From assembly GCA_020427155.1 (NCBI GenBank), contig JAGQOW010000003.1, positions 1 to 64,000 on the forward strand: a stretch of DNA of 64,000 nt, written 5' to 3'. The stretch is from Planctomycetales bacterium. GTDB taxonomy: Bacteria > Planctomycetota > Planctomycetia > Pirellulales > Lacipirellulaceae. The number at the start of each line of letters is the position of its first letter. Positions within the stretch are counted from its first letter, which is position 1. The translations under genes were made by a program, and so were the position numbers. Shown piece after piece: positions 1-64,000 of the stretch. The notes under the pieces are model-generated. The model was not told the origin of the DNA. It saw only the letters and a program-made list of their open reading frames with translations, and searched no databases.

Positions 1-1
1 C

Positions 2-685
2 CTTTACACGCTGATGAAGATGCGCGTTGAAGAAGGGCGCACTGCGTTTGAACGTGAGAAACAAAGTTCGCCGATCGATCCTGAACGGTGTGAATGGCCG
101 GACGAGTACTTTGATGAACACATCTGGTTTCAGCAGTGGCCCGATGAATTGCAGTTCAAGGTCATGGCCTTAGATCCGAGCAAGGGTGCGAATACCAGAC
201 AAGGAGACTATTCGGCATTCGTTATTCTTGGCGTCGACCGGCAAGGGTTGCTTTTCGTCGAAGCTGACCTTGCGCGCCGGCCTACGCCTCAAATGGTTGC
301 CGAGGGTGTGGAGCTACTGAGACGCCATCGCATCGACACGTTTGGCGTCGAGGCGAATCAGTACCAAGAGCTGCTGGCTGGAGAATTCGAGACTGCGATG
401 CTGCAGAGCGGTCTGCGGCAAGCCCCTCCTTGTGCGATTCATAATCGTGTGAACAAGCAAGTACGGATCCGACGATTGGGTCCCTATCTGTCCCAGCGGA
501 GGATGCGGTTTCTTAAGGGCAATCCTTCCACGGTGATGCTGGTCGAGCAACTCCGCGACTTTCCGTTGGGCGCGCATGACGACGGACCAGACGCGCTGGA
601 AATGGCGCTCAGAATTGCGGAAGAGCGCTTCCGTGGCAGTAACGTGGACGATGGGCTGGGAGACCGCATCCTCGTGATTGATTAG
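2..685 (+). CDS. Phage terminase large subunit, C-terminal nuclease part (cut by window edge)
   Basis: The reading frame is open to the left edge, so only the C-terminal part is visible; the first ATG at 14 is probably internal. Terminase large subunits package DNA into phage heads, with an N-terminal ATPase and a C-terminal RNase H-like nuclease. The visible part matches the nuclease: an Asp in ALDPSKG (about residue 54 counted from the ATG), an acidic residue in FGVEANQ (about 113) and a C-terminal HDDGPDAL (about 188-195), the usual spacing of the metal-binding acids. The ATPase motifs must lie left of the window. A portal gene follows 102 bases downstream, the normal order in a head module. 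Confidence 0.85.
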   Translation, partial: LYTLMKMRVEEGRTAFEREKQSSPIDPERCEWPDEYFDEHIWFQQWPDELQFKVMALDPSKGANTRQGDYSAFVILGVDRQGLLFVEADLARRPTPQMVAEGVELLRRHRIDTFGVEANQYQELLAGEFETAMLQSGLRQAPPCAIHNRVNKQVRIRRLGPYLSQRRMRFLKGNPSTVMLVEQLRDFPLGAHDDGPDALEMALRIAEERFRGSNVDDGLGDRILVID

Positions 686-787
686 GAACTACAGAGGGAA
701 GCCTATAGTGTGCAACTGAATCGAAATGATCGTTGTTGATCAGCAATTACTGGTTTACCACAGCGATGACATGGAGAAATAAAAAGC

Positions 788-2161
788 ATGATTGAGACTA
801 GCCGACTGGAGAAGCAGCTGAGTGAAGCCTGCAACGCGCTTTGGGATCAGTTTGTCGATCCCCGCGAGGCATTTCTGGACGATGACGGATTGTGGTGGAA
901 TACGGTGTCGGTCGATGGGCGCCCGACGAGGCAGGCGAGTGTACCCTTTGAGTCGGCAGACCAGCTGGCTGAGATTCGACAGCAGTGCCGTCGTTTGGCG
1001 GTTACTAACGAATACGCGATCAACGGCATCGAAAACCGTATCAACTATCTCGTTGGTACGGGTCACAACTATCGGGCCTCGATTCGCAAAGGAGTGCAGG
1101 CGTCGGCCGCACTCGAAGGAGAGGTGCAACTGGTGCTTGATGAATTCCTGCAGGTCAACCACTGGCAATCTCGACAGCAGGAAATCGTGCGACGGATGGA
1201 TCGGGACGGCGAAGTGTTTCTGCGCTACTTTGCCGACCCTGACGGAACAACGCGTATTCGATTTGTGGAACCCGATCAGGTGCAGACGCCGAAAGAACTT
1301 GCAGACTACCCGGCGGCGAGTTTTGGCATTCATACCGAGTCGGACGACGTGGAAACCGTCTTGGGTTACTACATCGATGGCGAGCCGGTCGCAGCCGCTT
1401 CGATACAGCATCGCAAGGCCAACGTCGACGCGAATGTCAAACGTGGGTTGCCGCTTTACTATCCGGTCAGAAAGAACCTGCGTCGCGTGGAGAAGCTGTT
1501 GCGGAACATGAGTGTGGTTTCCGAGATTCAATCGGCGATTGCGCTGATTCGCAAACATCGCGGAGCAACGCGAACCGGCGTAGAAAAATTCGTATCTGAC
1601 CAAAGTCATGAAACGAGAGTCGAGGGCGCTAACGGCCGCGTTCGGTATCTTTCTCAATACGCACCGGGCACGATTCTCGATGCACCAGCGGGATTGGAAT
1701 ACGATTTTCCAGCAAACGGGATCGACGCCAGCAACTTCGTGCTGGTATTGCAGGCTGAGCTGCGGGCGATTGCGTCTCGGCTGGTGATGCCCGAGTTCAT
1801 GTTTACTTCGGATGCCTCGAATTCCAACTATGCCTCGACGCTGGTGGCCGAAGGACCTGCGATCAAGATGTTTGAGAGACATCAATCGAATCTGAAGAAT
1901 CGAGATGCGGAGGTTATCTGGAAGGTAATTGAAAATGCCGAGGACGCCGGTCGTTTGCCTCAAGGGACGCGCCGGCAAGTAGATATCCAGATTACCCCGC
2001 CGACGTTGCGAGTACGAGATCAGGTGCGTGAGTGCCAGGTCGAGCGTATCGCTTTCGAGAAGGGGTTGCTGTCGGCGCAAACATGGAGTCTGCGGCTAGG
2101 ATTGGACTACGACCAGGAGCAGAAGAACATTGCGATGCAAAAAAGCCAAGCGTCGCCCTAG
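788..2161 (+). CDS. Phage portal protein
   Basis: 457 residues. Portal proteins form the ring at one capsid vertex through which DNA enters, and dock the terminase. Length, position between terminase and prohead protease, and the helix-rich sequence with a NEYAINGIENRINYLVG segment (about residues 75-95) and a C-terminal QITPPTLRVRDQV stretch fit lambda/SPP1-type portals. The ATG at 788 has a purine-rich GGAGAAA about 10 bases upstream. No frameshift or internal stop is present, so this is not an obviously decayed prophage gene. Family call is by sequence character and synteny. Confidence 0.8.
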   Translation: MIETSRLEKQLSEACNALWDQFVDPREAFLDDDGLWWNTVSVDGRPTRQASVPFESADQLAEIRQQCRRLAVTNEYAINGIENRINYLVGTGHNYRASIRKGVQASAALEGEVQLVLDEFLQVNHWQSRQQEIVRRMDRDGEVFLRYFADPDGTTRIRFVEPDQVQTPKELADYPAASFGIHTESDDVETVLGYYIDGEPVAAASIQHRKANVDANVKRGLPLYYPVRKNLRRVEKLLRNMSVVSEIQSAIALIRKHRGATRTGVEKFVSDQSHETRVEGANGRVRYLSQYAPGTILDAPAGLEYDFPANGIDASNFVLVLQAELRAIASRLVMPEFMFTSDASNSNYASTLVAEGPAIKMFERHQSNLKNRDAEVIWKVIENAEDAGRLPQGTRRQVDIQITPPTLRVRDQVRECQVERIAFEKGLLSAQTWSLRLGLDYDQEQKNIAMQKSQASP

Positions 2162-2265
2162 TTGGGTCAAGAATGGGCAAGATTGTTTTGTGGTGATGTT
2201 GAAAGCACAGGTGGCCAAAAAACGTTGCTGAAAACGGCCGGCAAAGTTGCTAACCTGAACGCATC

Positions 2266-2445
2266 ATGGGAACAAACATGCGATCCACTGGACGAGAGAA
2301 GAGCCGTCAGGCGGAGCTTGAGTTCAAGAAGCTTATGGAGAACGTTTGTGTTTCGGACTTCTACGGTACTGCGAGTGTCACCGTGAACATCCAAGACGGA
2401 CACATTCAAACCACGCGTGTAACCGTAGATCGAATGATTCGCTAA
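2266..2445 (+). CDS. Small phage-module protein, 59 residues
   Basis: A complete 59-codon frame from ATG 2266 to TAA 2445, between portal and prohead protease. The N-terminal half is basic and helical (SRQAELEFKKLMENV). The C-terminal half looks like a short beta hairpin, ASVTVNIQDGHIQTTRVTVD, a layout reminiscent of the small DUF2292 family (strand, QDG turn, strand ending in a charged tail); that resemblance is by eye only. Function unknown. A longer overlapping frame starting at 2162 has the composition of a shadow frame and was not preferred. Confidence 0.55.
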   Translation: MGTNMRSTGREKSRQAELEFKKLMENVCVSDFYGTASVTVNIQDGHIQTTRVTVDRMIR

Positions 2446-2551
2446 GCACTAGCGGCTGGCAAGTCGCTGCTTGCTATTGGCTGGCGATAGTGGAGATTTC
2501 AGGGTATTGAATCGAGCTCGTGCCGTGAGGCGGCGCGGGTATCCAGTCGAG

Positions 2552-2593
2552 CCCCGCTTGCGACCAGGTTTTGGTTTCGAGCGGGGTTTTTTT
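2552..2593 (+). terminator. Intrinsic terminator inside the head module
   Basis: CCCCGCT (2552-2558) pairs with AGCGGGG (2580-2586) and is followed directly by seven T (2587-2593). It would end or attenuate transcripts from terminase/portal and the 59-residue gene before the prohead protease, so the capsid genes may have a separate promoter or read-through. Confidence 0.8.
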
Positions 2594-2633
2594 ATTGCTT
2601 CAAGTTGTGACCTCCTAATGAGGAACAGGCAAA

Positions 2634-3641
2634 ATGGGTGAAGTGTTGCAGGATGAAGTATTGCAAGAATTCGTCGATTCGCATGGTGTGTCGGTGCGAG
2701 TAGACCAGGCGCAGGGTGTGTTAGAAGGGGTGAAGCTGCTTGGCTTAGAGTCGCGCAATGGCCGTCGGTATCGCGAAACCGCCTTGGCCAAGGCGGCGCC
2801 TTTGTATGAAGAAGCGAAGGTGAATGTCAACCACCCCCAGGGGAGCCCGCTCGCGCCACGCAAGTACGAAGAGCGGTTGGGAGTGATCCGTCAAGTGCGG
2901 ATGCTGGCGGGCAAGGGACTCTATGGCAACCTGCATTTCAATCCGAAGCATGCCTTGGCCGAGCAGCTGGTGTGGGATGCGGAACACAACCCCAGGAATG
3001 TCGGTTTTTCTCACAACGTGACGGCTCGCCTATCTCGGGAAGGTGAAGTCGCGGTCGTCCAAGAAATTACCCAGGTGCAAAGCGTCGACCTGGTTGCCGA
3101 CCCGGCGACGACTCTGGGTTTGTTTGAGCAGGCAGTGCCAGAGAGGGCAGGAGGTGGAGGGGCGGTCGTCAAGTTGGATGCCCTGACGGTCGAGACCCTG
3201 CGACTTCACCGACCTGACTTGCTCGAAGAGATTGAGTCGGGAGAGATCGGGCGATTGCATGCCGAACTCGAACAGGCCAGGGCAGAGTCTGCAGAGCTTG
3301 CGCATCGACAGCATGTGTTCGAGCTGCTTCATGAGCATCGGTTGTCGGTAGCAGGCGAAAACAAGAACGCCGAAGACGGTGCAAAAAGCCTGCCGGCAAC
3401 GGTCAGCCGAGAGTTCTTCGGCATGTTGCTCAGGACGGAAGCAGACGAGCAGGTGAAAGCGTTGATCGCTGAGCGAGCTGAACTGATTCAAAGCACTGCC
3501 AAACAGGATTCTCGACACGCTTTTGGATACCAACCAAAGTCGTGGGACCAGCTATCAGTTTTCGCCAGGCAGCCGTCGGCGATTCAGTCGGTACAAGACT
3601 TTGCAAGGTGTCTCAAGTCGTCACTCAATTTGTACTATTGA
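2634..3641 (+). CDS. Prohead protease with scaffold-like C terminus
   Basis: 335 residues. The N-terminal part (about 25-165) matches phage prohead maturation proteases: KLLGLESRNGRRY, then NVNHP with a candidate catalytic His at 67, GFSHNV with a candidate Ser at 126, and the family-like QSVDLVADPATTLGLFE (149-165). These enzymes cleave the scaffold and capsid N termini during head assembly. Residues about 200-235 are charged and predicted coiled coil (RLHAELEQARAESAELA), consistent with a fused scaffold, so one polypeptide may serve both roles. The start has AGGAACAGG upstream. The catalytic assignments are inferred from motif context. Confidence 0.75.
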   Translation: MGEVLQDEVLQEFVDSHGVSVRVDQAQGVLEGVKLLGLESRNGRRYRETALAKAAPLYEEAKVNVNHPQGSPLAPRKYEERLGVIRQVRMLAGKGLYGNLHFNPKHALAEQLVWDAEHNPRNVGFSHNVTARLSREGEVAVVQEITQVQSVDLVADPATTLGLFEQAVPERAGGGGAVVKLDALTVETLRLHRPDLLEEIESGEIGRLHAELEQARAESAELAHRQHVFELLHEHRLSVAGENKNAEDGAKSLPATVSREFFGMLLRTEADEQVKALIAERAELIQSTAKQDSRHAFGYQPKSWDQLSVFARQPSAIQSVQDFARCLKSSLNLYY

Positions 3642-3642
3642 T

Positions 3643-3735
3643 CCCTGCGCTGCTAAAGAGCCCCCGCCAGAAACGTTTGCTGGTGGGGAGAAAGGCGTTT
3701 CCGGCGGGGGCCCTGGGCCCATTCGAAGCGCAGGG
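3643..3735 (+). repeat. Nested long inverted repeat between protease and decoration genes
   Basis: Two bases after the protease stop there is an outer stem CCCTGCGCT (3643-3651) with AGCGCAGGG (3727-3735), enclosing an inner stem of about 15 pairs: 3660-3675 with 3696-3711, broken only by A3669/C3702. There is no T-run, so it does not look like a standard terminator. It could stabilise or process the mRNA and set the ratio of scaffold to capsid. The pairing is seen directly; the role is inferred. Confidence 0.7.
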
Positions 3736-3803
3736 TTCAATAGGCCTAATAGAAAGCTTGTTTCAGAAAAGAATTACCACTTAGCAATTGGAGGAAAAGT
3801 CTC

Positions 3804-4277
3804 GTGGCAAACATTATGCGTTGGAGATACGGAGATACGAATCCGGTCATGATGCCAGTAGAAGTTGGTTTTAGCGTCGAAATTGGCGACCTGCTGTATC
3901 TGGAGGCAGGTAATGCCCGGCCTGCTTCGAGCATGCCCGACCAGGGCACGCTGGCGGCGAATCAAGAGCTGCTTCACGACAAATTCCTCGGTGTGGCGAT
4001 GCAGAGTTCCAAAGCGGAAACTGCGACCCCCATCCGCGTCGCGACGAGCGGAGTGTTTGAGCTCGATTGTATCGCCGAGTCTTTTGAGCTAGGAGACCTC
4101 CTCGGCGGCCACGAAGAAGCGACGGGAACTCAACTCGACCAGCAAGTCGTGATGGGAGTTGCAACCGAGAACCTTGCCATTGGCCGTTGTGTGAAACGTA
4201 CTCTGACTCCCGAAAACAAAGTGTTGCTGGAGATCGTGAGCACGGTAGTGCGGGGCGGACCGCAAGCAGCAGCGTGA
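3804..4277 (+). CDS. Capsid decoration-like protein (DUF2190-like)
   Basis: 157 residues, starting at GTG 3804 behind a good GGAGGAAAA ribosome site. Glycine- and valine-rich with beta-strand character. The order protease, small beta protein, major capsid is typical of head-stabilising or decoration proteins; segments such as VEIGDLLYLEAGNARPAS and a later FLGVAMQS resemble DUF2190-type proteins, which coat or bind capsids. No catalytic motif is visible. Ends in GGPQAAA. The family resemblance is by eye. Confidence 0.6.
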   Translation: MANIMRWRYGDTNPVMMPVEVGFSVEIGDLLYLEAGNARPASSMPDQGTLAANQELLHDKFLGVAMQSSKAETATPIRVATSGVFELDCIAESFELGDLLGGHEEATGTQLDQQVVMGVATENLAIGRCVKRTLTPENKVLLEIVSTVVRGGPQAAA

Positions 4278-4358
4278 TATCAGCAGCCGGCGAAAGCGAA
4301 GTCAGCATTTTTTGGTCATTGCGAATAGAACCAAGCTTGTATCAAAGGAGAAAAGTCT

Positions 4359-5519
4359 GTGTCACTCAACTATCGCGAACTAAAGCGACGTTACGATTTG
4401 GATGGGCCTGAGAAGACGGTCCAACATCTTTCGGAAGCCCTGCAGGAAGGGCATTTGCGACCCGAGGAATTCAGCATACGCGACCTGGCAGAATCGCTTG
4501 TGCCTGACGGACGCGAGTGGGTGCGGATGCTCGATCCTCGCTCAGGCGGCAGCGTCAGTGTGGTCGAGGCGACCGAAGGAGTCGATGTCACGGCCTTTCT
4601 CAATATTACGGGGCAGGTGATCTACTCGAAGATCCTGGATGCCTACGAGCAAGACGCCTTTGTCGCCTCGAAACTTGTGCAGAGCATTCCTACGCGTCTC
4701 GACGGCGAGAAGATCCCAGGCATTACCCGCATCGCGGAAGAGATCGACGAGGTCGCACCAGGGATGCCCTACCCGAATCTTGGGTTTGGCGAGGATTACG
4801 TCGAAACTCCTCCGACATCGAAACGAGGCTTCATCGTGCCGGTGACCAAAGAGGCGATCTTTTTCGATCGTACCCATTTGATTCTCAGCCGGGCTGCAGA
4901 AGTGGGCGAGGTGTTGGGGCTGAACAAGGAGAAGCGAATACTCGACCTGGTAATTGGGGCCACCAACAACTACAAGTCGAACGGCACCAGTTACAACACG
5001 TACTACACCACTGGCCCGTGGGTCAACGAGCTGTCGGGCAATGAGCTAGTGGATTGGACCAATGTGGATGCGGCCGAGCAGGTATTTTCCGAGATACTTG
5101 ATCCACATACCGACGAGCCTGTGCTAGTGAAAGCTACGACGGTTCTGGTCATGCCTGCTTACCGTCATGCGGCTCATCGCATCTTTAACGCGGCAGAGAT
5201 CAGCTATTCTGGCGCCGGCGCTGAGACCGAAACCACGGCGGCGAATCCGCTAGGCAATTATCGAGTGGAAGAAAGCCGTCTGGCCTATCGGCGCATCTTG
5301 GCGACGGGGGAAGCGGCGGCAGATGCGAAGAAGTGGTGGTTCATCGGCGATTTCCGCAAGGCTTTTGCCTACATGGAGAATTGGCCGATCACGGTCACCC
5401 AGGCTCCGCTCAACAGTGAAGCCGATTTCAATAACGACGTTGTGCTGCGGTTCAAGGCTAGCGAGCGAGGCGCTGCTGCGGTGTTGAACCCACGCTATGT
5501 CGTGAAGTGTACCGGTTAG
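4359..5519 (+). CDS. Phage major capsid protein
   Basis: 386 residues, starting at GTG 4359 with AAAGGAG eight bases upstream. Position, size and composition fit a major capsid protein of HK97 fold: a helical N-terminal arm (about 1-55) with a charged character, then the domain with GGSVSVVEATEGVDVTAF, an early TPPTSKRGFIVPVTKEAIFF strand-helix region, and a C-terminal stretch ending in RYVVKCTG. The open frame is intact. It is flanked by the protease/decoration genes and by further small structural genes in one direction. Identification rests on synteny plus length. Confidence 0.75.
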   Translation: MSLNYRELKRRYDLDGPEKTVQHLSEALQEGHLRPEEFSIRDLAESLVPDGREWVRMLDPRSGGSVSVVEATEGVDVTAFLNITGQVIYSKILDAYEQDAFVASKLVQSIPTRLDGEKIPGITRIAEEIDEVAPGMPYPNLGFGEDYVETPPTSKRGFIVPVTKEAIFFDRTHLILSRAAEVGEVLGLNKEKRILDLVIGATNNYKSNGTSYNTYYTTGPWVNELSGNELVDWTNVDAAEQVFSEILDPHTDEPVLVKATTVLVMPAYRHAAHRIFNAAEISYSGAGAETETTAANPLGNYRVEESRLAYRRILATGEAAADAKKWWFIGDFRKAFAYMENWPITVTQAPLNSEADFNNDVVLRFKASERGAAAVLNPRYVVKCTG

Positions 5520-5659
5520 ATCGTGTCGGCGTCAGGAGTCAGGAGACGGGAGCGCCAGGTCGAGAAAGGTGTCTTGGCCACTGGTCCCCGTGTCCTGCAC
5601 CTGGCTTGCTAAGAAGCATGGTGTAATGAATACCACACCCGGTTAGGAGGAATCACTCA

Positions 5660-6145
5660 ATGGCATCAGGCGATTCGCTGATTACTTTGGACGCATTGTC
5701 CAATCGACCTCCGACAAGCAACTATGCTTCGGTGGATTTGCGGAATGGGTTTGTCGTCTTGGATTTTGACGATACGGCCAATGAAACAGCGCTCTTCCTG
5801 GCTGTTTTGCCTAGCCATTACAGCGGGGGGTCGCTGGCAGCCACGGCCGGGTGGACGACCACTTCGGCAACGACGGGCAATGTAAAGCTGCGAATCGAAG
5901 TGACCCGAATAGCGAGCGGGGTGAGTTTTGATGCTCTCCCCGCAGCTGACGGAATGACCGAATTAAGCGTCGGCGCACCTGCCACAGCAGGAGAGTTGGC
6001 CATGGCGCAAACTGCGACGTTTGCCGCCGGGGACGCTGCAGCAGGCGATATGTTGCTAGTAAGTTTCACTCGCCTGGCGTCCGACGCCGGCGATACGATT
6101 GTCGGCGACTTTGAACTGGTTTCGCTTGTGATACTCGAGGCCTGA
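5660..6145 (+). CDS. Phage structural protein of unknown role, beta-rich
   Basis: 161 residues behind a strong TTAGGAGG site. Rich in Ala, Thr, Ser and Val with short alternating strands (VDLRNGFVVLDFDD, NVKLRIEVTRIA, DMLLVSFTRLA), the look of a jelly-roll head-fibre or decoration protein. The 140 bases upstream, after the capsid gene, hold a short GGTGT/ACACC inverted repeat (about 5621-5640). It is almost contiguous with the LamG-like gene downstream (3 bases). No named family recognised. Confidence 0.55.
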   Translation: MASGDSLITLDALSNRPPTSNYASVDLRNGFVVLDFDDTANETALFLAVLPSHYSGGSLAATAGWTTTSATTGNVKLRIEVTRIASGVSFDALPAADGMTELSVGAPATAGELAMAQTATFAAGDAAAGDMLLVSFTRLASDAGDTIVGDFELVSLVILEA

Positions 6146-6148
6146 GCC

Positions 6149-6925
6149 GTGTCATTCTCACTCAATAACAGCAATGCTTTTTACTGCATTTCGTTTCCTT
6201 TGACGGGCTACCCGTTTTCGTTCGCAGGTTGGTTTCGAGTGCCGGCGACGCCCGCAATGACCTATCTCATGGGAGTCGCGAGTCTCGCTACTGGCGCTCG
6301 ATGTGATTTGCTCTATGCGGGCAACGGCTCGAAGGAGGCCATCGCAAGAACGATGTTTGGGAGTTCGGGGTCTGCGTATTCGACAAGTCCCATGGTAGAG
6401 AGCCAATGGCATCACCTGGCAGCGGTGTTTGCTTCGGACAGCGATCGAAAGGTCTATCTGGATGGCGGCAACGTGGGCACAAACAATGTGAGTCTCGCGA
6501 TTGGGCCACTTGATTTCTGCTATTTTGGCAACGGGTACAGTACGACGACGGTTGATGTGGGCGAAATATCGCTGGTCGGAGCGGCGCTGAGCAGCGAAGA
6601 GGTGCTTGCGCTTTCTCGTGGGGTATCGATACTCGCGTTGGCAGACTCGAGTCAGCTGATTACGTACCACGACTGCATCAGAAGTGCCATGCGCCCGAGA
6701 TTGGGGCCCGATTTCTTTTCTAGTGGCAGCCTGGTAGTGAAGGACCATCCTCGGGCGACATATGCCAACGGTGGTACTCCTGTCGCGATGCCCAATCGAA
6801 TCCGCGGGCCATTTCGCATTGAAGAAGCACTTGCTCGGGCCAGTTCCGATGCTGCAGGCCAATGTGCGATTGCCGGTTCTTACGCAGCAAATTCGTTTTT
6901 ACCAGGTGAGGTGGTTAGCCAATGA
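6149..6925 (+). CDS. LamG/concanavalin-like domain protein in phage module
   Basis: 258 residues from GTG 6149. Residues about 20-150 have the LamG (laminin G-like, jelly-roll) signature: FSFAGWFRVPA, SQWHHLAAVFAS followed by RKVYLDGG, and a DVGEISLVGAALSSEEVLAL tail. Such domains bind glycans or protein and occur on phage heads or fibres, so a surface-binding role on the particle is likely. The C-terminal 90 residues match nothing I recognise. Its stop overlaps the next start by four bases (ATGA at 6922). Confidence 0.75.
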   Translation: MSFSLNNSNAFYCISFPLTGYPFSFAGWFRVPATPAMTYLMGVASLATGARCDLLYAGNGSKEAIARTMFGSSGSAYSTSPMVESQWHHLAAVFASDSDRKVYLDGGNVGTNNVSLAIGPLDFCYFGNGYSTTTVDVGEISLVGAALSSEEVLALSRGVSILALADSSQLITYHDCIRSAMRPRLGPDFFSSGSLVVKDHPRATYANGGTPVAMPNRIRGPFRIEEALARASSDAAGQCAIAGSYAANSFLPGEVVSQ

Positions 6926-7320
6926 CTGTGGCAAGAGATATTCATGCAACCGTGTTTCGCAACGCTACCGCGACCTTTATGGCGCGCGTGGAGAATGCAG
7001 TAGGGCAAGCGATAACGCAAGCTTCGGTGGCGTCGGTGCATTATACGGTTTTCGAACTGGATGCGGTCGATCCTACTTCGCTCATGGCGGTTATTGGTCA
7101 CGACGACGTTGTCCTGGCTGCAAGCGATGTGATATTCGACACGCTCCAAAGCGATGAGTCATGGACGGTTGATGCGACCGGCTACAATTTTCGACACGAA
7201 TTGGACGTATCGTCGAACGAAGCATTTGCAAAGGCGGGCGGCCTCTATCAAGTGCGATACGAATTGATCGCGGTAGTTGGCCAGAAAATTGTGTTCCGTT
7301 TTAAGTTGAGGTGTATTTAA
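6922..7320 (+). CDS. Phage structural protein, unknown
   Basis: 132 residues. Starts within the stop of the LamG-like gene (ATGA), so it is translationally coupled to it. The sequence alternates strands and contains DTLQSDESWTVDATGYNFRH (about 73-92), a style seen in small neck or fibre-associated phage proteins. No catalytic motif, signal peptide or membrane segment. Function unknown. Confidence 0.55.
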   Translation: MTVARDIHATVFRNATATFMARVENAVGQAITQASVASVHYTVFELDAVDPTSLMAVIGHDDVVLAASDVIFDTLQSDESWTVDATGYNFRHELDVSSNEAFAKAGGLYQVRYELIAVVGQKIVFRFKLRCI

Positions 7321-7322
7321 GG

Positions 7323-7538
7323 ATGTCTAGCGAATCGCAGCAAATAGCGACGATACGAAGTCTGACGCTTACTCAGATGGAGGAGTTGCGCGCCAATCCG
7401 AAACCCACGTACTCGATCGACGGACAGCGTGTGTCTTGGTCTGAGTACTTCCAGTCGCTGCAGCAGACGGTCGATTGGTGCGATCGGAAGTTGGCGAGCT
7501 ACGATCCGTTCGAAATTCAATCGCAGGGAACGACCTAA
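7323..7538 (+). CDS. Small phage-module protein, 71 residues
   Basis: ATG 7323 sits three bases after the previous stop; an in-frame GTG at 7311 would overlap it and is less likely. Helix-rich, with TYSIDGQRVSWSEYFQSL and then LQQTVDWCDRKL. Small proteins of this build are common among phage head genes, but I cannot give a function. Its TAA shares one base with the ATG of the next gene (7538). Confidence 0.6.
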   Translation: MSSESQQIATIRSLTLTQMEELRANPKPTYSIDGQRVSWSEYFQSLQQTVDWCDRKLASYDPFEIQSQGTT

Positions 7539-8185
7539 TGGCGCCGAATTTGAAAATGGAAGAGGATTTTGCCGATCTATCCGACGGTCTGGAGAGCGTC
7601 GAATTGCGCCGGCTGCAGAGTGCCGAAAGAGTGACAGTTGACATTGCCAGGCGTATCGGTGCGGCAATGCGCGAAGCAACACCTGGCGGCGGTTTTGTAC
7701 GTCAAGCCGATGCGGTTTGGCACTTGCAAATGCCGGGTGATGAAAGGGCTCCTGGTCCAGGCGATGTCGTAGTCGACGGCATCGGCGGGCATTGGACGAT
7801 TCTCATAGCCAACGAGTTGCCCCTGCTGGGGCGGTGGAAATGCGAGACAAGAGACTTGAGTGTGGCCTATGGATGCCTGAATCGTGTGGACGTGGAGCGG
7901 GCGGTGTGGGGCGATCTTGGCTCGGGGCCAGAGATTGTCGATTGGGTGTATGCCTTTACTGCGCTGCCAGTCAGGATTCAGCCTGATGAGATCATTGTCG
8001 ACGATACGTCTGACCCGCCAGCGTCTCATTATTTTTTTGAAATCACCCTCAGCGAGTCTATAGCACTCGAAGCGGGCGATCGATTTGTTGCAGAAGACGG
8101 CGCCGTGTACCTTCTGCAGTCGTACGAAGGGGCGGAACGAATTGACCGACTGCCGGTGGCCAGGGTGCTGCGGCAGGAGGAGTGA
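7538..8185 (+). CDS. Last gene of the phage module, unknown structural protein
   Basis: 215 residues from ATG 7538, sharing one base with the preceding stop. The N-terminal 60 residues are helical and charged; the rest is beta-rich, with HYFFEITLSESIALEAGDRF and a C-terminal VYLLQSYEGAERI. Position after the small head proteins would suit a head-closure or neck component, but that is a guess. The module stops here: no tail-tube, tape-measure or fibre genes follow, and the next gene is convergent. Confidence 0.5.
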   Translation: MAPNLKMEEDFADLSDGLESVELRRLQSAERVTVDIARRIGAAMREATPGGGFVRQADAVWHLQMPGDERAPGPGDVVVDGIGGHWTILIANELPLLGRWKCETRDLSVAYGCLNRVDVERAVWGDLGSGPEIVDWVYAFTALPVRIQPDEIIVDDTSDPPASHYFFEITLSESIALEAGDRFVAEDGAVYLLQSYEGAERIDRLPVARVLRQEE

Positions 8186-8202
8186 GGCAGGAGTGGGTGC
8201 GA

Positions 8203-8745
8203 TCAATCGACGGTGGTGACTCGGCGATACAGCCAAGCGACGAAATCGCGCATCAAGTGGGCTTCGCTGCTTTCGAGAATGACGGCAACCTCGAGCATCA
8301 GTTGCCGTCGAGCATTCATCGCTTCAGCTGCGGCAAGTGTGCCTGCCTCGGTCAGTTCGCCCCCCACGGCCATGCGACTGAAGAGTTCTTCGAAATCAGC
8401 TTCGGTCCAGCGCGCGAAAGTTTCGGGGTGGGCGTCGACTACGTCGGCGGCCACCGGGTTGGTCGCCATATCAAATGCGGAGGGACTACTCTGATAAGGA
8501 TCCTGGAACAGTTCGTCGGCCGAGACGCCCAGGCCCTCGGCTAGTTTGTGAAGAGTGCGGGCATGGGGTCTGGTGCTGTCCTGCAGGATGCACCGCAAGG
8601 TGCGGTGGTCGAGACCGGTGGCCTCGACAACTTCTTGAAACGTCATGTCCAATCGCGCCATCAATCGCCGGACATTGGTTCCATGCAGAGTTTGCAGATT
8701 GGGTGGAGAACTCAAAGTTTGGGTGGGAAGCACGCTATCAACCAC
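8203..8745 (-). CDS. XRE-family helix-turn-helix regulator
   Basis: 180 residues from GTG 8745. Residues about 24-78 form a Cro/CI-type helix-turn-helix: NVRRLMARLDMTFQEVVEAT, then GLDHRTLRCILQDSTRPHA and LHKLAEGLGVSADELF. The C-terminal 100 residues are helical, possibly dimerising. It converges on the phage module, so it may be its regulator or simply a neighbour. Upstream on its strand are a TTGACA (8804-8809) and a TACAGACG/TACAGTAA direct repeat (about 8777-8792), a possible autoregulatory site. Confidence 0.8.
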   Translation of the reverse strand: MVDSVLPTQTLSSPPNLQTLHGTNVRRLMARLDMTFQEVVEATGLDHRTLRCILQDSTRPHARTLHKLAEGLGVSADELFQDPYQSSPSAFDMATNPVAADVVDAHPETFARWTEADFEELFSRMAVGGELTEAGTLAAAEAMNARRQLMLEVAVILESSEAHLMRDFVAWLYRRVTTVD

Positions 8746-8836
8746 CGGGGGTTCTGAGGGGCGTACTGGAGATATATACAGACGTACAGTAATCAGATGT
8801 GATTGTCAAGTGGCAGATTGCCGCTGACTCGAGTAA

Positions 8837-9436
8837 TCACTGCCTACGGCTGTTGCCCAGGCGAAAAGAGAAGTCGATGCCCAATTGATAGAAACCGCCT
8901 CCAAAGGCGTTAAAGCGGACAATACGGCCGAATATTTGAATGGACTGGAGGCCATTGGGGGTAAGCTGGATCGCGACATCGCTGCTGGTAGGTTCGCGTT
9001 GTGAGATGCAACCCAGGCCGTTTTCTGACAAATCGATCACCAGGCAGCTGAAGGGGTCGCTGACTAGGGAATAGTCGTTCTGCATAAGTATGGCCGAGGC
9101 GTGCAGCCTTCTGGTGACCCGTCGTGAGCGCCGCCGCTCATTGCCGCTGGGGGGGCCAGAGTGCAGAGTAATTCGCTCAGTAAGCGTCAGCACATTGCTG
9201 GGGACTTCCAGTATTTCCTGAGCATCGAAATGAACTGGAGCCAGGCAGACGAGTGGGGCCGTTTCGGCACAGAGATCGGCAGAAGCAACCCCGACTATGG
9301 GACTGCCGCAACCAAGGCATTCCCAGAGCGCGGCAGTTTGTCCCGGACTTGAGAGACGTAAAGGCAGTCGGGCGCTGCATTGGCGGCACTCGATATTGCC
9401 GTCCGAGACTAACTTGGCAGTAGTTGAGGTAGCCAT
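8837..9436 (-). CDS. PilZ-domain protein with N-terminal zinc ribbon
   Basis: 199 residues. Cys pairs at 17/20 and 40/43 make a probable zinc ribbon. The C-terminal part carries the two PilZ c-di-GMP signatures: an arginine cluster NERRRSRRVTRR (99-110) and DLSENGLG (135-142), so it likely binds cyclic di-GMP in the cytoplasm and relays it to an unknown partner. Combining a zinc ribbon with PilZ is uncommon. No signal peptide or membrane segment. A small possible frame lies 34 bases upstream on the same strand. Confidence 0.8.
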   Translation of the reverse strand: MATSTTAKLVSDGNIECRQCSARLPLRLSSPGQTAALWECLGCGSPIVGVASADLCAETAPLVCLAPVHFDAQEILEVPSNVLTLTERITLHSGPPSGNERRRSRRVTRRLHASAILMQNDYSLVSDPFSCLVIDLSENGLGCISQREPTSSDVAIQLTPNGLQSIQIFGRIVRFNAFGGGFYQLGIDFSFRLGNSRRQ

Positions 9437-9470
9437 AAGAGTGATTGCCGCGATCTACTCAAGCGATTTG

Positions 9471-9677
9471 TCAGGCAGCAGTCGAACTCGAATCGGGAAT
9501 TCGCTCGACAAGGGAGAGCAAGCGCCCTCGGAGCGATTTGCAAGCAAGTGCGATGTAGCCGTCGTAGAATCCGTTTATCAGGAAGACAGCCGCTTTCCCT
9601 AGAAAACTTAGCTTATAAGTGGTAGCGAGTCGCGGAAAAGGCGCTAGATGTGCCGGAGAATCCAGAACAATCGGCAC
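9471..9677 (-). CDS. Possible small protein upstream of the PilZ gene
   Basis: A 68-codon frame from GTG 9677 ending 34 bases before the PilZ gene in the same direction. It has a moderately hydrophobic centre (LSFLGKAAVFLINGF) and a basic part (CKSLRGRLL). No clear ribosome site is visible and no family is recognised; the codon use is not strongly biased. It is the only candidate gene in 9437-9730. Confidence 0.25.
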   Translation of the reverse strand: MPIVLDSPAHLAPFPRLATTYKLSFLGKAAVFLINGFYDGYIALACKSLRGRLLSLVERIPDSSSTAA

Positions 9678-9730
9678 AACCGTACGGATCTCAGTAGCTA
9701 TCTTCCCCGGCTTAACTGGGCTGAAGCTGC

Positions 9731-10471
9731 TCAGAATTCTAAGAGCATCCGATCAGTGCCGATTTCGATGTGCGGAAAAATCTTACGAGCGGAGTCGAGA
9801 TCCAGTTGATCGTCGCTGGCAAAGAGCGGATTGATGTGGACGAGTACCATGCGGCCGACGCCGGCTTTGGCCGCGACTTCGGCCACTGGGGTCAGGCAGC
9901 TGTGGCCGGTGAGTTCAGCCTGGTCCGCCATTGAGTCGTCGAAATAACACTCGTGAATCAGCAGGTCGACTCCCCGAAGCTTTTCTACGTATTTAGCGTC
10001 GGCCGAGGCTACGGTGTCGGTCACATAGGCGAGCGAGCGATCAGGCCAATCGACTCGATAGCCGACAGAACCGCCGGGGTGCTTCAACGGAAAGTGGGTG
10101 AGAACCGATCCGTCCAGGAGCTTGATCTTGGGCTGGAGAGCCTTGGTGTCGAATGGGGGATCGACAGGAAACAGCATTTCGGAGAAGAGGTGTTCGGCGA
10201 CAGCATCGAGCTTTGCTTGTTCGCCATGGACGATCACTTGCTCGAGAGGGTGCTCCTGGAGAATATCGAACATATAGGTCAACCCTGCCACATGGTCGAG
10301 ATGAGCATGGGTGAGAAAAATATCGAGAGTGTCGGTCGCTAGGTATTCGGCGACGCGATACATAGCCGAGCCCGCATCGAAGACCACGCCGATTTCGGGG
10401 AGCATGAGGCATGCTGTGTGCCGGCGGTCGTTTGGATGGTAGCCGGTGGTGCCCAGCAATAGAAGTTTCAT
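9731..10471 (-). CDS. Metallo-beta-lactamase fold hydrolase, RNase Z-like
   Basis: 246 residues from ATG 10471 (MKLLLLGTTG), the natural family start; the frame extends upstream but without family similarity. Metal ligands are all present: HAHLDH (55-60), His 132 in HPGGSVGY, Asp 153 in TDT, His 191 in GHS and His 213 in LVHINP. This is the pattern of the ElaC/RNase Z branch, but it lacks the long tRNA-binding exosite, so it is more likely a small phosphodiesterase-like hydrolase. It diverges from the solute-binding protein gene across 80 bases. Confidence 0.8.
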   Translation of the reverse strand: MKLLLLGTTGYHPNDRRHTACLMLPEIGVVFDAGSAMYRVAEYLATDTLDIFLTHAHLDHVAGLTYMFDILQEHPLEQVIVHGEQAKLDAVAEHLFSEMLFPVDPPFDTKALQPKIKLLDGSVLTHFPLKHPGGSVGYRVDWPDRSLAYVTDTVASADAKYVEKLRGVDLLIHECYFDDSMADQAELTGHSCLTPVAEVAAKAGVGRMVLVHINPLFASDDQLDLDSARKIFPHIEIGTDRMLLEF

Positions 10472-10551
10472 AATGGCCCGTGCTCCGGCGAAAAAGTACG
10501 ATAGACATTGTACAAGCGGTCCGGCACGGAATCTATGACTGGTTTCTGACA

Positions 10552-11646
10552 ATGGAAAACAGATTGACGATCGATGAGGAATCCGCTGATTCCAAAAGGC
10601 GAAGTTTTGGGGGACTGGGTCGCTTCGGCATCTGGTTGGTTGCAGGAGGGCTGTTGCTGGTGGGAATATGGGGGCTGATGGTCAGGTCCCACGCTGGTCC
10701 GCAAGTGGTTGTCTATACGGCGCTGGATCAAGATTTTTCGGAGCCCGTATTTGAAGAATTCACTCGACAGACAGGGATTGCCGTTCTGGCGAAATTCGAC
10801 ACCGAATCAACCAAGACCGTGGGACTTACCCAGGCGATTTTCGCCGAACGCGATCGACCTCGATGCGACGTTTTTTGGAACAACGAAATCGTCAATACAT
10901 TGCGGTTGGATCAGGCAGGGCTGTTAGGCCAGTATCAAATTCTGGCTGAGTCGCCATTTCCCGAGCAGTATCGATCGTCGCGGGGAGCGTGGTTTGGGTT
11001 TGCTGCGCGTGCGCGTGTGTTGATCGTCAACACCGAGTTGGTACCCGAAGAAGACATTCCCAAGTCGATAGCCGATTTGACCGATCCCAAGTGGCAGGGA
11101 AAGGTTGGTATTGCCAAGCCTTTGGCGGGTACGACGGCTAGTCACGCGGCTTGTCTATTTGCTGTTTGGGGTGATGAACGTGCCGAGGAATTCTTCTTGG
11201 CGATCAAAAACAATGTCCGAGTGATGGCGGGTAACAAGCAGGTGGCGATCTCGGTTGCCGCGGGCGAATTAGCATTTGGTTTAACCGACACCGATGATGC
11301 AATCATCGAACGCGAGCAAGGCAGGCCAGTGACGATCGTTTACCCCGATCAAGGCGAAGAGGGTTTAGGGACGCTGTTCATTCCCAATACCGTGGCCATT
11401 ATCAAAGATGCACCTCACCGGAAAGAGGCGGAGAAGTTGGTCGACTATCTGCTTTCGGCGCCAGTGGAAGAAATGTTGGCCGCGGGTCCCAGTGCGCAGA
11501 TTCCATTGAACAAGACGATCGATAAGCGTTTGCGTGTCGAGTCGCCGCAGACGATTCGTGCCATGCAGGTAGATTTTGAAGAGGCCGCGGCCAGATGGGA
11601 TCATGTGGCTGCGTTCTTGAGAGAGAAGTTTGCCTCTGAAGACTAA
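10552..11646 (+). CDS. Membrane-anchored iron(III)-type ABC solute-binding protein
   Basis: 364 residues from ATG 10552. A single N-terminal transmembrane segment (about 25-43) anchors it, with the binding domain outside. The body resembles family 1 / FbpA-like periplasmic ferric-binding proteins: VVVYTALDQDFSEPVFEEF (about 52-70), VFWNNEIVNTLRLDQAG, RSSRGAWFGFAARARVLIVN and VYPDQGEEGLGTLFIPN. No permease or ATPase gene is nearby, so its partner must be elsewhere or it does another job. The last four bases overlap the convergent helicase gene. Confidence 0.8.
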   Translation: MENRLTIDEESADSKRRSFGGLGRFGIWLVAGGLLLVGIWGLMVRSHAGPQVVVYTALDQDFSEPVFEEFTRQTGIAVLAKFDTESTKTVGLTQAIFAERDRPRCDVFWNNEIVNTLRLDQAGLLGQYQILAESPFPEQYRSSRGAWFGFAARARVLIVNTELVPEEDIPKSIADLTDPKWQGKVGIAKPLAGTTASHAACLFAVWGDERAEEFFLAIKNNVRVMAGNKQVAISVAAGELAFGLTDTDDAIIEREQGRPVTIVYPDQGEEGLGTLFIPNTVAIIKDAPHRKEAEKLVDYLLSAPVEEMLAAGPSAQIPLNKTIDKRLRVESPQTIRAMQVDFEEAAARWDHVAAFLREKFASED

Positions 11647-13034
11647 AGGCCCCGGCGATGCCGGCGGCGGGGTCGTTGGCCAGGTGGGGTAGGCTTGGGG
11701 GCCGCAGTTTCGCTGCTGGTCAGTTCTTGGGGAGGAGCTGCTTGGGCGACGGCCTGGAAGCCCTCGATTTCGTCGCGACTCAATTGTTTGTTGATGAGCA
11801 TTTCGATTCGGGTCAGTTCGATTCCTTGTTCGGGGGTCACGAAGGAGAAGGCGATGCCCTCGCGCCCCATGCGGCCGGTGCGCCCCACACGGTGGACGTA
11901 GTCATCGGAGGATTGCGGCAGGTCGTAGTTGATGATGTGGGAGACGCTTGTGACGTCGATTCCCCGACCCACGACATCGGTAGCGATGAGAACGCGCACG
12001 TCGCCGCTTCGAAAGGAGCGCATCACCCGATCGCGGGCGCTTTGCTGCATATCGCCATGAATACAATCGACGGCTTTGAGTTTCTGAGAGAGTTTTCGGT
12101 GCACGCGGTCGGTGCCTCGCTTGGTGCGGCAGAAGACGATTGTCTGTTCGGGCTGCTCGCGTTGCATGAGACGCAATAGCAACTCAAACTTGCGTTGTTC
12201 TTCGACCGTGAAGTAGTGTTGCTCGATTGTGCTGACCGACTTGGTTTGAGGCGAAAAGTCCATGACGACCGGCTCGTTCATATAGCGTTTGGCAAGTCGT
12301 TCGACCCCGGGGGCGACCGTTGCGCTCAGGAGCAGGGTTTGCCGGTTGCGAGGACAGCGTCGCAGAACTTTTTCGATATCGGGTCGGAAACCGATGTCCA
12401 GCATGCGGTCTGCTTCGTCGAGTACTACACACAGCAGCTCATCCAAGCGTAGTGTGCCCCGAGCCAGATGATCTAAGACCCGTCCGGGGGTGCCGACGAC
12501 AATATCGCTGCCGCGCTGCAGTTGCGTGATCTGACTGCGAATCGGTTTTCCGCCGTATAGTGCAATGCAGCGTATTTTCCTTCCGAGAGCTAACTTCGAG
12601 ATCTCGTCTCGCACTTGAACGGCCAACTCTCGGGTAGGAACCAAGACAATGGCGAGAGGATTCTTGCTTTTGGACGAGATATGCTCGAATTTTTCGAGTA
12701 GTGGAATTGCGAAGGCTGCCGTTTTGCCGGTTCCGGTACGTGCCTGGCCAAGCACGTCGGTGCCGGCCAGTGCGTGGGGAATGATACCTGCCTGGACAGG
12801 ACTCGGGGTATGGTACGCGGCCGCGGATAACGCTTTGAGCATTATCGCGGAGAGTCCCAGTTGGTCGAAACCGACTTCCGAAGGAGCGTGGGAGTGGTCG
12901 TCGGATCGAGAGTTTTCAGAGGCCAAGGCGGGAGGGGTTCCAGAGAGGACTACAGCGGGGGCAGGCAGAGGAAATCGTGCATAAGTAGGCCAAGCACCAG
13001 CGATTAGGCTATCAGGTTGAAAGAAGCGGGTCAA
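11643..13034 (-). CDS. DEAD-box RNA helicase (RhlE-like)
   Basis: 463 residues. All core motifs are present: the Q-motif region with GFDQLGLS, motif I ARTGTGKT, Ia PTRELA, GG and TPGR, motif II DEAD, motif III SAT, then HRVGRTGR in the second RecA domain. It unwinds short RNA duplexes with ATP in ribosome assembly or RNA decay. The C-terminal tail is Pro/Arg-rich (RPRRRHRRGL), typical of RNA-anchoring tails. The listed TTG start gives a long disordered N terminus; a TTG at codon 37 is an alternative. Confidence 0.9.
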   Translation of the reverse strand: MTRFFQPDSLIAGAWPTYARFPLPAPAVVLSGTPPALASENSRSDDHSHAPSEVGFDQLGLSAIMLKALSAAAYHTPSPVQAGIIPHALAGTDVLGQARTGTGKTAAFAIPLLEKFEHISSKSKNPLAIVLVPTRELAVQVRDEISKLALGRKIRCIALYGGKPIRSQITQLQRGSDIVVGTPGRVLDHLARGTLRLDELLCVVLDEADRMLDIGFRPDIEKVLRRCPRNRQTLLLSATVAPGVERLAKRYMNEPVVMDFSPQTKSVSTIEQHYFTVEEQRKFELLLRLMQREQPEQTIVFCRTKRGTDRVHRKLSQKLKAVDCIHGDMQQSARDRVMRSFRSGDVRVLIATDVVGRGIDVTSVSHIINYDLPQSSDDYVHRVGRTGRMGREGIAFSFVTPEQGIELTRIEMLINKQLSRDEIEGFQAVAQAAPPQELTSSETAAPKPTPPGQRPRRRHRRGL

Positions 13035-13078
13035 CGAAGATCGCTGTCCAGATTAGTGAAACGAGCGGGAGGAATGGC

Positions 13079-13121
13079 AGAAAAAGAAAAGCCGGTCGCG
13101 CTGAAATCAGCACAACCGGCC
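13079..13121 (-). terminator. Intrinsic terminator of the H1-like gene
   Basis: Read on the minus strand, GCCGGT...ACCGGC with an inner GCTG/CAGC closes a stem over 13091-13120, and is followed by TTTTCTTTTT (13081-13090). It lies about 70 bases past the H1-like stop codon. Confidence 0.85.
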
Positions 13122-13189
13122 GTGGGATTAGAAATCGGTTGAGTGCCGCGCGAAGCGGCACTAGCGAACCGACGCACGCAGGCCAACGA

Positions 13190-13447
13190 CTAGGTGGCCT
13201 TCTTGCGAGCAGTCTTCCTCTTCGTAGCAGCCTTTTTCTTGGTGCTTCGCTTAGCGGCGGCTTTCTTTTTGGTCGCCTTCTTCTTTGTCGACTTTTTGGC
13301 AGCCTTCTTTTTGGTTGACCGCTTGGCTGTCTTCTTCTTGGCCGTCTTCTTTTTGGTGGCCTTCTTCTTAGGCGACTTCTTTGCGGCCTTGCGTTTGGTT
13401 GCCTTCTTCTTAGGCGATTTCTTTGCGGCTTTTTTCTTTGTTGCCAT
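13190..13447 (-). CDS. Lysine/alanine-rich histone H1-like DNA-binding protein
   Basis: 85 residues, almost entirely Lys, Ala, Thr, Arg and Ser, built from repeats such as KKSPKKKATK and KKKTAKKKT. It resembles the C-terminal tail of eukaryotic histone H1 and the chlamydial Hc1/Hc2 proteins, which condense the nucleoid. No globular domain is present. A strong terminator follows, so it is transcribed alone. Low complexity makes homology weak evidence, but the clean ATG start and terminator support a real gene. KSPKK is also the kind of motif kinases modify in H1. Confidence 0.85.
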   Translation of the reverse strand: MATKKKAAKKSPKKKATKRKAAKKSPKKKATKKKTAKKKTAKRSTKKKAAKKSTKKKATKKKAAAKRSTKKKAATKRKTARKKAT

Positions 13448-13920
13448 AGCCTTTTGGCTCCTTACCTATCGGCGCCCTGGTCGTTCTATGGTCTTCTTCC
13501 TGGGCGCTAGAAAGTGAGGAAGAGAGACCAACAAGAATCGATCGAATCTGGCCGTGCCTCGCAGGGTTTCAAGCCAGTTCGATACTTCCTATCAATTAAG
13601 GCTCGATGCCGTTCGGAAAAGGGCGTCGATGACCTAACGAACCGAAAGCTTCCACTCCTTGGTATTACAGATGTCCGTCTCTGTGAGGCGATGGTAGGCG
13701 GTGAAACCCGCATTGCTCCTGAAGAAAAAGAGTATTCTTCAGGTCGTTCACCACCTCAGTCGCGCGCATTGAACCAATTCCGCGTGAAACTCGTCAAGTC
13801 GAATTATCAAATTTTTTTAGGGCGAGGCCTCTTTTTTTCTCGATTGGCGCGCAGCGGAAGCTTGTTCGAGAGGTTGCCAGGGTGTTGTAGGGGAACCTTG
13901 GCGGAGGTCTTGGGATCGCA
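13448..13920. other. Non-coding gap between H1-like gene and inositol synthase
   Basis: 473 bases. A 9-bp perfect inverted repeat CCTGAAGAA (13718-13726) / TTCTTCAGG (13735-13743) with an 8-base loop is the clearest element. T-rich tracts lie around 13806-13837. An AGGAG sits 12 bases before the H1-like ATG. No convincing gene is seen on either strand. Confidence 0.5.
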
Positions 13921-15117
13921 TCAGTTGGGCTGCGCTGCCCATGTTTCCAAAAGGCGTGTTTGGTCGAAAAACGCTTGATTATTAGTACCTAACGGGCTTT
14001 TGAAGAAGCAGCCCAGGAATGTCATGCAGCCCACTTCGCCGCGTTGACGGGCCACTTCGGCGAAGCGGGCGAGGTCGAGAACCAGGGGAGCTGCAAGGAG
14101 CGAATCGCATCCTTGCCAGGTGAATTGAAGCGTCATGGGGGTATTCAAAAAACCTCGAAAATGGATGTGGTCCCAGGCAGTTTTCCAGTCGGCGAGGCTT
14201 TCGATGTGTTCGATCGAGACCAAGGTCTGAGGTGCATAGCCCAGAATGGCTTCGAGCAGATGGTCTTTGCTCTTCACCTTGGAAGCCTTGTTACTGGGAT
14301 CGTCGAGTACCTTGCCATCGAGATTGCCGAAGATGTTGTGCCCGACCCAGCTCATGACATCGAGGTTGCGAGCAGCAAACATCGGCGCCAAGACGCTTTT
14401 GAGTAAGGTTTCTCCGGTTTTGGCGTCGCGGCCGGCGTGCCGCGCAGAGCGCTCGCGCGCCAGTTGGTCGATTCCTGGCGGAGTGGCGCCGAGTGAAGGT
14501 GTGAAATTGATGTACGTCATCCCCAGGTCCAGCGCTGCGATCGCATAGAGGCTACTGGCGGGTAGCGGGCAATCGGCCTGCCGCAATAGCGTTTGGGTCT
14601 GTGACCAGGAGTGGGGCCAAATCGATTCGTCAATCGGGGCTTCGGTAGAAGCGAGATTGATGACGATGACGTTCTCAAGTTGATTCTGGGCTCGAAACTC
14701 TGCGAGATCGGCTTGGATCTGCTCGATCGCGGCACTTGGCTCGAGTTGATCCGGAGCGTCTTCAGGAGCCAGTTTGCGAATGGTGTGGCCAACGTTCCAG
14801 AGGATGCCGGACCGGATTCTCGATTCTATCTGGTTCAGCTCTTCCCGGCAGGCAATCAGCGTCTCGGCATCGAAGACGCGGCTTTCGCGGTTCAATCGCA
14901 AGGCTTCGTCGTAAAGGGTGACGTCGCGAATTTCGTGGCCGCCGATGACAAAATCGCCCCAGCCTGGGAGCGGGAGTTGCGAGAAAACTGGGAGTGCGCT
15001 GACGAGCCCAGTTTCGTCGGTTTGTTGATGCTGCAGAGCGGTCAGCCCGATGGCCGAGGAGGTGGCGACCCCACCGCGGGCGCCGATGAACCAGATGCCG
15101 ATACGAGGGGTAGTCAT
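13921..15117 (-). CDS. Inositol-3-phosphate synthase
   Basis: About 398 residues from ATG 15117 (GTG 15123 is two codons upstream). It converts glucose-6-phosphate to inositol-3-phosphate, the entry to inositol lipids and inositol-based solutes. Signatures: NAD-binding GARGGVATS near the N terminus, INFTPSLGATPPG, GRDAKTGETLLKSVLAPMF, GHNIFGNLDG, and DDPSNKASKVKSKD before a conserved C-terminal half (FTWQGCDSLLAAPLVLDLAR). Length fits the short prokaryotic form. It stands alone, divergent from the aminotransferase gene. Confidence 0.85.
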   Translation of the reverse strand: MTTPRIGIWFIGARGGVATSSAIGLTALQHQQTDETGLVSALPVFSQLPLPGWGDFVIGGHEIRDVTLYDEALRLNRESRVFDAETLIACREELNQIESRIRSGILWNVGHTIRKLAPEDAPDQLEPSAAIEQIQADLAEFRAQNQLENVIVINLASTEAPIDESIWPHSWSQTQTLLRQADCPLPASSLYAIAALDLGMTYINFTPSLGATPPGIDQLARERSARHAGRDAKTGETLLKSVLAPMFAARNLDVMSWVGHNIFGNLDGKVLDDPSNKASKVKSKDHLLEAILGYAPQTLVSIEHIESLADWKTAWDHIHFRGFLNTPMTLQFTWQGCDSLLAAPLVLDLARFAEVARQRGEVGCMTFLGCFFKSPLGTNNQAFFDQTRLLETWAAQPN

Positions 15118-15337
15118 AGACACTCTGAGAGGACATTAATGCATCAGACATGGCAAGTGAGCACTTCAGACGGGTGCACCACTTGGAACCGTTGACAGGA
15201 GGGCTTACTATTGTCGCATGGGCCGGCGTGCAGCGTCAACGACCAAGCGAACCTTGGATTGAATGGCCGGCTCTACAAGTGGGGATGTCGTCCACTTTGC
15301 GCTAGCCAAAATCAACTTCCTGCCACGAAGGAAAAAG

Positions 15338-16540
15338 ATGTTAGAAACGATCCCTGCCGCACCGCGTGACGCAATTCTTGGCCTTACTGCCGCTTTTCGC
15401 GAAGATCCGCGCAGCGAGAAGATCAACCTCAGCGTCGGCGTGTACCAGGACGAAACAGGCAAAACGCCGACTTTGGAGTGTGTCCGGATTGCCGAACAGC
15501 GATTAGTCGAGTCGGCTGCAGGCAAATCGTATTTGCCCATTCCGGGAGCGCCGGAATATGCAGAGGTGGTACAGGAACTGGCCTTTGGCGCGACCCACGA
15601 AGTGGTAACTTCAGGACGCATCGCATCGGCCCACACTCCTGGGGGGACAGGCGCGCTGAGGGTTGCTGGAGATTTCCTTAAGTCAAATTTGCCGTCGGCC
15701 ACGATCTGGATGAGTGAACCCACGTGGCCCAACCACGGCAACATTTTTGCCGCAGCTGGAGTGCCCGCGAAGAGCTATGCGTATTTCGACCAGGAATCCA
15801 ACGGCTTGGCCATTGGGCCGATGCTGGAGGCAATCAAGCAGATGCCAGCAGGCGATGTCATCCTGTTGCACGGCTGTTGCCACAATCCGACGGGCATTGA
15901 TCCGACGCCAGAACAATGGAAGCAGATTGCCGAGGCGGTCCGGGACCGAGGTTTGTTGCCGTTGTTGGATTTCGCCTACCAGGGTTTCGCCGAGGGTATC
16001 GACGAAGATGCCGTTGGCTTGCGTGCTTTCTCACAACCCGGGTCGGAAATGATTGTATGCAGCTCATTTTCCAAGAACTTTGGACTGTATCGAGAACGGG
16101 TCGGGTCGTTGTCAATCGTCTGCCCCAATGCGGACGTGGCCAGTGCGATCCAAAGCCAGATCAACAGTGCGATTCGCGCCAACTATTCAAATCCGCCTGC
16201 TCACGGGGCTGCGATCGTCAATTGTGTTTTACGAGACGAAGCCTTAAGAAAGACCTGGGAGAAAGAAGTGGCGACCATGCGGAGCCGCATCAACGACACC
16301 CGAAAACAGTTTGTCGATGCGCTGACTGCAAAAGGAGTCCCAGGAGATTATTCCTTTATTACTCGGCAGCGAGGGATGTTTTCATTCAGCGGGCTCACCA
16401 AAGAGCAAGTTGAGGTGCTTCGCGAGAAATATGCGATTTACATCGTGGGCTCGGGACGCATCAATGTTGCCGGGCTAACGCCAGCGAATATCGACCGGGT
16501 AGCAGAAGCGATTGCCGTGGTGGTGGGTCCAGCGGCTTGA
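15338..16540 (+). CDS. Aspartate/aromatic aminotransferase, class I
   Basis: 400 residues from ATG 15338, chosen because the AAGGAA site is just upstream and MLETIPAAPRDAILGL matches the family start. The PLP Lys is K246 in CSSFSKNFGLYRERVG, the AspC/TyrB type. Other signatures: HNPTG (182-186), the PLP-nitrogen Asp at 211 in DFAYQG, and the substrate Arg near GSGRINVAGL. It transfers the amino group between aspartate or aromatic amino acids and 2-oxoglutarate. No further operon members are evident. Confidence 0.9.
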   Translation: MLETIPAAPRDAILGLTAAFREDPRSEKINLSVGVYQDETGKTPTLECVRIAEQRLVESAAGKSYLPIPGAPEYAEVVQELAFGATHEVVTSGRIASAHTPGGTGALRVAGDFLKSNLPSATIWMSEPTWPNHGNIFAAAGVPAKSYAYFDQESNGLAIGPMLEAIKQMPAGDVILLHGCCHNPTGIDPTPEQWKQIAEAVRDRGLLPLLDFAYQGFAEGIDEDAVGLRAFSQPGSEMIVCSSFSKNFGLYRERVGSLSIVCPNADVASAIQSQINSAIRANYSNPPAHGAAIVNCVLRDEALRKTWEKEVATMRSRINDTRKQFVDALTAKGVPGDYSFITRQRGMFSFSGLTKEQVEVLREKYAIYIVGSGRINVAGLTPANIDRVAEAIAVVVGPAA

Positions 16541-16640
16541 GCGAAGTAGCGGATAGGCTCAGGTCGAACTACCCTTGGCTCCTGCATTCTGGTACCCTCA
16601 CAGGAAAGAGGACTATGAATTCAGGCGAGAGAACCCATCC

Positions 16641-18131
16641 GTGAACATCCTGTTCGCTACGACTGAAGCGGTGCCGTTCTGCAAGACTGGCGGGCTTGGC
16701 GACGTCTGTGGCAGTCTCCCTCGCGAACTTGCCAAGCTCGGTCACCAGCCGACGCTCATATTGCCTGCGTTTCGGCAGGTCTTCGAATCGGGATTGCGGC
16801 TCGAGCCGACCGAGGTCGTCTTTCAGGTTCCCATTGGTCAAAAGCGGGTGCAGGGCCAATTCTTGCGAAGCCAGCTGCCGGGCACCGACATCCCGGTTTA
16901 TTTTGTCGAGCAATCAGACTACTACGATCGTCCGGCGCTGTATGACGAAGGTGGCGAAGAGTATCGAGACAACTGCGAGCGTTTTACGTTTTTCTGCCGT
17001 GCAGTGCTCGAGGCGATTGTTAATCTGGACCTTGGTACCGACCTGTTGCACTGCCACGATTGGTGTACGGGTCTGATCCCTGCTTATCTCAAGACGCTGT
17101 ACAACGACCGATCGCCTTTCGACCAGATTGCTTCGGTCTATACGATCCATAATCTGGCTTATCAGGGCAATTTCTGGCATTGGGATATGGTGCTGACGGG
17201 CATCGATTGGAAGTATTTCAATTGGCGGCAGATGGAGTTCTACGGCAACTTGAACTTCATGAAGACGGGCATTTCTTTCGCCGATACCGTGAGTACGGTC
17301 AGCCCGACTTACGCGCAAGAGATCATGAGGCCTCCGCTCAGTTGTGGTCTGGAAGGGTCGCTACAACATCGGCGAGAAGACCTGTTTGGTATCCTCAATG
17401 GTGCTGACTACAACGATTGGAATCCGGCGACTGACGCGTTTCTTGGCGAGAACAGGTACGATGCCGGGAACTTTGAGACGGGCAAGGCGGCTTGTAAGGC
17501 CGCTTTGCAAGAGGAACTGGGACTGCCGATCAATGCCGACGTACCGTTGCTTGCTGCTGTGGGGCGCTTGGCGGATCAGAAGGGCTTCGACCTGATTGCA
17601 CGTGTGATGCAACAATGGGTTAACCAGTCGGACTCGCAGTGGGCAATCCTTGGCACGGGTGATCCGAAGTACCATCGCGTATTGGGGCAGATGGCAGCGG
17701 AGAACCCACAGAAGATGGCTGTTCGATTGGAGTTTTCCAACGAGTTGGCTCACCGTATCGAGGCAGGGGCGGACATGTTTCTCATGCCTAGCCAGTACGA
17801 ACCTTGTGGGCTCAACCAGCTTTACAGCTTGAAGTACGGCACCGTGCCTATCGTGCGCTCCACGGGCGGCTTGGCTGATACGGTGGTCAATACTACTCCT
17901 GATTCGATTGCCGACGGCACGGCGACTGGCTTTGCATTTGGCGAGTATACGTCGTTGGCCCTCTCCGAGGCCATCGCTCGAGCTTGCGAACTCTACGACG
18001 ACAAGCCCAAGTGGCAACAATTGATCAGGACCGGGATGCAGCAAGACTGGTCTTGGCGACGGAGTGCCGGTCAGTATGTCGAGTTGTACGAGCGTACCTG
18101 CGCCAAGGCTCAGCAAGAGGTGTTGAGCTAA
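16641..18131 (+). CDS. glgA: Glycogen synthase (GT5)
   Basis: 496 residues from GTG 16641; the family start is close to NILFATTEAVPFCKTGGLGDV, so the longer TTG frame at 16575 is unlikely. The KTGGLGDV motif (15-22) binds ADP-glucose; HCHDWCTG and the C-terminal QYEPCGLNQL motif confirm a GT5 glycogen/starch synthase elongating alpha-1,4-glucan from ADP-glucose. The start of galT follows within 21 bases, and a GH57 gene is next, so the three form a glucan/sugar-phosphate block. Confidence 0.95.
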   Translation: MNILFATTEAVPFCKTGGLGDVCGSLPRELAKLGHQPTLILPAFRQVFESGLRLEPTEVVFQVPIGQKRVQGQFLRSQLPGTDIPVYFVEQSDYYDRPALYDEGGEEYRDNCERFTFFCRAVLEAIVNLDLGTDLLHCHDWCTGLIPAYLKTLYNDRSPFDQIASVYTIHNLAYQGNFWHWDMVLTGIDWKYFNWRQMEFYGNLNFMKTGISFADTVSTVSPTYAQEIMRPPLSCGLEGSLQHRREDLFGILNGADYNDWNPATDAFLGENRYDAGNFETGKAACKAALQEELGLPINADVPLLAAVGRLADQKGFDLIARVMQQWVNQSDSQWAILGTGDPKYHRVLGQMAAENPQKMAVRLEFSNELAHRIEAGADMFLMPSQYEPCGLNQLYSLKYGTVPIVRSTGGLADTVVNTTPDSIADGTATGFAFGEYTSLALSEAIARACELYDDKPKWQQLIRTGMQQDWSWRRSAGQYVELYERTCAKAQQEVLS

Positions 18132-18151
18132 TCGACGGTCCCCTTTCAGAA

Positions 18152-19135
18152 ATGCGATTAGACCCGATTACGGGTCGTAAGGTACTGATAGCCGAGGATC
18201 GGGCAGGTCGGCCCAACGACTTTGTGTCGGCCGAGGTGGTTCAGCCCACGGGCGCTGCTTCGTGCCCCTTTTGTGTTGGGCACGAACGGGAGACTCCCCG
18301 CCCATTGCTGGAGATTCTCGACGAGCAGGGCGATTGGCAATTGCGAGTCATTCCCAACAAGTTTCCTGTCGTCTCCAGCGGCGCTGACTCGCAGAAGGAG
18401 AAGTCATCGGGCCTCTTCACAGTGCAGGCAGCATTAGGCGCCCATGAAGTGATCATCGAGTCGCCTCGTCACTTTCAGGATTTCACAGATCTTTCGCTAG
18501 AGCAATTGACCAGCGTATTGCTCGTCTATCGCGACCGACTACGGCATTGGTCGGTTGAAGGGCGTATTCGGCACGTCACGGTTTTCAAGAATGTGGGCTA
18601 TGCGGCGGGGGCGTCGCTGGAGCATGTCCACAGCCAACTGTTAGCGTTGCCATTCGTTCCGGACGTGATTGGGGAGGAAATGCAGTGCGCCGTTGCCTAC
18701 TACGAACGAGAGCAAGAATGCATATTCTGCCGGCTGCTGCGAGAGGAATTTGCGTCTGGTCAGCGATTGGTATGCAGGGAAGGGGGGTTCGCAGCAATTT
18801 GTGCTTATGCGGGCCGGCAACCCTTTGAGACGTGGGTCTTGCCCGAGCCTCACGCCCCGTCTTTCACAGAGCTTACGAACGACGAGGCGAAGTCACTGGC
18901 AGTGTTGCTTCGACAGCTTTTGCGGAAGCTCCAAACCCAGTTGAAGCCGCTTTCCTACAATTTGCTTCTGCACACGGCTCCCTTTGGCGAGGCGAAGTCA
19001 AGTTGCTACCATTGGCACCTGGAAATCGTGCCTCGAACGGCTCAACTGGCAGGACTAGAGTGGGGTTCCGGCTTGTTGGTCAGTTCGCTGGCGCCTGAGC
19101 GAGCCGCCAAACTGTTGCGGGAAGCAGACGGCTAG
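18152..19135 (+). CDS. galT: Galactose-1-phosphate uridylyltransferase
   Basis: 327 residues from ATG 18152. Exchanges UMP between UDP-glucose and galactose-1-phosphate. Zinc-site cysteines at 38/41 (SCPFC) and a second pair at 190/193 (CIFC), the nucleophile motif EHVHSQ with the active His at 160 (usual HPHxQ, here HVHSQ), and a C-terminal CYHWHLEIVPR. The gene is 20 bases behind glgA and probably co-transcribed. The Val in place of the usual Pro in HPH is a minor oddity. Confidence 0.9.
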   Translation: MRLDPITGRKVLIAEDRAGRPNDFVSAEVVQPTGAASCPFCVGHERETPRPLLEILDEQGDWQLRVIPNKFPVVSSGADSQKEKSSGLFTVQAALGAHEVIIESPRHFQDFTDLSLEQLTSVLLVYRDRLRHWSVEGRIRHVTVFKNVGYAAGASLEHVHSQLLALPFVPDVIGEEMQCAVAYYEREQECIFCRLLREEFASGQRLVCREGGFAAICAYAGRQPFETWVLPEPHAPSFTELTNDEAKSLAVLLRQLLRKLQTQLKPLSYNLLLHTAPFGEAKSSCYHWHLEIVPRTAQLAGLEWGSGLLVSSLAPERAAKLLREADG

Positions 19136-19343
19136 GGGACTGGCTACCGATCCAGTAAAATAGGTTGGCCTCGGCAGCCTTGAGGCCTGTAACGGCTAGT
19201 AGGTTGCTGCTGTGCAAATCGTGCCGATCATTCTTAAAAGACCTTCAGCTACCTGCTAGCGTAAGTTTCGTTGACCGGTATTCTTAAGAGAGTTCCGCCA
19301 ATTGCTAGCAAGCTCACAAATGCGACAGCCCTGAAAAGCCGCC
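19136..19343 (+). repeat. Imperfect 50-base tandem repeat before the GH57 gene
   Basis: ATTCTTAA occurs at 19230-19237 and 19280-19287, and GCTAGC at 19255-19260 and 19304-19309, giving two imperfect copies with a period of 49-50 bases inside this intergenic stretch. The spacing would suit two regulator sites in the promoter region of the downstream gene; no clear -35/-10 pair is visible. Confidence 0.5.
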
Positions 19344-21527
19344 ATGACTCATCCTCTTCGACTTGTCCTTGTATTCCACAACCATCAGCCGGTGGGCAAT
19401 TTCGACGGCGTATTTGAGCAGGCTTATCAAGACAGTTATCTGCCGTTTCTCGATGTCTTTGAACGGTATGAGCAACTTCGAATCGCGATCCACACCAGCG
19501 GCTCGCTAATGGAATGGCTGGACGCCAATCATCCGGAATACGTCGACCGTCTGGCTGGAATGGTTGCCTCGGGGCGCATTGAGATCGTCGGAGGGGCTTA
19601 CTTCGAGCCAATTCTGGCGATGATTCCCTCGCGAGATCGGGTGGGACAGATCACGTCCTATAGCAAGTGGCTTCAGGATCGACTGGGTGCGACCATCAGC
19701 GGAATGTGGGTGCCGGAGCGGGTATGGGAACAGTCGATGGCCAGCGACCTGGTGCGTGCTGGCATGAGCTACACCATTCTCGATGATTTTCATTTTAAGA
19801 ACGCGGGTCTCACGGAACAGGAGTTATTCGGTTACTACGTGACCGAAGACGATGCTCGAGTGTTGAATGTCTTGCCGGGCAGCGAGCCAATGCGCTATAA
19901 GATTCCTTTTCAGCCTCCTGAAGAGAGCATCAACTACCTAAAGTACGTAGCCGAGCAGCAGCCAGGCGCGATGGTCGTCTTCGGTGACGACGGCGAAAAG
20001 TTTGGCACCTGGCCGGGGACGAAGGAACACGTTTACGACCACGGCTGGCTAGCCAACTTCTTCGACGCGCTAGTTGCCAACAGTGAATGGCTCAAAGTAA
20101 CAACTCCGAGCGAAGCGATAGCTAGCGTACCGCCGCTAGGGAAGCTTTACATTCCTGAGGGCAGCTACCGTGAAATGACCGAATGGGCGCTACCTGCCGC
20201 GAAGATCAACGAATACGAAGACGTACATCATGAACTGGAAGACGAAGGCAAATGGCACCGCGTCTCGCAGTTTGTGCGGGGCGGCTACTGGCGCAACTTC
20301 AAAGTGAAGTATCCAGAAACCAACACCATGTATTGCCGGATGCAGATGGTCAGCCAGCGCCTTCAGCAAGTCGTTGAACGTGGTGAGACAGGTGAGCTGG
20401 TAGACCAGGCACGGCTGGAGCTTTACCGCGGTCAGTGCAACTGTGCATACTGGCACGGAGCATTTGGCGGCGCTTACCTCCCGCATTTGCGCAATGCGGT
20501 ATACCAGCACCTGATCGCGGCCGACAATCTGCTTGACCAGGCGGAGAATCGCGCGTGGCAGGCGGATCAGCAGCCCTGGGTCGAAATCGGAGCTGGAGAT
20601 TTCAATTCGGATGGACGGTCCGAAGCTAGATTGGCTAACAACCGGCTCATGGTATTGGTCAATCCCGTCGAGGGTGGGCAGATCTATGAGCTAGACGTGA
20701 AATCGATTTGCCACAACTTGCAGGCAGCGCTCACTCGCCGGCCTGAGGCGTACCATCGTAGCGTGTTGCGTGGACCTTCCTCTGGAGACGGTGGTGTGTC
20801 GAGCATCCACGATCAAGTGATCTTCAAGCAAGAGGGCCTCGACCAGCGATTGGGTTACGATGCGTGGAAGCGGCAGTGCCTGGTCGACCACTTCTTTCCG
20901 GCTGGAGTTACGCCCGAAGAAGTCGCACGAGGAAGTGCCGAGGAACTGGGCGAATTTGTGCTCGGTACTTACGAATCGAAGCTACGTCGTAGCGAGGGCC
21001 GCGTGCAGCTTCAGATGACTCGAGAAGGTCGAGTTGCAGGACACCTGTTGCATATCACCAAGGGTGTAACGTTGAATGCAGGCGCTGCGGTATTGGAAAT
21101 CGCTTACCTGATCGAGAATCTCCCCAACGATTTACACATCCACTTCGCGCCCGAGTTTAACTTTGCGGGATTGCCAAGCGGCGCCGATGATCGGTACTTC
21201 CGGGACGGCGAAGGCAACTCGCAGGGCCAGTTGGGCCAACAACTGGATCTGGCAAACACTACCGAGTTGGGGCTTGTCGATCAGTGGTTGGGAATTGACG
21301 TAGGCTTAGATTTTGACCGACCGACCGCTATTTGGACTTACCCGGTCGAAACGGTTAGTCAATCGGAGGGCGGTTTCGAGCTCGTTCACCAATCGGTAGC
21401 GGTAGTGCCCCATTGGCACTTGTTGCCCGACATTAATGGCTGCTGGAGCGTGACTGTCAAGCTGTCGGTCGACACGCAGCTGGCCGAACAACGCATGGAG
21501 GAAGTGGCGGCAGCAGCTACCGCCTGA
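19344..21527 (+). CDS. GH57 4-alpha-glucanotransferase / alpha-amylase
   Basis: 727 residues. N-terminal GH57 beta/alpha barrel with the conserved HNHQPVGNF (12-20), the catalytic nucleophile Glu 125 in MWVPERVWE and the acid Asp at 215-216 in VFGDDGEKFG. The C-terminal half (about 400-720) fits the DUF1925/DUF1926 beta domains of 4-alpha-glucanotransferases. It remodels alpha-1,4-glucans and so fits next to glgA. No signal peptide, so intracellular. Confidence 0.9.
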   Translation: MTHPLRLVLVFHNHQPVGNFDGVFEQAYQDSYLPFLDVFERYEQLRIAIHTSGSLMEWLDANHPEYVDRLAGMVASGRIEIVGGAYFEPILAMIPSRDRVGQITSYSKWLQDRLGATISGMWVPERVWEQSMASDLVRAGMSYTILDDFHFKNAGLTEQELFGYYVTEDDARVLNVLPGSEPMRYKIPFQPPEESINYLKYVAEQQPGAMVVFGDDGEKFGTWPGTKEHVYDHGWLANFFDALVANSEWLKVTTPSEAIASVPPLGKLYIPEGSYREMTEWALPAAKINEYEDVHHELEDEGKWHRVSQFVRGGYWRNFKVKYPETNTMYCRMQMVSQRLQQVVERGETGELVDQARLELYRGQCNCAYWHGAFGGAYLPHLRNAVYQHLIAADNLLDQAENRAWQADQQPWVEIGAGDFNSDGRSEARLANNRLMVLVNPVEGGQIYELDVKSICHNLQAALTRRPEAYHRSVLRGPSSGDGGVSSIHDQVIFKQEGLDQRLGYDAWKRQCLVDHFFPAGVTPEEVARGSAEELGEFVLGTYESKLRRSEGRVQLQMTREGRVAGHLLHITKGVTLNAGAAVLEIAYLIENLPNDLHIHFAPEFNFAGLPSGADDRYFRDGEGNSQGQLGQQLDLANTTELGLVDQWLGIDVGLDFDRPTAIWTYPVETVSQSEGGFELVHQSVAVVPHWHLLPDINGCWSVTVKLSVDTQLAEQRMEEVAAAATA

Positions 21528-21535
21528 AGCCGGAA

Positions 21536-22216
21536 TCAGCAGTTTGCCAGAGCGAGCCAATCGATCTCGGCTGCCAATTCTCGCTGATGATATGCCACGT
21601 TGGCCAGTAGCGGTACGTTGCAATGGGCGGCGATTTCTGCAGCGTTAGTCTCGATGCTGGGGTCGTCTGCCCGCGGTGCAGTTTGGCTGAGCACGAGGCC
21701 AGCGATTGGCAATTCAGGCGCGACGGCGCTGGCGGTGATCAGCGTCTGGAGCGTCGCATTAATCGTCCCCAGCTCATTGGACGAGACCACCAATAGCGGG
21801 AAGCCCAAATCTGCCGCCAGGTCGGCGTTGTAATCGTCGTCGCTGATGGGCGACATCAACCCGCCGGCCCCTTCGATCAGCACGACATCGCACTCCTGTA
21901 GCCAATAGTCAAGCCCTGTTCGCAGCAATTGGCTGTCGACTCGTTTTCCTTCGGCAATGGCCGCCAATGGCGGCGCGAGCGGCTGAGAGAAACGCTGGGG
22001 GCAAACCCGATGAAGTTCGCCAGGGCGGCCGGCGGCGTTCCACAGATGTCGCGCGTCTTCGGCAACGAGCCCATTGCCTTCCAGCGGGCACCCGCTTTCT
22101 ACGGGCTTGTATACACCAACGCGACAACCTTGCATGACAAGTGAGCGAGCGATCATCGCGGCGATATGCGTTTTACCCACACCCGTATTAGTGCCAGTGA
22201 TAAAAAGTCCAGGCAT
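21536..22216 (-). CDS. bioD: Dethiobiotin synthetase
   Basis: 226 residues. ATP-dependent closure of the ureido ring of dethiobiotin from DAPA and CO2. P-loop GTNTGVGKT (8-16), KPVESG (37-42), EGAGGLMSPI (about 114-123) and SSNELGTINATL place it firmly in the family. No other bio gene is in the window. It is only 12 bases downstream of the shikimate-dehydrogenase-like gene on the same strand, so they likely form one transcript. It converges on the GH57 gene with an 8-base gap. Confidence 0.9.
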   Translation of the reverse strand: MPGLFITGTNTGVGKTHIAAMIARSLVMQGCRVGVYKPVESGCPLEGNGLVAEDARHLWNAAGRPGELHRVCPQRFSQPLAPPLAAIAEGKRVDSQLLRTGLDYWLQECDVVLIEGAGGLMSPISDDDYNADLAADLGFPLLVVSSNELGTINATLQTLITASAVAPELPIAGLVLSQTAPRADDPSIETNAAEIAAHCNVPLLANVAYHQRELAAEIDWLALANC

Positions 22217-22228
22217 AGAGTTGGCGAA

Positions 22229-23086
22229 TCAGAGTACGAGGAATTCTTCGACCGCCTCGCGCATCGCCTGGCGGTCGGCCGAGGCGCTGGTCCAGATCTC
22301 GAAGGCTAACGCGGCTTGTTCAATGAGCAGCGTTAGTCCGTCGATCGTAGGGCAGCCGCGGCTGGTGGCTGCGCGAATGAGTTGGGTCGTCGGCGGATTG
22401 TAAACAACGTCGGCCACTACGGCGGACTTGGAGAGACTCTCCAGCGAGACTGGCAAGCGACCGCCGAGTTCATTGCTACCAACCGGGGTCGCATTGATGA
22501 GTGCCTGACATTCGGCGCTGGGCTCGTAAGGATTGTTCGGGTCAAGCGCCTCCACTCGGCAATGCGTCAGGGGCGTCTGCTCTTTAAGTGTCTGCGCCAA
22601 CTCGCCAGCATCGCGGGATTCGCGGCAGGCGAAGACCAGTTCGCCGACGCCCACCAACGACAGTTCGGCGCCAATGGCTCGGGCGAGCCGCCCGGCGCCA
22701 AGAATTGTGACTCGAGCATCCTTCAACGAGCCAGCCTGTTCCAAGAGTTGCCGCAGCGCCCGGCCTTCGGTGTTGTAACCAAGGAGTCGACCTGCGACTT
22801 GCTGGATGCAGTTTACTTGCCCGCTGATGCGCGCTGCCTCGCCAATTTCTTCGAGATAGGGTTGCACCCGCGAGCGATGAGGCGGAGCGAGCATCACACC
22901 ATGGAAGCCGAAGATGCGAGCGCCGCGTAGGGCTCCTTCAAGTTCCAGCGGCGAAACCTCAAAAGTGAGAAATCGCCAGTCGAGCCGGGCCGCGTCGAAC
23001 GCTTTTTCCAGCATGTATTGCGTCGGATTGCCAGCTACTGGCGCACCCATCAAACAACACACGTCCTGCTGCGGCTGACTACTCAC
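22229..23086 (-). CDS. Shikimate dehydrogenase-like protein with altered catalytic pair
   Basis: 285 residues from GTG 23086 (a longer frame starts only with TTG 23164). Overall fold is AroE: MGAPVAGNPTQYMLEKAF at the N terminus, GAGRLARAIG Rossmann turn, LINATPVGSNE, VVADVVYNPPTTQLI and IDGLTLLIEQAALAFEIW. But the catalytic motif NVTxPhK reads MLAPPHR, so the active Lys is Arg (about residue 71), and NTDG reads NTEG, so the active Asp is Glu (about 107). Such a protein may be a divergent dehydrogenase of another substrate rather than true AroE. Co-directional with bioD. Confidence 0.85.
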   Translation of the reverse strand: MSSQPQQDVCCLMGAPVAGNPTQYMLEKAFDAARLDWRFLTFEVSPLELEGALRGARIFGFHGVMLAPPHRSRVQPYLEEIGEAARISGQVNCIQQVAGRLLGYNTEGRALRQLLEQAGSLKDARVTILGAGRLARAIGAELSLVGVGELVFACRESRDAGELAQTLKEQTPLTHCRVEALDPNNPYEPSAECQALINATPVGSNELGGRLPVSLESLSKSAVVADVVYNPPTTQLIRAATSRGCPTIDGLTLLIEQAALAFEIWTSASADRQAMREAVEEFLVL

Positions 23087-23305
23087 GCGAATTCTCGGGG
23101 GCAAAAATGGCACTTGAGGCAGCACGAGACCGCCAAACCGCCCATTCTGACCATCCCCGGCCAAGTTTTCAACGTCAGAGCCAGAACTTGCATTCAGGCA
23201 CCCCCAACTCGCATGGTATCGTTAAACAGTCGAGCCGTTTGCCCGACAGGTTCGCTATCTGCCCGCTCCAAAGTTCGCTCGTGAAGAGGAGAGCTGCAAC
23301 GTCCG

Positions 23306-24073
23306 ATGCTCCGCGACCATCCCCTCACCTGGTTGTTTGTCATCGCGTCGATTTGCGTCGATCTGGTGTTTGTGATGACCGAGCGAGGTGATGATCTCTC
23401 GGCTTTCCGGTTTGGCATGGTCTTGGGGCAACTGGCGGCCGTGGCGATCTGGACCTCACGAACCCAGCTTCATCGTCTTGCCAAGGTGAGCATACTTACT
23501 GCGGTAGTGGGGTTGTTGGCCAACATTCGGGTGGACGCAGCCCCAATCTCGATTTGGCTGGCTTTTGATGTGCTCTATGTGTCTGCGATTGCCGTCGCAA
23601 CTTCCTTGAGTGATTCGATCCACGATAAGCGAAGATTTCAGTCAGGGATGGATCGTAAGCGATGGCAGATCTCGCTCGTCGAATGTATGGGCTGGCTCAC
23701 CCTTGCTTCGATCCTAAGTTTTGGGGCTCGTCATATGGACTACTCCTTTCTCAGCCCAGAAGTGATCGATGAGGTCTTGGCCACGCTGGCGGTTCCGATC
23801 GTATTGGCAATACTCACGCGGCGCGATCTGCGAGATGTAAGAAGAGCGGGCGCCCTCATTGTTCTCACGGTTCTCATTGCTGCCGCGGCCTGGTTGGCAA
23901 GCGAACAGCAGAATGGCGGCTACGTAGTATTCATTCAGTTTGCCTACCTGGTCTGCTGGTTGACCACACTTAGCATGGACAACTCCATCGTAGAGTCGCA
24001 AGAGTTGCGGAGGTCGCTGATAAGGGCCAGTGCAAACGCCGAGCCGCATAGGCTATTCAATCCGCAAGATTGA
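23306..24073 (+). CDS. Integral membrane protein, unknown
   Basis: 255 residues with about seven hydrophobic segments (for example LTWLFVIASICVDLVFVM near the N terminus and AGALIVLTVLIAAAAWLA around 190-207). No family motif is recognised. The last 21 bases overlap the convergent methyltransferase gene. Function unknown. Confidence 0.65.
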   Translation: MLRDHPLTWLFVIASICVDLVFVMTERGDDLSAFRFGMVLGQLAAVAIWTSRTQLHRLAKVSILTAVVGLLANIRVDAAPISIWLAFDVLYVSAIAVATSLSDSIHDKRRFQSGMDRKRWQISLVECMGWLTLASILSFGARHMDYSFLSPEVIDEVLATLAVPIVLAILTRRDLRDVRRAGALIVLTVLIAAAAWLASEQQNGGYVVFIQFAYLVCWLTTLSMDNSIVESQELRRSLIRASANAEPHRLFNPQD

Positions 24074-24877
24074 CCTTGGTTTGTCAGTTTCTGTTCGCCG
24101 TGACTTGATGCGCACGTACGGAGCGACGTACTGCGAGCGGTGTGCAAACGTTCCCACTTCGGCTTGCGGCTTCGCGTGCATCGGTTCCACAAGATCTTCA
24201 ATCACAAATCCCGCTCGGCAGATTCCGCCCAAGAGCTCTTCCCAGCGATGCAAGAATTCTTGCGTGCCGGGTTCGCGGGTGCGACACGGCTCGGCCGAAG
24301 GCAACGGGCCGGTTCGATAGTAGGGTTCGCGCAGGCGGTAGAGATTGCCTTCGGGGCGAACCTCAGTTTGCAGGCTAATGGGCGACTTGTGTTGACTGAC
24401 GTAGAGACCGCCAGGCCGAGTCACGCGGGCGATCTCGCGAAACACCAGTCTGACATCTGGCACGTAACAGGTGCTTACCGGGTGGATAACCAGATCGAAC
24501 TGGCTGTCGGCGAGCATCGGCAGGGCGTCCATCGACGTTTGAATGGGAGTGATCTGCAAATCCCGCTCGGCAGCAACCTGCCGGTCGAGAGCGAGCATTT
24601 CGCTACTCAGATCGACAACCGTCACCTTCGCTCCTGCCGCAGCGTACAAGGCGCTGTGGCGCCCTCCGCCTGCTGCCAGGCATAAGACGCTCCAATTGGC
24701 AATGTCCGGACCCAGCCAACCCAATGGGTCGACCGTTTGCAGCGGCTGCCGTAGCTCGTCATCTGTAGCCGGTTGCGCCAAGGGAACTTGTTGCCGGGCT
24801 AAGGCATCCCAGGCGCGCTGATTGTGATGAAGTACAACCGAGTCGGCAGGCAAGGGATCGTCGTTTTCAGCAGTCAT
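24053..24877 (-). CDS. Class I SAM-dependent methyltransferase
   Basis: 274 residues. SAM-binding motif I VLCLAAGGGRHSALYAA (about 64-80), an acidic strand end VTVVDLSSEML, QFDLVIHPVSTCYV for motif II and RPGGLYVSQH after it. Substrate cannot be told; the C-terminal part is rich in Arg and Glu. It ends inside the convergent membrane-protein gene. Confidence 0.8.
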   Translation of the reverse strand: MTAENDDPLPADSVVLHHNQRAWDALARQQVPLAQPATDDELRQPLQTVDPLGWLGPDIANWSVLCLAAGGGRHSALYAAAGAKVTVVDLSSEMLALDRQVAAERDLQITPIQTSMDALPMLADSQFDLVIHPVSTCYVPDVRLVFREIARVTRPGGLYVSQHKSPISLQTEVRPEGNLYRLREPYYRTGPLPSAEPCRTREPGTQEFLHRWEELLGGICRAGFVIEDLVEPMHAKPQAEVGTFAHRSQYVAPYVRIKSRRTETDKPRSILRIE

Positions 24878-24952
24878 CAGGGCGACCCGAGGAAATGGTT
24901 GGCGGATAGATCAGAAGCGGTGTAATCATTGAACCATCCCCCGGGTCGCTTG

Positions 24953-26203
24953 TCAGTACTGAGACCGACGACTTCTTCTTGGGACCTGGCTAAGGAGCAG
25001 CGATCCGCCAATCAACAGCAGTATGGAATCTGGTTCTGGAACTGTGGTCCCGAGAACGTTGGTAGGATTGACGTTAAACTGTCGCTGCCAAACCAAGAAG
25101 TCGCGACCGTCCACATCTTGGTCTCCGTCTGCGTCACCTAACGATCTTGTTGCGTTATCGGCCAAGCCGAAGTTCTGTTCCCAGATGGCTCGATCTGTGC
25201 CGTCGACCAGGCTGTCGCCATTAAAATTGGCATTCTCGGGCGGTAGGGGCTCGATGAATGTGACGAAGGTGTCCTGACTAAGAAAGCCGAAGTCGGCCAT
25301 CAGTGCCAGCCTGCCTCCGTCGGGTCCTGCAAATGGTTCAAACGCTTGCGAACCGGCGTCGAACTCAATCGCCGTGGCAAACTGATACGGGTTGCCATTG
25401 GTGTCGAATGAAACTTCCGCAAGAGGTGATCCTTCGAGTGAAAACAGCCCCCCACTACCAGTACTGAGGAGATCGCCTTCACTGTCGACGATCAGACCGG
25501 CAGCAGACTGCATATTGTCAAGCAGCAGTTCCAGGGGATCAAACTGCAGATTGCCAGTCGTCTCGGTAATGGGGAGTCGGTGCAGGCGGCCCTGGAAAGT
25601 GCTGAAGTCGGAATCGAGGACCAGTAGGTCGCCGCTGGCATTGAAGGCCAAGCCGGCTCCGTAGTCTAAGCCTGTGGCCGCTGTTGTCGTGCTGCCATTG
25701 GAGCGATTTAACATGAGAATCTGGCCAAGGTTATCGCCCAACGCAGTGGATACGAAGATTTCGCCCGAGCTGCGAACGGCAACGTCGGCTATCGCTGGAA
25801 TGCCTGTCGCTATGGTTTGCTTTACACCGGCCTTGCTCACCGAGTAGAGCCGGCCATCTGCGGAGTTGTCGGTGATCAACAAACTGTCTGTCACAGGATC
25901 GTAGGACATTCCGCCTACGTAAAAGCTGCTGGGGTCGTCGCCTACGATTGGCAGGTCCGTGCCAAAGGAGTAATCCGATTGAATCACTCGTATGGTGGTC
26001 GCATTTCCTGACTCGGCATTCTCCAGGGCATAAAGAACGCCATTGTTGTCGAAGGCCAACCCTACCGGTGGGGCATTGAGCGCAACGGTATGTTTCGAGT
26101 AGCCCGGAGGCAGGGCGGAGGCACGACACGCGATCAGGCAAAAGATCAGGCAAAACGCGGCCTGTCTCCAAGAGGCTAGATTGCACTGAGTCTGGTATTT
26201 CAT
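24953..26203 (-). CDS. Exported beta-propeller protein with dockerin-like repeat and PEP-CTERM anchor
   Basis: 416 residues from ATG 26203. Signal peptide 1-30 (hydrophobic FCLIFCLIAC, cleavage after ASA). About 31-330 is made of repeated propeller-type blades: PPVGLAFDNNGVLYALEN, VGGMSYDPVTDSLLITDN, IADVAVRSSGEIFVSTAL, AGLAFNASGDLLVLDSD, AGLIVDSEGDLLSTGSG. Then a calcium-binding, dockerin-like region with NFNGDSLVDGTDRAIWEQNF and DADGDQDVDGRDFLVWQRQF, and a C-terminal PEP-CTERM (VPEPDSILLLIGGSLL plus a basic tail). So it is exported, probably surface-attached. It follows the DUF1559 gene by 22 bases in an operon led by a cobalamin riboswitch, which suggests a role in cobalamin capture; that role is inferred. 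Confidence 0.85.
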   Translation of the reverse strand: MKYQTQCNLASWRQAAFCLIFCLIACRASALPPGYSKHTVALNAPPVGLAFDNNGVLYALENAESGNATTIRVIQSDYSFGTDLPIVGDDPSSFYVGGMSYDPVTDSLLITDNSADGRLYSVSKAGVKQTIATGIPAIADVAVRSSGEIFVSTALGDNLGQILMLNRSNGSTTTAATGLDYGAGLAFNASGDLLVLDSDFSTFQGRLHRLPITETTGNLQFDPLELLLDNMQSAAGLIVDSEGDLLSTGSGGLFSLEGSPLAEVSFDTNGNPYQFATAIEFDAGSQAFEPFAGPDGGRLALMADFGFLSQDTFVTFIEPLPPENANFNGDSLVDGTDRAIWEQNFGLADNATRSLGDADGDQDVDGRDFLVWQRQFNVNPTNVLGTTVPEPDSILLLIGGSLLLSQVPRRSRRSQY

Positions 26204-26225
26204 GGGAGTTCTCTCAGTTGGAATC

Positions 26226-27101
26226 TCAGTGAACTGTATCGATAGGTATTTCGTCGCCGTGGCGTGTGCAAAGTGCTTTGAGAACCACAATGTCAGTAGA
26301 TTCCTTGAAGAACATCACGCTGGCGTCGCAGCGAGCGACAAGCGCACCATTGGGGTGGTCGCTCCAAATCTCGTTGTTTTGCTGCCGATTGATAGGCCCA
26401 CTAAGGTCGAAGATGTTTTCGCCGTTGAGCCATTCACCATCCATGGTACGGCCTCGACCGACGTCTTCAGCAATCGCCAGCGTATGGCTGGCGCCGTCGG
26501 TAATCTCTTTGAGTGCAATTGGACGGTCGTAGAGCAAGACGCCATTGGCTGAGGGCGACACGAAAGCCGCACCAAAATTGCCCCCGTAGTCCATTGCCGC
26601 CAGTGCCGGAATACCATCGGCCCGAGGAGCCATGAAGTCACCTTCGCGCTCGGCAGCAAAGCGAGTTGTGCTAGGACAGAGGAAGACTGCAACTCGCGTG
26701 CTTCCCGCGGGAGCGTTTGTGGGGCTGTCATAAGCAGACAGCAGATCGAGCTGTTCCCAGAGTGGGGTTTGCTCTAGGTAGGGCAGAGTATCTGCTGCCC
26801 AAGAGAGCTGTTTGCCGGCGGGATTCTTGTACGGAGATCGCTTGTCGGAACAGCCAATAGGTAATGCATTGTGAGTGTCGTGGTAGCTGGTCAAGCCGAT
26901 GCCGATTTGACCGAGGTTATTCTGGCATTGAATCCGCCTGGCCGCTTCTCGTGCGGCCTGAACTGCCGGAAGCAGCAATGCAACGAGCACGCCGATAATG
27001 GCGAGAACGGCCAGAAGTTCCACCAGCGTGAAACCACGATATTGGCCGTGCCGCGACTCTTGAGAAAAAGATGAAAACACGTCGTGCCACTTCCAACTCA
27101 C
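26226..27101 (-). CDS. DUF1559 pseudopilin-like protein under B12 riboswitch
   Basis: 291 residues from GTG 27101. N-terminal type IV prepilin-like signal RGFTLVELLAVLAIIGVLVA (cleavage after Gly 23) followed by LLPAVQAAREAARRIQCQNN, the hallmark of planctomycete DUF1559. The C-terminal HPNGALVARCDASVMFF is a decayed form of the usual H-x9-DG motif (Asp-Ala for Asp-Gly). Such proteins are abundant in planctomycetes and probably sit in the periplasm or on the surface; their function is unknown. The 5' leader contains a complete cobalamin riboswitch. The propeller gene follows 22 bases on. Confidence 0.9.
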   Translation of the reverse strand: MSWKWHDVFSSFSQESRHGQYRGFTLVELLAVLAIIGVLVALLLPAVQAAREAARRIQCQNNLGQIGIGLTSYHDTHNALPIGCSDKRSPYKNPAGKQLSWAADTLPYLEQTPLWEQLDLLSAYDSPTNAPAGSTRVAVFLCPSTTRFAAEREGDFMAPRADGIPALAAMDYGGNFGAAFVSPSANGVLLYDRPIALKEITDGASHTLAIAEDVGRGRTMDGEWLNGENIFDLSGPINRQQNNEIWSDHPNGALVARCDASVMFFKESTDIVVLKALCTRHGDEIPIDTVH

Positions 27102-27217
27102 GCAACCTTCAGACTATCGGCTGGAGTTCTGCCCGCGCACGTTTGAATACGTTCTCGCGAGTACTCCGCGGAGCATCTCGAACTGATGGTTATGTAAGAT
27201 TGATGGTGATTTACGCG

Positions 27218-27238
27218 GCCTTCATCCCTCGCGAAGGC
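27218..27238 (-). promoter_or_regulatory. Candidate expression-platform hairpin of the B12 leader
   Basis: On the minus strand GCCTTC (27233-27238) pairs with GAAGGC (27218-27223). The same CCTTC can pair instead with the GAAGG ribosome site (27106-27110) four bases before the GTG start, so the two pairings are alternatives that could switch translation. The base pairs are seen; the switching model is inferred. Confidence 0.4.
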
Positions 27239-27249
27239 ACAACATACAA

Positions 27250-27454
27250 CGTGCTGGTAGGTCTTCTGACTCCCAAGCTCAACCAGGCTGGCCTTCTCAC
27301 CGTTGGGGGACGGCAGCGTCCCAAAACGGCAATGGCTTTGCAAGCAGCACCTGATCGATCAATGCTCGGTCACAGCGGCGGGGCCGTCCCGGATTTGCAC
27401 CGGAGTTCCCTGTATGTCGGCTCAAAAACGTTTGAAACCGACCACCAACACACG
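27250..27454 (-). ncRNA. Cobalamin riboswitch aptamer
   Basis: Read on the minus strand, all key parts are present in order: the closing stem 5' side at 27443-27454 with a 3' side at 27250-27258, the conserved GGTGCAAATCC core (27391-27401 region), CGCTGTGACCG (27367-27377), a GGGACG/CGTCCC hairpin (27306-27321 region) and a B12-box-like GAGTCAGAAGACCTACC (27256-27272). It would bind adenosyl- or other cobalamin and lower expression of the DUF1559/propeller operon. The 148-base gap to the GTG start holds the expression platform. Confidence 0.92.
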
Positions 27455-27471
27455 ATCCATTAAACGCTGGC

Positions 27472-27500
27472 AATCTACCGGGAAGCGACGGGAATGTCAA
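27472..27500 (-). promoter_or_regulatory. Promoter of the B12-riboswitch operon
   Basis: On the minus strand: TTGACA (27495-27500), a 17-base spacer, TAGATT (27472-27477). Transcription would start near 27465, just before the riboswitch closing stem. Confidence 0.75.
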
Positions 27501-27555
27501 ATCCCCAAAAAACACCGCGATTGAGCAGCATTCTGGTTCGCAAGTCCAGTACAGA

Positions 27556-27561
27556 TATAAT
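27556..27561 (+). promoter_or_regulatory. -10 box of the DUF433/DUF5615 pair
   Basis: A perfect TATAAT at 27556-27561, 69 bases before the DUF433 start. The matching -35 is weak (CTGGTT at 27533-27538). Divergent from the riboswitch promoter about 55 bases away. Confidence 0.4.
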
Positions 27562-27629
27562 GAATACCTAGCTCTGAAGAAGGCACTTGCTCAACACATT
27601 CATCTTCAAAGTTTGTTGTGAGGTTTGCT

Positions 27630-27857
27630 ATGGGAAACTGGGGTGATTGCGAGGCTGTCGAAAGCCGCCCCGATGTTGTAAGTGGTGCGTGGGTGTTTCG
27701 TGGAACCCGAGTACCAGTGGCAGCCTTGTTTGAAAATCTGAAGGATGGCTCCTCGATCGAAGACTTCCTCATTTGCTTCCCAGGCGTTCAAAGGACTCAA
27801 ATTGAGTCTGTCCTTGAACATGAAGCCATGGCCGCATCAAACCCGGCGCAAACATGA
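27630..27857 (+). CDS. DUF433 antitoxin-like protein
   Basis: 75 residues from ATG 27630 (GTG 27618 is an alternative). Central DUF433 signature: PDVVSGAWVFRGTRVPVAALFENL, then a winged-helix part SSIEDFLICFPGVQRTQIESVL. In many bacteria DUF433 proteins are paired with DUF5615 PIN-like proteins in VapBC-like modules, where this member would be the DNA-binding antitoxin. Its stop overlaps the next start (ATGA at 27854). Confidence 0.85.
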   Translation: MGNWGDCEAVESRPDVVSGAWVFRGTRVPVAALFENLKDGSSIEDFLICFPGVQRTQIESVLEHEAMAASNPAQT

Positions 27858-28177
27858 AAATACTCTTTGACCAGGGCACGCCCGTACCACTACGCGACTA
27901 TCTTCTCCATCACGAAGTCGATACAGCCTACGAGCTAGGTTGGTCGCAATTACTGAATGGAGAGTTGCTAAACGCGGCTGAGCGGCATGGTTATGACGTG
28001 ATGATTACGACGGATCGAAATTTGAAATATCAACAAAACTTGGTTGGCAGACGATTAGCGATCATGGTCCTGCTCTCCACTTCTTGGCCACGGATTCAGC
28101 AGCGGATTGACGACATCCTCGCTGCACTCCAAGCAATTCCAGCCGACGGTTATGTTGAAGTGGAGGTTATTCAATAG
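27854..28177 (+). CDS. DUF5615 PIN-like protein, probable toxin
   Basis: 107 residues, four-base overlap with the DUF433 gene. The N-terminal MKILFDQGTP carries the first acidic residue of the PIN-like fold (Asp 6; the usual motif is FDxnvp), and ITTDRNLKYQQN (51-62) the second, with Asp 54. DUF5615 proteins are thought to be nucleases of the PIN-like type. A strong bidirectional terminator follows. Confidence 0.85.
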   Translation: MKILFDQGTPVPLRDYLLHHEVDTAYELGWSQLLNGELLNAAERHGYDVMITTDRNLKYQQNLVGRRLAIMVLLSTSWPRIQQRIDDILAALQAIPADGYVEVEVIQ

Positions 28178-28220
28178 ATACGCAAGAAGTCATTTTTTGA
28201 ACAAGTGTATATGTACCAAT

Positions 28221-28262
28221 AGAAGACCCCCCGTGTGAATCAACTCACCGGGGGGGTCTTCT
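28221..28262. terminator. Bidirectional terminator between toxin pair and rpoD
   Basis: A 12-bp perfect stem AGAAGACCCCCC (28221-28232) / GGGGGGTCTTCT (28251-28262) with a smaller inner GTGA/TCAC stem. It serves the convergent DUF5615 gene and rpoD; the tail on each side is only moderately T-rich. Confidence 0.75.
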
Positions 28263-28283
28263 TGTGAATGAAATACTTTCGCC

Positions 28284-29852
28284 TTAATCCAGGAAACCTG
28301 AAAGTTCCTGGCTGCGGCTGGGCTGCTGCAGCTTGCGGACTGCTTTGGCTTCGATCTGGCGGATACGCTCGCGGGTCACTTTGAAAATGTGGCCCACTTC
28401 TTCCAGCGTATAGCTGTAGCCGTCGCCCAAGCCGTATCGCAGCTTGATGATTTCGCGCTCGCGATAGCTCAGAGTTTTCAGGACTTGAGTGATCCGGGTC
28501 CGCAGCATTTCTTGGGCTGCTCCAATCGCAGGACTTTCGGCTCCCGCGTCTGGCAGTAGATCGCCAAAGTGGCTGTCTTCGCTGTTGCCGACGGGGCGGT
28601 CGAGGCTAATAGGATATCGGCTCATCGCCAGTACGCGCCGAGCTTCGTCGACTGTACAATCGGCCGCCTTTGCCGTTTCTTCGATCGTCGGTTCGCGGCC
28701 GAGTCGTTGCAGCAAAGCTCGCGACACATTGCGTACGCGGCTCATGGTCTCGACCATATGGACGGGAATGCGTATGGTCCGGCTTTGGTCTGCCACGGCG
28801 CGAGTGATTGCCTGACGAATCCACCAGGTGGCGTAGGTGCAGAACTTGAAACCACGGCGGTACTCGAACTTGTCGACCGCTCGCATCAGGCCGGCGTTAC
28901 CTTCCTGGATCAGATCGAGGAAGCTCAGGCCGCGATTGCGGTATTTCTTGGCGATCGAAACGACCAGTCGCAGGTTTCCTTCAGAAAGACCGCGTTTAGC
29001 ACGCTGATACTTGGAATATACCTTCCGTAAATGATTGACTCGGTTTCGCAGACTTGTGGGTGTTTCTTGTGTCATTCGCAGGATGTTGCGGTATTCGATC
29101 AAGAGCGGCTTGCGGTCGGCGAGAGGCCGACGGTCTTTCTTCATTTTTGCAAGCTGTTTTTTCAGCTCATCGACACGATCGCTGAAGCCTTCAATGGCGG
29201 CGATCATCGGTTCGATGCGTTGCGTCCTCAAGCCGAGTTCTTCGATCAGCATGACGGCGCGTCGTCGTCGTCCAGCCAAACGTGCCCAAGCGGCACGGCG
29301 CAGAGATAACTTGACCGACTTGCTCGTGGCAATGCGATAATCTTCCTCGTTTCGCTCGAGCAGGGTTTCGATAGTCCGCAAGTTGTGCGGCAAACGTCCG
29401 AGAATCTGTTCTTTCTCCAGCCGGTCGGTTACTGAAACCTGTACGGTTCGATCGAAAGGCAATTCTCCCCGATGGACCCGATTGAGCACTTTGTAGGCGG
29501 CACGAATGACATAGTCGCAAGCTAAGAGCCGACGCCTAAAATCAGTCCGGGTCTGCTCGATGCGGCGAGCGAGGTTGATTTCCTCATGGCGCTTGAGCAG
29601 CGGGATTTCTCCCATCTGGGTCAGATACATGCGTACCGGGTCGTCCGACCAGGATTCGAGATCGGGAGTCTCATCATCAAGGTCTCCAAGATCGTCGGAG
29701 TCCTTGGCATTGACATCAAGGTCGCGGTTCAAGTCGCTATCATCAGCATCGCCGTCCGACTCGTCTCCCATGCTTTTTGGGCCGAGGTCCTTTTCAACGT
29801 CCGAGACATCAGAGTCTTCATCAATATCGTGATCCAAAAGCGTATCGTACAA
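28284..29852 (-). CDS. rpoD: Primary RNA polymerase sigma factor
   Basis: 522 residues from TTG 29852. That start is chosen because a GAGGAG site (29861-29866) lies eight bases upstream, while GTG 29861 would overlap it. N terminus is a highly acidic, Asp-rich tail (about 1-65) in place of a typical region 1.1, then region 1.2 [16 protein letters not shown], a long helical insert, region 2 ([46 protein letters not shown]) and region 4 with the DNA-binding helix [17 protein letters not shown]. Initiates housekeeping transcription. Confidence 0.95.
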
Positions 29853-29861
29853 GGTCAACAC

Positions 29862-30877
29862 TCCTCAACTGTGACGTAAATGAGACAACTTGTTGTGAAG
29901 CGGCCGCCTGAGCCAAGGCGCCGAAAAAGTGTGTCTCTCAGGCATAGATTCGCGGGACGGCTACGGCCAAGTAGCTTGAGCAGCCAGGGGAGTTGATCGG
30001 TCAGCGTCCAGGAAAAGTTCTGGAACGCGCCAAGCAAACTCTGGCGAATGTGGCCGTACCGGATTAAGCAGCGAACCGAAACGAGCAAGAGATCCCTCTG
30101 ATTACTTCGCGATAGACAACCCAATTTTAACATCAAGTCGCCTGTTGGTTTAAAGCGTTTTACATTTGGCAAAAGATTACACCTGCGTTGGCAGCAACGC
30201 TTGAACGATCAACTCAGGGAGACCGAATTCCCTACCCAGGGCGCACAGGCAACGGAGTGCTTACGCTCGCCGGTGGCATAGTGCTCGGATTCCCATGCGC
30301 TGAGCAGGCGCCGTTTCATGCGGGCCCGCGGCAATGGAATCGAACGAAAGGAAGCGATGCCCCACAAAATCTCTTACGTAGAAACCACCCAGGATAGCTT
30401 TGCACTGCGCACGCTTTTCCCGACAAAAGATTCTCGGCCCCCCGGTAGAGTCAATTCCGTCTAAGAGTTTTGCCGTTAGGCGAGGGGCTACTCAGCCTCA
30501 CCGCCCCCTCCCGAGCCGGGGGTAGTAGCTCAGCTCAGTTAAGCCGCATGCAATGGGTGGGACGGACTCTATGTGACTTTGTGAAGGGGAGAACCTAGCC
30601 GATTACCAGCCACCTAATTTTATTCACCCCGATAAGGCGGTCTATAGAAAATCCCGAAAAAATGGGCACAAAACGTCCCTGTAGCGCGATGAGCGTCCCA
30701 AGGGAAACATGGCTCGAGACCGAGCATCAAGTTGTAAGTACTTTGGCAAAAAGGAGATGCGCCGGAGCTGGCGGGAGCACCTTCAATTGTCGGGGCAGGC
30801 CGTCCAGTTTAGCGTCGCAAAGCTCCTTGGTATGTAGCTCCTCAGCAGTAGCGCATTTCGGTGGACTCTTACGTCGA
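29862..30877. other. Long non-coding region upstream of rpoD
   Basis: About 1 kb between two minus-strand genes with no convincing coding frame. 30172-30660 is GC-rich and well structured: GGGGCT/AGCCTC (30484-30489 with 30494-30499) and CCCCC/GGGGG (30504-30508 with 30518-30522) among others. Nearer rpoD is a palindrome ACAACTTGTTGT (29884-29895) and a possible TTGATG-16-TATCGC promoter on the minus strand. It may hold a structured RNA or the rpoD promoter and leader. I could not match it to tRNA, RNase P RNA, tmRNA, SRP RNA or 5S rRNA. Confidence 0.4.
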
Positions 30878-32206
30878 TTAGGAGAGGTACTCTGCCTGTA
30901 AAGCACTCTCGATGGGGGTCCACGTCGAAGACATCCTACTCGAGGTTGCAAGATACCTAATCGCCAAGGTTTCTTTGTCGACTACGACCAGCAATCGTTT
31001 CATGAAGCGATCGGCCTGAGCAATATAGACGCTTTGAGTCTCCGACAGCTGCCATCGCTTCCAACGGTCAAGTCCGCCGTGTTCTCCAAGTATCCAAACT
31101 AGCCGTGGGTCATCCTTTTTGATCTTCGACATCTTTTGGCAAGCGGTGCATGTATCGCGAGTGAGCACAGACTTGCTTACGCGCTGGCGGCAGGTAGCAC
31201 AGGGTGCAAACTGTTCGGTCAGGGCGGGTTTTCCAGAGACGGGGCAGGATTCGGTAAACTCTTCCAAAACATGTTTGCCGGTTACACTGCAAGTGACCAA
31301 TTCTTGGCGAAGTACACGCCGACCTGAAAGGTCGCAAGTGGCGATTTCGTCGTAAGCGTCAATTCTGCCATCATCAGTCGCGGCCAAGTGATAACAGCTC
31401 GCTCCCGATCCTTTGGCAACAAACGGCTGGGCTTCGATCAGCTTGGCCCAACCAGAAAAAGGGAGGGCAGCCGTAGCATCTCCCACGGTGAAGTGCAGTT
31501 GCCCCACGGCTTGCTTAACCCACACCAGAGTGATTAGCAATGGCTCGACGGTTGAAGCAGAAGGATCTCGCGAAGAAGAGTTTTTTGCTGCAATGCGGCG
31601 GCCGGAGGCGACCAAGGCGTTCAACGCATTCTCCTCGATGCGGGGCGGAGATTTGGCAATTGGCTCGACATCGATGAGTCCGAGGTCTTGGGCCTGGCCG
31701 TCGGAAACAGATGTCCCGTCGTAAGCGACGAACAGGTGCCGCACACATGGCTGCCCTTCTTCCTCGGCCGCGAAACTTAGTCTCAGAAAGGGGAAGTCAG
31801 TCAGCTGGCAGCCTCCTAAATGGGCACGCCCGTTTTCTACTCGATAAGCCGAGAACAACCGCGAGGAAATGTCTTGTACGGCCATAGGCTGCTCACGGGG
31901 TCGAACATGGACGGCCAGGCCGCTCTCCTTCAGACGATCCAAAAGCCAACTGCCGAGCCCGCTTTTCAGATCGATCGACTCGGTCCCGGCGTCGACCGCC
32001 GATTCTTGAAGTGCGACGCGCACGGTATCTCTCCCGCCGAACGCTGGGCGATCAGACTCATGCAATCTTAGCTGCCCGACGGCGCCAGTTTCCTCCCACT
32101 CGTAACCAAGCTGCGCAACCATCCAACGCAGAAAGTCCGCCAAACTATCTTGGTGGTTGGAAGTGGGAACCACGGGGTCCGAAGTGGATGAAGACAAGAT
32201 ACTCAC
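30878..32206 (-). CDS. Unknown protein with 15-residue Cys tandem repeat
   Basis: 442 residues from GTG 32206. No family recognised. The C-terminal third holds three exact-length repeats of 15 residues beginning with Cys: CDLSGRRVLRQELVT, CSVTGKHVLEEFTES, CPVSGKPALTEQFAP, followed by CATCRQRV and CTACQ. The pattern C-x2-[ST]-G-[RK] suggests a string of zinc-binding or treble-clef-like turns. The N-terminal two thirds are mixed alpha/beta. It lies between the non-coding region and a methyltransferase. Confidence 0.6.
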   Translation of the reverse strand: MSILSSSTSDPVVPTSNHQDSLADFLRWMVAQLGYEWEETGAVGQLRLHESDRPAFGGRDTVRVALQESAVDAGTESIDLKSGLGSWLLDRLKESGLAVHVRPREQPMAVQDISSRLFSAYRVENGRAHLGGCQLTDFPFLRLSFAAEEEGQPCVRHLFVAYDGTSVSDGQAQDLGLIDVEPIAKSPPRIEENALNALVASGRRIAAKNSSSRDPSASTVEPLLITLVWVKQAVGQLHFTVGDATAALPFSGWAKLIEAQPFVAKGSGASCYHLAATDDGRIDAYDEIATCDLSGRRVLRQELVTCSVTGKHVLEEFTESCPVSGKPALTEQFAPCATCRQRVSKSVLTRDTCTACQKMSKIKKDDPRLVWILGEHGGLDRWKRWQLSETQSVYIAQADRFMKRLLVVVDKETLAIRYLATSSRMSSTWTPIESALQAEYLS

Positions 32207-32315
32207 CGGCGTAGATCAGTTGGAAATCACAGCATCGCTCAGGCCTTGGCAGATATTTGGGGCCTGTTTCAGCAAGAACTCTAATTTTGACGGGTTCGTT
32301 GCAGATTGCGAAGAC

Positions 32316-33107
32316 CTAGGAATCGCGCTTTCTAAGAATGTAGACCACGTCTTCGGTTGCGGGCCCAACCTCGATAGGTTGGTCGACATCGTAACCAAAG
32401 TCGTAGACAGCAGTTAGGTCGAATTCTGGGATCGCCTTGAGCAGCTTGTCCAGTTGGAAATAGGTGTAAGTCCGGAATTGGATTTCGTCCTTGATGCGAA
32501 ACTGCCGAGTCGGAGTATAGACGTCGAAACTCATGCCGACCGACTCTCGGCGTTTCTTCAAGTCGCAATCGGTTACCCAGAGCCTCGACATGACAGCCAG
32601 ATTGCCGCGTCGCGCAGACCAGCTTTCTTCTTGCATCGGTTGGATGCTCGTGGGCGTCAGGTGCAGGCCCAGTACGTAGAGGCCACCCGGTCTAAGCGAC
32701 TGGGCGATGCAGTTCAGGTGGGCTTTCGCCTGAGTTTCGGTTTGCAGATGTCGAAAACTATTGATCGTGTTGAATGCCGCGTCAACTGGCACTGGGGTGC
32801 GAAAGTCGCACATATCGCCTACGGTCGCAGAGGGAGGAAAGCCTGCGCGCTCGAGACGCGCGTTGCAATACTGCACAGCTAGAGGATTCAGATCGATGCC
32901 GCCGACCGTGTAGCCGGCCTCGGCAAACTTGATCAGCAATCTTCCAGTACCGCAGGCGGGTTCGTAGATGTTCTCGACGGCAAGTTCGGCATGCTTTTCA
33001 AAGCAATCCTCCAAAAAGTCAAACTCTGCTTTCCAGTCGGAACCATAAACCAAGTCGTAGTACTTGGGGTAGTCGTAAAGATTGCCTTGGATCGTTTCGA
33101 GTGCCAT
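32316..33107 (-). CDS. SAM-dependent methyltransferase
   Basis: 263 residues from ATG 33107. Motif I NIYEPACGTGRLLIKFAEAG (about 46-65), GGIDLNPLAVQYC for the acidic strand end, and RPGGLYVLGLH after motif II. Substrate unknown. A conserved YYDLVYG near the N terminus is common in this family. Neighbours are unrelated. Confidence 0.8.
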   Translation of the reverse strand: MALETIQGNLYDYPKYYDLVYGSDWKAEFDFLEDCFEKHAELAVENIYEPACGTGRLLIKFAEAGYTVGGIDLNPLAVQYCNARLERAGFPPSATVGDMCDFRTPVPVDAAFNTINSFRHLQTETQAKAHLNCIAQSLRPGGLYVLGLHLTPTSIQPMQEESWSARRGNLAVMSRLWVTDCDLKKRRESVGMSFDVYTPTRQFRIKDEIQFRTYTYFQLDKLLKAIPEFDLTAVYDFGYDVDQPIEVGPATEDVVYILRKRDS

Positions 33108-33148
33108 CCGAAAGAGTCTATAGGCTAGTCACCGGGAGAGAAAGGCCT

Positions 33149-34495
33149 TCAGGGCGCATCCCCGGCGTAAGGATTCAGAGAGATTCTTTTCTTGATTTCA
33201 GTTTTCAGCCTCTCGAGTACAGATTGCTTGTCGGTGCTTTCAAGGATTTGGGTGACAACTCGTTTGGGCGATTCGCTGCCCCAGCTTGCTCCGTGCTGGA
33301 AATAGTACCGAGCCGCTTCGCCGACGATGTACGAGCCATAGCCCGCGGCAGCACCCTGGGGCAATGCGGTGGCAATGCTTCCGTAGCCGACAGTCAGCGC
33401 TTTGAAGGCAGACGAGGCGTAGCTGACAACTGCTTCGCTGAGCATGACCCAGCCCGCCGCTTTGAGAATGGAAGCAACGAGTGCTCGGGCGTTGGAAGTG
33501 GTGATGTCGATACCATAAATGCGTCCCAAGGTGACGACCATCGTGGCATCGACGGCCGTACCGCCCAGGACGTCGACTGCAGGCAGCGGGTTGAGGGCAA
33601 CGGCCAAAGACTTCGTCACAGCGAATTTCCAGATCGTAATGGCGGCAGCATTTTCGCGCAAGCGAACGCGCAATGCGGCCATCCGATCGCTCTTGTCCGC
33701 AGCAAACATCGCGCCGTTGAGCGCGAGCAGCGACTTGCCCTCGGCTTCAAGAACTTCGAGTATCCTCGTGCGCAGTTCTTCAACTTTTGGTTTCGGCTTG
33801 CGCCATTCGTTTCGGGTGCTGCCGTCAGCCGATTCGATCACATACTGCACCTCACGCGGATCGGCCTGCGACGTAAGGACGTTTTTGGCGTCGAGCATAC
33901 TGGCAAAGCGAGGCCCTCGAAACAGGCCAAGTAGCTGTTGGATTTCCTCGGGTCGGTACAAGTCGGTTTTGTTGAGCACCAGAAGAATCGGTTTATGACA
34001 AGCGACGAGGTCTTCGAGCGCGCCGTACTCGGTTTCGTTGAGATCGGAATCGGTCACAAACAATACGAGATCGGCCCGTTCGGCAGCCGATCGCGCCATC
34101 TCGGTGCGCTCAGCCCCGTCAACTTCATTCAGGCCTGGGGTGTCAATCAGCACGACTTGAGAATTGGCGAAACCGGGGACACAGTAACCGATGCCTTCCC
34201 AGGGCACATGCCATAGGTCTTTGGTCCAGCCGCCTTGGATATTCACTTGAGTCAGGTCGTCGCCGACCAGTGCGTTGACCAGCGCCGACTTGCCTGTGCT
34301 GATTTCGCCAAAAACGACGATCTCGACACGCCCCGAGACAAGTTTTTCAGACATCTGTTCGAGCTCATCCAGGTCGCGCTGGAGCACGCGGCGCTCTTCC
34401 TCGCTGCAGGCCCTGAATTGTTCGATAGCACGGCGCACCGCATCAAGGGCGCTGTGGTAATCGTCTTTTTTTGTCGAAGGAGATGCTTCATTCAT
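33149..34495 (-). CDS. Dynamin-like / Era-type GTPase, second of a pair
   Basis: 448 residues. G1 GEISTGKS (63-70), G3 IDTPG (117-121) and G4 NKTD (about 175). The C-terminal half is hydrophobic and small-residue rich (AVVSYASSAFKALTVGYGSIATALPQ), probably membrane-inserting. It resembles bacterial dynamin-like or YfjP/IRG-type GTPases that remodel or stabilise membranes. Its start overlaps the stop of the upstream GTPase by four bases, so the two are coupled. Confidence 0.8.
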   Translation of the reverse strand: MNEASPSTKKDDYHSALDAVRRAIEQFRACSEEERRVLQRDLDELEQMSEKLVSGRVEIVVFGEISTGKSALVNALVGDDLTQVNIQGGWTKDLWHVPWEGIGYCVPGFANSQVVLIDTPGLNEVDGAERTEMARSAAERADLVLFVTDSDLNETEYGALEDLVACHKPILLVLNKTDLYRPEEIQQLLGLFRGPRFASMLDAKNVLTSQADPREVQYVIESADGSTRNEWRKPKPKVEELRTRILEVLEAEGKSLLALNGAMFAADKSDRMAALRVRLRENAAAITIWKFAVTKSLAVALNPLPAVDVLGGTAVDATMVVTLGRIYGIDITTSNARALVASILKAAGWVMLSEAVVSYASSAFKALTVGYGSIATALPQGAAAGYGSYIVGEAARYYFQHGASWGSESPKRVVTQILESTDKQSVLERLKTEIKKRISLNPYAGDAP

Positions 34496-36063
34496 GGCGA
34501 TTCCTCCGGCGATGATGGTGCCATCAGCTCGCGTCTGCCAAGTTGGATCAGTTTGCGTAGCGAGTCAGGTTTCGTGAGTTCTTGCCATTGTTCGCGCGCC
34601 AGTTCGGCCAGCCCGCCTGGCGGCGTTTTCATTTCTCGTTGGAAGTAGACGATGAAGACATTGCCAATCCATCGAGTGACCAGTGCCTGGACGGTTCCCT
34701 GCACAAGCCCGCCTGCAATGGTCCCGACGCCAGGGACGGTCTTCAGCAGGGAGCCGATCCCGGTGGCGATCGCCGGTGCTGCCGCAGTCGCGCCGACCAT
34801 CGCGATCAAGTTCTTGCCGAGCTGTTCTAGCATTTTTACGACCATGTCGGCGTCGATCGGCTGCTTATATACTTGAGCCAGTTCGAGCACCATTTTCACG
34901 GTGATCGCGCTACCGCCGGCAAGATCAAGCAGCGGTATTGGATTGATGCCAGCCGCCCCGCCAGCCGCCCACATGTGACGGCTAACGATCTCTTCGGCTC
35001 GACGGTCGAGCACGGCGCTGACGCGTTTTTTGGATTCTTCGACGAGCCCGCGAGACTGCAGCAGCAGGTTGGCCAGCAGCAACTCTCGACCATCGTGCTG
35101 CACGATTTGCATCAGCCGTTCTGCAAGTTTCTGCACGCTAGGGGGCGATTGCAACAGCTCGGTAGTTTCCTGCCCGTCGGCAGCGATGTGAATCTGCTGC
35201 CGAACGGTTGTGCCTGCTCTCACGGCAACAACATCAGACCGTTCGATGCTTGGCAACTGCATTGCAATCTGTTGCAGGAGTTCCTCCTGATCTTGCTGGT
35301 CGTACCAATCTTCCTTGTTCAAACAAACGACGACACGTTTCTCCATTTCGGAGAGTCGCGAAACAAGATCGGCCTCGTAGTCCTTGAGCGGACCGTCGAG
35401 AACCAGCAGCACGAGGTCGGCATCCTTGGCCGCGGCCGCAGCCGCGGTCGCGCGACTCTCCCCCCGAACCTCTGCCAAGCCGGGAGTATCCACCAGGACT
35501 ACGCGGTCGCTGCCAGGCCAGGCGATTTCGCTCCGCACCGAAGTGGTCCCCCCCACGACATCCGCAGCAAAGACCTCGCGACCGGCAAGGGCGTTCAGCA
35601 GCGTCGATTTGCCGCTCGAGATCGTGCCGAATGCCACGATCTCAAGTCGGTTACTCTGTTGTTTGTCTTCGAGTTCCTGCAAGCCGCGTTGTACTTCCGA
35701 TCGCAACTGGGCGGAGACGGTCTCGTCGTCGATATATGCTCGACTGGCGGCGAGGTTGGTGGAGAGCTCTTGCTGCTGCTGATTTGTAGACAACTCACTA
35801 GGGTTCTTAATTCGTTGTTCGCGTTGTCGTTGCTTTGCCAACGAGTTTTGCAGCAGTCGCCCCAGCAGCCACAACGAAAGCCCAACCAGGATCACGCCCC
35901 CTAGCGAGACGAGCGCAAGGTATCCGGCTGCCAGCCGAGGACTGGATTGGGCCAAATCTCGGTACCCTTGGACGATCGTCGGCAGCCAGGCCACGAGCGC
36001 ATAGCCGACTGCTGCCAGATATACCAGCAAGACCAGACCGTATCGACGAGGAAGCCAAGCCAT
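34492..36063 (-). CDS. Membrane GTPase with DUF697-like C terminus, first of a pair
   Basis: 523 residues. Two N-terminal transmembrane helices (8-28 and 48-70), a coiled linker, then the G domain: G1 GTISSGKST (146-154), DTPGLAEV, and NKED as G4. The C-terminal part (about 350-523) is hydrophobic and matches the DUF697/YcjF type. Coupled in an ATGA overlap with the second GTPase, which suggests the two proteins work as a heteromeric membrane machine. Substrate and role unknown. Confidence 0.8.
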   Translation of the reverse strand: MAWLPRRYGLVLLVYLAAVGYALVAWLPTIVQGYRDLAQSSPRLAAGYLALVSLGGVILVGLSLWLLGRLLQNSLAKQRQREQRIKNPSELSTNQQQQELSTNLAASRAYIDDETVSAQLRSEVQRGLQELEDKQQSNRLEIVAFGTISSGKSTLLNALAGREVFAADVVGGTTSVRSEIAWPGSDRVVLVDTPGLAEVRGESRATAAAAAAKDADLVLLVLDGPLKDYEADLVSRLSEMEKRVVVCLNKEDWYDQQDQEELLQQIAMQLPSIERSDVVAVRAGTTVRQQIHIAADGQETTELLQSPPSVQKLAERLMQIVQHDGRELLLANLLLQSRGLVEESKKRVSAVLDRRAEEIVSRHMWAAGGAAGINPIPLLDLAGGSAITVKMVLELAQVYKQPIDADMVVKMLEQLGKNLIAMVGATAAAPAIATGIGSLLKTVPGVGTIAGGLVQGTVQALVTRWIGNVFIVYFQREMKTPPGGLAELAREQWQELTKPDSLRKLIQLGRRELMAPSSPEESP

Positions 36064-36315
36064 AGGCCATTCAACTAAAGAGCAGAAAGGTAACTTCAGG
36101 AGTACATTCGCCGCTCGAAGCTCAATCTTGCCTGCAGCTGTGCACCAAAATCATTATAAACGCTTTTCACGCAGAGAGTTGCGTCTATGCCCAGGGATGA
36201 AGATTCTACCGTTTCGCTTGTCGCTTGCCGAGCTTAGCCCGTCTCGCTAGTCTGTACGCACGTATAGTTCTTTGCGCGGGCCTCGATTGCTCGGACCATA
36301 AGGACCACGAATCCC

Positions 36316-38514
36316 ATGAGCACCTCTACAGCCTGGAAAAACGTGTCTGCGACCACAATCGATCGAGTTCGAGAAACCATTCGCCAACTCTGGGGTTACG
36401 ATTCGTTTCGGCCTCTGCAACAAGAGGCGATCGAAGCGGTGCTCGCCGATCGCGATACGGTGGTGGTCTTGCCTACGGGGGGCGGCAAGTCGCTTTGCTT
36501 TCAAGCGCCGGCTTGCTGCCGGGAAGGCTTGGCCGTCGTGGTTTCGCCGCTGATCTCTTTAATGAAAGATCAGGTCGACGCGTTGCAAACCAACGGGGTG
36601 GCAGCCGCCTTTTACAACAGTTCGCTCTCTACGGCCGAACGGAGCACGGTAATCGAGGCGGTCCGCTGCGACGCGCTCAAGCTGCTCTACCTGGCGCCCG
36701 AGAGCCTGCTTAACGAACACATGTTGGCATTGCTTGGCAGCGTGCCGCTTTCGATGTTTGCGATCGACGAAGCCCATTGTATCAGCTCCTGGGGCCACGA
36801 TTTTCGTCCAGAGTATCGGGGTTTACGGTTGCTCAAGCAGAGATTTCCTGAGGTGGCAGTTCATGCCTACACGGCCACGGCAACCGAGCGTGTACGTCAC
36901 GATATCGCCGCACAGCTTGCGCTCGAAGAGCCTGAGATCCTGGTAGGTTCTTTCGATAGGCCCAATCTTAACTATCGGGTCCAGCGTCGCACGCGCGGCC
37001 TGGAACAAATGTTGGAAGTGATCGAGCGCCATCAGAACGAATCGGGCATTGTCTATTGCATTTCCCGAAAGGAAGTTGAAAGGATTGCAGAATCGCTCAA
37101 TACGTTGGGGCACTCGGCAGTCGCTTACCATGCTGGTTTGTCTGACGAAGAGCGCATTGGTAATCAAGAGTCATTTCTTGAAGAGCGGATTAACATTGTC
37201 GTTGCCACGGTCGCATTTGGCATGGGTATCGACAAATCAAATGTACGGTTTGTGGTCCATTGGGGGATGCCCAAGTCGCTCGAAGCATATCAACAAGAAA
37301 GTGGCCGCGCAGGGCGCGATGGATTGGAGGCCGACTGCTGTCTGTTTTTTGGCGGCAACGATTACGGCACCTGGACGCGGCTGATGGCCAGTTCGGGCGA
37401 AGCCAACGACGCCGCATTGGAAGCGCTTCAAGCAATGGATCGGTTTTGCAGTTCGACGAGCTGCCGACACCAGGATCTAGTGCGATACTTTGGCCAATCG
37501 ATCGAGCAACAGCAATGCGGAGCCTGCGATGTCTGCTTGGATCAGATCGAGCTAGTGGACGATTCGCTGATCACGGCCCAAAAGATTCTGTCGTGTGTAG
37601 TTCGGCTAGAGCAGATGTACGGCGCCGACTACACGTCGCAAGTGCTCGCCGGCTCTCAAGACCAGCGTATCCTCGAAAAGCAGCACGACAGGCTCAGTAC
37701 TCACGGCATCCTCAGCGAGTTTCCCAAAGCTGCAATACGCGACTGGATCGAACAGCTCATCGGTCAAGAGTGCGCACGAAAAGTTGGCGAGTATAGCCAG
37801 CTCGAAGTCACCGATCTGGGATGGCAAGTCCTGCGAGGCGAGCACACGCCGCGACTACTCAAGCCGGCTACCAGGGGCGGTGCGAGGGGCAGGCCGAGCG
37901 CTGCCGATCCCGCTTCTTGGGAAGGGGTCGATCGAGGGCTCTTCGAATCGTTGCGAGATTTGCGCCGGGAACTTGCCGGCGAGCAAGGCGTGCCGGCCTA
38001 TATTGTTTTCGGGGATGCCGCGCTCCGCGACATGGCTCGACGTCGACCGTCGTCGCTCGACAGCTTTCTTGAAGTGCAAGGAGTCGGGCAAAAGAAGTGC
38101 AAAGACTATGGCGAATTGTTCGTCAAGCACATTGCCGAGTATTGCGATGCAGGTGGGATTGCGACCGACGTGAGCGCCGCCCCATTGCCGCCCCGTAAGC
38201 CAGCGGAAGTGAGCGCCTCGGCAGTGGCGGCTTTCGAGAACTTCAAGGCCGGCGAGTCAGTCGCCGAAGCAGCAAAGAGCTTGGGCCGTGCGGAATCAAC
38301 TGTCCGCGGTTATCTCAGCCAGTTCTTGCGTCACGAGCAGATTACCGACCCCACGCCTTGGGTGGATGAAGCGACTGCCAGGCGAGTTCGCGACGCAATC
38401 GAGCAAGTTGGCGGAGATCGACTCAAAGCGCTTTTCGAGTATCTCAACGGCGAGGTTTCTTACGACGATATCCGCATCGTTGCCAGCTGTTTGGCGAATG
38501 CGACGGCGGGTTGA
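36316..38514 (+). CDS. recQ: ATP-dependent DNA helicase RecQ
   Basis: 732 residues. Helicase motifs: LPTGGGKSLC (I), DEAHCISSWGHDFRPEY (II with RecQ loop), TATAT (III), FGMGIDKSNVR, then QESGRAGRDG (VI). Zinc-binding Cys (CRHQDLVRYF, CGACDVC), a winged helix, and an HRDC domain (about 555-625). A C-terminal helix-turn-helix extension follows (about 640-730). Unwinds recombination and replication intermediates. It is alone on its strand. Confidence 0.95.
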   Translation: MSTSTAWKNVSATTIDRVRETIRQLWGYDSFRPLQQEAIEAVLADRDTVVVLPTGGGKSLCFQAPACCREGLAVVVSPLISLMKDQVDALQTNGVAAAFYNSSLSTAERSTVIEAVRCDALKLLYLAPESLLNEHMLALLGSVPLSMFAIDEAHCISSWGHDFRPEYRGLRLLKQRFPEVAVHAYTATATERVRHDIAAQLALEEPEILVGSFDRPNLNYRVQRRTRGLEQMLEVIERHQNESGIVYCISRKEVERIAESLNTLGHSAVAYHAGLSDEERIGNQESFLEERINIVVATVAFGMGIDKSNVRFVVHWGMPKSLEAYQQESGRAGRDGLEADCCLFFGGNDYGTWTRLMASSGEANDAALEALQAMDRFCSSTSCRHQDLVRYFGQSIEQQQCGACDVCLDQIELVDDSLITAQKILSCVVRLEQMYGADYTSQVLAGSQDQRILEKQHDRLSTHGILSEFPKAAIRDWIEQLIGQECARKVGEYSQLEVTDLGWQVLRGEHTPRLLKPATRGGARGRPSAADPASWEGVDRGLFESLRDLRRELAGEQGVPAYIVFGDAALRDMARRRPSSLDSFLEVQGVGQKKCKDYGELFVKHIAEYCDAGGIATDVSAAPLPPRKPAEVSASAVAAFENFKAGESVAEAAKSLGRAESTVRGYLSQFLRHEQITDPTPWVDEATARRVRDAIEQVGGDRLKALFEYLNGEVSYDDIRIVASCLANATAG

Positions 38515-38533
38515 AAGAAGAGAAGGAGGATGG

Positions 38534-40813
38534 CTACACAAGACCCCAGCGTTTGCGCAAGAACCACTCGCTGCCTAGAATCGCCACAAAGCTGAGAAAC
38601 AGGGGCCAGGTATCCCAGAGCCTGCGATGCCGGGAGATTTCTTCTTCGAATTCTGCGGTGCGAGACTTGAGTTGCTCCAGTAGTTCGGGAAGTTCCTCGG
38701 GTGCAAGGCCTTGCCCGCCTGCTTCGGAGGTGAGATTCGCCAGTGCGGCCAGCAAGGTCGGCTCGGCAGCGGGTTGGTCGAGTTCCATATCTTGATCGGG
38801 CACGAGGAAACGAGCTTGCGCGGTTCCCAGGAGCTGGTTTTCGTTTGAGGCATGGACCGTCACACGGTACTCGCCTGCGAGATCGGTTTCGACAAAGCTG
38901 GCTAAAGACTTATCTGCCTGGTTGCTTGCACGTAACGGCACAGCGCTACCATCTGGTTTTTGCACTTCGATGTCGTAGACGGCTGAGGACAACGGTTGGT
39001 TGTTGTCGGACACCGCTCCAAAAGAGAAATCCACACGGCTGCCGCGCTGATAGCGTCTCCCGTCGAGTCGCACCCAAACTGCCTGACCGTCAGTGTCGTC
39101 TTTGCGAGCAAGCCACAACACGAGTTGACGCCAGAAGCGGCGTTGGATGTCGCCATGACCTTCCATTTGCCATCGCCAAGTCGAATCAACAGCCAGTGCT
39201 GCAGTACGTCCGGAACCCCAAGCGCCTGTGACTAGAAGAGGCCAACGTCGAGCGTCGTCTGAACAGGCGATGACTTGAGCGTTGGGTTTGAGTTGGGTGC
39301 GATCGAGCCGATTGGCACCGTCCAGGGGGGGGAGCGAAGCCCAATCGAGCGTAGCATCTCCCTCGGTGTTGAGTTCCAGAATCGGGTGCACTTGCTCGCC
39401 AGTTTGCTCAGGTACAAACTTCAAGGGTTGTAGAAGATGCATGTCCTCGCGCGGTCGTTCGCCGAAGTTCTGCCTCTCTGCACGGCCCATGATGATAGGC
39501 AGAGCACCAGCCAGCGGAGAATCGCGGAACCCACCTGGGCCAAAGCTGTGAAATCCACCTAACATTGCAAGCCCGGCGCCTTGCTCGACCTGATCGGCAA
39601 TCATTTGCCAGGAGGGGGCGTCGAGTGCCATTACGTCAACATCTCCAACCAAGTAGACGTCGTACTTTCCGTCGCGTAGTTGTTGCCGGATATCGATCTC
39701 TTTCTTGCGGTAGTTGAGCAGATCGTAACGAACATGGATATCGGCGTGTGCAGCTAGCGCGCTGCGAACGAAGCGGGGTTCAATGCCGGGTCCGCCGCCA
39801 ATACTCGTGGACCCTGCCAAATAAAGTACATTGATGCCTCCTTTCATCACCGAAACAAAGGTACTCTGCGAATTGTTGTTGGTAGCAAGCTCTCCTGTCG
39901 GCGATTCGATCTGTACGCTCACCTTAAACTCACCTGGAATTAGCGGCGTGTAAGTGAATGAGACAGGAATCCGCCGCCCGTCGTTGCCGATGTCGACTTG
40001 TTGTGTGTCGACAACTTCCATCTCGCCGTCGGGAGTTTCCCACAACAGCTGCGCTTTGTAGGTTTGGTTGATGTAACCATCGGCGGCGACTTCGGCTCGA
40101 ATCGTGACAGGAGTTTCGGAGAATACGATATCGTTGGCCAGCAAGCTTTCGATACGCAGGTCAGATTGAAGTCCTAAGGCCGGTTTGCCGAAAGCGAACG
40201 TATATAAAGGAATCGAGTCAACCGCCAATCTTTGAGCCACTGTTTGCGGTGGCAGATCTCGCGGCGCATAGCTGCGCTGTGCTCCGTCGCTCAACAACAG
40301 GATAGCCACCACGCGTTGTTGGGCTTCGCGGCTAAGCACGTCGTCCATCGCCGAGCCGATTGCCGTTTGCGGCCCGTCTGCCTGCTCTGGCAATGTAATC
40401 TGGCCTTCGCTCGACTGGGTCAAGTCCACGGAGTCGTCGAAAAGGTAGGTCTTAATGTCCCACGCTTCAGCTAGGTCGAGAAGCTGATCACTGGCGGACT
40501 GGAGCGTCGACTTGAGGGCTTTCCATCGCGAGGCGCCACCTACGGAGTCGGTGATCTGCATGCTGCGCGAACTGTCGACCATAAGCACGAGCGATCCAGG
40601 CAACTTGCGAATCTCTGTTGCGACGAGCGTAGGACGCAACATGGCAAACAGCAATAGCAGTGCCGTGGCAGCACGCAAGCCAACCAGTACCGCTCGCTGT
40701 CGAATCGTGAGACGACGTTTGCTGGGGCCGATCAGTAGAGTCGCAGCCAAGACACAAGCGACCACGAAGGTAAACCAGGGCCCGCCGACCGGATCGATGC
40801 TCCAGGAAGTCAT
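38534..40813 (-). CDS. Membrane VWA / glutamine amidotransferase-like protein
   Basis: 759 residues. Two N-terminal TM helices (about 12-30 and 45-62), then a VWA domain with MIDAS MVDSSRSM, a beta-sandwich region (about 200-320), and a class I amidotransferase-like segment QMIADQVEQGAGLAMLGGFH that lacks the catalytic Cys. A C-terminal TM helix (LFLSFVAILGSEWFL). Last gene of the MoxR-DUF58-BatA operon; such VWA proteins are thought to work with MoxR in cell-envelope or complex assembly. Confidence 0.85.
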   Translation of the reverse strand: MTSWSIDPVGGPWFTFVVACVLAATLLIGPSKRRLTIRQRAVLVGLRAATALLLLFAMLRPTLVATEIRKLPGSLVLMVDSSRSMQITDSVGGASRWKALKSTLQSASDQLLDLAEAWDIKTYLFDDSVDLTQSSEGQITLPEQADGPQTAIGSAMDDVLSREAQQRVVAILLLSDGAQRSYAPRDLPPQTVAQRLAVDSIPLYTFAFGKPALGLQSDLRIESLLANDIVFSETPVTIRAEVAADGYINQTYKAQLLWETPDGEMEVVDTQQVDIGNDGRRIPVSFTYTPLIPGEFKVSVQIESPTGELATNNNSQSTFVSVMKGGINVLYLAGSTSIGGGPGIEPRFVRSALAAHADIHVRYDLLNYRKKEIDIRQQLRDGKYDVYLVGDVDVMALDAPSWQMIADQVEQGAGLAMLGGFHSFGPGGFRDSPLAGALPIIMGRAERQNFGERPREDMHLLQPLKFVPEQTGEQVHPILELNTEGDATLDWASLPPLDGANRLDRTQLKPNAQVIACSDDARRWPLLVTGAWGSGRTAALAVDSTWRWQMEGHGDIQRRFWRQLVLWLARKDDTDGQAVWVRLDGRRYQRGSRVDFSFGAVSDNNQPLSSAVYDIEVQKPDGSAVPLRASNQADKSLASFVETDLAGEYRVTVHASNENQLLGTAQARFLVPDQDMELDQPAAEPTLLAALANLTSEAGGQGLAPEELPELLEQLKSRTAEFEEEISRHRRLWDTWPLFLSFVAILGSEWFLRKRWGLV

Positions 40814-42942
40814 GGCGCCTCCCGGTAAAAGCGATTTGCGAGCAAACTCTCGGCCCCCCAGACTATCGCAACGAGCGAAATCACCCAGGGAAAGAGACTT
40901 CGTCCGCTTCGGCCAATATCGACATACCGTTCGACGTCTCCAAGTGATTTTGCGAGCTTGACTTGCTGCTCTGGCAGCGAGGCTAACAGCGCGTCAGGTG
41001 CGATACGCGTCAGTTGGCTTAACTCGGGAGCCAGATTGATGCTGAAACCGCGATCAAGTTGCCGACTTTGCCCGCCCGAGGCGACGCGATAATTGCCCAG
41101 TTCACTCGTCGTACTAATACGAATGTTGTCTTCCCCAGGCGGCAAGCTGCGGCGTAGTGATTGCCCATCGGGCTGACGCAAGACAAAGCTGGAAACTCGC
41201 TGCTGAGGGGGAAGTTGGATGGTGACGGTTTCTCCTGCCAGGTATTCCAGCAAACGGTTTTCGCGTTGGGCCAGGTATCCGACAAGCTGATTCGATAAGG
41301 CGACAAACGGCCAAGGCTCGGGGCCTGTAGGCAACAGATTCCAAGGGTCGCGCCCCACTGGTTCCAGCGGGTCAGAAACGGACGTCGTCATCGTTAGCGA
41401 CCTGCCACGACCCATAGGGCGCTCGATCAGCGCAGGATCGTTGTTGGCGTACCGCGCGATGACGTAAGCGTCTCCTACCAGATCAGCGAATTCCCAATGT
41501 TGAAACACGGGATAAACCTGCCAAGGAATCTCTGCGGCAAAATTGCGCAGCCCGCTGAGTGCCGGGTGATCCATCCGCTGAGGACTCAGATAGGTAGCCA
41601 GTCGTGACTTGCGTTTGAGTTGGCCGGGCAACAGTTTTTGTGGAGTAATGTTGTTGAAGTCACTGGCGCGTGCCAGATGGCCGAGAAAGATCCCCACGCC
41701 ACCGCCTCGATCGGCATAATCGACGATAGCCTGCCAGAGTTCGTCGGAGAGTGGCGGAGGATTCACCAGGCAGACGGCATCGAATCCGCTGAGATCGAGC
41801 GCGGCTGCTTTCGAGTAAAGCTCGGTTACACAATCAAAACGGACCCACTGACGGTCTGTGACGAGCGAAGGACTAAGCGCCTCGCGCAGGAAGAGAACCT
41901 CGTCGTCGTGCACTCCTAGCAACAGCACTTGGGCTGCGGGACGAACCTCGACAGAGAAGTATCGCGTGTTGTCGGCCTGCAACGGATCGGCTGTTGTCAA
42001 TCGTACTTCGCCCTGGTGCGATCCCAAAGGCAAGTCGGCTAACTCAAATACGACCCTCCCCAGGCCATCGGAGTCGAGTTCCGCAACGCGCTGGCCGCGC
42101 TTGATAGATTCTCCCTTGGAGTCCTGAAGGTAGAGTTCGACAAGTGGGTTTTCTGTCGTTCCGACCGCCTGGACGGGCGCTTCGATTCGTAGCGGCTCGC
42201 CCTGACGAAGTGAACTGGAACGCAACTCGAGTGGCTGCACGGTCAGATTGTGAAACTCTTCGACTCCTACGTCGACCAGGTAGATGCGCACATCTGGCGC
42301 ATTGGCTAGCGATTCATTGATGCCTGCGAGAGCCGATTCGGTGAACGCATCGGTGTTCAGGTCGCTGAATAGAAAGATCTCCTGGCGAGAGTCTTTTCGT
42401 TCGGCAACGAGCTGAATCGCCTCGCGCAGGGCATCTGCCAGCGGTCGAGGATTGTTCTCGGCGGCAAGATTCTGCACGCGAGCTTCTGCTGTGCCGGCAT
42501 CGATGACGAAACCGGCGCCGGTGCGGCTGAGATCGAAAACGGCAATCTCGGAGTCTTCAGGAAGTTGGCGCAGCAGTCCTTTGGCCATTTCGGCAGCATC
42601 CTGTAGCCGAGTGTTGTTTTTGTAGGCGTATTGCATGCGCACGGAGTTGTCGATCACGAGCGCAACGGCCAGTGGGGCGCCCTCCTTGCCGCGCAGTCCG
42701 CTGCCTTTGATCGTCGGGCGAGCCAGGGCGAAGGCGAAGCTGGCGATCAGTGCACAGCGCAAGGCCAGCAGCAGCAAGTGACGAAAGTTGAGGCGACGTC
42801 GATTGGCTGCTTGTCGACGGCGCACGAACTGCAATGCCGGGAAGTCAATTCTCTTGGGCTGCCGGCGCTTGATCAGGTGCAGGATGATAGGCAGCGCTAT
42901 CAGCGCTACTCCTCCTAGCAGTGCAGGCGTCAGGAAACCCAT
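40810..42942 (-). CDS. BatA-type VWA membrane protein
   Basis: 710 residues. N-terminal BatA signature with a TM helix: MGFLTPALLGGVALIALP then LHLIKRRQPKRIDFPAL, a second TM near 55-75, then a VWA domain (VALVIDNSVRMQYAY, with the canonical DxSxS reading DNSVR). Long beta-rich exterior part and a C-terminal TM. Four-base overlap with the downstream VWA gene. Confidence 0.85.
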   Translation of the reverse strand: MGFLTPALLGGVALIALPIILHLIKRRQPKRIDFPALQFVRRRQAANRRRLNFRHLLLLALRCALIASFAFALARPTIKGSGLRGKEGAPLAVALVIDNSVRMQYAYKNNTRLQDAAEMAKGLLRQLPEDSEIAVFDLSRTGAGFVIDAGTAEARVQNLAAENNPRPLADALREAIQLVAERKDSRQEIFLFSDLNTDAFTESALAGINESLANAPDVRIYLVDVGVEEFHNLTVQPLELRSSSLRQGEPLRIEAPVQAVGTTENPLVELYLQDSKGESIKRGQRVAELDSDGLGRVVFELADLPLGSHQGEVRLTTADPLQADNTRYFSVEVRPAAQVLLLGVHDDEVLFLREALSPSLVTDRQWVRFDCVTELYSKAAALDLSGFDAVCLVNPPPLSDELWQAIVDYADRGGGVGIFLGHLARASDFNNITPQKLLPGQLKRKSRLATYLSPQRMDHPALSGLRNFAAEIPWQVYPVFQHWEFADLVGDAYVIARYANNDPALIERPMGRGRSLTMTTSVSDPLEPVGRDPWNLLPTGPEPWPFVALSNQLVGYLAQRENRLLEYLAGETVTIQLPPQQRVSSFVLRQPDGQSLRRSLPPGEDNIRISTTSELGNYRVASGGQSRQLDRGFSINLAPELSQLTRIAPDALLASLPEQQVKLAKSLGDVERYVDIGRSGRSLFPWVISLVAIVWGAESLLANRFYREAP

Positions 42943-42945
42943 TTT

Positions 42946-43842
42946 CTATCCTCGATTGCGACGGTTGATCAAGTATTCCGTCAACGCACGATCGAATTGC
43001 ATACTCGTATCTAACGGCACATAGTCGATACCGCTCTGTCGGCACTCAACTTCATACATGGTTCGAAAGCTGCTTATCTCTTCCAGGTATTCGCTGCGAT
43101 AGGAATCGGCATCAAGTTCGATGACTTCCTGCGACTCGGGGTCTCTCAGCTCGACGAGCCCCTCAAAGGGAAAAGCGATCTCTGCCTGATCGAGTACATG
43201 AAACAAGATGACATCATGTCCGCCATGGCGCAGTCGCCGGAGGGCGGCAATTACCTGGTCGGGGTCGGTCAGTAGATCGCTAAAGATCATTACCAGGCTG
43301 CTGTGTTTGAGCATCGCGGCGACCTGGTTGAGACTTTGCCCGATATCGGTTTTGTCTCTGGGCTTGAGTTTGGCAAGGAGCGAGAGAATGTTACCGATTT
43401 GCTGGCGTTTGGATTTCGGGGCCAAACTGTCGACTATTCTTTCGCCAAATGTGATCAACCCTACAGGGTCGTTTTGATGGATCATCAGATAGCAAAGGGC
43501 GGCTGCCAGGCAGATCGAGTACTCGAACTTGGTTAGCTCCTGGTCGTGGGTATAAGCCATCGACGCGCTGAGATCCATCACCAGATAGCCGGTGAGGTTC
43601 GTTTCGGCTTCGTATTTCTTGATGTAGTACTTATCTGTCTTCGCGTAAACGAGCCAATCGATATCGTCGGGGTTGTCGCCATGCGTGTACTTACGGTGTT
43701 CGCTAAACTCGACAGAAAACCCATGGAAAGGACTGGCGTGCAACCCCTGCAGAAAGCCCTTCACGATGAATTGGGCTCGCAGATCGAGGCGAGAAATATG
43801 CCTGATGACCTCAGGTTTCAGGTATTTTTCAACGGTTGCCAT
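42946..43842 (-). CDS. DUF58 protein
   Basis: 298 residues. The DUF58 signature GDNPDDIDWLVYAKTDKYYI and a VWA-like fold with MDLSASMAY (MIDAS) and FSDLLTDPDQ. Part of the MoxR-Bat system, just 3 bases before the BatA gene. Confidence 0.9.
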   Translation of the reverse strand: MATVEKYLKPEVIRHISRLDLRAQFIVKGFLQGLHASPFHGFSVEFSEHRKYTHGDNPDDIDWLVYAKTDKYYIKKYEAETNLTGYLVMDLSASMAYTHDQELTKFEYSICLAAALCYLMIHQNDPVGLITFGERIVDSLAPKSKRQQIGNILSLLAKLKPRDKTDIGQSLNQVAAMLKHSSLVMIFSDLLTDPDQVIAALRRLRHGGHDVILFHVLDQAEIAFPFEGLVELRDPESQEVIELDADSYRSEYLEEISSFRTMYEVECRQSGIDYVPLDTSMQFDRALTEYLINRRNRG

Positions 43843-43986
43843 GGGAATAGGACGCGAAAGGCTACGGAATCAATGGAGTGACACGGATGCTTGGATCTTT
43901 CTTCACCAGTTTGTTTTGGGAGCTGGGAACAGAAAGACGAACCTTCTGATCAGTGCCTATCCGCTTTGTCGAAATTCCTCCGCGAT

Positions 43987-45012
43987 TTATTCTTGCCCGG
44001 CATATTTCGGTATTTCAGGAACGGGAATCTCTTTCAACAGTCGTCCAATGAGATCTTCAGTCGACATCCCTTCGGCTTGTGCCTGAAAATTTGTGCTGAT
44101 ACGATGCCGCAACACCGGCACAGCAACTTTTTGGACATCCTCGATAGCGACAGTAAACCTGCCGTCCATAGCTGCAAAGGCCTTGCCGCCGTGGATCAGA
44201 AACTGCCCGGCTCGTGGTCCTGCTCCCCAATCAACCAGGTCGCGGACAAACTCTGGCGCCGACGGATCCTTGGGCCTGGTGGCACGAACTAATTTGGAAA
44301 CGTATTGGATGATGTATTCGCTTACCGCGACCGAACTGACCAGCTTTTGCAGGTTGAGGATCGCGCGGGTGGAAAGGATTTTCGACACCGACGGCTTTTC
44401 ATGACGAGTCGTGGCTGCCAGGATTTGTTCTTCCTCCTGGGGCGACGGGTACTCTACCTTGATGTTGAACATGAACCGATCGAGTTGTGCCTCGGGTAGC
44501 GGATAGGTGCCTTCCTGTTCGATCGGGTTTTGCGTGGCAATCGTAAAGAACGGATCGGGCAATGAGTACGTGGTTTGGCCGACGGTAATTTCGTGCTCTT
44601 GCATGGCCTGAAGCAGGGCGGCTTGGGTCTTGGGCGGCGTTCGATTGATTTCATCCGCCAACAGAATGTTGGTGAACACCGGACCTTCGACGAACCGAAA
44701 ACTTCGTCGGCCGTGCTCGTCTTCGTCCAGCACATTGGTTCCGGTAATATCCGAAGGCATCAAGTCGGGAGTGAATTGGATACGCTTGAATTTCAAATCG
44801 AGGATCTGAGCCAAGGTGCTGACCATCAACGTCTTGGCCAGCCCCGGCACGCCTTCGAGCAGGCAGTGTCCACGAGTAAAAATGGCGGCGAAAATCTGTT
44901 CGATCACATCACTCTGCCCGATGATCACCTTCTGCAGTTCTTGCTGCATAATCTGGCGGTGCTGGCGAAACTCTTGCAGGATGTCGCCGAGGTTGCGTGT
45001 TTTCGTGGTCAA
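43987..45012 (-). CDS. MoxR-family AAA+ ATPase
   Basis: 341 residues from TTG 45012. Walker A GVPGLAKT, Walker B ILLADEINRTPPKTQAALL, sensor 1 TQNPIEQEG. MoxR ATPases act as chaperones that activate VWA-containing partners such as those encoded downstream. 144 bases separate it from the DUF58 gene. Confidence 0.92.
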   Translation of the reverse strand: MTTKTRNLGDILQEFRQHRQIMQQELQKVIIGQSDVIEQIFAAIFTRGHCLLEGVPGLAKTLMVSTLAQILDLKFKRIQFTPDLMPSDITGTNVLDEDEHGRRSFRFVEGPVFTNILLADEINRTPPKTQAALLQAMQEHEITVGQTTYSLPDPFFTIATQNPIEQEGTYPLPEAQLDRFMFNIKVEYPSPQEEEQILAATTRHEKPSVSKILSTRAILNLQKLVSSVAVSEYIIQYVSKLVRATRPKDPSAPEFVRDLVDWGAGPRAGQFLIHGGKAFAAMDGRFTVAIEDVQKVAVPVLRHRISTNFQAQAEGMSTEDLIGRLLKEIPVPEIPKYAGQE

Positions 45013-45188
45013 CGCTCCATTCCTCTTCTGGTTCAGATGCTTCAGTGCAAGGAGAAAGTGCAGTCCGCAATTCTATCGGCCTGGTTGCCGACGGACAATG
45101 TACGCCTGGCTGGTACATTGCTTACCCAGCTGCCGCGACTTACTATGGAAGCAGGTTATTCGGCTGGGGACACACAGGATCGGCATTT

Positions 45189-47564
45189 ATGGAGAGCGCT
45201 CGTAGAGTATCGGTAACGGTCGGCTTCACATTGGCCTGCCTGCTAGTGTCTTGCACCAGGCTCTTTGCGCAAGGTGTAGGGCTCGAGGCGGGACCCATTA
45301 CGGCCGAGCAGGTGCGCGCTGCAATCGACGGCGGCGTTAAGTATCTGCTTGACGAACAGAATGCCAATCGAGGGACCTGGAACGACATGGTCCAATATCC
45401 AGGAGGGGTGACCTCGTTGTGTACCCTTGCGCTGCTCAACGCCGGCGTCAAGCCGAGCCATCCCCAGATTCAGAAATCGCTCGCTGAATTGCGAAAACTG
45501 GAGCCGACGAGAACCTATAGCGTCGCGCTGCAAACGATGGTGCTAGCTACGGCTGAGCCTTTTCGAGATCAGGTTTTGATCCAACGCAACGTACGCTGGT
45601 TGGAAGAAACCCAGTTGGAAGGAGGGCTGTGGTCGTACCCAGGCGTTGATGGCGACAATAGTAACACACAGTTTGCTGTGCTGGCGTTGCACGAGGCCGA
45701 GCGGGCCGGGGCGACCGTCCAACTGGAAACTTGGGAAAAGGCAGCCGCTTACTGGAAGAGCTGCCAAAACCCCGACGGTTCTTGGGGCTACAAAGCAGGT
45801 TGGTCCGATGGGTTGGGGAGCATGACCTGCGCCGGAGTAGCCGCTACTGTGATTTGCGCCGGACACGTGAACAAGCCCAATGCTGAAGTGAAGGACAATT
45901 TGATCCAGTGCTGCCAGTCGCAGGAAGATGACGACTCGCTAGAGCGAGCGCTGGGTTGGCTTGGTCGAAACTTCTCGGTCAGCCGAAATCCAGGCCGGCG
46001 CGGCATGGGGCACATTTGGCATCTGTATTATCTCTATGGTTTGGAGCGCGTTGGCAGGCTTACCGCGAGGCGCTTGATTGGCGATCACGATTGGTATCGT
46101 GAAGGTGCGGAGTTCTTGGTTCGCCAGCAAGACGCGTTCAGCCGTCATTGGGAGGGTTCTGGTACGGCAGAGAACAATCCTCACGTTGCCACCGCGATGG
46201 CCTTGCTGTTTCTCTCTAAAGGCCGCCGACCTGTGCTGCTGGGCAAGTTGATGCATGGCCCTGAAGATGATTGGAACAATCACCGCAGCGACGTGGCCAA
46301 TCTCACTGCGCGCGCTGAGGAGTTGTGGGAAATCGATCTCACCTGGCAAGTCTTCGACCTTGGTTCCGCCACGGTGGACGATCTTCTGCAAGCGCCGGTG
46401 TTGTTTCTTAGTGGCAGTAAGTCGCCCGATTTGGTTGGTCAAGAGAGTAAGATGCGCGACTATCTGGATCGAGGAGGTTTCCTGTTTGCCGAGGCATGTT
46501 GCGTCGATGGAAGTCAGTTTGAGAAAGGCCTGCGCGAGTATCTCGATCGCGTGTTTCCCGAAAAAGAGTATCGACTGCGACGGGCCGGTCCCGAACATCC
46601 GCTTTGGCGAGTCGAAGAGTTGGTGCGCCCCGAGTCGCCCTATGTCGGCCGCTTATGGACCGTCGAGTATGGTTGCCGAACTTGCGTCGTGTTTTCCGAG
46701 ATTGATCTTTCGTGTTATTGGGAACTTTATGGACGAGGCCGCATTCGAGGCTTGCCCGATACGATTAAGTCACGATTGGCCGACGCCAATGCCATTGGCG
46801 TGAACGTGTTGGCCTACGCGACGAACCGTGACCCGAAGGGAAAAGAGGCGGCTTTTGTCGGAGTCGACAATATCGCCGATCTGAATACGGCCTCCAGCCG
46901 AGGAGTCATTCAGATTGCCAAGCTGCAGCATGGCGGAGGGTGCAACGACGCTCCGGGAGCGCTGGTCAATCTATTGCGGACAGCAGCCCAAGGAGATCTC
47001 AAACTGAGGGTGAGCACGACCGAGTTCCCGATTCGTGCTGATGACAAGAGCCTGTTTCAATTCCACTTGTCATTCATGCACGGTCGTCATGATTTCCGAT
47101 TCACCCCTGGCGAGCGAGAATCACTGCGTCGGTACCTGGAGAACGGAGGGACGTTGTTTGCGGATAGCATCTGTGCCAGCAAAGATTTCGCAGACGCCTT
47201 TCGACGCGAGATCCAGGCCGTGTTCCCCGACTTAAGTTTGCAACGAATCCCGGCAAGTGATTCTCTTTACAGCACAAGTACCGGGGGGTTTGACTTGAGG
47301 AAAGTCGATCGACGCGATCCTGTCGAGCAGGGGGCTGATCAGCCGATGCAAACCCGTGTTCGGCAGGTTGAGCCTGAACTCGAGGGGATTTCGATTGAGG
47401 GCCGCTGGGCAGTCATTTTTTCGCCCTACGATATCAGTTGTGCGCTGGAACAACATGAATCTCTGGAGTGCCGTGGATACACGCGGGCCGATGCGGCTCG
47501 TTTGGGCCTCAATGTGCTGATGTACTCGTTGAATCCGGACACCGAGGTGAATCAAGAGGAGTGA
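45189..47564 (+). CDS. Exported cyclase-fold protein with two DUF4159 domains
   Basis: 791 residues from ATG 45189. Signal peptide 1-28 (VGFTLACLLVSCTRLFAQ). Residues about 40-370 are a squalene/hopene-cyclase-like alpha/alpha toroid with repeats such as GLWSYPGVDGDNSNTQFAVL and CQNPDGSWGYK, but no DxDD motif is seen. Then two DUF4159-like units, near FLSGSKSPDLVGQESKMRDY and DFRFTPGERESLRRYLENGG, the second repeating the first. Divergent from moxR; DUF4159 genes commonly accompany MoxR-Bat operons. Confidence 0.8.
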   Translation: MESARRVSVTVGFTLACLLVSCTRLFAQGVGLEAGPITAEQVRAAIDGGVKYLLDEQNANRGTWNDMVQYPGGVTSLCTLALLNAGVKPSHPQIQKSLAELRKLEPTRTYSVALQTMVLATAEPFRDQVLIQRNVRWLEETQLEGGLWSYPGVDGDNSNTQFAVLALHEAERAGATVQLETWEKAAAYWKSCQNPDGSWGYKAGWSDGLGSMTCAGVAATVICAGHVNKPNAEVKDNLIQCCQSQEDDDSLERALGWLGRNFSVSRNPGRRGMGHIWHLYYLYGLERVGRLTARRLIGDHDWYREGAEFLVRQQDAFSRHWEGSGTAENNPHVATAMALLFLSKGRRPVLLGKLMHGPEDDWNNHRSDVANLTARAEELWEIDLTWQVFDLGSATVDDLLQAPVLFLSGSKSPDLVGQESKMRDYLDRGGFLFAEACCVDGSQFEKGLREYLDRVFPEKEYRLRRAGPEHPLWRVEELVRPESPYVGRLWTVEYGCRTCVVFSEIDLSCYWELYGRGRIRGLPDTIKSRLADANAIGVNVLAYATNRDPKGKEAAFVGVDNIADLNTASSRGVIQIAKLQHGGGCNDAPGALVNLLRTAAQGDLKLRVSTTEFPIRADDKSLFQFHLSFMHGRHDFRFTPGERESLRRYLENGGTLFADSICASKDFADAFRREIQAVFPDLSLQRIPASDSLYSTSTGGFDLRKVDRRDPVEQGADQPMQTRVRQVEPELEGISIEGRWAVIFSPYDISCALEQHESLECRGYTRADAARLGLNVLMYSLNPDTEVNQEE

Positions 47565-47586
47565 ATGACCGTGCTCGGCGGAATCC

Positions 47587-49878
47587 TCACCGATCGACCC
47601 ACTGGATCAACAAGGGCAAAATGACTAGATTTCCGACCAAGCCGCCAATCATCGAAAGACTCACCAAAGTGCCAAAGTAGATGGTCGGCACGAAATCGCT
47701 AAAGCAAAGAGTTGCAAATCCGATAACGAGTGCCAATGTGGCGAATACTGATGCGCGTCCCACCGTCGCTTGTACCGAACGAAGGGCCGTGGCAAGAGAC
47801 GCCCCTTCGCGGCGTTCTCGTTGGTAAGACAGCACGTAGTGAATCGAGCCATCGACCGACAAGCCGAGCGAGACGGCAGCGATCATCGCCGCTCCCATAT
47901 TAACTCGTACCCCAAGCCATCCCATTGCTCCAAAGAGCACGAGCACGGGCAAGGCATTGGGAACAAGCGTCACGAGTGCCAGACGCAGGCTGCGAAAGGC
48001 GAGAAACATCATTGCGGAAATGGCCGCAGCAGCTACACAAAAAGTTGTCCATTGATCGCGTAGCAGGCTTTCGACCAACTGGGCCAACAAGACGTAGTAG
48101 CCAGTCACTTGCGCTCCGGGCAATTCTTCGACTGCCAGTGTGCGAACGTGCTCGATCATTTGCATCTTTTCGGCGGTATCGAGTTGTTCGGGCGCACGAA
48201 GTAGGATTCGCACTTTTGGCTTGGTTTGACGGTCTCCTTCGGAGTAGACCGCGGCGACGAATTCGGGGATTCGACCCCGCACGAGAGCCAATCCTCCGCG
48301 GACGGCGAGTTCTGCGCCGAGGTCGAGTTGTCTCAGCCCTCCGCATCCCGCGTCGAGAATGTCGGCAATCGAAATGGCTTTGCTCAAGTTAGGTACTTCT
48401 GCCAGAAGTCGCGCTTCAAATTCGAGCAAATCCAGAGCGAAGTCCTTATCCAGCCGCTTTGGTGCAGTTATGAAGATATCCCACACTCCTGCGCCTTCGA
48501 AATGCTCTTCGACGAATCGGTAGCCTTCAATAAGTTCACTGTTCTGTCGGAAGTTGCGGGTGAACTGAGTTTCTAGAACCAGACGAGGACTTCCCGCGGC
48601 GATGACAGCTACTAGAGCCGCACTTGCCAGGAGCAGCGAACGGGAATGCTGCGTGGACCAGTCCAGCATGCGTTGCAGCGACAGCTGAAGAGTCTGTTCG
48701 TTTGCCACCTTGGTCCGCCCAGCAGAATTGCTTCCCGCCAATACGAGATAGGGAACGGCAAGTACAACGCTGACTAGGACCATCAAAGAGCCGAGCGCCA
48801 TCATCAACCCGAAGTCGTAGACGGGTCCGACGTGTGAGATCATCAGCGCGGCAAATCCGGCGGCATCGGTCAGACATGCGAAGAAGACAGGCACTACCAG
48901 GACACGACCTGCTTCGAGCAATGCTTGGACCGGCGCCAAGTCTCGTGATTGGGCGTCTCGATAGCGCACAATTACATGGACGACCGTTGCGACTCCCACA
49001 ACCGTGACGATCGCGGCTAACATCGAGCTGACAATGCTCAGTTGCAGACCTAGCAAGACAAGCAAACCGCGAGTAAGCGCCAGAGTCATCTGTACTACAA
49101 CCAACGGCAGTACCAGCCAACGCACCGATCGAAAGCAAATAGTAATCGTCAGCATTAGCAATAGAGTGCACCAGGTATTCAGCCGCTGACCATCAGCTTC
49201 CAGCAAATCGAAGGCTTCCTCGACAACCACGGGTTCGCCAACGATGGTTCCATTGTCATACAGCGAGAGAATTAAGCGGAGCTCTCGAAGTGTTTCACGG
49301 CGTGAAGCATTGCCGTCGGTTGGCCTTTCCAACAGGCAAACGATTCCCGCAACGTCGAGTTGTCGGTTATGCGTATATCCGACAAAAACTTCGCGCAGCA
49401 GTGCACCCCTCTGGGCATCCTCGAAGTTTGCCGCTTGAGGCGGATCGAGCAACGAAACAGTTGCCACGACGCCAGCTACCTTACGAATCTTAGCTGCCAG
49501 GTTGCCCAATCGCTCGAGACCTGCTGGGGATGACAGTTCCGGATCGGAATAGACTGCCAAGATGATATCATGCTGGCCAAACACCCGCTGTAATTCCAGA
49601 TACGTCGTACGAACTGGATCGTCTTCAGCAAACATATTTTCGATCGAACGATCGAGCGACAGCTGCCGACCGAACCAGGCAGCGGCAATCGATAGGATCA
49701 GCCCAGATGCGAACAACCATCCTCGTCGGTGGATCATCCATTCGAGAAGCCGGCGAGTGCGGGGATTGGAGATCAACGAGCGAGCTTTTCGATTGCGAAA
49801 CTGGTGAGTACAAGGAAGCGCAGTATCCGGGTTGTTACTGCTCGCTTCAACCGGTTGTGCGCAACTTTGGATTGGCAA
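47587..49878 (-). CDS. RND/MMPL-family exporter
   Basis: About 763 residues from TTG 49878; TTG 49776 or ATG 49737 are other starts and no ribosome site decides. Two matching halves, each with a membrane helix, a periplasmic loop and five or so helices (WLFASGLILSIAAAW; VRWLVLPLVVVQMTLALTRG; LFGAMGWLGVRVNMGAAMIA). The GLSVDGSIHYVLSYQRERREG segment is typical of the MMPL/HpnN-like RND exporters that move lipids or hopanoids. Energised by proton motive force. Confidence 0.85.
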   Translation of the reverse strand: MPIQSCAQPVEASSNNPDTALPCTHQFRNRKARSLISNPRTRRLLEWMIHRRGWLFASGLILSIAAAWFGRQLSLDRSIENMFAEDDPVRTTYLELQRVFGQHDIILAVYSDPELSSPAGLERLGNLAAKIRKVAGVVATVSLLDPPQAANFEDAQRGALLREVFVGYTHNRQLDVAGIVCLLERPTDGNASRRETLRELRLILSLYDNGTIVGEPVVVEEAFDLLEADGQRLNTWCTLLLMLTITICFRSVRWLVLPLVVVQMTLALTRGLLVLLGLQLSIVSSMLAAIVTVVGVATVVHVIVRYRDAQSRDLAPVQALLEAGRVLVVPVFFACLTDAAGFAALMISHVGPVYDFGLMMALGSLMVLVSVVLAVPYLVLAGSNSAGRTKVANEQTLQLSLQRMLDWSTQHSRSLLLASAALVAVIAAGSPRLVLETQFTRNFRQNSELIEGYRFVEEHFEGAGVWDIFITAPKRLDKDFALDLLEFEARLLAEVPNLSKAISIADILDAGCGGLRQLDLGAELAVRGGLALVRGRIPEFVAAVYSEGDRQTKPKVRILLRAPEQLDTAEKMQMIEHVRTLAVEELPGAQVTGYYVLLAQLVESLLRDQWTTFCVAAAAISAMMFLAFRSLRLALVTLVPNALPVLVLFGAMGWLGVRVNMGAAMIAAVSLGLSVDGSIHYVLSYQRERREGASLATALRSVQATVGRASVFATLALVIGFATLCFSDFVPTIYFGTLVSLSMIGGLVGNLVILPLLIQWVDR

Positions 49879-50214
49879 AGCGCTGCAGCTAGCGACTTGT
49901 CGAATTGCCTACCGTTGGCGGTTGGCAGGACTCAAAATCGAAGCTTGGCACTTCGTGTTTTATGCTAGCGTGCTGAATTCCATGTTACTTGTGGTGTAAG
50001 ATGTTGCGAGACAAAGGCTTACGAGCCGAGCGCGGGTGTGGAAGGCGGCTTGACCCCCACACAGAACCGCACCTATAATCCCCGCCCCAAATTTGAGGGG
50101 GCTCACTTTTCGTAACTCATAGCCCTGCTTGTTGTTGTGCGCGGTTAGCTACTTAGGCTGAGTCGAATCGGACTTTGTTCGTTCGACTCGTATGCGCGAC
50201 ATCCAGGAAGAGAA
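49879..50214. other. Intergenic region with a strong plus-strand promoter
   Basis: 336 bases between the divergent RND and LptD-like genes. The only clear element is the promoter at 50050-50079; the rest, including GC-rich stretches around 50027-50047, holds no convincing gene. Confidence 0.5.
50050..50079 (+). promoter_or_regulatory. Sigma-70 promoter of the lptD-like gene
   Basis: TTGACC (50050-50055), 18-base spacer, TATAAT (50074-50079). Leader of about 130 bases before the start at 50215. Confidence 0.75.
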
Positions 50215-53200
50215 TTGCTGATCACCTCGCGAAGATCATCGCGTTGCTCGCCGTTGGTCCGCTTTTGGCGGTTAGGATTGCACTGCGCGCGTTCTGTTCT
50301 CTCGGCAGCAATCATCGTGGCAATCTTAACTCTGCGATGTTGGTCTAGCGACATTGGGATCGTGCAGTCGGATCCGACGCTACCGATTACTGTATCGGCC
50401 GATGGGTGTTCTCGTTGGCAGCAAGGTGAATACGAGGTCTATCATCTCCGGGGCAACTGCTATCTCAACCAAGGTTTGACTTATGCGCGTGCTCCTGAGG
50501 CAGTGGTTTGGGTCGACCGCCCCGAGACGTCCGATGAACCTACCAAGATGCTTGTCTACTTTGAGGGAACAAACGATAGTCGGGTATGCGTTGACTATCG
50601 AAACGTTTCCACAGGCGATCGAGGCCAGAAGACTTTGGGGCAGGAGGAAGCGTCGACCTGGTTCCAGCGGTTCACTACGCTATCGTCGATAAGATTCAGG
50701 CTACCTGCAACAACCCAGGAGCCAGCGACTCGGCCGGCGATTTACGATCGCGGACTTGCCCAATTCGATCCACAGCGACGTAGGCAGCTGCTGCTTGCCC
50801 AGTTCACCGAGTTTGCACCAGCACCCGATCCGATTCAAACGCTGCCCCCTGGAATGCGCAGCATCCAGCTGTCGCCGCGCAACGACTCTTCGCCCGCGAT
50901 TGATTCCAAGCCCCAACCCGACGGTGGTCGGGTGACGGTCGTTTCTGGTGGTATTCGCGTCTTGGTAGAAGGATTGCCTGCAACCGATGTTCCTTCGGCA
51001 TTTGGCCCGATAGGCATTGTGGATATTAGTACCGATCGGGCGGTGATCTGGACGGCGGGCAGCGATCTTGGCTTTGGCGGCCAGAGCGTGCAAACGCAAG
51101 ATACGCCCTTGGAAATTTACATGGAGGGGAACATCGAGTTCCGCCAGGGCGATCGCGTTGTCTACGCCGACCGCATGTTCTATGACATCCGTCGCCAGGT
51201 GGGTGTGATACTCAACGCTGAGCTGCTCACCCCTTTGCCTATGGTCGACGGGTACGAGTATCAAGGGCTGGTCCGACTACGCGCCGCTGCCATTCGCCAG
51301 ATCGACCAGTCGCACTTTTCTGCTACCAACGCATTGATCACCACCAGCCGACTGGAAGAACCAACCTATCACTTTGGCGCCAACGAGATTGCTTTTGAGG
51401 ACATTCAAACCCAGGTGTTCGATCCGCGCACTGGCGAGCCGTTAGTCGACCATCGTCAGATGGCTGAGAGTCGTGGGAACTTCGTCTATGTACGCGGCAT
51501 CCCCGTATTCTACTGGCCCACGTTCGCCACCGACCTGAGGAAACCTTCCTTCTTTATCGACGGGGTGCGCGTCGGCAGCGATCGCGTTTTCGGTACTCAA
51601 GTGGCGACCGATTTGGATGCCTATCAATTGTTCGGCATCCGCAATGCTCCGCAGGGAACCGATTGGGGGTTGAGTATCGACTATTTGAGCGATCGTGGTA
51701 TCGGGCATGGCACTACGTTCGAGTACAATCGGCCCGACTTCTTAGGATTCAACGGACAGGCGAATGGCCAGTGGGATTCTTGGGGAATCTCGGACGAGGG
51801 ACTCGACAACTTGGGCTTTGGCCGACGCACGATTGTTCCAGAGAAGGACTATCGGTTTCGGCTGTTTGGCCAGCATCGCCAGCGGCTACAAAGCGGTTGG
51901 GAGCTGACGGGCGAGCTTGGTTGGACGAGCGACCGCACGTTTCTCGAACAGTACTACGAGAGCGAGTGGGATGAGCAGCCCGACCCGCGTACCGGACTGC
52001 GGCTTAAGCGTCTGGCCGACAATCGTTCGCTGTCGATCGAAGCCAATGCCCAAGTCAACGAGTTCTTTACCGAGACCCAGTGGCTGCCGCGCGCCGACCA
52101 CTACTGGCTGGGTGAATCGTTGTTTGGCGATCGGTTGACCTGGTTCGAACATTCCCAGGCGGCGTATGCAAATATCAATATTGCCGACACACCAACCAAT
52201 GCGACCTTGGCTGGCCAATTCAGCTTGCTGCCCTGGGAAGAAGTGATTCCCGGATCCGGCATCCCGATTTCTGGCAACGGAGAGCGACTCGTAACTCGCC
52301 AGGAAATCGACTTGCCGCTTAGCCTGGGACCGGTAAAGGTGGTGCCTTTTGCATTGGGCGAACTGGCCCATTGGGGCGAAGCGCTCGACGGCGATGACAT
52401 CCAACGTGCTTTCATTCACACGGGGGTGCGCGCCAGCGTGCCGTTCTGGGCGGCATTTCCCGAGGTCCAAGACTCGCTGTTCAACCTCAACGGACTGGCT
52501 CACAAGGTGGTCTTCGATGCCGAGCTTTCTTATGCCGATGCAAATCAAGATTTAGTCGATCTCCCGCTTTACGACCCGTTGGATGACACTTCAATCATCG
52601 AAATGCGGCGTCGTGTGCTCAATGGGACGCTCGCACCTACGATCACCAGTCTCAAATTCGATCCGCGACTCTATGCTTTTCGATCTGGTATTCAAGGCAC
52701 TGTCACCTCGCCTACGACCGAGATTGCTGACGATCTCATGGCTCTTAGAATGGGGATGCGGCATCGCTGGCAAACCAAACGTGGCGGACCCGGACGACAG
52801 CACATCGTCGACTGGTTAACTATCGACTCCAACGCAACATGGTTTCCCAATGATTCGCGTGACAACTTTGGCCAGGATATCGGACTCGTCGATTACGACC
52901 TGCGTTGGCATCTAGGAGACCGGTTTACGATTGTCTCTGACGGAGCGGCTGACTTCTTTGGCGATGGCCTGCGTACGATCTCAGGCGGTGTGCTGCTCAA
53001 TCGCCCATCGCGTGGCAATGCCTACGTCGGGCTGCGATCGATCAACGGACCGATCGAAAGCAATGTGCTGATGGGAAGTTACAGTTATCGGATGAGTCCG
53101 AAATGGATTTCTACGGCAGGTGCTACCTTCGATCTGAGCGATACGGGCAGCATTGGCCAGTCTTTCTCGATGACGCGAGTGGGCGAATCGTTGCTGGTGA

Positions 53201-53340
53201 CGATGGGTATCAACGCCGATACCGGCAAAGACAACATAGGCATCCGATTCCTGGTCGAGCCGCGATTCTTGCCCAAGCTTCGGCTGACCAGCATGACCGG
53301 CATCGAGGTACCGCCTGCAGGAGCCTTTGGACTGGAATAA
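50215..53340 (+). CDS. lptD: LptD/OstA-like outer-membrane LPS assembly protein
   Basis: 1041 residues from TTG 50215 with AGGAAGAG in front. N-terminal hydrophobic segment (about 25-45), then an LptA/OstA-like part with repeated RVTVVSGGIRVLVEG, LEIYMEGNIEFRQGDRVVYADRM and SRGNFVYVRGIPVFYWPTF, and a large C-terminal beta barrel. LptD inserts LPS in the outer leaflet. Its presence supports a gram-negative style envelope for this planctomycete. The stop overlaps the DgkA-like start by one base. Confidence 0.75.
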   Translation: MLITSRRSSRCSPLVRFWRLGLHCARSVLSAAIIVAILTLRCWSSDIGIVQSDPTLPITVSADGCSRWQQGEYEVYHLRGNCYLNQGLTYARAPEAVVWVDRPETSDEPTKMLVYFEGTNDSRVCVDYRNVSTGDRGQKTLGQEEASTWFQRFTTLSSIRFRLPATTQEPATRPAIYDRGLAQFDPQRRRQLLLAQFTEFAPAPDPIQTLPPGMRSIQLSPRNDSSPAIDSKPQPDGGRVTVVSGGIRVLVEGLPATDVPSAFGPIGIVDISTDRAVIWTAGSDLGFGGQSVQTQDTPLEIYMEGNIEFRQGDRVVYADRMFYDIRRQVGVILNAELLTPLPMVDGYEYQGLVRLRAAAIRQIDQSHFSATNALITTSRLEEPTYHFGANEIAFEDIQTQVFDPRTGEPLVDHRQMAESRGNFVYVRGIPVFYWPTFATDLRKPSFFIDGVRVGSDRVFGTQVATDLDAYQLFGIRNAPQGTDWGLSIDYLSDRGIGHGTTFEYNRPDFLGFNGQANGQWDSWGISDEGLDNLGFGRRTIVPEKDYRFRLFGQHRQRLQSGWELTGELGWTSDRTFLEQYYESEWDEQPDPRTGLRLKRLADNRSLSIEANAQVNEFFTETQWLPRADHYWLGESLFGDRLTWFEHSQAAYANINIADTPTNATLAGQFSLLPWEEVIPGSGIPISGNGERLVTRQEIDLPLSLGPVKVVPFALGELAHWGEALDGDDIQRAFIHTGVRASVPFWAAFPEVQDSLFNLNGLAHKVVFDAELSYADANQDLVDLPLYDPLDDTSIIEMRRRVLNGTLAPTITSLKFDPRLYAFRSGIQGTVTSPTTEIADDLMALRMGMRHRWQTKRGGPGRQHIVDWLTIDSNATWFPNDSRDNFGQDIGLVDYDLRWHLGDRFTIVSDGAADFFGDGLRTISGGVLLNRPSRGNAYVGLRSINGPIESNVLMGSYSYRMSPKWISTAGATFDLSDTGSIGQSFSMTRVGESLLVTMGINADTGKDNIGIRFLVEPRFLPKLRLTSMTGIEVPPAGAFGLE

Positions 53341-53756
53341 TGGCAAACGACTTTTCACCTGTTCCCGACGAAGTGGACGAACCGTTTCGTAAGAACCAGA
53401 GTTGGGTGAAGCGCTTTGCCGTGGCTTGCCGAGGAGTCAAGGTGGCAGTCCGTCTGGAGGCAAGTTTCTTTGTCCATCTGTTTGTCGCGGCGATAGTCTT
53501 GCTTGCCGGCGCAGTGTTGGGCATTGCACGATGGGAGTGGTGTTTGGTGGTCCTCTGCATTGCGGCAGCGCTGAGCGCCGAGCTTTTCAACACCTCGATC
53601 GAGCGGATTGCCAGGGTCGTTACTCGCCAGGAAAACCCAGAGATCCGCGACGCTCTTGATACGGCCAGCGGGGCCGTCTTGGTGGTGGCACTCGGTTCAG
53701 CAATCATTGGTCTGCTCGTATTTGGTACTCGCGCCGCTGCAATGCTTGGGTACTAG
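53340..53756 (+). CDS. dgkA: Diacylglycerol kinase
   Basis: 138 residues, start in a TAATG junction with the LptD-like gene. Three TM helices (about 38-60, 62-78, 108-128). DgkA motif E-x2-NTSIE around 85-90, followed by IRDALDTASGAVL. Phosphorylates diacylglycerol to recycle lipid head groups. Slightly longer than E. coli DgkA because of a hydrophilic N terminus. Confidence 0.8.
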   Translation: MANDFSPVPDEVDEPFRKNQSWVKRFAVACRGVKVAVRLEASFFVHLFVAAIVLLAGAVLGIARWEWCLVVLCIAAALSAELFNTSIERIARVVTRQENPEIRDALDTASGAVLVVALGSAIIGLLVFGTRAAAMLGY

Positions 53757-53929
53757 CCCAGATCGATTCAACCATTGATCCGGCCAGGCACGGCCACCCT
53801 TTGCCGCCGCCGATTCTTCTGGCGACTTGTATTTCGCGCGAGTTGATCCCCATAATCTATTGACCGTGGAGCGGGTTCATCAACTGCGCCGCCTTCGATC
53901 AGGACCAACAATAACCAAGGTGCAACCTA

Positions 53930-54817
53930 ATGACGACTTATAATCGACGAGAGTTTATTCGAACTTCGAGTGCCGCGGTGTTATCCGGCGCTGTGGCTGC
54001 TTCTTTCGGCGGCCCATGCTTCTCTCAGGATGCGTTGGGCGAGGCGCAGATAGCAATGCGATTGGGGCTAGTTACTTACAACTGGGGCAAGGACTGGGAC
54101 CTGCCGACTGTGATTGCCAATTGTTCAGCGACCCGTTTCGAGGGAGTGGAGCTTCGCTCGACGCACAAGCACGGCGTGGAAATCACACTCGACCAGGCGG
54201 CAAGAAAAGAAGTGGCCAAGCGATTTGCCGACTCCGATGTCGAACTGGTCGGTCTGGGCTCGGCTTGCGACTACCACTCGCCTGATCCGGCCGAGTTGAA
54301 GGCCAATATTGAAGAAACAAAAGCGTTTGTGCGGCTTTGTCACGATCTGGGCGGCGGCGGCGTCAAGGTGCGGCCCAACGGACTGCCAGAGGAAGTGCCA
54401 GTGGCAAAGACGCTTGAGCAAATCGGCCGCGCTCTCCACGAAGTCGCCGAATTTGGCGCCGACCATGGTGTTGCTATTCGTGTCGAAGTCCACGGCAGGG
54501 GAACGAGCGAACTACCGCACATGAAAACCATCATGGACCATGCCGATCACGAGAATGCCTATGTCTGTTGGAATTGCAATGCCCAGGACTTGCAAGGGGA
54601 TGGCCTGGAGCACAACTTCCGGTTGGTTGCCGAGAAGATCAACACGGTGCATATTCACGATCTTCGCGGCGATCAATACCCTTGGAACCTGTTGTTCAGT
54701 CTACTTAAGGGCCAGAAGTTCTCGGGCTGGACGCTCTTGGAAGACGGCGCGGTGCCCGAGAACATCGTGGCTGCGATGCACGAGAATCGGAAGCTCTGGG
54801 AGCAACTGGCGGGCTAG
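53930..54817 (+). CDS. Tat-exported TIM-barrel sugar isomerase/epimerase family protein
   Basis: 295 residues. Twin-arginine signal NRREFIRTSSAAVLSGAVAAS at the N terminus, cleavage around 32. Body of AP-endonuclease-2/xylose-isomerase type: RLGLVTYNWGKDWDLP, FEGVELRSTHKHG, GVKVRPNG and IRVEVHGRGTSELPH, VHIHDLRG. Metal ligands Glu, His and Asp are plausible there. Exported by Tat and so probably periplasmic. Planctomycetes have many such genes. Confidence 0.8.
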   Translation: MTTYNRREFIRTSSAAVLSGAVAASFGGPCFSQDALGEAQIAMRLGLVTYNWGKDWDLPTVIANCSATRFEGVELRSTHKHGVEITLDQAARKEVAKRFADSDVELVGLGSACDYHSPDPAELKANIEETKAFVRLCHDLGGGGVKVRPNGLPEEVPVAKTLEQIGRALHEVAEFGADHGVAIRVEVHGRGTSELPHMKTIMDHADHENAYVCWNCNAQDLQGDGLEHNFRLVAEKINTVHIHDLRGDQYPWNLLFSLLKGQKFSGWTLLEDGAVPENIVAAMHENRKLWEQLAG

Positions 54818-54820
54818 CCG

Positions 54821-55972
54821 TCAGTCCAGCCAATCTTTGGCCTTGAGTCGCTCGGGCACATACACCTCGGTCACGTAGCTGATATCCTTGGAGATCAGCG
54901 ATTCGACTTCGAGCTTGAAATCGTTTTTGAGCATCCGTTGGATTTCGCTTTGCCAGGCGCGCTTTTTCTCGAACCATGGATACTTGGCTATCTGCTTGGC
55001 ACGCTTTTTGTCGTTGTCGTTCAGCGCGATCTTCACACTATCAGAGAGCTGACAGCGTTCGAAATCGATACTGCGAAGTCCGAGATATTTCGCATCGGGT
55101 ATCGCCATCCGCTGCGACTCGAATGCGAGATTGATCGACCCCTGCTTCAATACGCTATAGATGTAATACCCCCACGGATCGTTGTCCAGTACGCAGTAGA
55201 TCGGCAGCTTCAATTCATGGTGCATGCGGTGTAGTAGACGGCGGACCCCCCTCGGTGGCTGGCCTGCGCCGTGAGTCAGGATGCAATTGTGTGTTTCCCA
55301 GAAGCGATCTTCGTTGAAGCGTTGCCAAACCGTGCCTTTCTCGACATGCAAGATGAACTTGGCTTTGCACATTTTGCTGCTCAATTCTATGACCTCGGGC
55401 TCGACAATCGAAGGGATTGCATAACCGCCGGAACCCATGCGCGAGCAATCAATGACATCGCCCCGGTCTCTCAGGGTGATGTTGCCCACGAGTGCGCCAC
55501 GGTTTTCGGCGTATAAGTGGAGTTCTTCGCGAATTGAATTCAACAAGACCTCGACGTCTTCAATAATCGTGTCGCATTCTCCTTGATCGTCAAAAGTGTT
55601 TTCCTTGGCACCTTCGATCGTGTGTTTCAGCATGTAATACAAACCTCGAAGGCTCGTAGTCTTGCCTTGGTCTAGCAGCTGCTTGCAGCCGCTGGCGACC
55701 AGCATGGTACGCATGTAGGCTTTTGCTTGGGACAAGTCGAACAGCTGTCGGCGATTCTTGTTGCTCCCCATCTCAAGAATCCGCTTGCGCGGACTATAGC
55801 GGACGTTGGAGAGCGTACGCGACGGGATATCAACGTGAGGATCGCGCCGGGCATTGGCCGCGCTGACCACGCGGTCGGCCAGACCGGTCAGTCGCGACAT
55901 GGTCTTTTTGTCCCGCGGAGATAGTTTTGCTTTCGCTCTGCGTGCTGCGGGGGCTGCTCGTTTCTTTGCCAT
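54821..55972 (-). CDS. top6A: DNA topoisomerase VI subunit A (Spo11-like)
   Basis: 383 residues. N-terminal Lys/Arg tail, then a winged-helix 5Y-CAP domain with the catalytic Tyr at 112 or 113 in SLRGLYYMLKHTI, and a Toprim domain with Glu 211 in VEKGTVWQR and Asp 263/265 in VLDNDPWGYY. Topo VI cuts both DNA strands to relax supercoils and separate duplexes; it is archaeal-type and rare in bacteria. Follows the B subunit by 64 bases on the same strand. Confidence 0.92.
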   Translation of the reverse strand: MAKKRAAPAARRAKAKLSPRDKKTMSRLTGLADRVVSAANARRDPHVDIPSRTLSNVRYSPRKRILEMGSNKNRRQLFDLSQAKAYMRTMLVASGCKQLLDQGKTTSLRGLYYMLKHTIEGAKENTFDDQGECDTIIEDVEVLLNSIREELHLYAENRGALVGNITLRDRGDVIDCSRMGSGGYAIPSIVEPEVIELSSKMCKAKFILHVEKGTVWQRFNEDRFWETHNCILTHGAGQPPRGVRRLLHRMHHELKLPIYCVLDNDPWGYYIYSVLKQGSINLAFESQRMAIPDAKYLGLRSIDFERCQLSDSVKIALNDNDKKRAKQIAKYPWFEKKRAWQSEIQRMLKNDFKLEVESLISKDISYVTEVYVPERLKAKDWLD

Positions 55973-56036
55973 GCAATTCTCCGTGATTTGCCCTAAATCA
56001 ATCGGCTTGGGCTTAAAGAGGTTTCATCCCAGTAGT

Positions 56037-58109
56037 CTATTCGTCGTCAGTCTCTTGTTCGTCTTCTTCGCCGCCAATTCGGTTGATTGCCGCCGCATGG
56101 GAAGCGGGGTCGACGATCAACACATTCTCTCCCAAATCCAGGTCTTTGGGGTCCTGGTCGATTGGCCGACCGCGATCGTCGAATTTCATGTCGGCCTCGG
56201 CTGTGTGCTTCTTGGCGACTTTTACCAGCTGGCTATACAGCTCGGACTGTTTCGCCCCGTTGATTTCGCTAACCGCACTCGAAACCTCTTTGAGGTATCT
56301 CAAAAACACTTCGCGTCGGTCGGTTTGCTGTTTTACTTTCAGGCGTCGTCGCAGGTACATTCCCAACTTTCGCCCCACCGCTTGGAGTCCGAGTCGAATC
56401 TCTTTTTGAATCTCTGGGTAATTGGCAATCGCTTCCTTCGATTCGCTGGTGAACGGCACCCACACGCTGGCAATGTGAATCATCAACGACACGGGGCCAC
56501 GGGGCAGCGAACCACGGGATTGGCTCAGGCCATAACTGCGCCAGTTGGTGGCGAGCACGGTTTGTGTGACCGCACAGGCCGCCTGCTGGAATTGCAGCGG
56601 CACGCGGTTGGCGTAGCGCATCACCTCCATCGTTTGCCCGTCGGAGATGTTGACGTTCTTCATCGCCGTAAACAGCTTATCGCTTTCTTTCGGCTTGAGT
56701 TTGCCTGGGGCTTGTCGCGTGCCGAGCGCGGCGGTCTTGATGATCTTATCTGCCGCGTCGCTACCTAGGCCGTTAAACGTGTGAATCAAAAACTGCCGGA
56801 TCGTTCGCGCATCGGTTTCTTCGAGCAACTCGAGCAGCAAATCCTTGCTTATGCTTTGGGTCGGAGCCGTCCCACCGTAGGCGAGCCCAACCTCGATCTG
56901 AAACGGATTGCCGCGATAGACGGCTGGTGGGCGGGTAGCCGCAACATAGAACTCTGCCGGCACCACGTGATGCAGTCCTTTGAGTATCAGATCCTCGCCA
57001 ATAGGACAAATACAATCGGTCGAAGGGTTTGAGATCTTAGTTTTTTGGATCGCCTGATGAAGCGCATCAGACTCGGCTCTGCCGACTTTGTTGGTGTTCG
57101 CGCGGGAACTAACCTTGGCCGTCGCGCAAACGCGTTTGGCTATCGCAGGAGTAACGCGTGAAAAACGGGTCCGCAAGAACTCTCCTACCGTCATCGACTC
57201 TGCTTCTTGAAGCATGGCAGCCAGTCGCCCGATCTCGACGCCGTACGGGTGAGGTTTGATTTCCTTGGGTTCCTTGGGCAAGGAGTCGGCAGTTCGCTCG
57301 TAATCGTAGACGTAGTCGTCTGGATCGCAATAATGCAGCGAAATGTGGGGATTGGCGATTGCTGTCTGCTCCAAGTACTCGCCGACGCTGCCTCTTCCCC
57401 GCATGAATTTCGCCTGCAACTCGATCGTTACGCGCGTGCCGTGCGGTTGGTCGACCCACTCGATGCCATGCTTCTTGATATACTGTGTGCCTGGATCTCC
57501 GGGCGCGATGTCGACACCATCCCCTTTGCCGTTAAGTATCTTGGGCTGGTTGATCTTCGTATCGATCTGGATTTCGTAGTAGTGGGCCGGTTTGCGAGCC
57601 GAAACCTTGGAGATGATCTTCACCGGCTTGCCAGTGGTTTGCACTCCGTACATCCCTGCTGCGCTAATGCCGATTCCCTGTTGGCCACGACTTTGTCTGA
57701 GCCGGTGAAACTTCGAACCGTAGAGTAACTTGCCGAAAATCAGCGGAATCTGCTTTTTGAGGATGCCGGGGCCGTTATCTTGGATCCCAACCTTGTACCG
57801 ATCGGAACCGGTTTGCTCGATATGAACCCAGATTTCCGGCAAGATACCTGCTTCCTCGCAAGCGTCGAGCGAATTGTCGACCGCTTCTTTTACCGTCGTC
57901 AGCAGCGCTTTGCGTGGATTGTCGAAGCCCAACAGATGCCGGTTTTTCGCAAAAAACTCGCTGACCGAGATTTCGCGTTGGCTGGCAGCCATCGCCTTGG
58001 CCGTCGTGCGCCGCTTTGGTTTAGCTTCGCCATTGGTTGACGCAGGAGAGGGTCGCTTTGTCGTCGGTGCCTTTTTCTTAGGTGCTTTCTTTCGTTTCGT
58101 AGTCGCCAA
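56037..58109 (-). CDS. top6B: DNA topoisomerase VI subunit B (GHKL ATPase)
   Basis: 690 residues from TTG 58109, chosen because AGGAG (58118-58122) lies eight bases upstream; the frame extends to TTG 58136. Lysine-rich N-terminal tail ([14 protein letters not shown]), then GHKL Bergerat motifs: [15 protein letters not shown] (N box), GIQDNGPGI (G1), [13 protein letters not shown] (G2), and a transducer domain. ATP binding dimerises B and drives strand passage. Operon partner of top6A. Confidence 0.92.
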
Positions 58110-58117
58110 GGTGGCGT

Positions 58118-58122
58118 CTCCT
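58118..58122 (-). promoter_or_regulatory. Ribosome site fixing the top6B start
   Basis: AGGAG on the minus strand, eight bases before TTG 58109; it decides against the longer TTG 58136 frame. Confidence 0.7.
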
Positions 58123-58169
58123 CTTGAGTATTTCAATCGTACCGCTGGTAAAATATGAAGATGGCGGAA

Positions 58170-58190
58170 ATTATAACGGCAGATCCTGCC
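58170..58190 (-). promoter_or_regulatory. Candidate top6 promoter -10 with overlapping operator
   Basis: Minus-strand TATAAT at 58170-58175 about 60 bases before top6B, and a 13-base inverted repeat GGCAG-ATC-CTGCC (58178-58190) in the spacer, where a regulator would block polymerase. The -35 is weak, fitting a regulated promoter. Confidence 0.45.
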
Positions 58191-58465
58191 TAGCCCCAGG
58201 GCGCGTTAGCCGCTGCTGGCGACCCATTGCGGACGACCGTTACGGCCCATACATAAAAACTCATCGTCAGAACACGGACTGGCCGACAAGCTTCTGATAG
58301 AGGACCCCGCAGCCTGTTCCTCGGCCCTTTTGGGCCGCCTACCCGATCGGGCTCGATACCGTATTTCAAGCGTACGATTCTCGAATGAATTGCCCGTCGC
58401 AGACGACTTTTGTCGGTGCCGGGGGACAGCTCAGAACGTGGATCGTCGACCACCAGGAGGGGATT
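58191..58465. other. Divergent region between top6B and small secreted proteins
   Basis: Contains a perfect hairpin CGGCCC-TTTT-GGGCCG (58321-58336) and the AGGAGG site of the next gene; no gene seen. Confidence 0.5.
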
Positions 58466-58852
58466 ATGGTTTACCGAATTGCCCCCGCGAGCGTGATCGC
58501 GGCGATTCTGGCTGGCTTGTGGCTCAGCTCAGATGTCAGTGCCTATGAAGGTCATTGGAAGCGAGTGATCAGCTACCAAAACAAGAGCGATCTATTTGCC
58601 AATTACCAGGTAGGGCCCAATCCCAGCGGCACAGCCGCTGAAATGTATATCTCGCCGCGCCCCGTGCCGCCGCATGTCGGGCACACCTACACCACCTATC
58701 AGCCGCTGATGCCTCACGAACTCATGTACAAGCATTGCCGTTCGCACTACGCTTACACTCCGGGTGCGGGATGGACAAGATCGAAGGTGCGCTACTGCAC
58801 TTATGGGCTGAAGCTGCAGGATGTCATTCACAACCTCCGAGTCAAGTACTGA
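58466..58852 (+). CDS. Small secreted protein, unknown (128 residues)
   Basis: Starts at ATG 58466 behind AGGAGG. Signal peptide VYRIAPASVIAAILAGLWLS, cleavage near ASA/SAY at about 28. Body contains PRPVPPHVGHTYTTYQPLMP and two Cys (in KHCRSHY and RYCTYGL). No family. Tandem with a similar small exported protein; probably envelope-associated. Confidence 0.65.
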   Translation: MVYRIAPASVIAAILAGLWLSSDVSAYEGHWKRVISYQNKSDLFANYQVGPNPSGTAAEMYISPRPVPPHVGHTYTTYQPLMPHELMYKHCRSHYAYTPGAGWTRSKVRYCTYGLKLQDVIHNLRVKY

Positions 58853-58936
58853 GGGTTGAAAGGGCAAGTCTTTTCGTCTTGCTTGCCGCCGGTCGTTCCA
58901 AATTGCCCCCACCACGTCGTGAGAAGGAACTATCTC

Positions 58937-59311
58937 GTGATCAAGTGTTTTTCAATTACTATCTGCGTGGTCGTCTCGATCTCCCTCGGCGCTGCTGAGT
59001 CTTACGCCGAAGCACCGTACTTGCGACCTTTGCGTCGAGCACAAATGTATAACTGGCACGGCAACTACGCCCATTCCGAGTATGGCCAGCCGTTAGCATT
59101 GGTCGTCCCTCCGACGGCCAATATGCAGACTAATTGGAGTTGGGGAGCCCCTAGTGCGAGCTTTTCTCGCATCGACCATCAGTTTGGCCGTGACTATCCA
59201 GGCCCGGGTCCGTTTGCGGGTGGTTTTCTGCGAACTCCCCAGTGGCCAGCCAATACACAGCAGTTTGGAGTCTATTACGCTCGCGCGCCGTGGTATCCGA
59301 CGCAACGCTAG
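58937..59311 (+). CDS. Small secreted protein, unknown (124 residues)
   Basis: Starts at GTG 58937 behind GAAGGAA. Signal peptide IKCFSITICVVVSISLGAAE, cleavage near SYA. Rich in Tyr, Trp, Gly and Pro (NWHGNYAHSEYGQP, YPGPGPFAGGF). No family recognised. Tandem with the preceding small exported protein. Confidence 0.65.
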   Translation: MIKCFSITICVVVSISLGAAESYAEAPYLRPLRRAQMYNWHGNYAHSEYGQPLALVVPPTANMQTNWSWGAPSASFSRIDHQFGRDYPGPGPFAGGFLRTPQWPANTQQFGVYYARAPWYPTQR

Positions 59312-59322
59312 TAGCAAGTTTG

Positions 59323-61500
59323 CTACTGCGGAGTCAACGACGAAGCGTCAAACCGTATTGACCCAATTGTTTGTGGATAAAGCAGTTTCGTGAGTTGCCC
59401 AAGCTTCTCGGCAAGTTCCCCCTCTCCGAGCCGCCAGAGCAACTCCAGTCGAGCCTGCCGGGCCCGTATCCAACGTGGCCCGGCAGGCTTGCTCTGTTTT
59501 TCGATCTGCTGCCACATCAGAAGCGCCTCGCGAAGCTCTATGTCCTGCTGCGAATCCGAGAGGATAAGTACATACGATTCGTATAAATTGCCGTCTTGCG
59601 GGTAGAGGTCCAGCAATTCCCGTAAGACAGCTAAAGCCTGGTCTCGATTGCCCATGGCAAGCAAGGCGTCAGCCTGATGGCGCTTTAGTGCCAGTGTTGT
59701 TTTGCTTTCCAAACCGTGATCGATCTGCTGCGCCGCTGCCACAATTCTTAAGACATCGCTCCAATGGCTGCCACGCGACAGGGCTTCGGCTAGCAACTCG
59801 CTGGCCCTCAATTTCCAAGATGCATCGGCTTTTGGGGAGGAGGCCAACGCGGCGCTCAGCAGCTTGCGAGCATTGTCGTGCTCTCCTGTCGAGTGATGCA
59901 ATAGGAGCTCGCTGAGCTTCAGAGCGGCTGATCTTGTAAGATCATTCCACTCACGCGACCAGCGGCCTTTGGAATCCATCAGAACTTGTTGGAGCCCCTT
60001 CCTTGCCCGTTCGACGAGAAGGATGCGGCTTGTGTCCGATTCGGGAGACTCCGAATCGAGCTGCTGCAACTCCTGCAAAGTGCAATCGGTCAAGGCAACA
60101 GCGCACGCAATAGCTCCAGCGGCATTTGCATCGAACCCTGAGAGTACTCGCGAAGCTTCGGACCACTGCTGTCGGCTCATCCAGTAGCGACCCAGCCATA
60201 ACCGAACGGTATTCGCCTGCTTGCTTCTGGGCCAGATTTCCAGGTGTTCTTGAAGCAGCATTTCAAACCGCTGCATCTCTTCAGGCGACTCGCGCGCGAG
60301 AATGCCTGTCAAGCCAATGGCAGTCAAGTGGGTTTCTGCCGCCTCGGCATGCTTAGGCTGGTCGAGTGCCAATTGGCGAAATCGTAGGCTTGCTACTTCG
60401 TCATTGCCCAATGCTCTTGCAACTGCGGCGGCGGTTTTAGCTGCCCGGAACCGCTGCTGCTCGTCGCCTGCTTTCGCGAAGCTATTGGCAGCCCGATCGT
60501 ATGCCGCGATTGCTTCCTGCCATTTGCCTGCCGTATAGAGTCGTTCGGCCGATCTCAGTAAGGGGTCGGCTTGGAGCTGGGGAGACGACCCACCCTCGGC
60601 CTGCACAGACCATTCAATCTGCTCAGACTCGGCATGAAGCTTTAATGCAATCTCAGGCGGCAAATCCTCGTCTTGCCATTGGTCTAGCAGCTCTCTTGCT
60701 TCGGTCAACTTGTTCAAGAGACGTAGGCAGACCAGCCGTTCCACATGGGCTTCCCAGATCTCATTTCCAACGCTAGTCGATTTGCTGAGTTGAGCAAGCG
60801 ATTGCAGTGCCAGCCCTAGTGAATTGACGCGATCGGCCGAGTCGGCCGCATAGCTGAGCGCCTGCAATCGGTAGCCGCGTGCTTGCTGAAGGGCTAGATT
60901 TCGCCGCAACGACTCCAATTCGGTCTTCGTCCAACCGCTGGCTTTGGCAGCCGAGGCCGACTTCTGGTAGGTGTCGCGTAACCGCTTTTCCAGTTCGCTA
61001 GCGATCGAGTTTAGCTCGCTTAGGCTGGTACGCAGTAACGAGCGCGCCGCCTGTAAAGAACGGTCGTCCTCGGCATAGTCAGCGACGTCTTGCAGTAACG
61101 ACTCCGCGTGGGCAAGTTTGGAAATGGCCAGCTGAATCGCGATCAGAATCCCTCGCGGGCTGTTTTTCGCACGTCCAGCAAGTTCAGCAACTTCCGCTAA
61201 CGTATTCCACAAAGTATCTCGTTCGCTGGGCGATGCGTCCACCGCCCGTTGAGTACGCGCCTGTAACCAGCTCGTCGCAATCTCTACGAGCGCGGCGTTT
61301 GGCAGATTCGATTCGACTAAGCAATGTCGACAGTAGTCGTCAAGCTCGTCGAAAGCTCGCTTCTCACGCAGCGTAGCAATGTGGCTGAGTTCTTGACTTT
61401 GAGCCAGCAATGCTGTGGCTAGCCCGAGCCATAAGATGATAGTGTGCAGGCACAGTTTGCCGACCTTTGCAGAGCCAGGCGTGAAACGGCGCATGCTCAC
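59323..61500 (-). CDS. Exported TPR-like protein of the ExbBD operon
   Basis: 725 residues. Signal-like N terminus (1-33). Helical repeats through most of the length (for example LYTAGKWQEAIAAYDRAANSF, typical of TPR). GTG 61500 overlaps the ExbD stop by four bases (GTGA), so it is translated with the Tol/Exb-type proteins. Probably a periplasmic scaffold for that complex. Function inferred. Confidence 0.7.
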   Translation of the reverse strand: MSMRRFTPGSAKVGKLCLHTIILWLGLATALLAQSQELSHIATLREKRAFDELDDYCRHCLVESNLPNAALVEIATSWLQARTQRAVDASPSERDTLWNTLAEVAELAGRAKNSPRGILIAIQLAISKLAHAESLLQDVADYAEDDRSLQAARSLLRTSLSELNSIASELEKRLRDTYQKSASAAKASGWTKTELESLRRNLALQQARGYRLQALSYAADSADRVNSLGLALQSLAQLSKSTSVGNEIWEAHVERLVCLRLLNKLTEARELLDQWQDEDLPPEIALKLHAESEQIEWSVQAEGGSSPQLQADPLLRSAERLYTAGKWQEAIAAYDRAANSFAKAGDEQQRFRAAKTAAAVARALGNDEVASLRFRQLALDQPKHAEAAETHLTAIGLTGILARESPEEMQRFEMLLQEHLEIWPRSKQANTVRLWLGRYWMSRQQWSEASRVLSGFDANAAGAIACAVALTDCTLQELQQLDSESPESDTSRILLVERARKGLQQVLMDSKGRWSREWNDLTRSAALKLSELLLHHSTGEHDNARKLLSAALASSPKADASWKLRASELLAEALSRGSHWSDVLRIVAAAQQIDHGLESKTTLALKRHQADALLAMGNRDQALAVLRELLDLYPQDGNLYESYVLILSDSQQDIELREALLMWQQIEKQSKPAGPRWIRARQARLELLWRLGEGELAEKLGQLTKLLYPQTIGSIRFDASSLTPQ

Positions 61501-61943
61501 AGCTCACCAGTCACCGCGAATTGAATCTTTTGAAAACCGGCCAGTCGGCAGCGATCGAAAACTTCAATTGCAGGGCCAAGTAGCGTACGACCTTCGATAT
61601 CAATAATCACCGTCAGTGACTTGTCGATGTCAGCCAGGGCAGCAAGCAGTTTGGCCAGTTGTTCGAGCGACGAGATGCGTTGGCCGTTTAACGTCAGTTG
61701 CGTTCGATCGTCGATTTGCCCAACTTCGATTATGATACGTTCAAGGTCGACATCATCCGGCGCTTGAGGGAGTTCAGAATCGACAATGCCGGCAGTTGCG
61801 ATAGGAATCGGCAAGATCGAGTCCACCGTCTGAAAACTGGCCGTGCAGACAAAGAACACCAGCAATAAGAACACCACATCAATCATTGGCGTCATCGACA
61901 CGCTGAAAGGCTGCTGAACGGGAGTTGTATGGGGAATGCGCAT
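61497..61943 (-). CDS. ExbD/TolR-type protein, second copy
   Basis: 148 residues from ATG 61943. One N-terminal TM helix after MTPMIDVVFLLLVFFV; the Asp in this helix is the proton-carrying residue of ExbD/TolR. A periplasmic C-terminal domain follows. 67 bases after the first copy. Confidence 0.85.
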   Translation of the reverse strand: MRIPHTTPVQQPFSVSMTPMIDVVFLLLVFFVCTASFQTVDSILPIPIATAGIVDSELPQAPDDVDLERIIIEVGQIDDRTQLTLNGQRISSLEQLAKLLAALADIDKSLTVIIDIEGRTLLGPAIEVFDRCRLAGFQKIQFAVTGEL

Positions 61944-62010
61944 GAGTGTAATGGATGTAGGCCAGGAACGTACAAAATGATCGCGAAGGGTGTAACGAAT
62001 TCGCCAGGTC

Positions 62011-62439
62011 CTATTTGACAACAGACTCCTCAAGCACTGCAAACGAAACATTCCAAACGCCCGCCTGCACACATGCCAGCAATAAGGGTTCGACGTGTTG
62101 ATATTCGATGTGTCGGTCGGCGCGAATGCGGACCTCGATGGCTTCGCTGGTTTGCTCTCTTTCCACTTGTAGGCGTCGGGGAAGCTCATCGGCAACGACT
62201 TCGTCGCTGCCCAAGAACAGGCGCCCATCAGAAAGCAAATTGATCGTTACTCGCGGCGACTTACGTCCTGTGGCCTCGTGGCCGCTGGCTGCAACTGGCA
62301 GCGGAAGCTCCAATTGGGTTTCTTGTTGGGCGAGATGGCTACTAACCAGAAAGAAGATAATCAGTAAGAAAATAATATCAATCAAAGGAGTGACGTTGAA
62401 TTCGATGCTCCGGCTGCGGCCATAGTGAGGGAATCTCAT
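62011..62439 (-). CDS. ExbD/TolR-type protein, first copy
   Basis: 142 residues. FNVTPLIDIIFLLIIFFLVS is the TM helix with the conserved Asp; periplasmic domain of about 95 residues after it. Divergent from the second copy, so they may be two different subunits of one ring. Confidence 0.88.
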   Translation of the reverse strand: MRFPHYGRSRSIEFNVTPLIDIIFLLIIFFLVSSHLAQQETQLELPLPVAASGHEATGRKSPRVTINLLSDGRLFLGSDEVVADELPRRLQVEREQTSEAIEVRIRADRHIEYQHVEPLLLACVQAGVWNVSFAVLEESVVK

Positions 62440-62446
62440 GGAATCC

Positions 62447-63205
62447 TCAACTTTGCGGAGGAGCGACTTGGGAAGCAGGCGATTGAAGCCTATGTTTCAG
62501 GGGCGAGATGGCAGTTTGCGCCAGCTCTCCGGTTTCGGCGATCAATTGGTCCACCCGGTTGCGAAACACCGCAAACGCTGCCAGCGAGGGAATCGCTACG
62601 ATCAAGCCGCCGACGGTCGAGACCAAGGCCTGGTAGATGCCGCTGGCCAACTCGGCTGCTCGAGCCGCTCCCTGGGTGTTGGCCACCTCTTGAAAAGCGA
62701 AGATCATGCCAATTACCGTACCCAGCAAGCCGATCATCGGCGCGATATTGCCGATTACCGACAAGTAGTCGATCTTCCGCAGCAGGCGGGCCGACTGCTC
62801 GCCTAGTGCATCCTCCATCCCTTTCTCCACGGTTGCCCAACCGCCTGGGGTCTCGCGCAATCCTGCGTGCAGAACTGCAGCTAGAGAACTTGGCTGAGCC
62901 TGACAGCTTCGAATCGCCTCGTTCAGTTGGCTAGCGGACAAATGCTTTTGTACGATTTCAGCCAATCGTTCAGGCATTAAGACTGAGCGTTGGATGGTCA
63001 GGAGATGCTCGACGACTAATGCCAGAGCAATGATCGACAGGATCACGAGCAATACGATGAGTACAACGCCAGGGACGCCCCCTGCGAATAGAATACTTAG
63101 AGCATCTTGGCGAGTGGCAACTCCGCTATCGGAAGCGCCGACAGCGACCATCCAAGGAACGAAATACTCTGCCGCATAGATCAATGAAATGCCTGCCAGA
63201 AACAA
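62447..63205 (-). CDS. MotA/TolQ/ExbB proton-channel protein
   Basis: 252 residues from TTG 63205 (ATG 63151 is an alternative). Three TM helices (about 44-66, 145-170, 187-210). Signature IGNIAPMIGLLGTVIGMIFAF followed by a second helix ALVSTVGGLIVAIPSLAAF; forms the channel that drives ExbD. 7 bases upstream of the first ExbD gene. Confidence 0.9.
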   Translation of the reverse strand: MFLAGISLIYAAEYFVPWMVAVGASDSGVATRQDALSILFAGGVPGVVLIVLLVILSIIALALVVEHLLTIQRSVLMPERLAEIVQKHLSASQLNEAIRSCQAQPSSLAAVLHAGLRETPGGWATVEKGMEDALGEQSARLLRKIDYLSVIGNIAPMIGLLGTVIGMIFAFQEVANTQGAARAAELASGIYQALVSTVGGLIVAIPSLAAFAVFRNRVDQLIAETGELAQTAISPLKHRLQSPASQVAPPQS

Positions 63206-63400
63206 GTTGTTTACACTCCGCCCAATTAGAGAGCAGTCTCTAATACCAAGTTGCTGTCAGGGCTTTCTCGTCGCGATTCGAACGATTGTTCATTACGCTC
63301 GAAATGGACCGGTGCCACCGCCACAACTCGCGGCCTTCCGCAAAAAACCGATTATGGCGGCAGCTCATTCGCCGCGCAAGGACCAATCAAGTTCGCGCTG

Positions 63401-64000
63401 CTACTTGCCTAACTGCCTGGTGTCAATGTAAGCATATCGCCCACCCGTCTCTCGTGCGAGCTTCCTCAGAAAGTTTTCGCGGCTCGTTGCAGCCCCCACG
63501 CCGAATTCGATCGAGTTGATACCGGTACCCGCACTTGTTGCTCGCCGAATTGCATCCGATACATCAGACTCGGACATCGGGTCGTCAGCATCGGTAAGAA
63601 AGAAAATCACGTCGGGCCGCAAACGCAAGGCTAGTTGCAGGGCCGCTCGCCGATAAGTGCCACCGCTGGCAGAGATTTCACGCACAAAGTTCTCGGCCAG
63701 CCGTTTGTTTCGATCGGTAGCGAATGCGATTCGCTGTTGGCCACCTGTAAGATCCCACGCAATAGGCTCATGATTAAAGAAAATAATCTGCATTTGGTGG
63801 ATGCTTTCCAGCGAATCCAGGCTTTCGATCAGTTGCGCTTTGGCAGCTCGTAGCGGTGGCCCCTCCATGCTGATTGATCGATCGAACACATAGACAAACT
63901 TCGCGCCCACGCCTTCAATCCCAAATAGGCTCACGGTAGCTTCCCCGCCTACGCTTCGCTGGGCAGCCCCGCCGCGCGTCATGGCTCCAGCGTCAGCGGC
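63401..64000 (-). CDS. VWA-domain protein (cut by right edge)
   Basis: The frame is open to the right edge; ATG 63982 may be internal. VWA domain with MIDAS VFDRSISMEG and a later FFLTDADDPM. C-terminal end at 63401 (IDTRQLGK). It precedes the ExbB gene on the same strand by 195 bases and is probably part of the same operon. Confidence 0.75.
   Translation of the reverse strand, partial: AADAGAMTRGGAAQRSVGGEATVSLFGIEGVGAKFVYVFDRSISMEGPPLRAAKAQLIESLDSLESIHQMQIIFFNHEPIAWDLTGGQQRIAFATDRNKRLAENFVREISASGGTYRRAALQLALRLRPDVIFFLTDADDPMSESDVSDAIRRATSAGTGINSIEFGVGAATSRENFLRKLARETGGRYAYIDTRQLGK

Follow-up and report, generated by a model that had tools for sequence, protein, structure and literature searches.

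Among the closest described counterparts of the protein analyzed here is BtuG, a lipoprotein that caps the TonB receptor BtuB and has been reported from Bacteroidetes only; BtuG2 folds into a propeller of seven blades (PMC6143338, PMC10404256) with a negatively charged B12-binding face (PMC10404256). In BtuB1G1 (PDB 8BLW), the C-terminal 250 residues of BtuG1 form the BtuH domain (PMC10404256). A different fold is represented by the DUF4465 proteins, eight divergent members of which (BtuJ1, BtuJ2, and six more) bind B12; the planctomycete Mucisphaera calidilacus is the source of one of them (PMC13398666).

The stretch of DNA analyzed here (64,000 nt, referred to as the window) comes from a Pirellulales planctomycete of the same genus-level group as Bythopirellula that is, by its gene content, auxotrophic for B12. 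It carries a cobalamin riboswitch followed by genes for a DUF1559 protein and an exported propeller. This operon is probably a cobamide-capture unit induced by B12 starvation, in which the propeller would bind corrinoids and, together with the DUF1559 protein, hold them and pass them on. Riboswitch-controlled capture of B12 at the cell surface is known; this operon would add to it another propeller, anchored in another way, and a partner resembling a pilin. The capture reading proposed in the earlier note has good, though circumstantial, support from genomic context and fold. A literature search of partial coverage found no paper that connects B12 in planctomycetes with DUF1559 or with PEP-CTERM propellers.

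Organization of the riboswitch operon

The features of the locus are listed in Table 1. The match to RF00174, for which the gathering cutoff is 31.5 bits, spans the full length of the model and is the only cobalamin riboswitch found in the source assembly (5.5 Mb, 87% complete). The sigma-70-like promoter sequence next to it was the single match found, against 1.1 expected by chance from the consensus alone. The ATG of the propeller gene lies 22 nt past the DUF1559 stop codon. The earlier note had identified this open reading frame as the second gene of a riboswitch operon, which agrees with the gene order found; its coordinates were also correct, and the strand is minus. Directly behind the propeller gene and on the same strand is a methyltransferase gene that is a possible member of the operon; its position is conserved across 27 genomes of the family and also in other families. 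On the opposite strand lies a membrane protein gene, which 14 family genomes have at the corresponding site.

Table 1. Features of the window and of further loci mentioned in the text
Feature	Position	Strand	Evidence
Sigma-70-like promoter match, TTGACA-17-TAGATT, just 5' of the riboswitch	27472..27500	(-)	Consensus match
Cobalamin riboswitch aptamer RF00174, including B12 box	27239..27464	(-)	cmscan, 81.6 bits, E 1.6e-18
DUF1559 (SBP_bac_10), operon gene 1, with N-terminal prepilin methylation motif	26226..27101	(-)	PF07596, E 3.2e-47; N_methyl, E 8e-7
Exported, predicted six-bladed beta-propeller protein, 416 aa, candidate B12-capture protein	24953..26203	(-)	
Signal peptide, residues 1-30, A-x-A before LPPGY	26114..26203	(-)	Sequence; AF2 helix 12-26
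Propeller domain, residues 31-322, six repeats	25238..26113	(-)	AF2, Foldseek/VIA
Dockerin-like Ca-binding repeats, residues 327-376, sub-threshold	25076..25225	(-)	PF00404, E 0.013
PEP-CTERM-like tail (VPEP, hydrophobic stretch, RRSRR), sub-threshold	24956..25045	(-)	PF07589, E 0.049
Class I SAM methyltransferase	24053..24877	(-)	PF08241, E 1.6e-18; cluster C2
Membrane protein	23306-24073	(+)	Weak cyanoexosortase-like profile match, E 0.006
FWVG-family protein (example)	L050:3407-4369	(+)	Alignment A3
Other propeller-like protein	L069:7532-9328	(-)	
Other propeller-like proteins	L107:3396-4415 and 5265-6770		
Other propeller-like protein	L149:1666-2682		
Other propeller-like protein	L168:6000-7019	(-)	
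DUF6580 loci	L176:3528-4676; L177:4905-6143; L178:3861-5030; L179; L180; L181		
Cobalamin riboswitch, first of pair	L117:2149-2368	(-)	
Cobalamin riboswitch, second of pair	L117:2486-2705	(+)	

Domains and predicted fold of the propeller protein

AlphaFold2 run on an alignment of 14 homologs, mostly from riboswitch loci, predicted a complete six-bladed propeller for residues 31 to 322 (pLDDT 92.8, pTM 0.91); this model superseded an uninformative one obtained from the single sequence (pLDDT 36). Six repeats are visible in the sequence: GLAFDNNGVLYALE, GGMSYDPVTDSLLITDN, VAVRSSGEIFVST, GLAFNASGDLLVLD, GLIVDSEGDLLSTG, and AIEFDAG...LALMAD. Among the best 50 Foldseek/VIA matches (E 4e-10, Z up to 26.6), the nearest solved folds were SMP-30, Drp35, gluconolactonases, NHL domains, and Pizza6, with 2p4o the best (Z 26.6 over 255 residues, rmsd 2.5), and by this model the fold is that of an NHL/SMP-30-type six-bladed propeller. 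NHL/SMP-30-like propellers (2p4o, Drp35, PknD, and Pizza6) have the fold and the number of blades in common with the window protein (Z 25-27) but share only 12-19% sequence identity with it, and we know of no link between such six-bladed propellers and B12. Residues 93 to 208 weakly match the ScyD/ScyE family (NF033206), membership in which was rejected at 38.5 bits against a family cutoff of 80.

The earlier note had described a signal peptide, a multi-blade propeller, a dockerin-like region, and a PEP-CTERM anchor. The first agrees with a signal peptide-like N-terminus that has a hydrophobic stretch and an A-x-A site (ASA|LPP), and the second is borne out by the structure prediction. The remaining two are recognizable, the tail by its VPEP, hydrophobic, and basic elements, but both fall below the Pfam cutoffs (16.2 bits versus 22.9 for the dockerin-like part and 14.2 versus 20.7 for the tail). 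Clearer matches to both were obtained for proteins at the same position in other loci, and an exosortase (PF09721) is present in the source genome.

Like BtuG (PDB 3DSM and 8BMX), the window propeller is acidic, encoded in a cobalamin-riboswitch operon, and predicted to be exported and anchored at the surface. However, BtuG has seven blades rather than six of the NHL/SMP-30 type, is a lipoprotein where the window protein has a PEP-CTERM-like tail, and is encoded next to btuB, whereas the window operon has no btuB or other TonB receptor gene. No conserved lipobox cysteine was found at the end of the signal peptide in eight homologs, which have an A-x-A type site instead; an LIAC stretch occurs in the window protein only among the homologs compared. 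No match of the window protein to the YncE/DUF5074-type family (PF16819) was obtained in Pfam up to an E value of 1, and no BtuG entry was among the best 60 PDB sequence matches listed for the propeller family profile. BtuG was likewise not among the best 50 Foldseek/VIA matches, where many propellers tie, so that this is no evidence of a difference. Because of its six blades, its different sequence family, and the lack of a Pfam match, the protein is considered a propeller but not a BtuG homolog, as the earlier note had supposed in calling it unrelated to BtuG.

Linkage of propeller homologs to cobalamin riboswitches

A cobalamin riboswitch was identified in 41 of the 43 genomes of the window's family. 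At 38 of the 46 riboswitch loci with enough downstream sequence, the first gene encodes a DUF1559 protein, and at 37 of these 38 a second protein follows in a position referred to here as the slot, which is occupied by a propeller at eight loci, including that of the window. Across 396 genomes of the order, propeller homologs (E < 1e-20) were found at 14 loci in 13 genomes, and a class-wide search for strong homologs yielded none further. Riboswitch-DUF1559-propeller arrays are present at 10 of the 14 loci, in three families; two of these arrays (L104 and L106) are from other families and encode propellers with approximately 30% identity to that of the window. Three loci (in G023, G038, and G084) run into contig ends, and what is visible of them fits the array: DUF1559 adjoins the propeller in G038, its last residues are visible next to the propeller in G084, and in G023 the contig break lies between the two genes. 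The lone misfit, G308 C106, is a divergent propeller paralog with no DUF1559 before it. The close propeller family occurs once per genome and nearly always in this slot, with Bythopirellula polymerisocia Pla144 being one named carrier.

The earlier note had proposed a search for other riboswitch-linked propellers, with homologs that are never linked to riboswitches speaking against capture; the search found 10 of 14 homologous loci behind a cobalamin riboswitch, so that this objection does not hold. The 10 arrays do not represent 10 independent events, since close homologs share descent, and the two arrays in other families and the exchanges of slot proteins described below weigh more than the array count.

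Other proteins occupying the slot

In most relatives, the slot holds a member of the DUF4465 or FWVG family instead of a propeller. All six DUF4465 slot proteins scanned matched PF14717 (E down to 5e-56), and the best PDB match was 9hmu, the DUF4465 protein D5EK51. DUF4465 proteins of sister genomes thus share the slot with the window propeller, as well as PEP-CTERM and dockerin tails, but BtuJ/DUF4465 (PDB 9FCT, 9I2L, and 9HMU) is a beta-jellyroll, and the propeller is unrelated to it in sequence and fold. In the array, the window propeller takes the place of a BtuJ-type protein. When the full-length propeller HMM was used, weak matches to other proteins in the slot were due to shared dockerin/PEP-CTERM tails; these matches were discarded, and the cores were trimmed afterwards.

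The commonest slot protein behind riboswitch and DUF1559 belongs to the FWVG family, named here for the motif DDIxFWVGxGxNRAAlxIDW. It has no Pfam domain of its own, and no Pfam or PDB match was found except to its dockerin and tail; it is a candidate new B12-binding family. Behind the slot protein, relatives often or usually encode a C6 or C8 protein, which is missing from the window operon. C6 and C8 form one superfamily (hhalign E 8.5e-24, with the tail common to both contributing part of the score). A joint profile of the two had one clear match in the PDB, to residues 387-497 of 8blw chain B (E 2.2e-7), which makes them BtuH-like by profile (BtuH and the H domain of BtuG1: PDB 7BIZ and 8BLW). 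BtuH has a lipoprotein signal, whereas the planctomycete C6/C8 proteins have PEP-CTERM tails. Taken together, the DUF4465 and C6/C8 matches suggest that BtuJ- and BtuH-type proteins exist in planctomycetes in a PEP-CTERM version, encoded downstream of a riboswitch of the same kind.

Other exported proteins, propeller-like as judged by sequence and distant from that of the window, are encoded behind cobalamin riboswitches at L069, L107, L149, and L168; in the L069 protein a propeller-like part is fused to an FWVG domain. These proteins suggest repeated recruitment of propellers.

Exchange of the slot protein together with DUF1559

On a tree of DUF1559, slot type (propeller, DUF4465, or FWVG) changes twice, the minimum possible, compared with 11 and 12 changes at the same loci on trees of the flanking shikimate dehydrogenase (SDH) and methyltransferase, respectively. 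Neither flanking tree is compatible with a single propeller clade, which the AU test rejected (p 8e-5 and 7e-136, respectively). It follows from this contrast that DUF1559 and the capture protein have been replaced as a unit many times at this chromosomal site. The two proteins may thus be physical partners, but close linkage alone would also move neighbors together. G308 breaks the pattern, with a DUF1559 of the DUF4465-associated type before a distant propeller.

At L118, L144, L132-L135, L140, L143, L146, L147, and L163, the gene that directly follows the cobalamin riboswitch encodes another, more distant type of DUF1559. At L118 and L144 it is followed by cobalamin synthesis and transport genes (CobQ-like, BtuF-like, and others).

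Proposed function and alternatives

That the window propeller captures B12 is the reading we favor as likely. At low intracellular cobalamin, the riboswitch would permit expression of DUF1559 and the propeller; the latter would be exported, held at the cell surface via its PEP-CTERM tail, and bind corrinoids, which it would hold with its DUF1559 partner and then pass toward the cell. B12 binding is proposed by analogy: since the same slot in relatives holds a family of proven B12 binders, the propeller is most likely a B12-capture protein that arose within this lineage. The net charge of the propeller core (-25, and negative in 14 of 14 homologs) is in keeping with the negative B12-binding face of BtuG2 (PMC10404256). 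Charge and anchors are weak evidence, however, since many acidic exported proteins of this group carry dockerin and PEP-CTERM tails.

Alternatively, DUF1559 itself may handle B12, with the propeller serving as a scaffold, an adhesin, or a partner that positions DUF1559; the slot proteins would then differ because they act as surface adaptors rather than as binders. DUF1559 is indeed the constant gene behind these riboswitches, and at L118 and L144 it precedes cobalamin genes with no capture protein behind. We nevertheless regard this as unlikely, as planctomycetes have many DUF1559 proteins in contexts that have nothing to do with B12, the neighboring C6/C8 family matches the B12-binding BtuH domain, and the slot family DUF4465 binds B12 alone in the eight cases tested (PMC13398666).

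The closeness of the fold to SMP-30/NHL propellers, which include enzymes, counts against B12 capture and would fit an SMP-30/gluconolactonase-type enzyme with a substrate related or unrelated to B12. However, few polar residues are invariant among the 14 homologs (D72, with D82 and R114 nearly so), and the four-residue metal site of SMP-30/DFPase is therefore not visibly kept in the sequences. The window protein also has no SGL match in Pfam up to an E value of 1, and the slot is one common to binding proteins, making an enzyme highly unlikely. The propeller being a generic PEP-CTERM surface protein that lies behind a riboswitch-controlled DUF1559 by chance would fit the frequency of dockerin and PEP-CTERM tails in the group and the weak profile matches between loci that stem from them, but is more improbable still given a close family with a single copy per genome that is almost confined to this slot (10 determinable arrays), B12-binding families in the slot elsewhere, and a slot that keeps a capture-type protein through repeated swaps.

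If B12 capture by the propeller is correct, surface capture by a propeller would have evolved two or more times, each time from an unrelated propeller and with a different anchor. DUF1559, a family that is expanded in planctomycetes but poorly understood, would thereby gain a first testable role, and the finding would be relevant to the question of how bacteria that need B12 but lack BtuB acquire it. The propeller, FWVG, and C6/C8 form a short list of candidate B12-binding families, reached through their riboswitches just as BtuG, BtuH, and BtuJ were.

Cobamide dependence and uptake genes

B12-dependent methionine synthase (MetH) is encoded in all 12 family genomes examined, and CbiC and CobS were found in none of the 12; the cells should therefore depend on imported cobamides. 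Exosortase is present in 12 of 12. No TonB receptor was found in eight of the 12, including the source genome (87% complete) and three further genomes that carry the propeller (G012, G016, and G028), and these four also had no strong BtuC match; a clear BtuC-type permease was found in one of the 12 only. The import route should thus be other than the textbook one, and the parallel with BtuG on BtuB is incomplete because these genomes mostly lack BtuB/TonB receptors. The absences in these four genomes, together with the lack of a DUF1559 at G308 C106, count against the capture model. It is possible, though doubtful, that uptake independent of TonB receptors proceeds, in planctomycete cells without BtuB or BtuCD, through interchangeable cassettes of a dedicated DUF1559 and one of several unrelated surface binders (six-bladed propeller, DUF4465, or FWVG), from which the pseudopilin-like protein would deliver to an inner-membrane importer, perhaps a DUF4430/DUF6580 pair.

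A DUF6580 membrane protein is encoded in 12 of 12 family genomes, with a small protein beside it in the six loci examined (Table 1). The small protein matched DUF4430, which resembles the C-terminal domain of transcobalamin, in the four cases scanned, those of L176, L178, and L181 scoring over the cutoff and that of L177 just under it. The pair is a candidate cobamide importer for cells without BtuCD; as a riboswitch-linked importer DUF6580 was rejected, since the six loci lie away from riboswitches. At L076, DUF6580 and a BtuF-like protein are encoded behind a riboswitch, and a similar pair is present in L141. Two cobalamin riboswitches lie back to back in L117, 117 nt apart, with that on the plus strand reading toward a ribonucleotide reductase-like open reading frame and that on the minus strand reading toward open reading frames that end in a MetH-like start.
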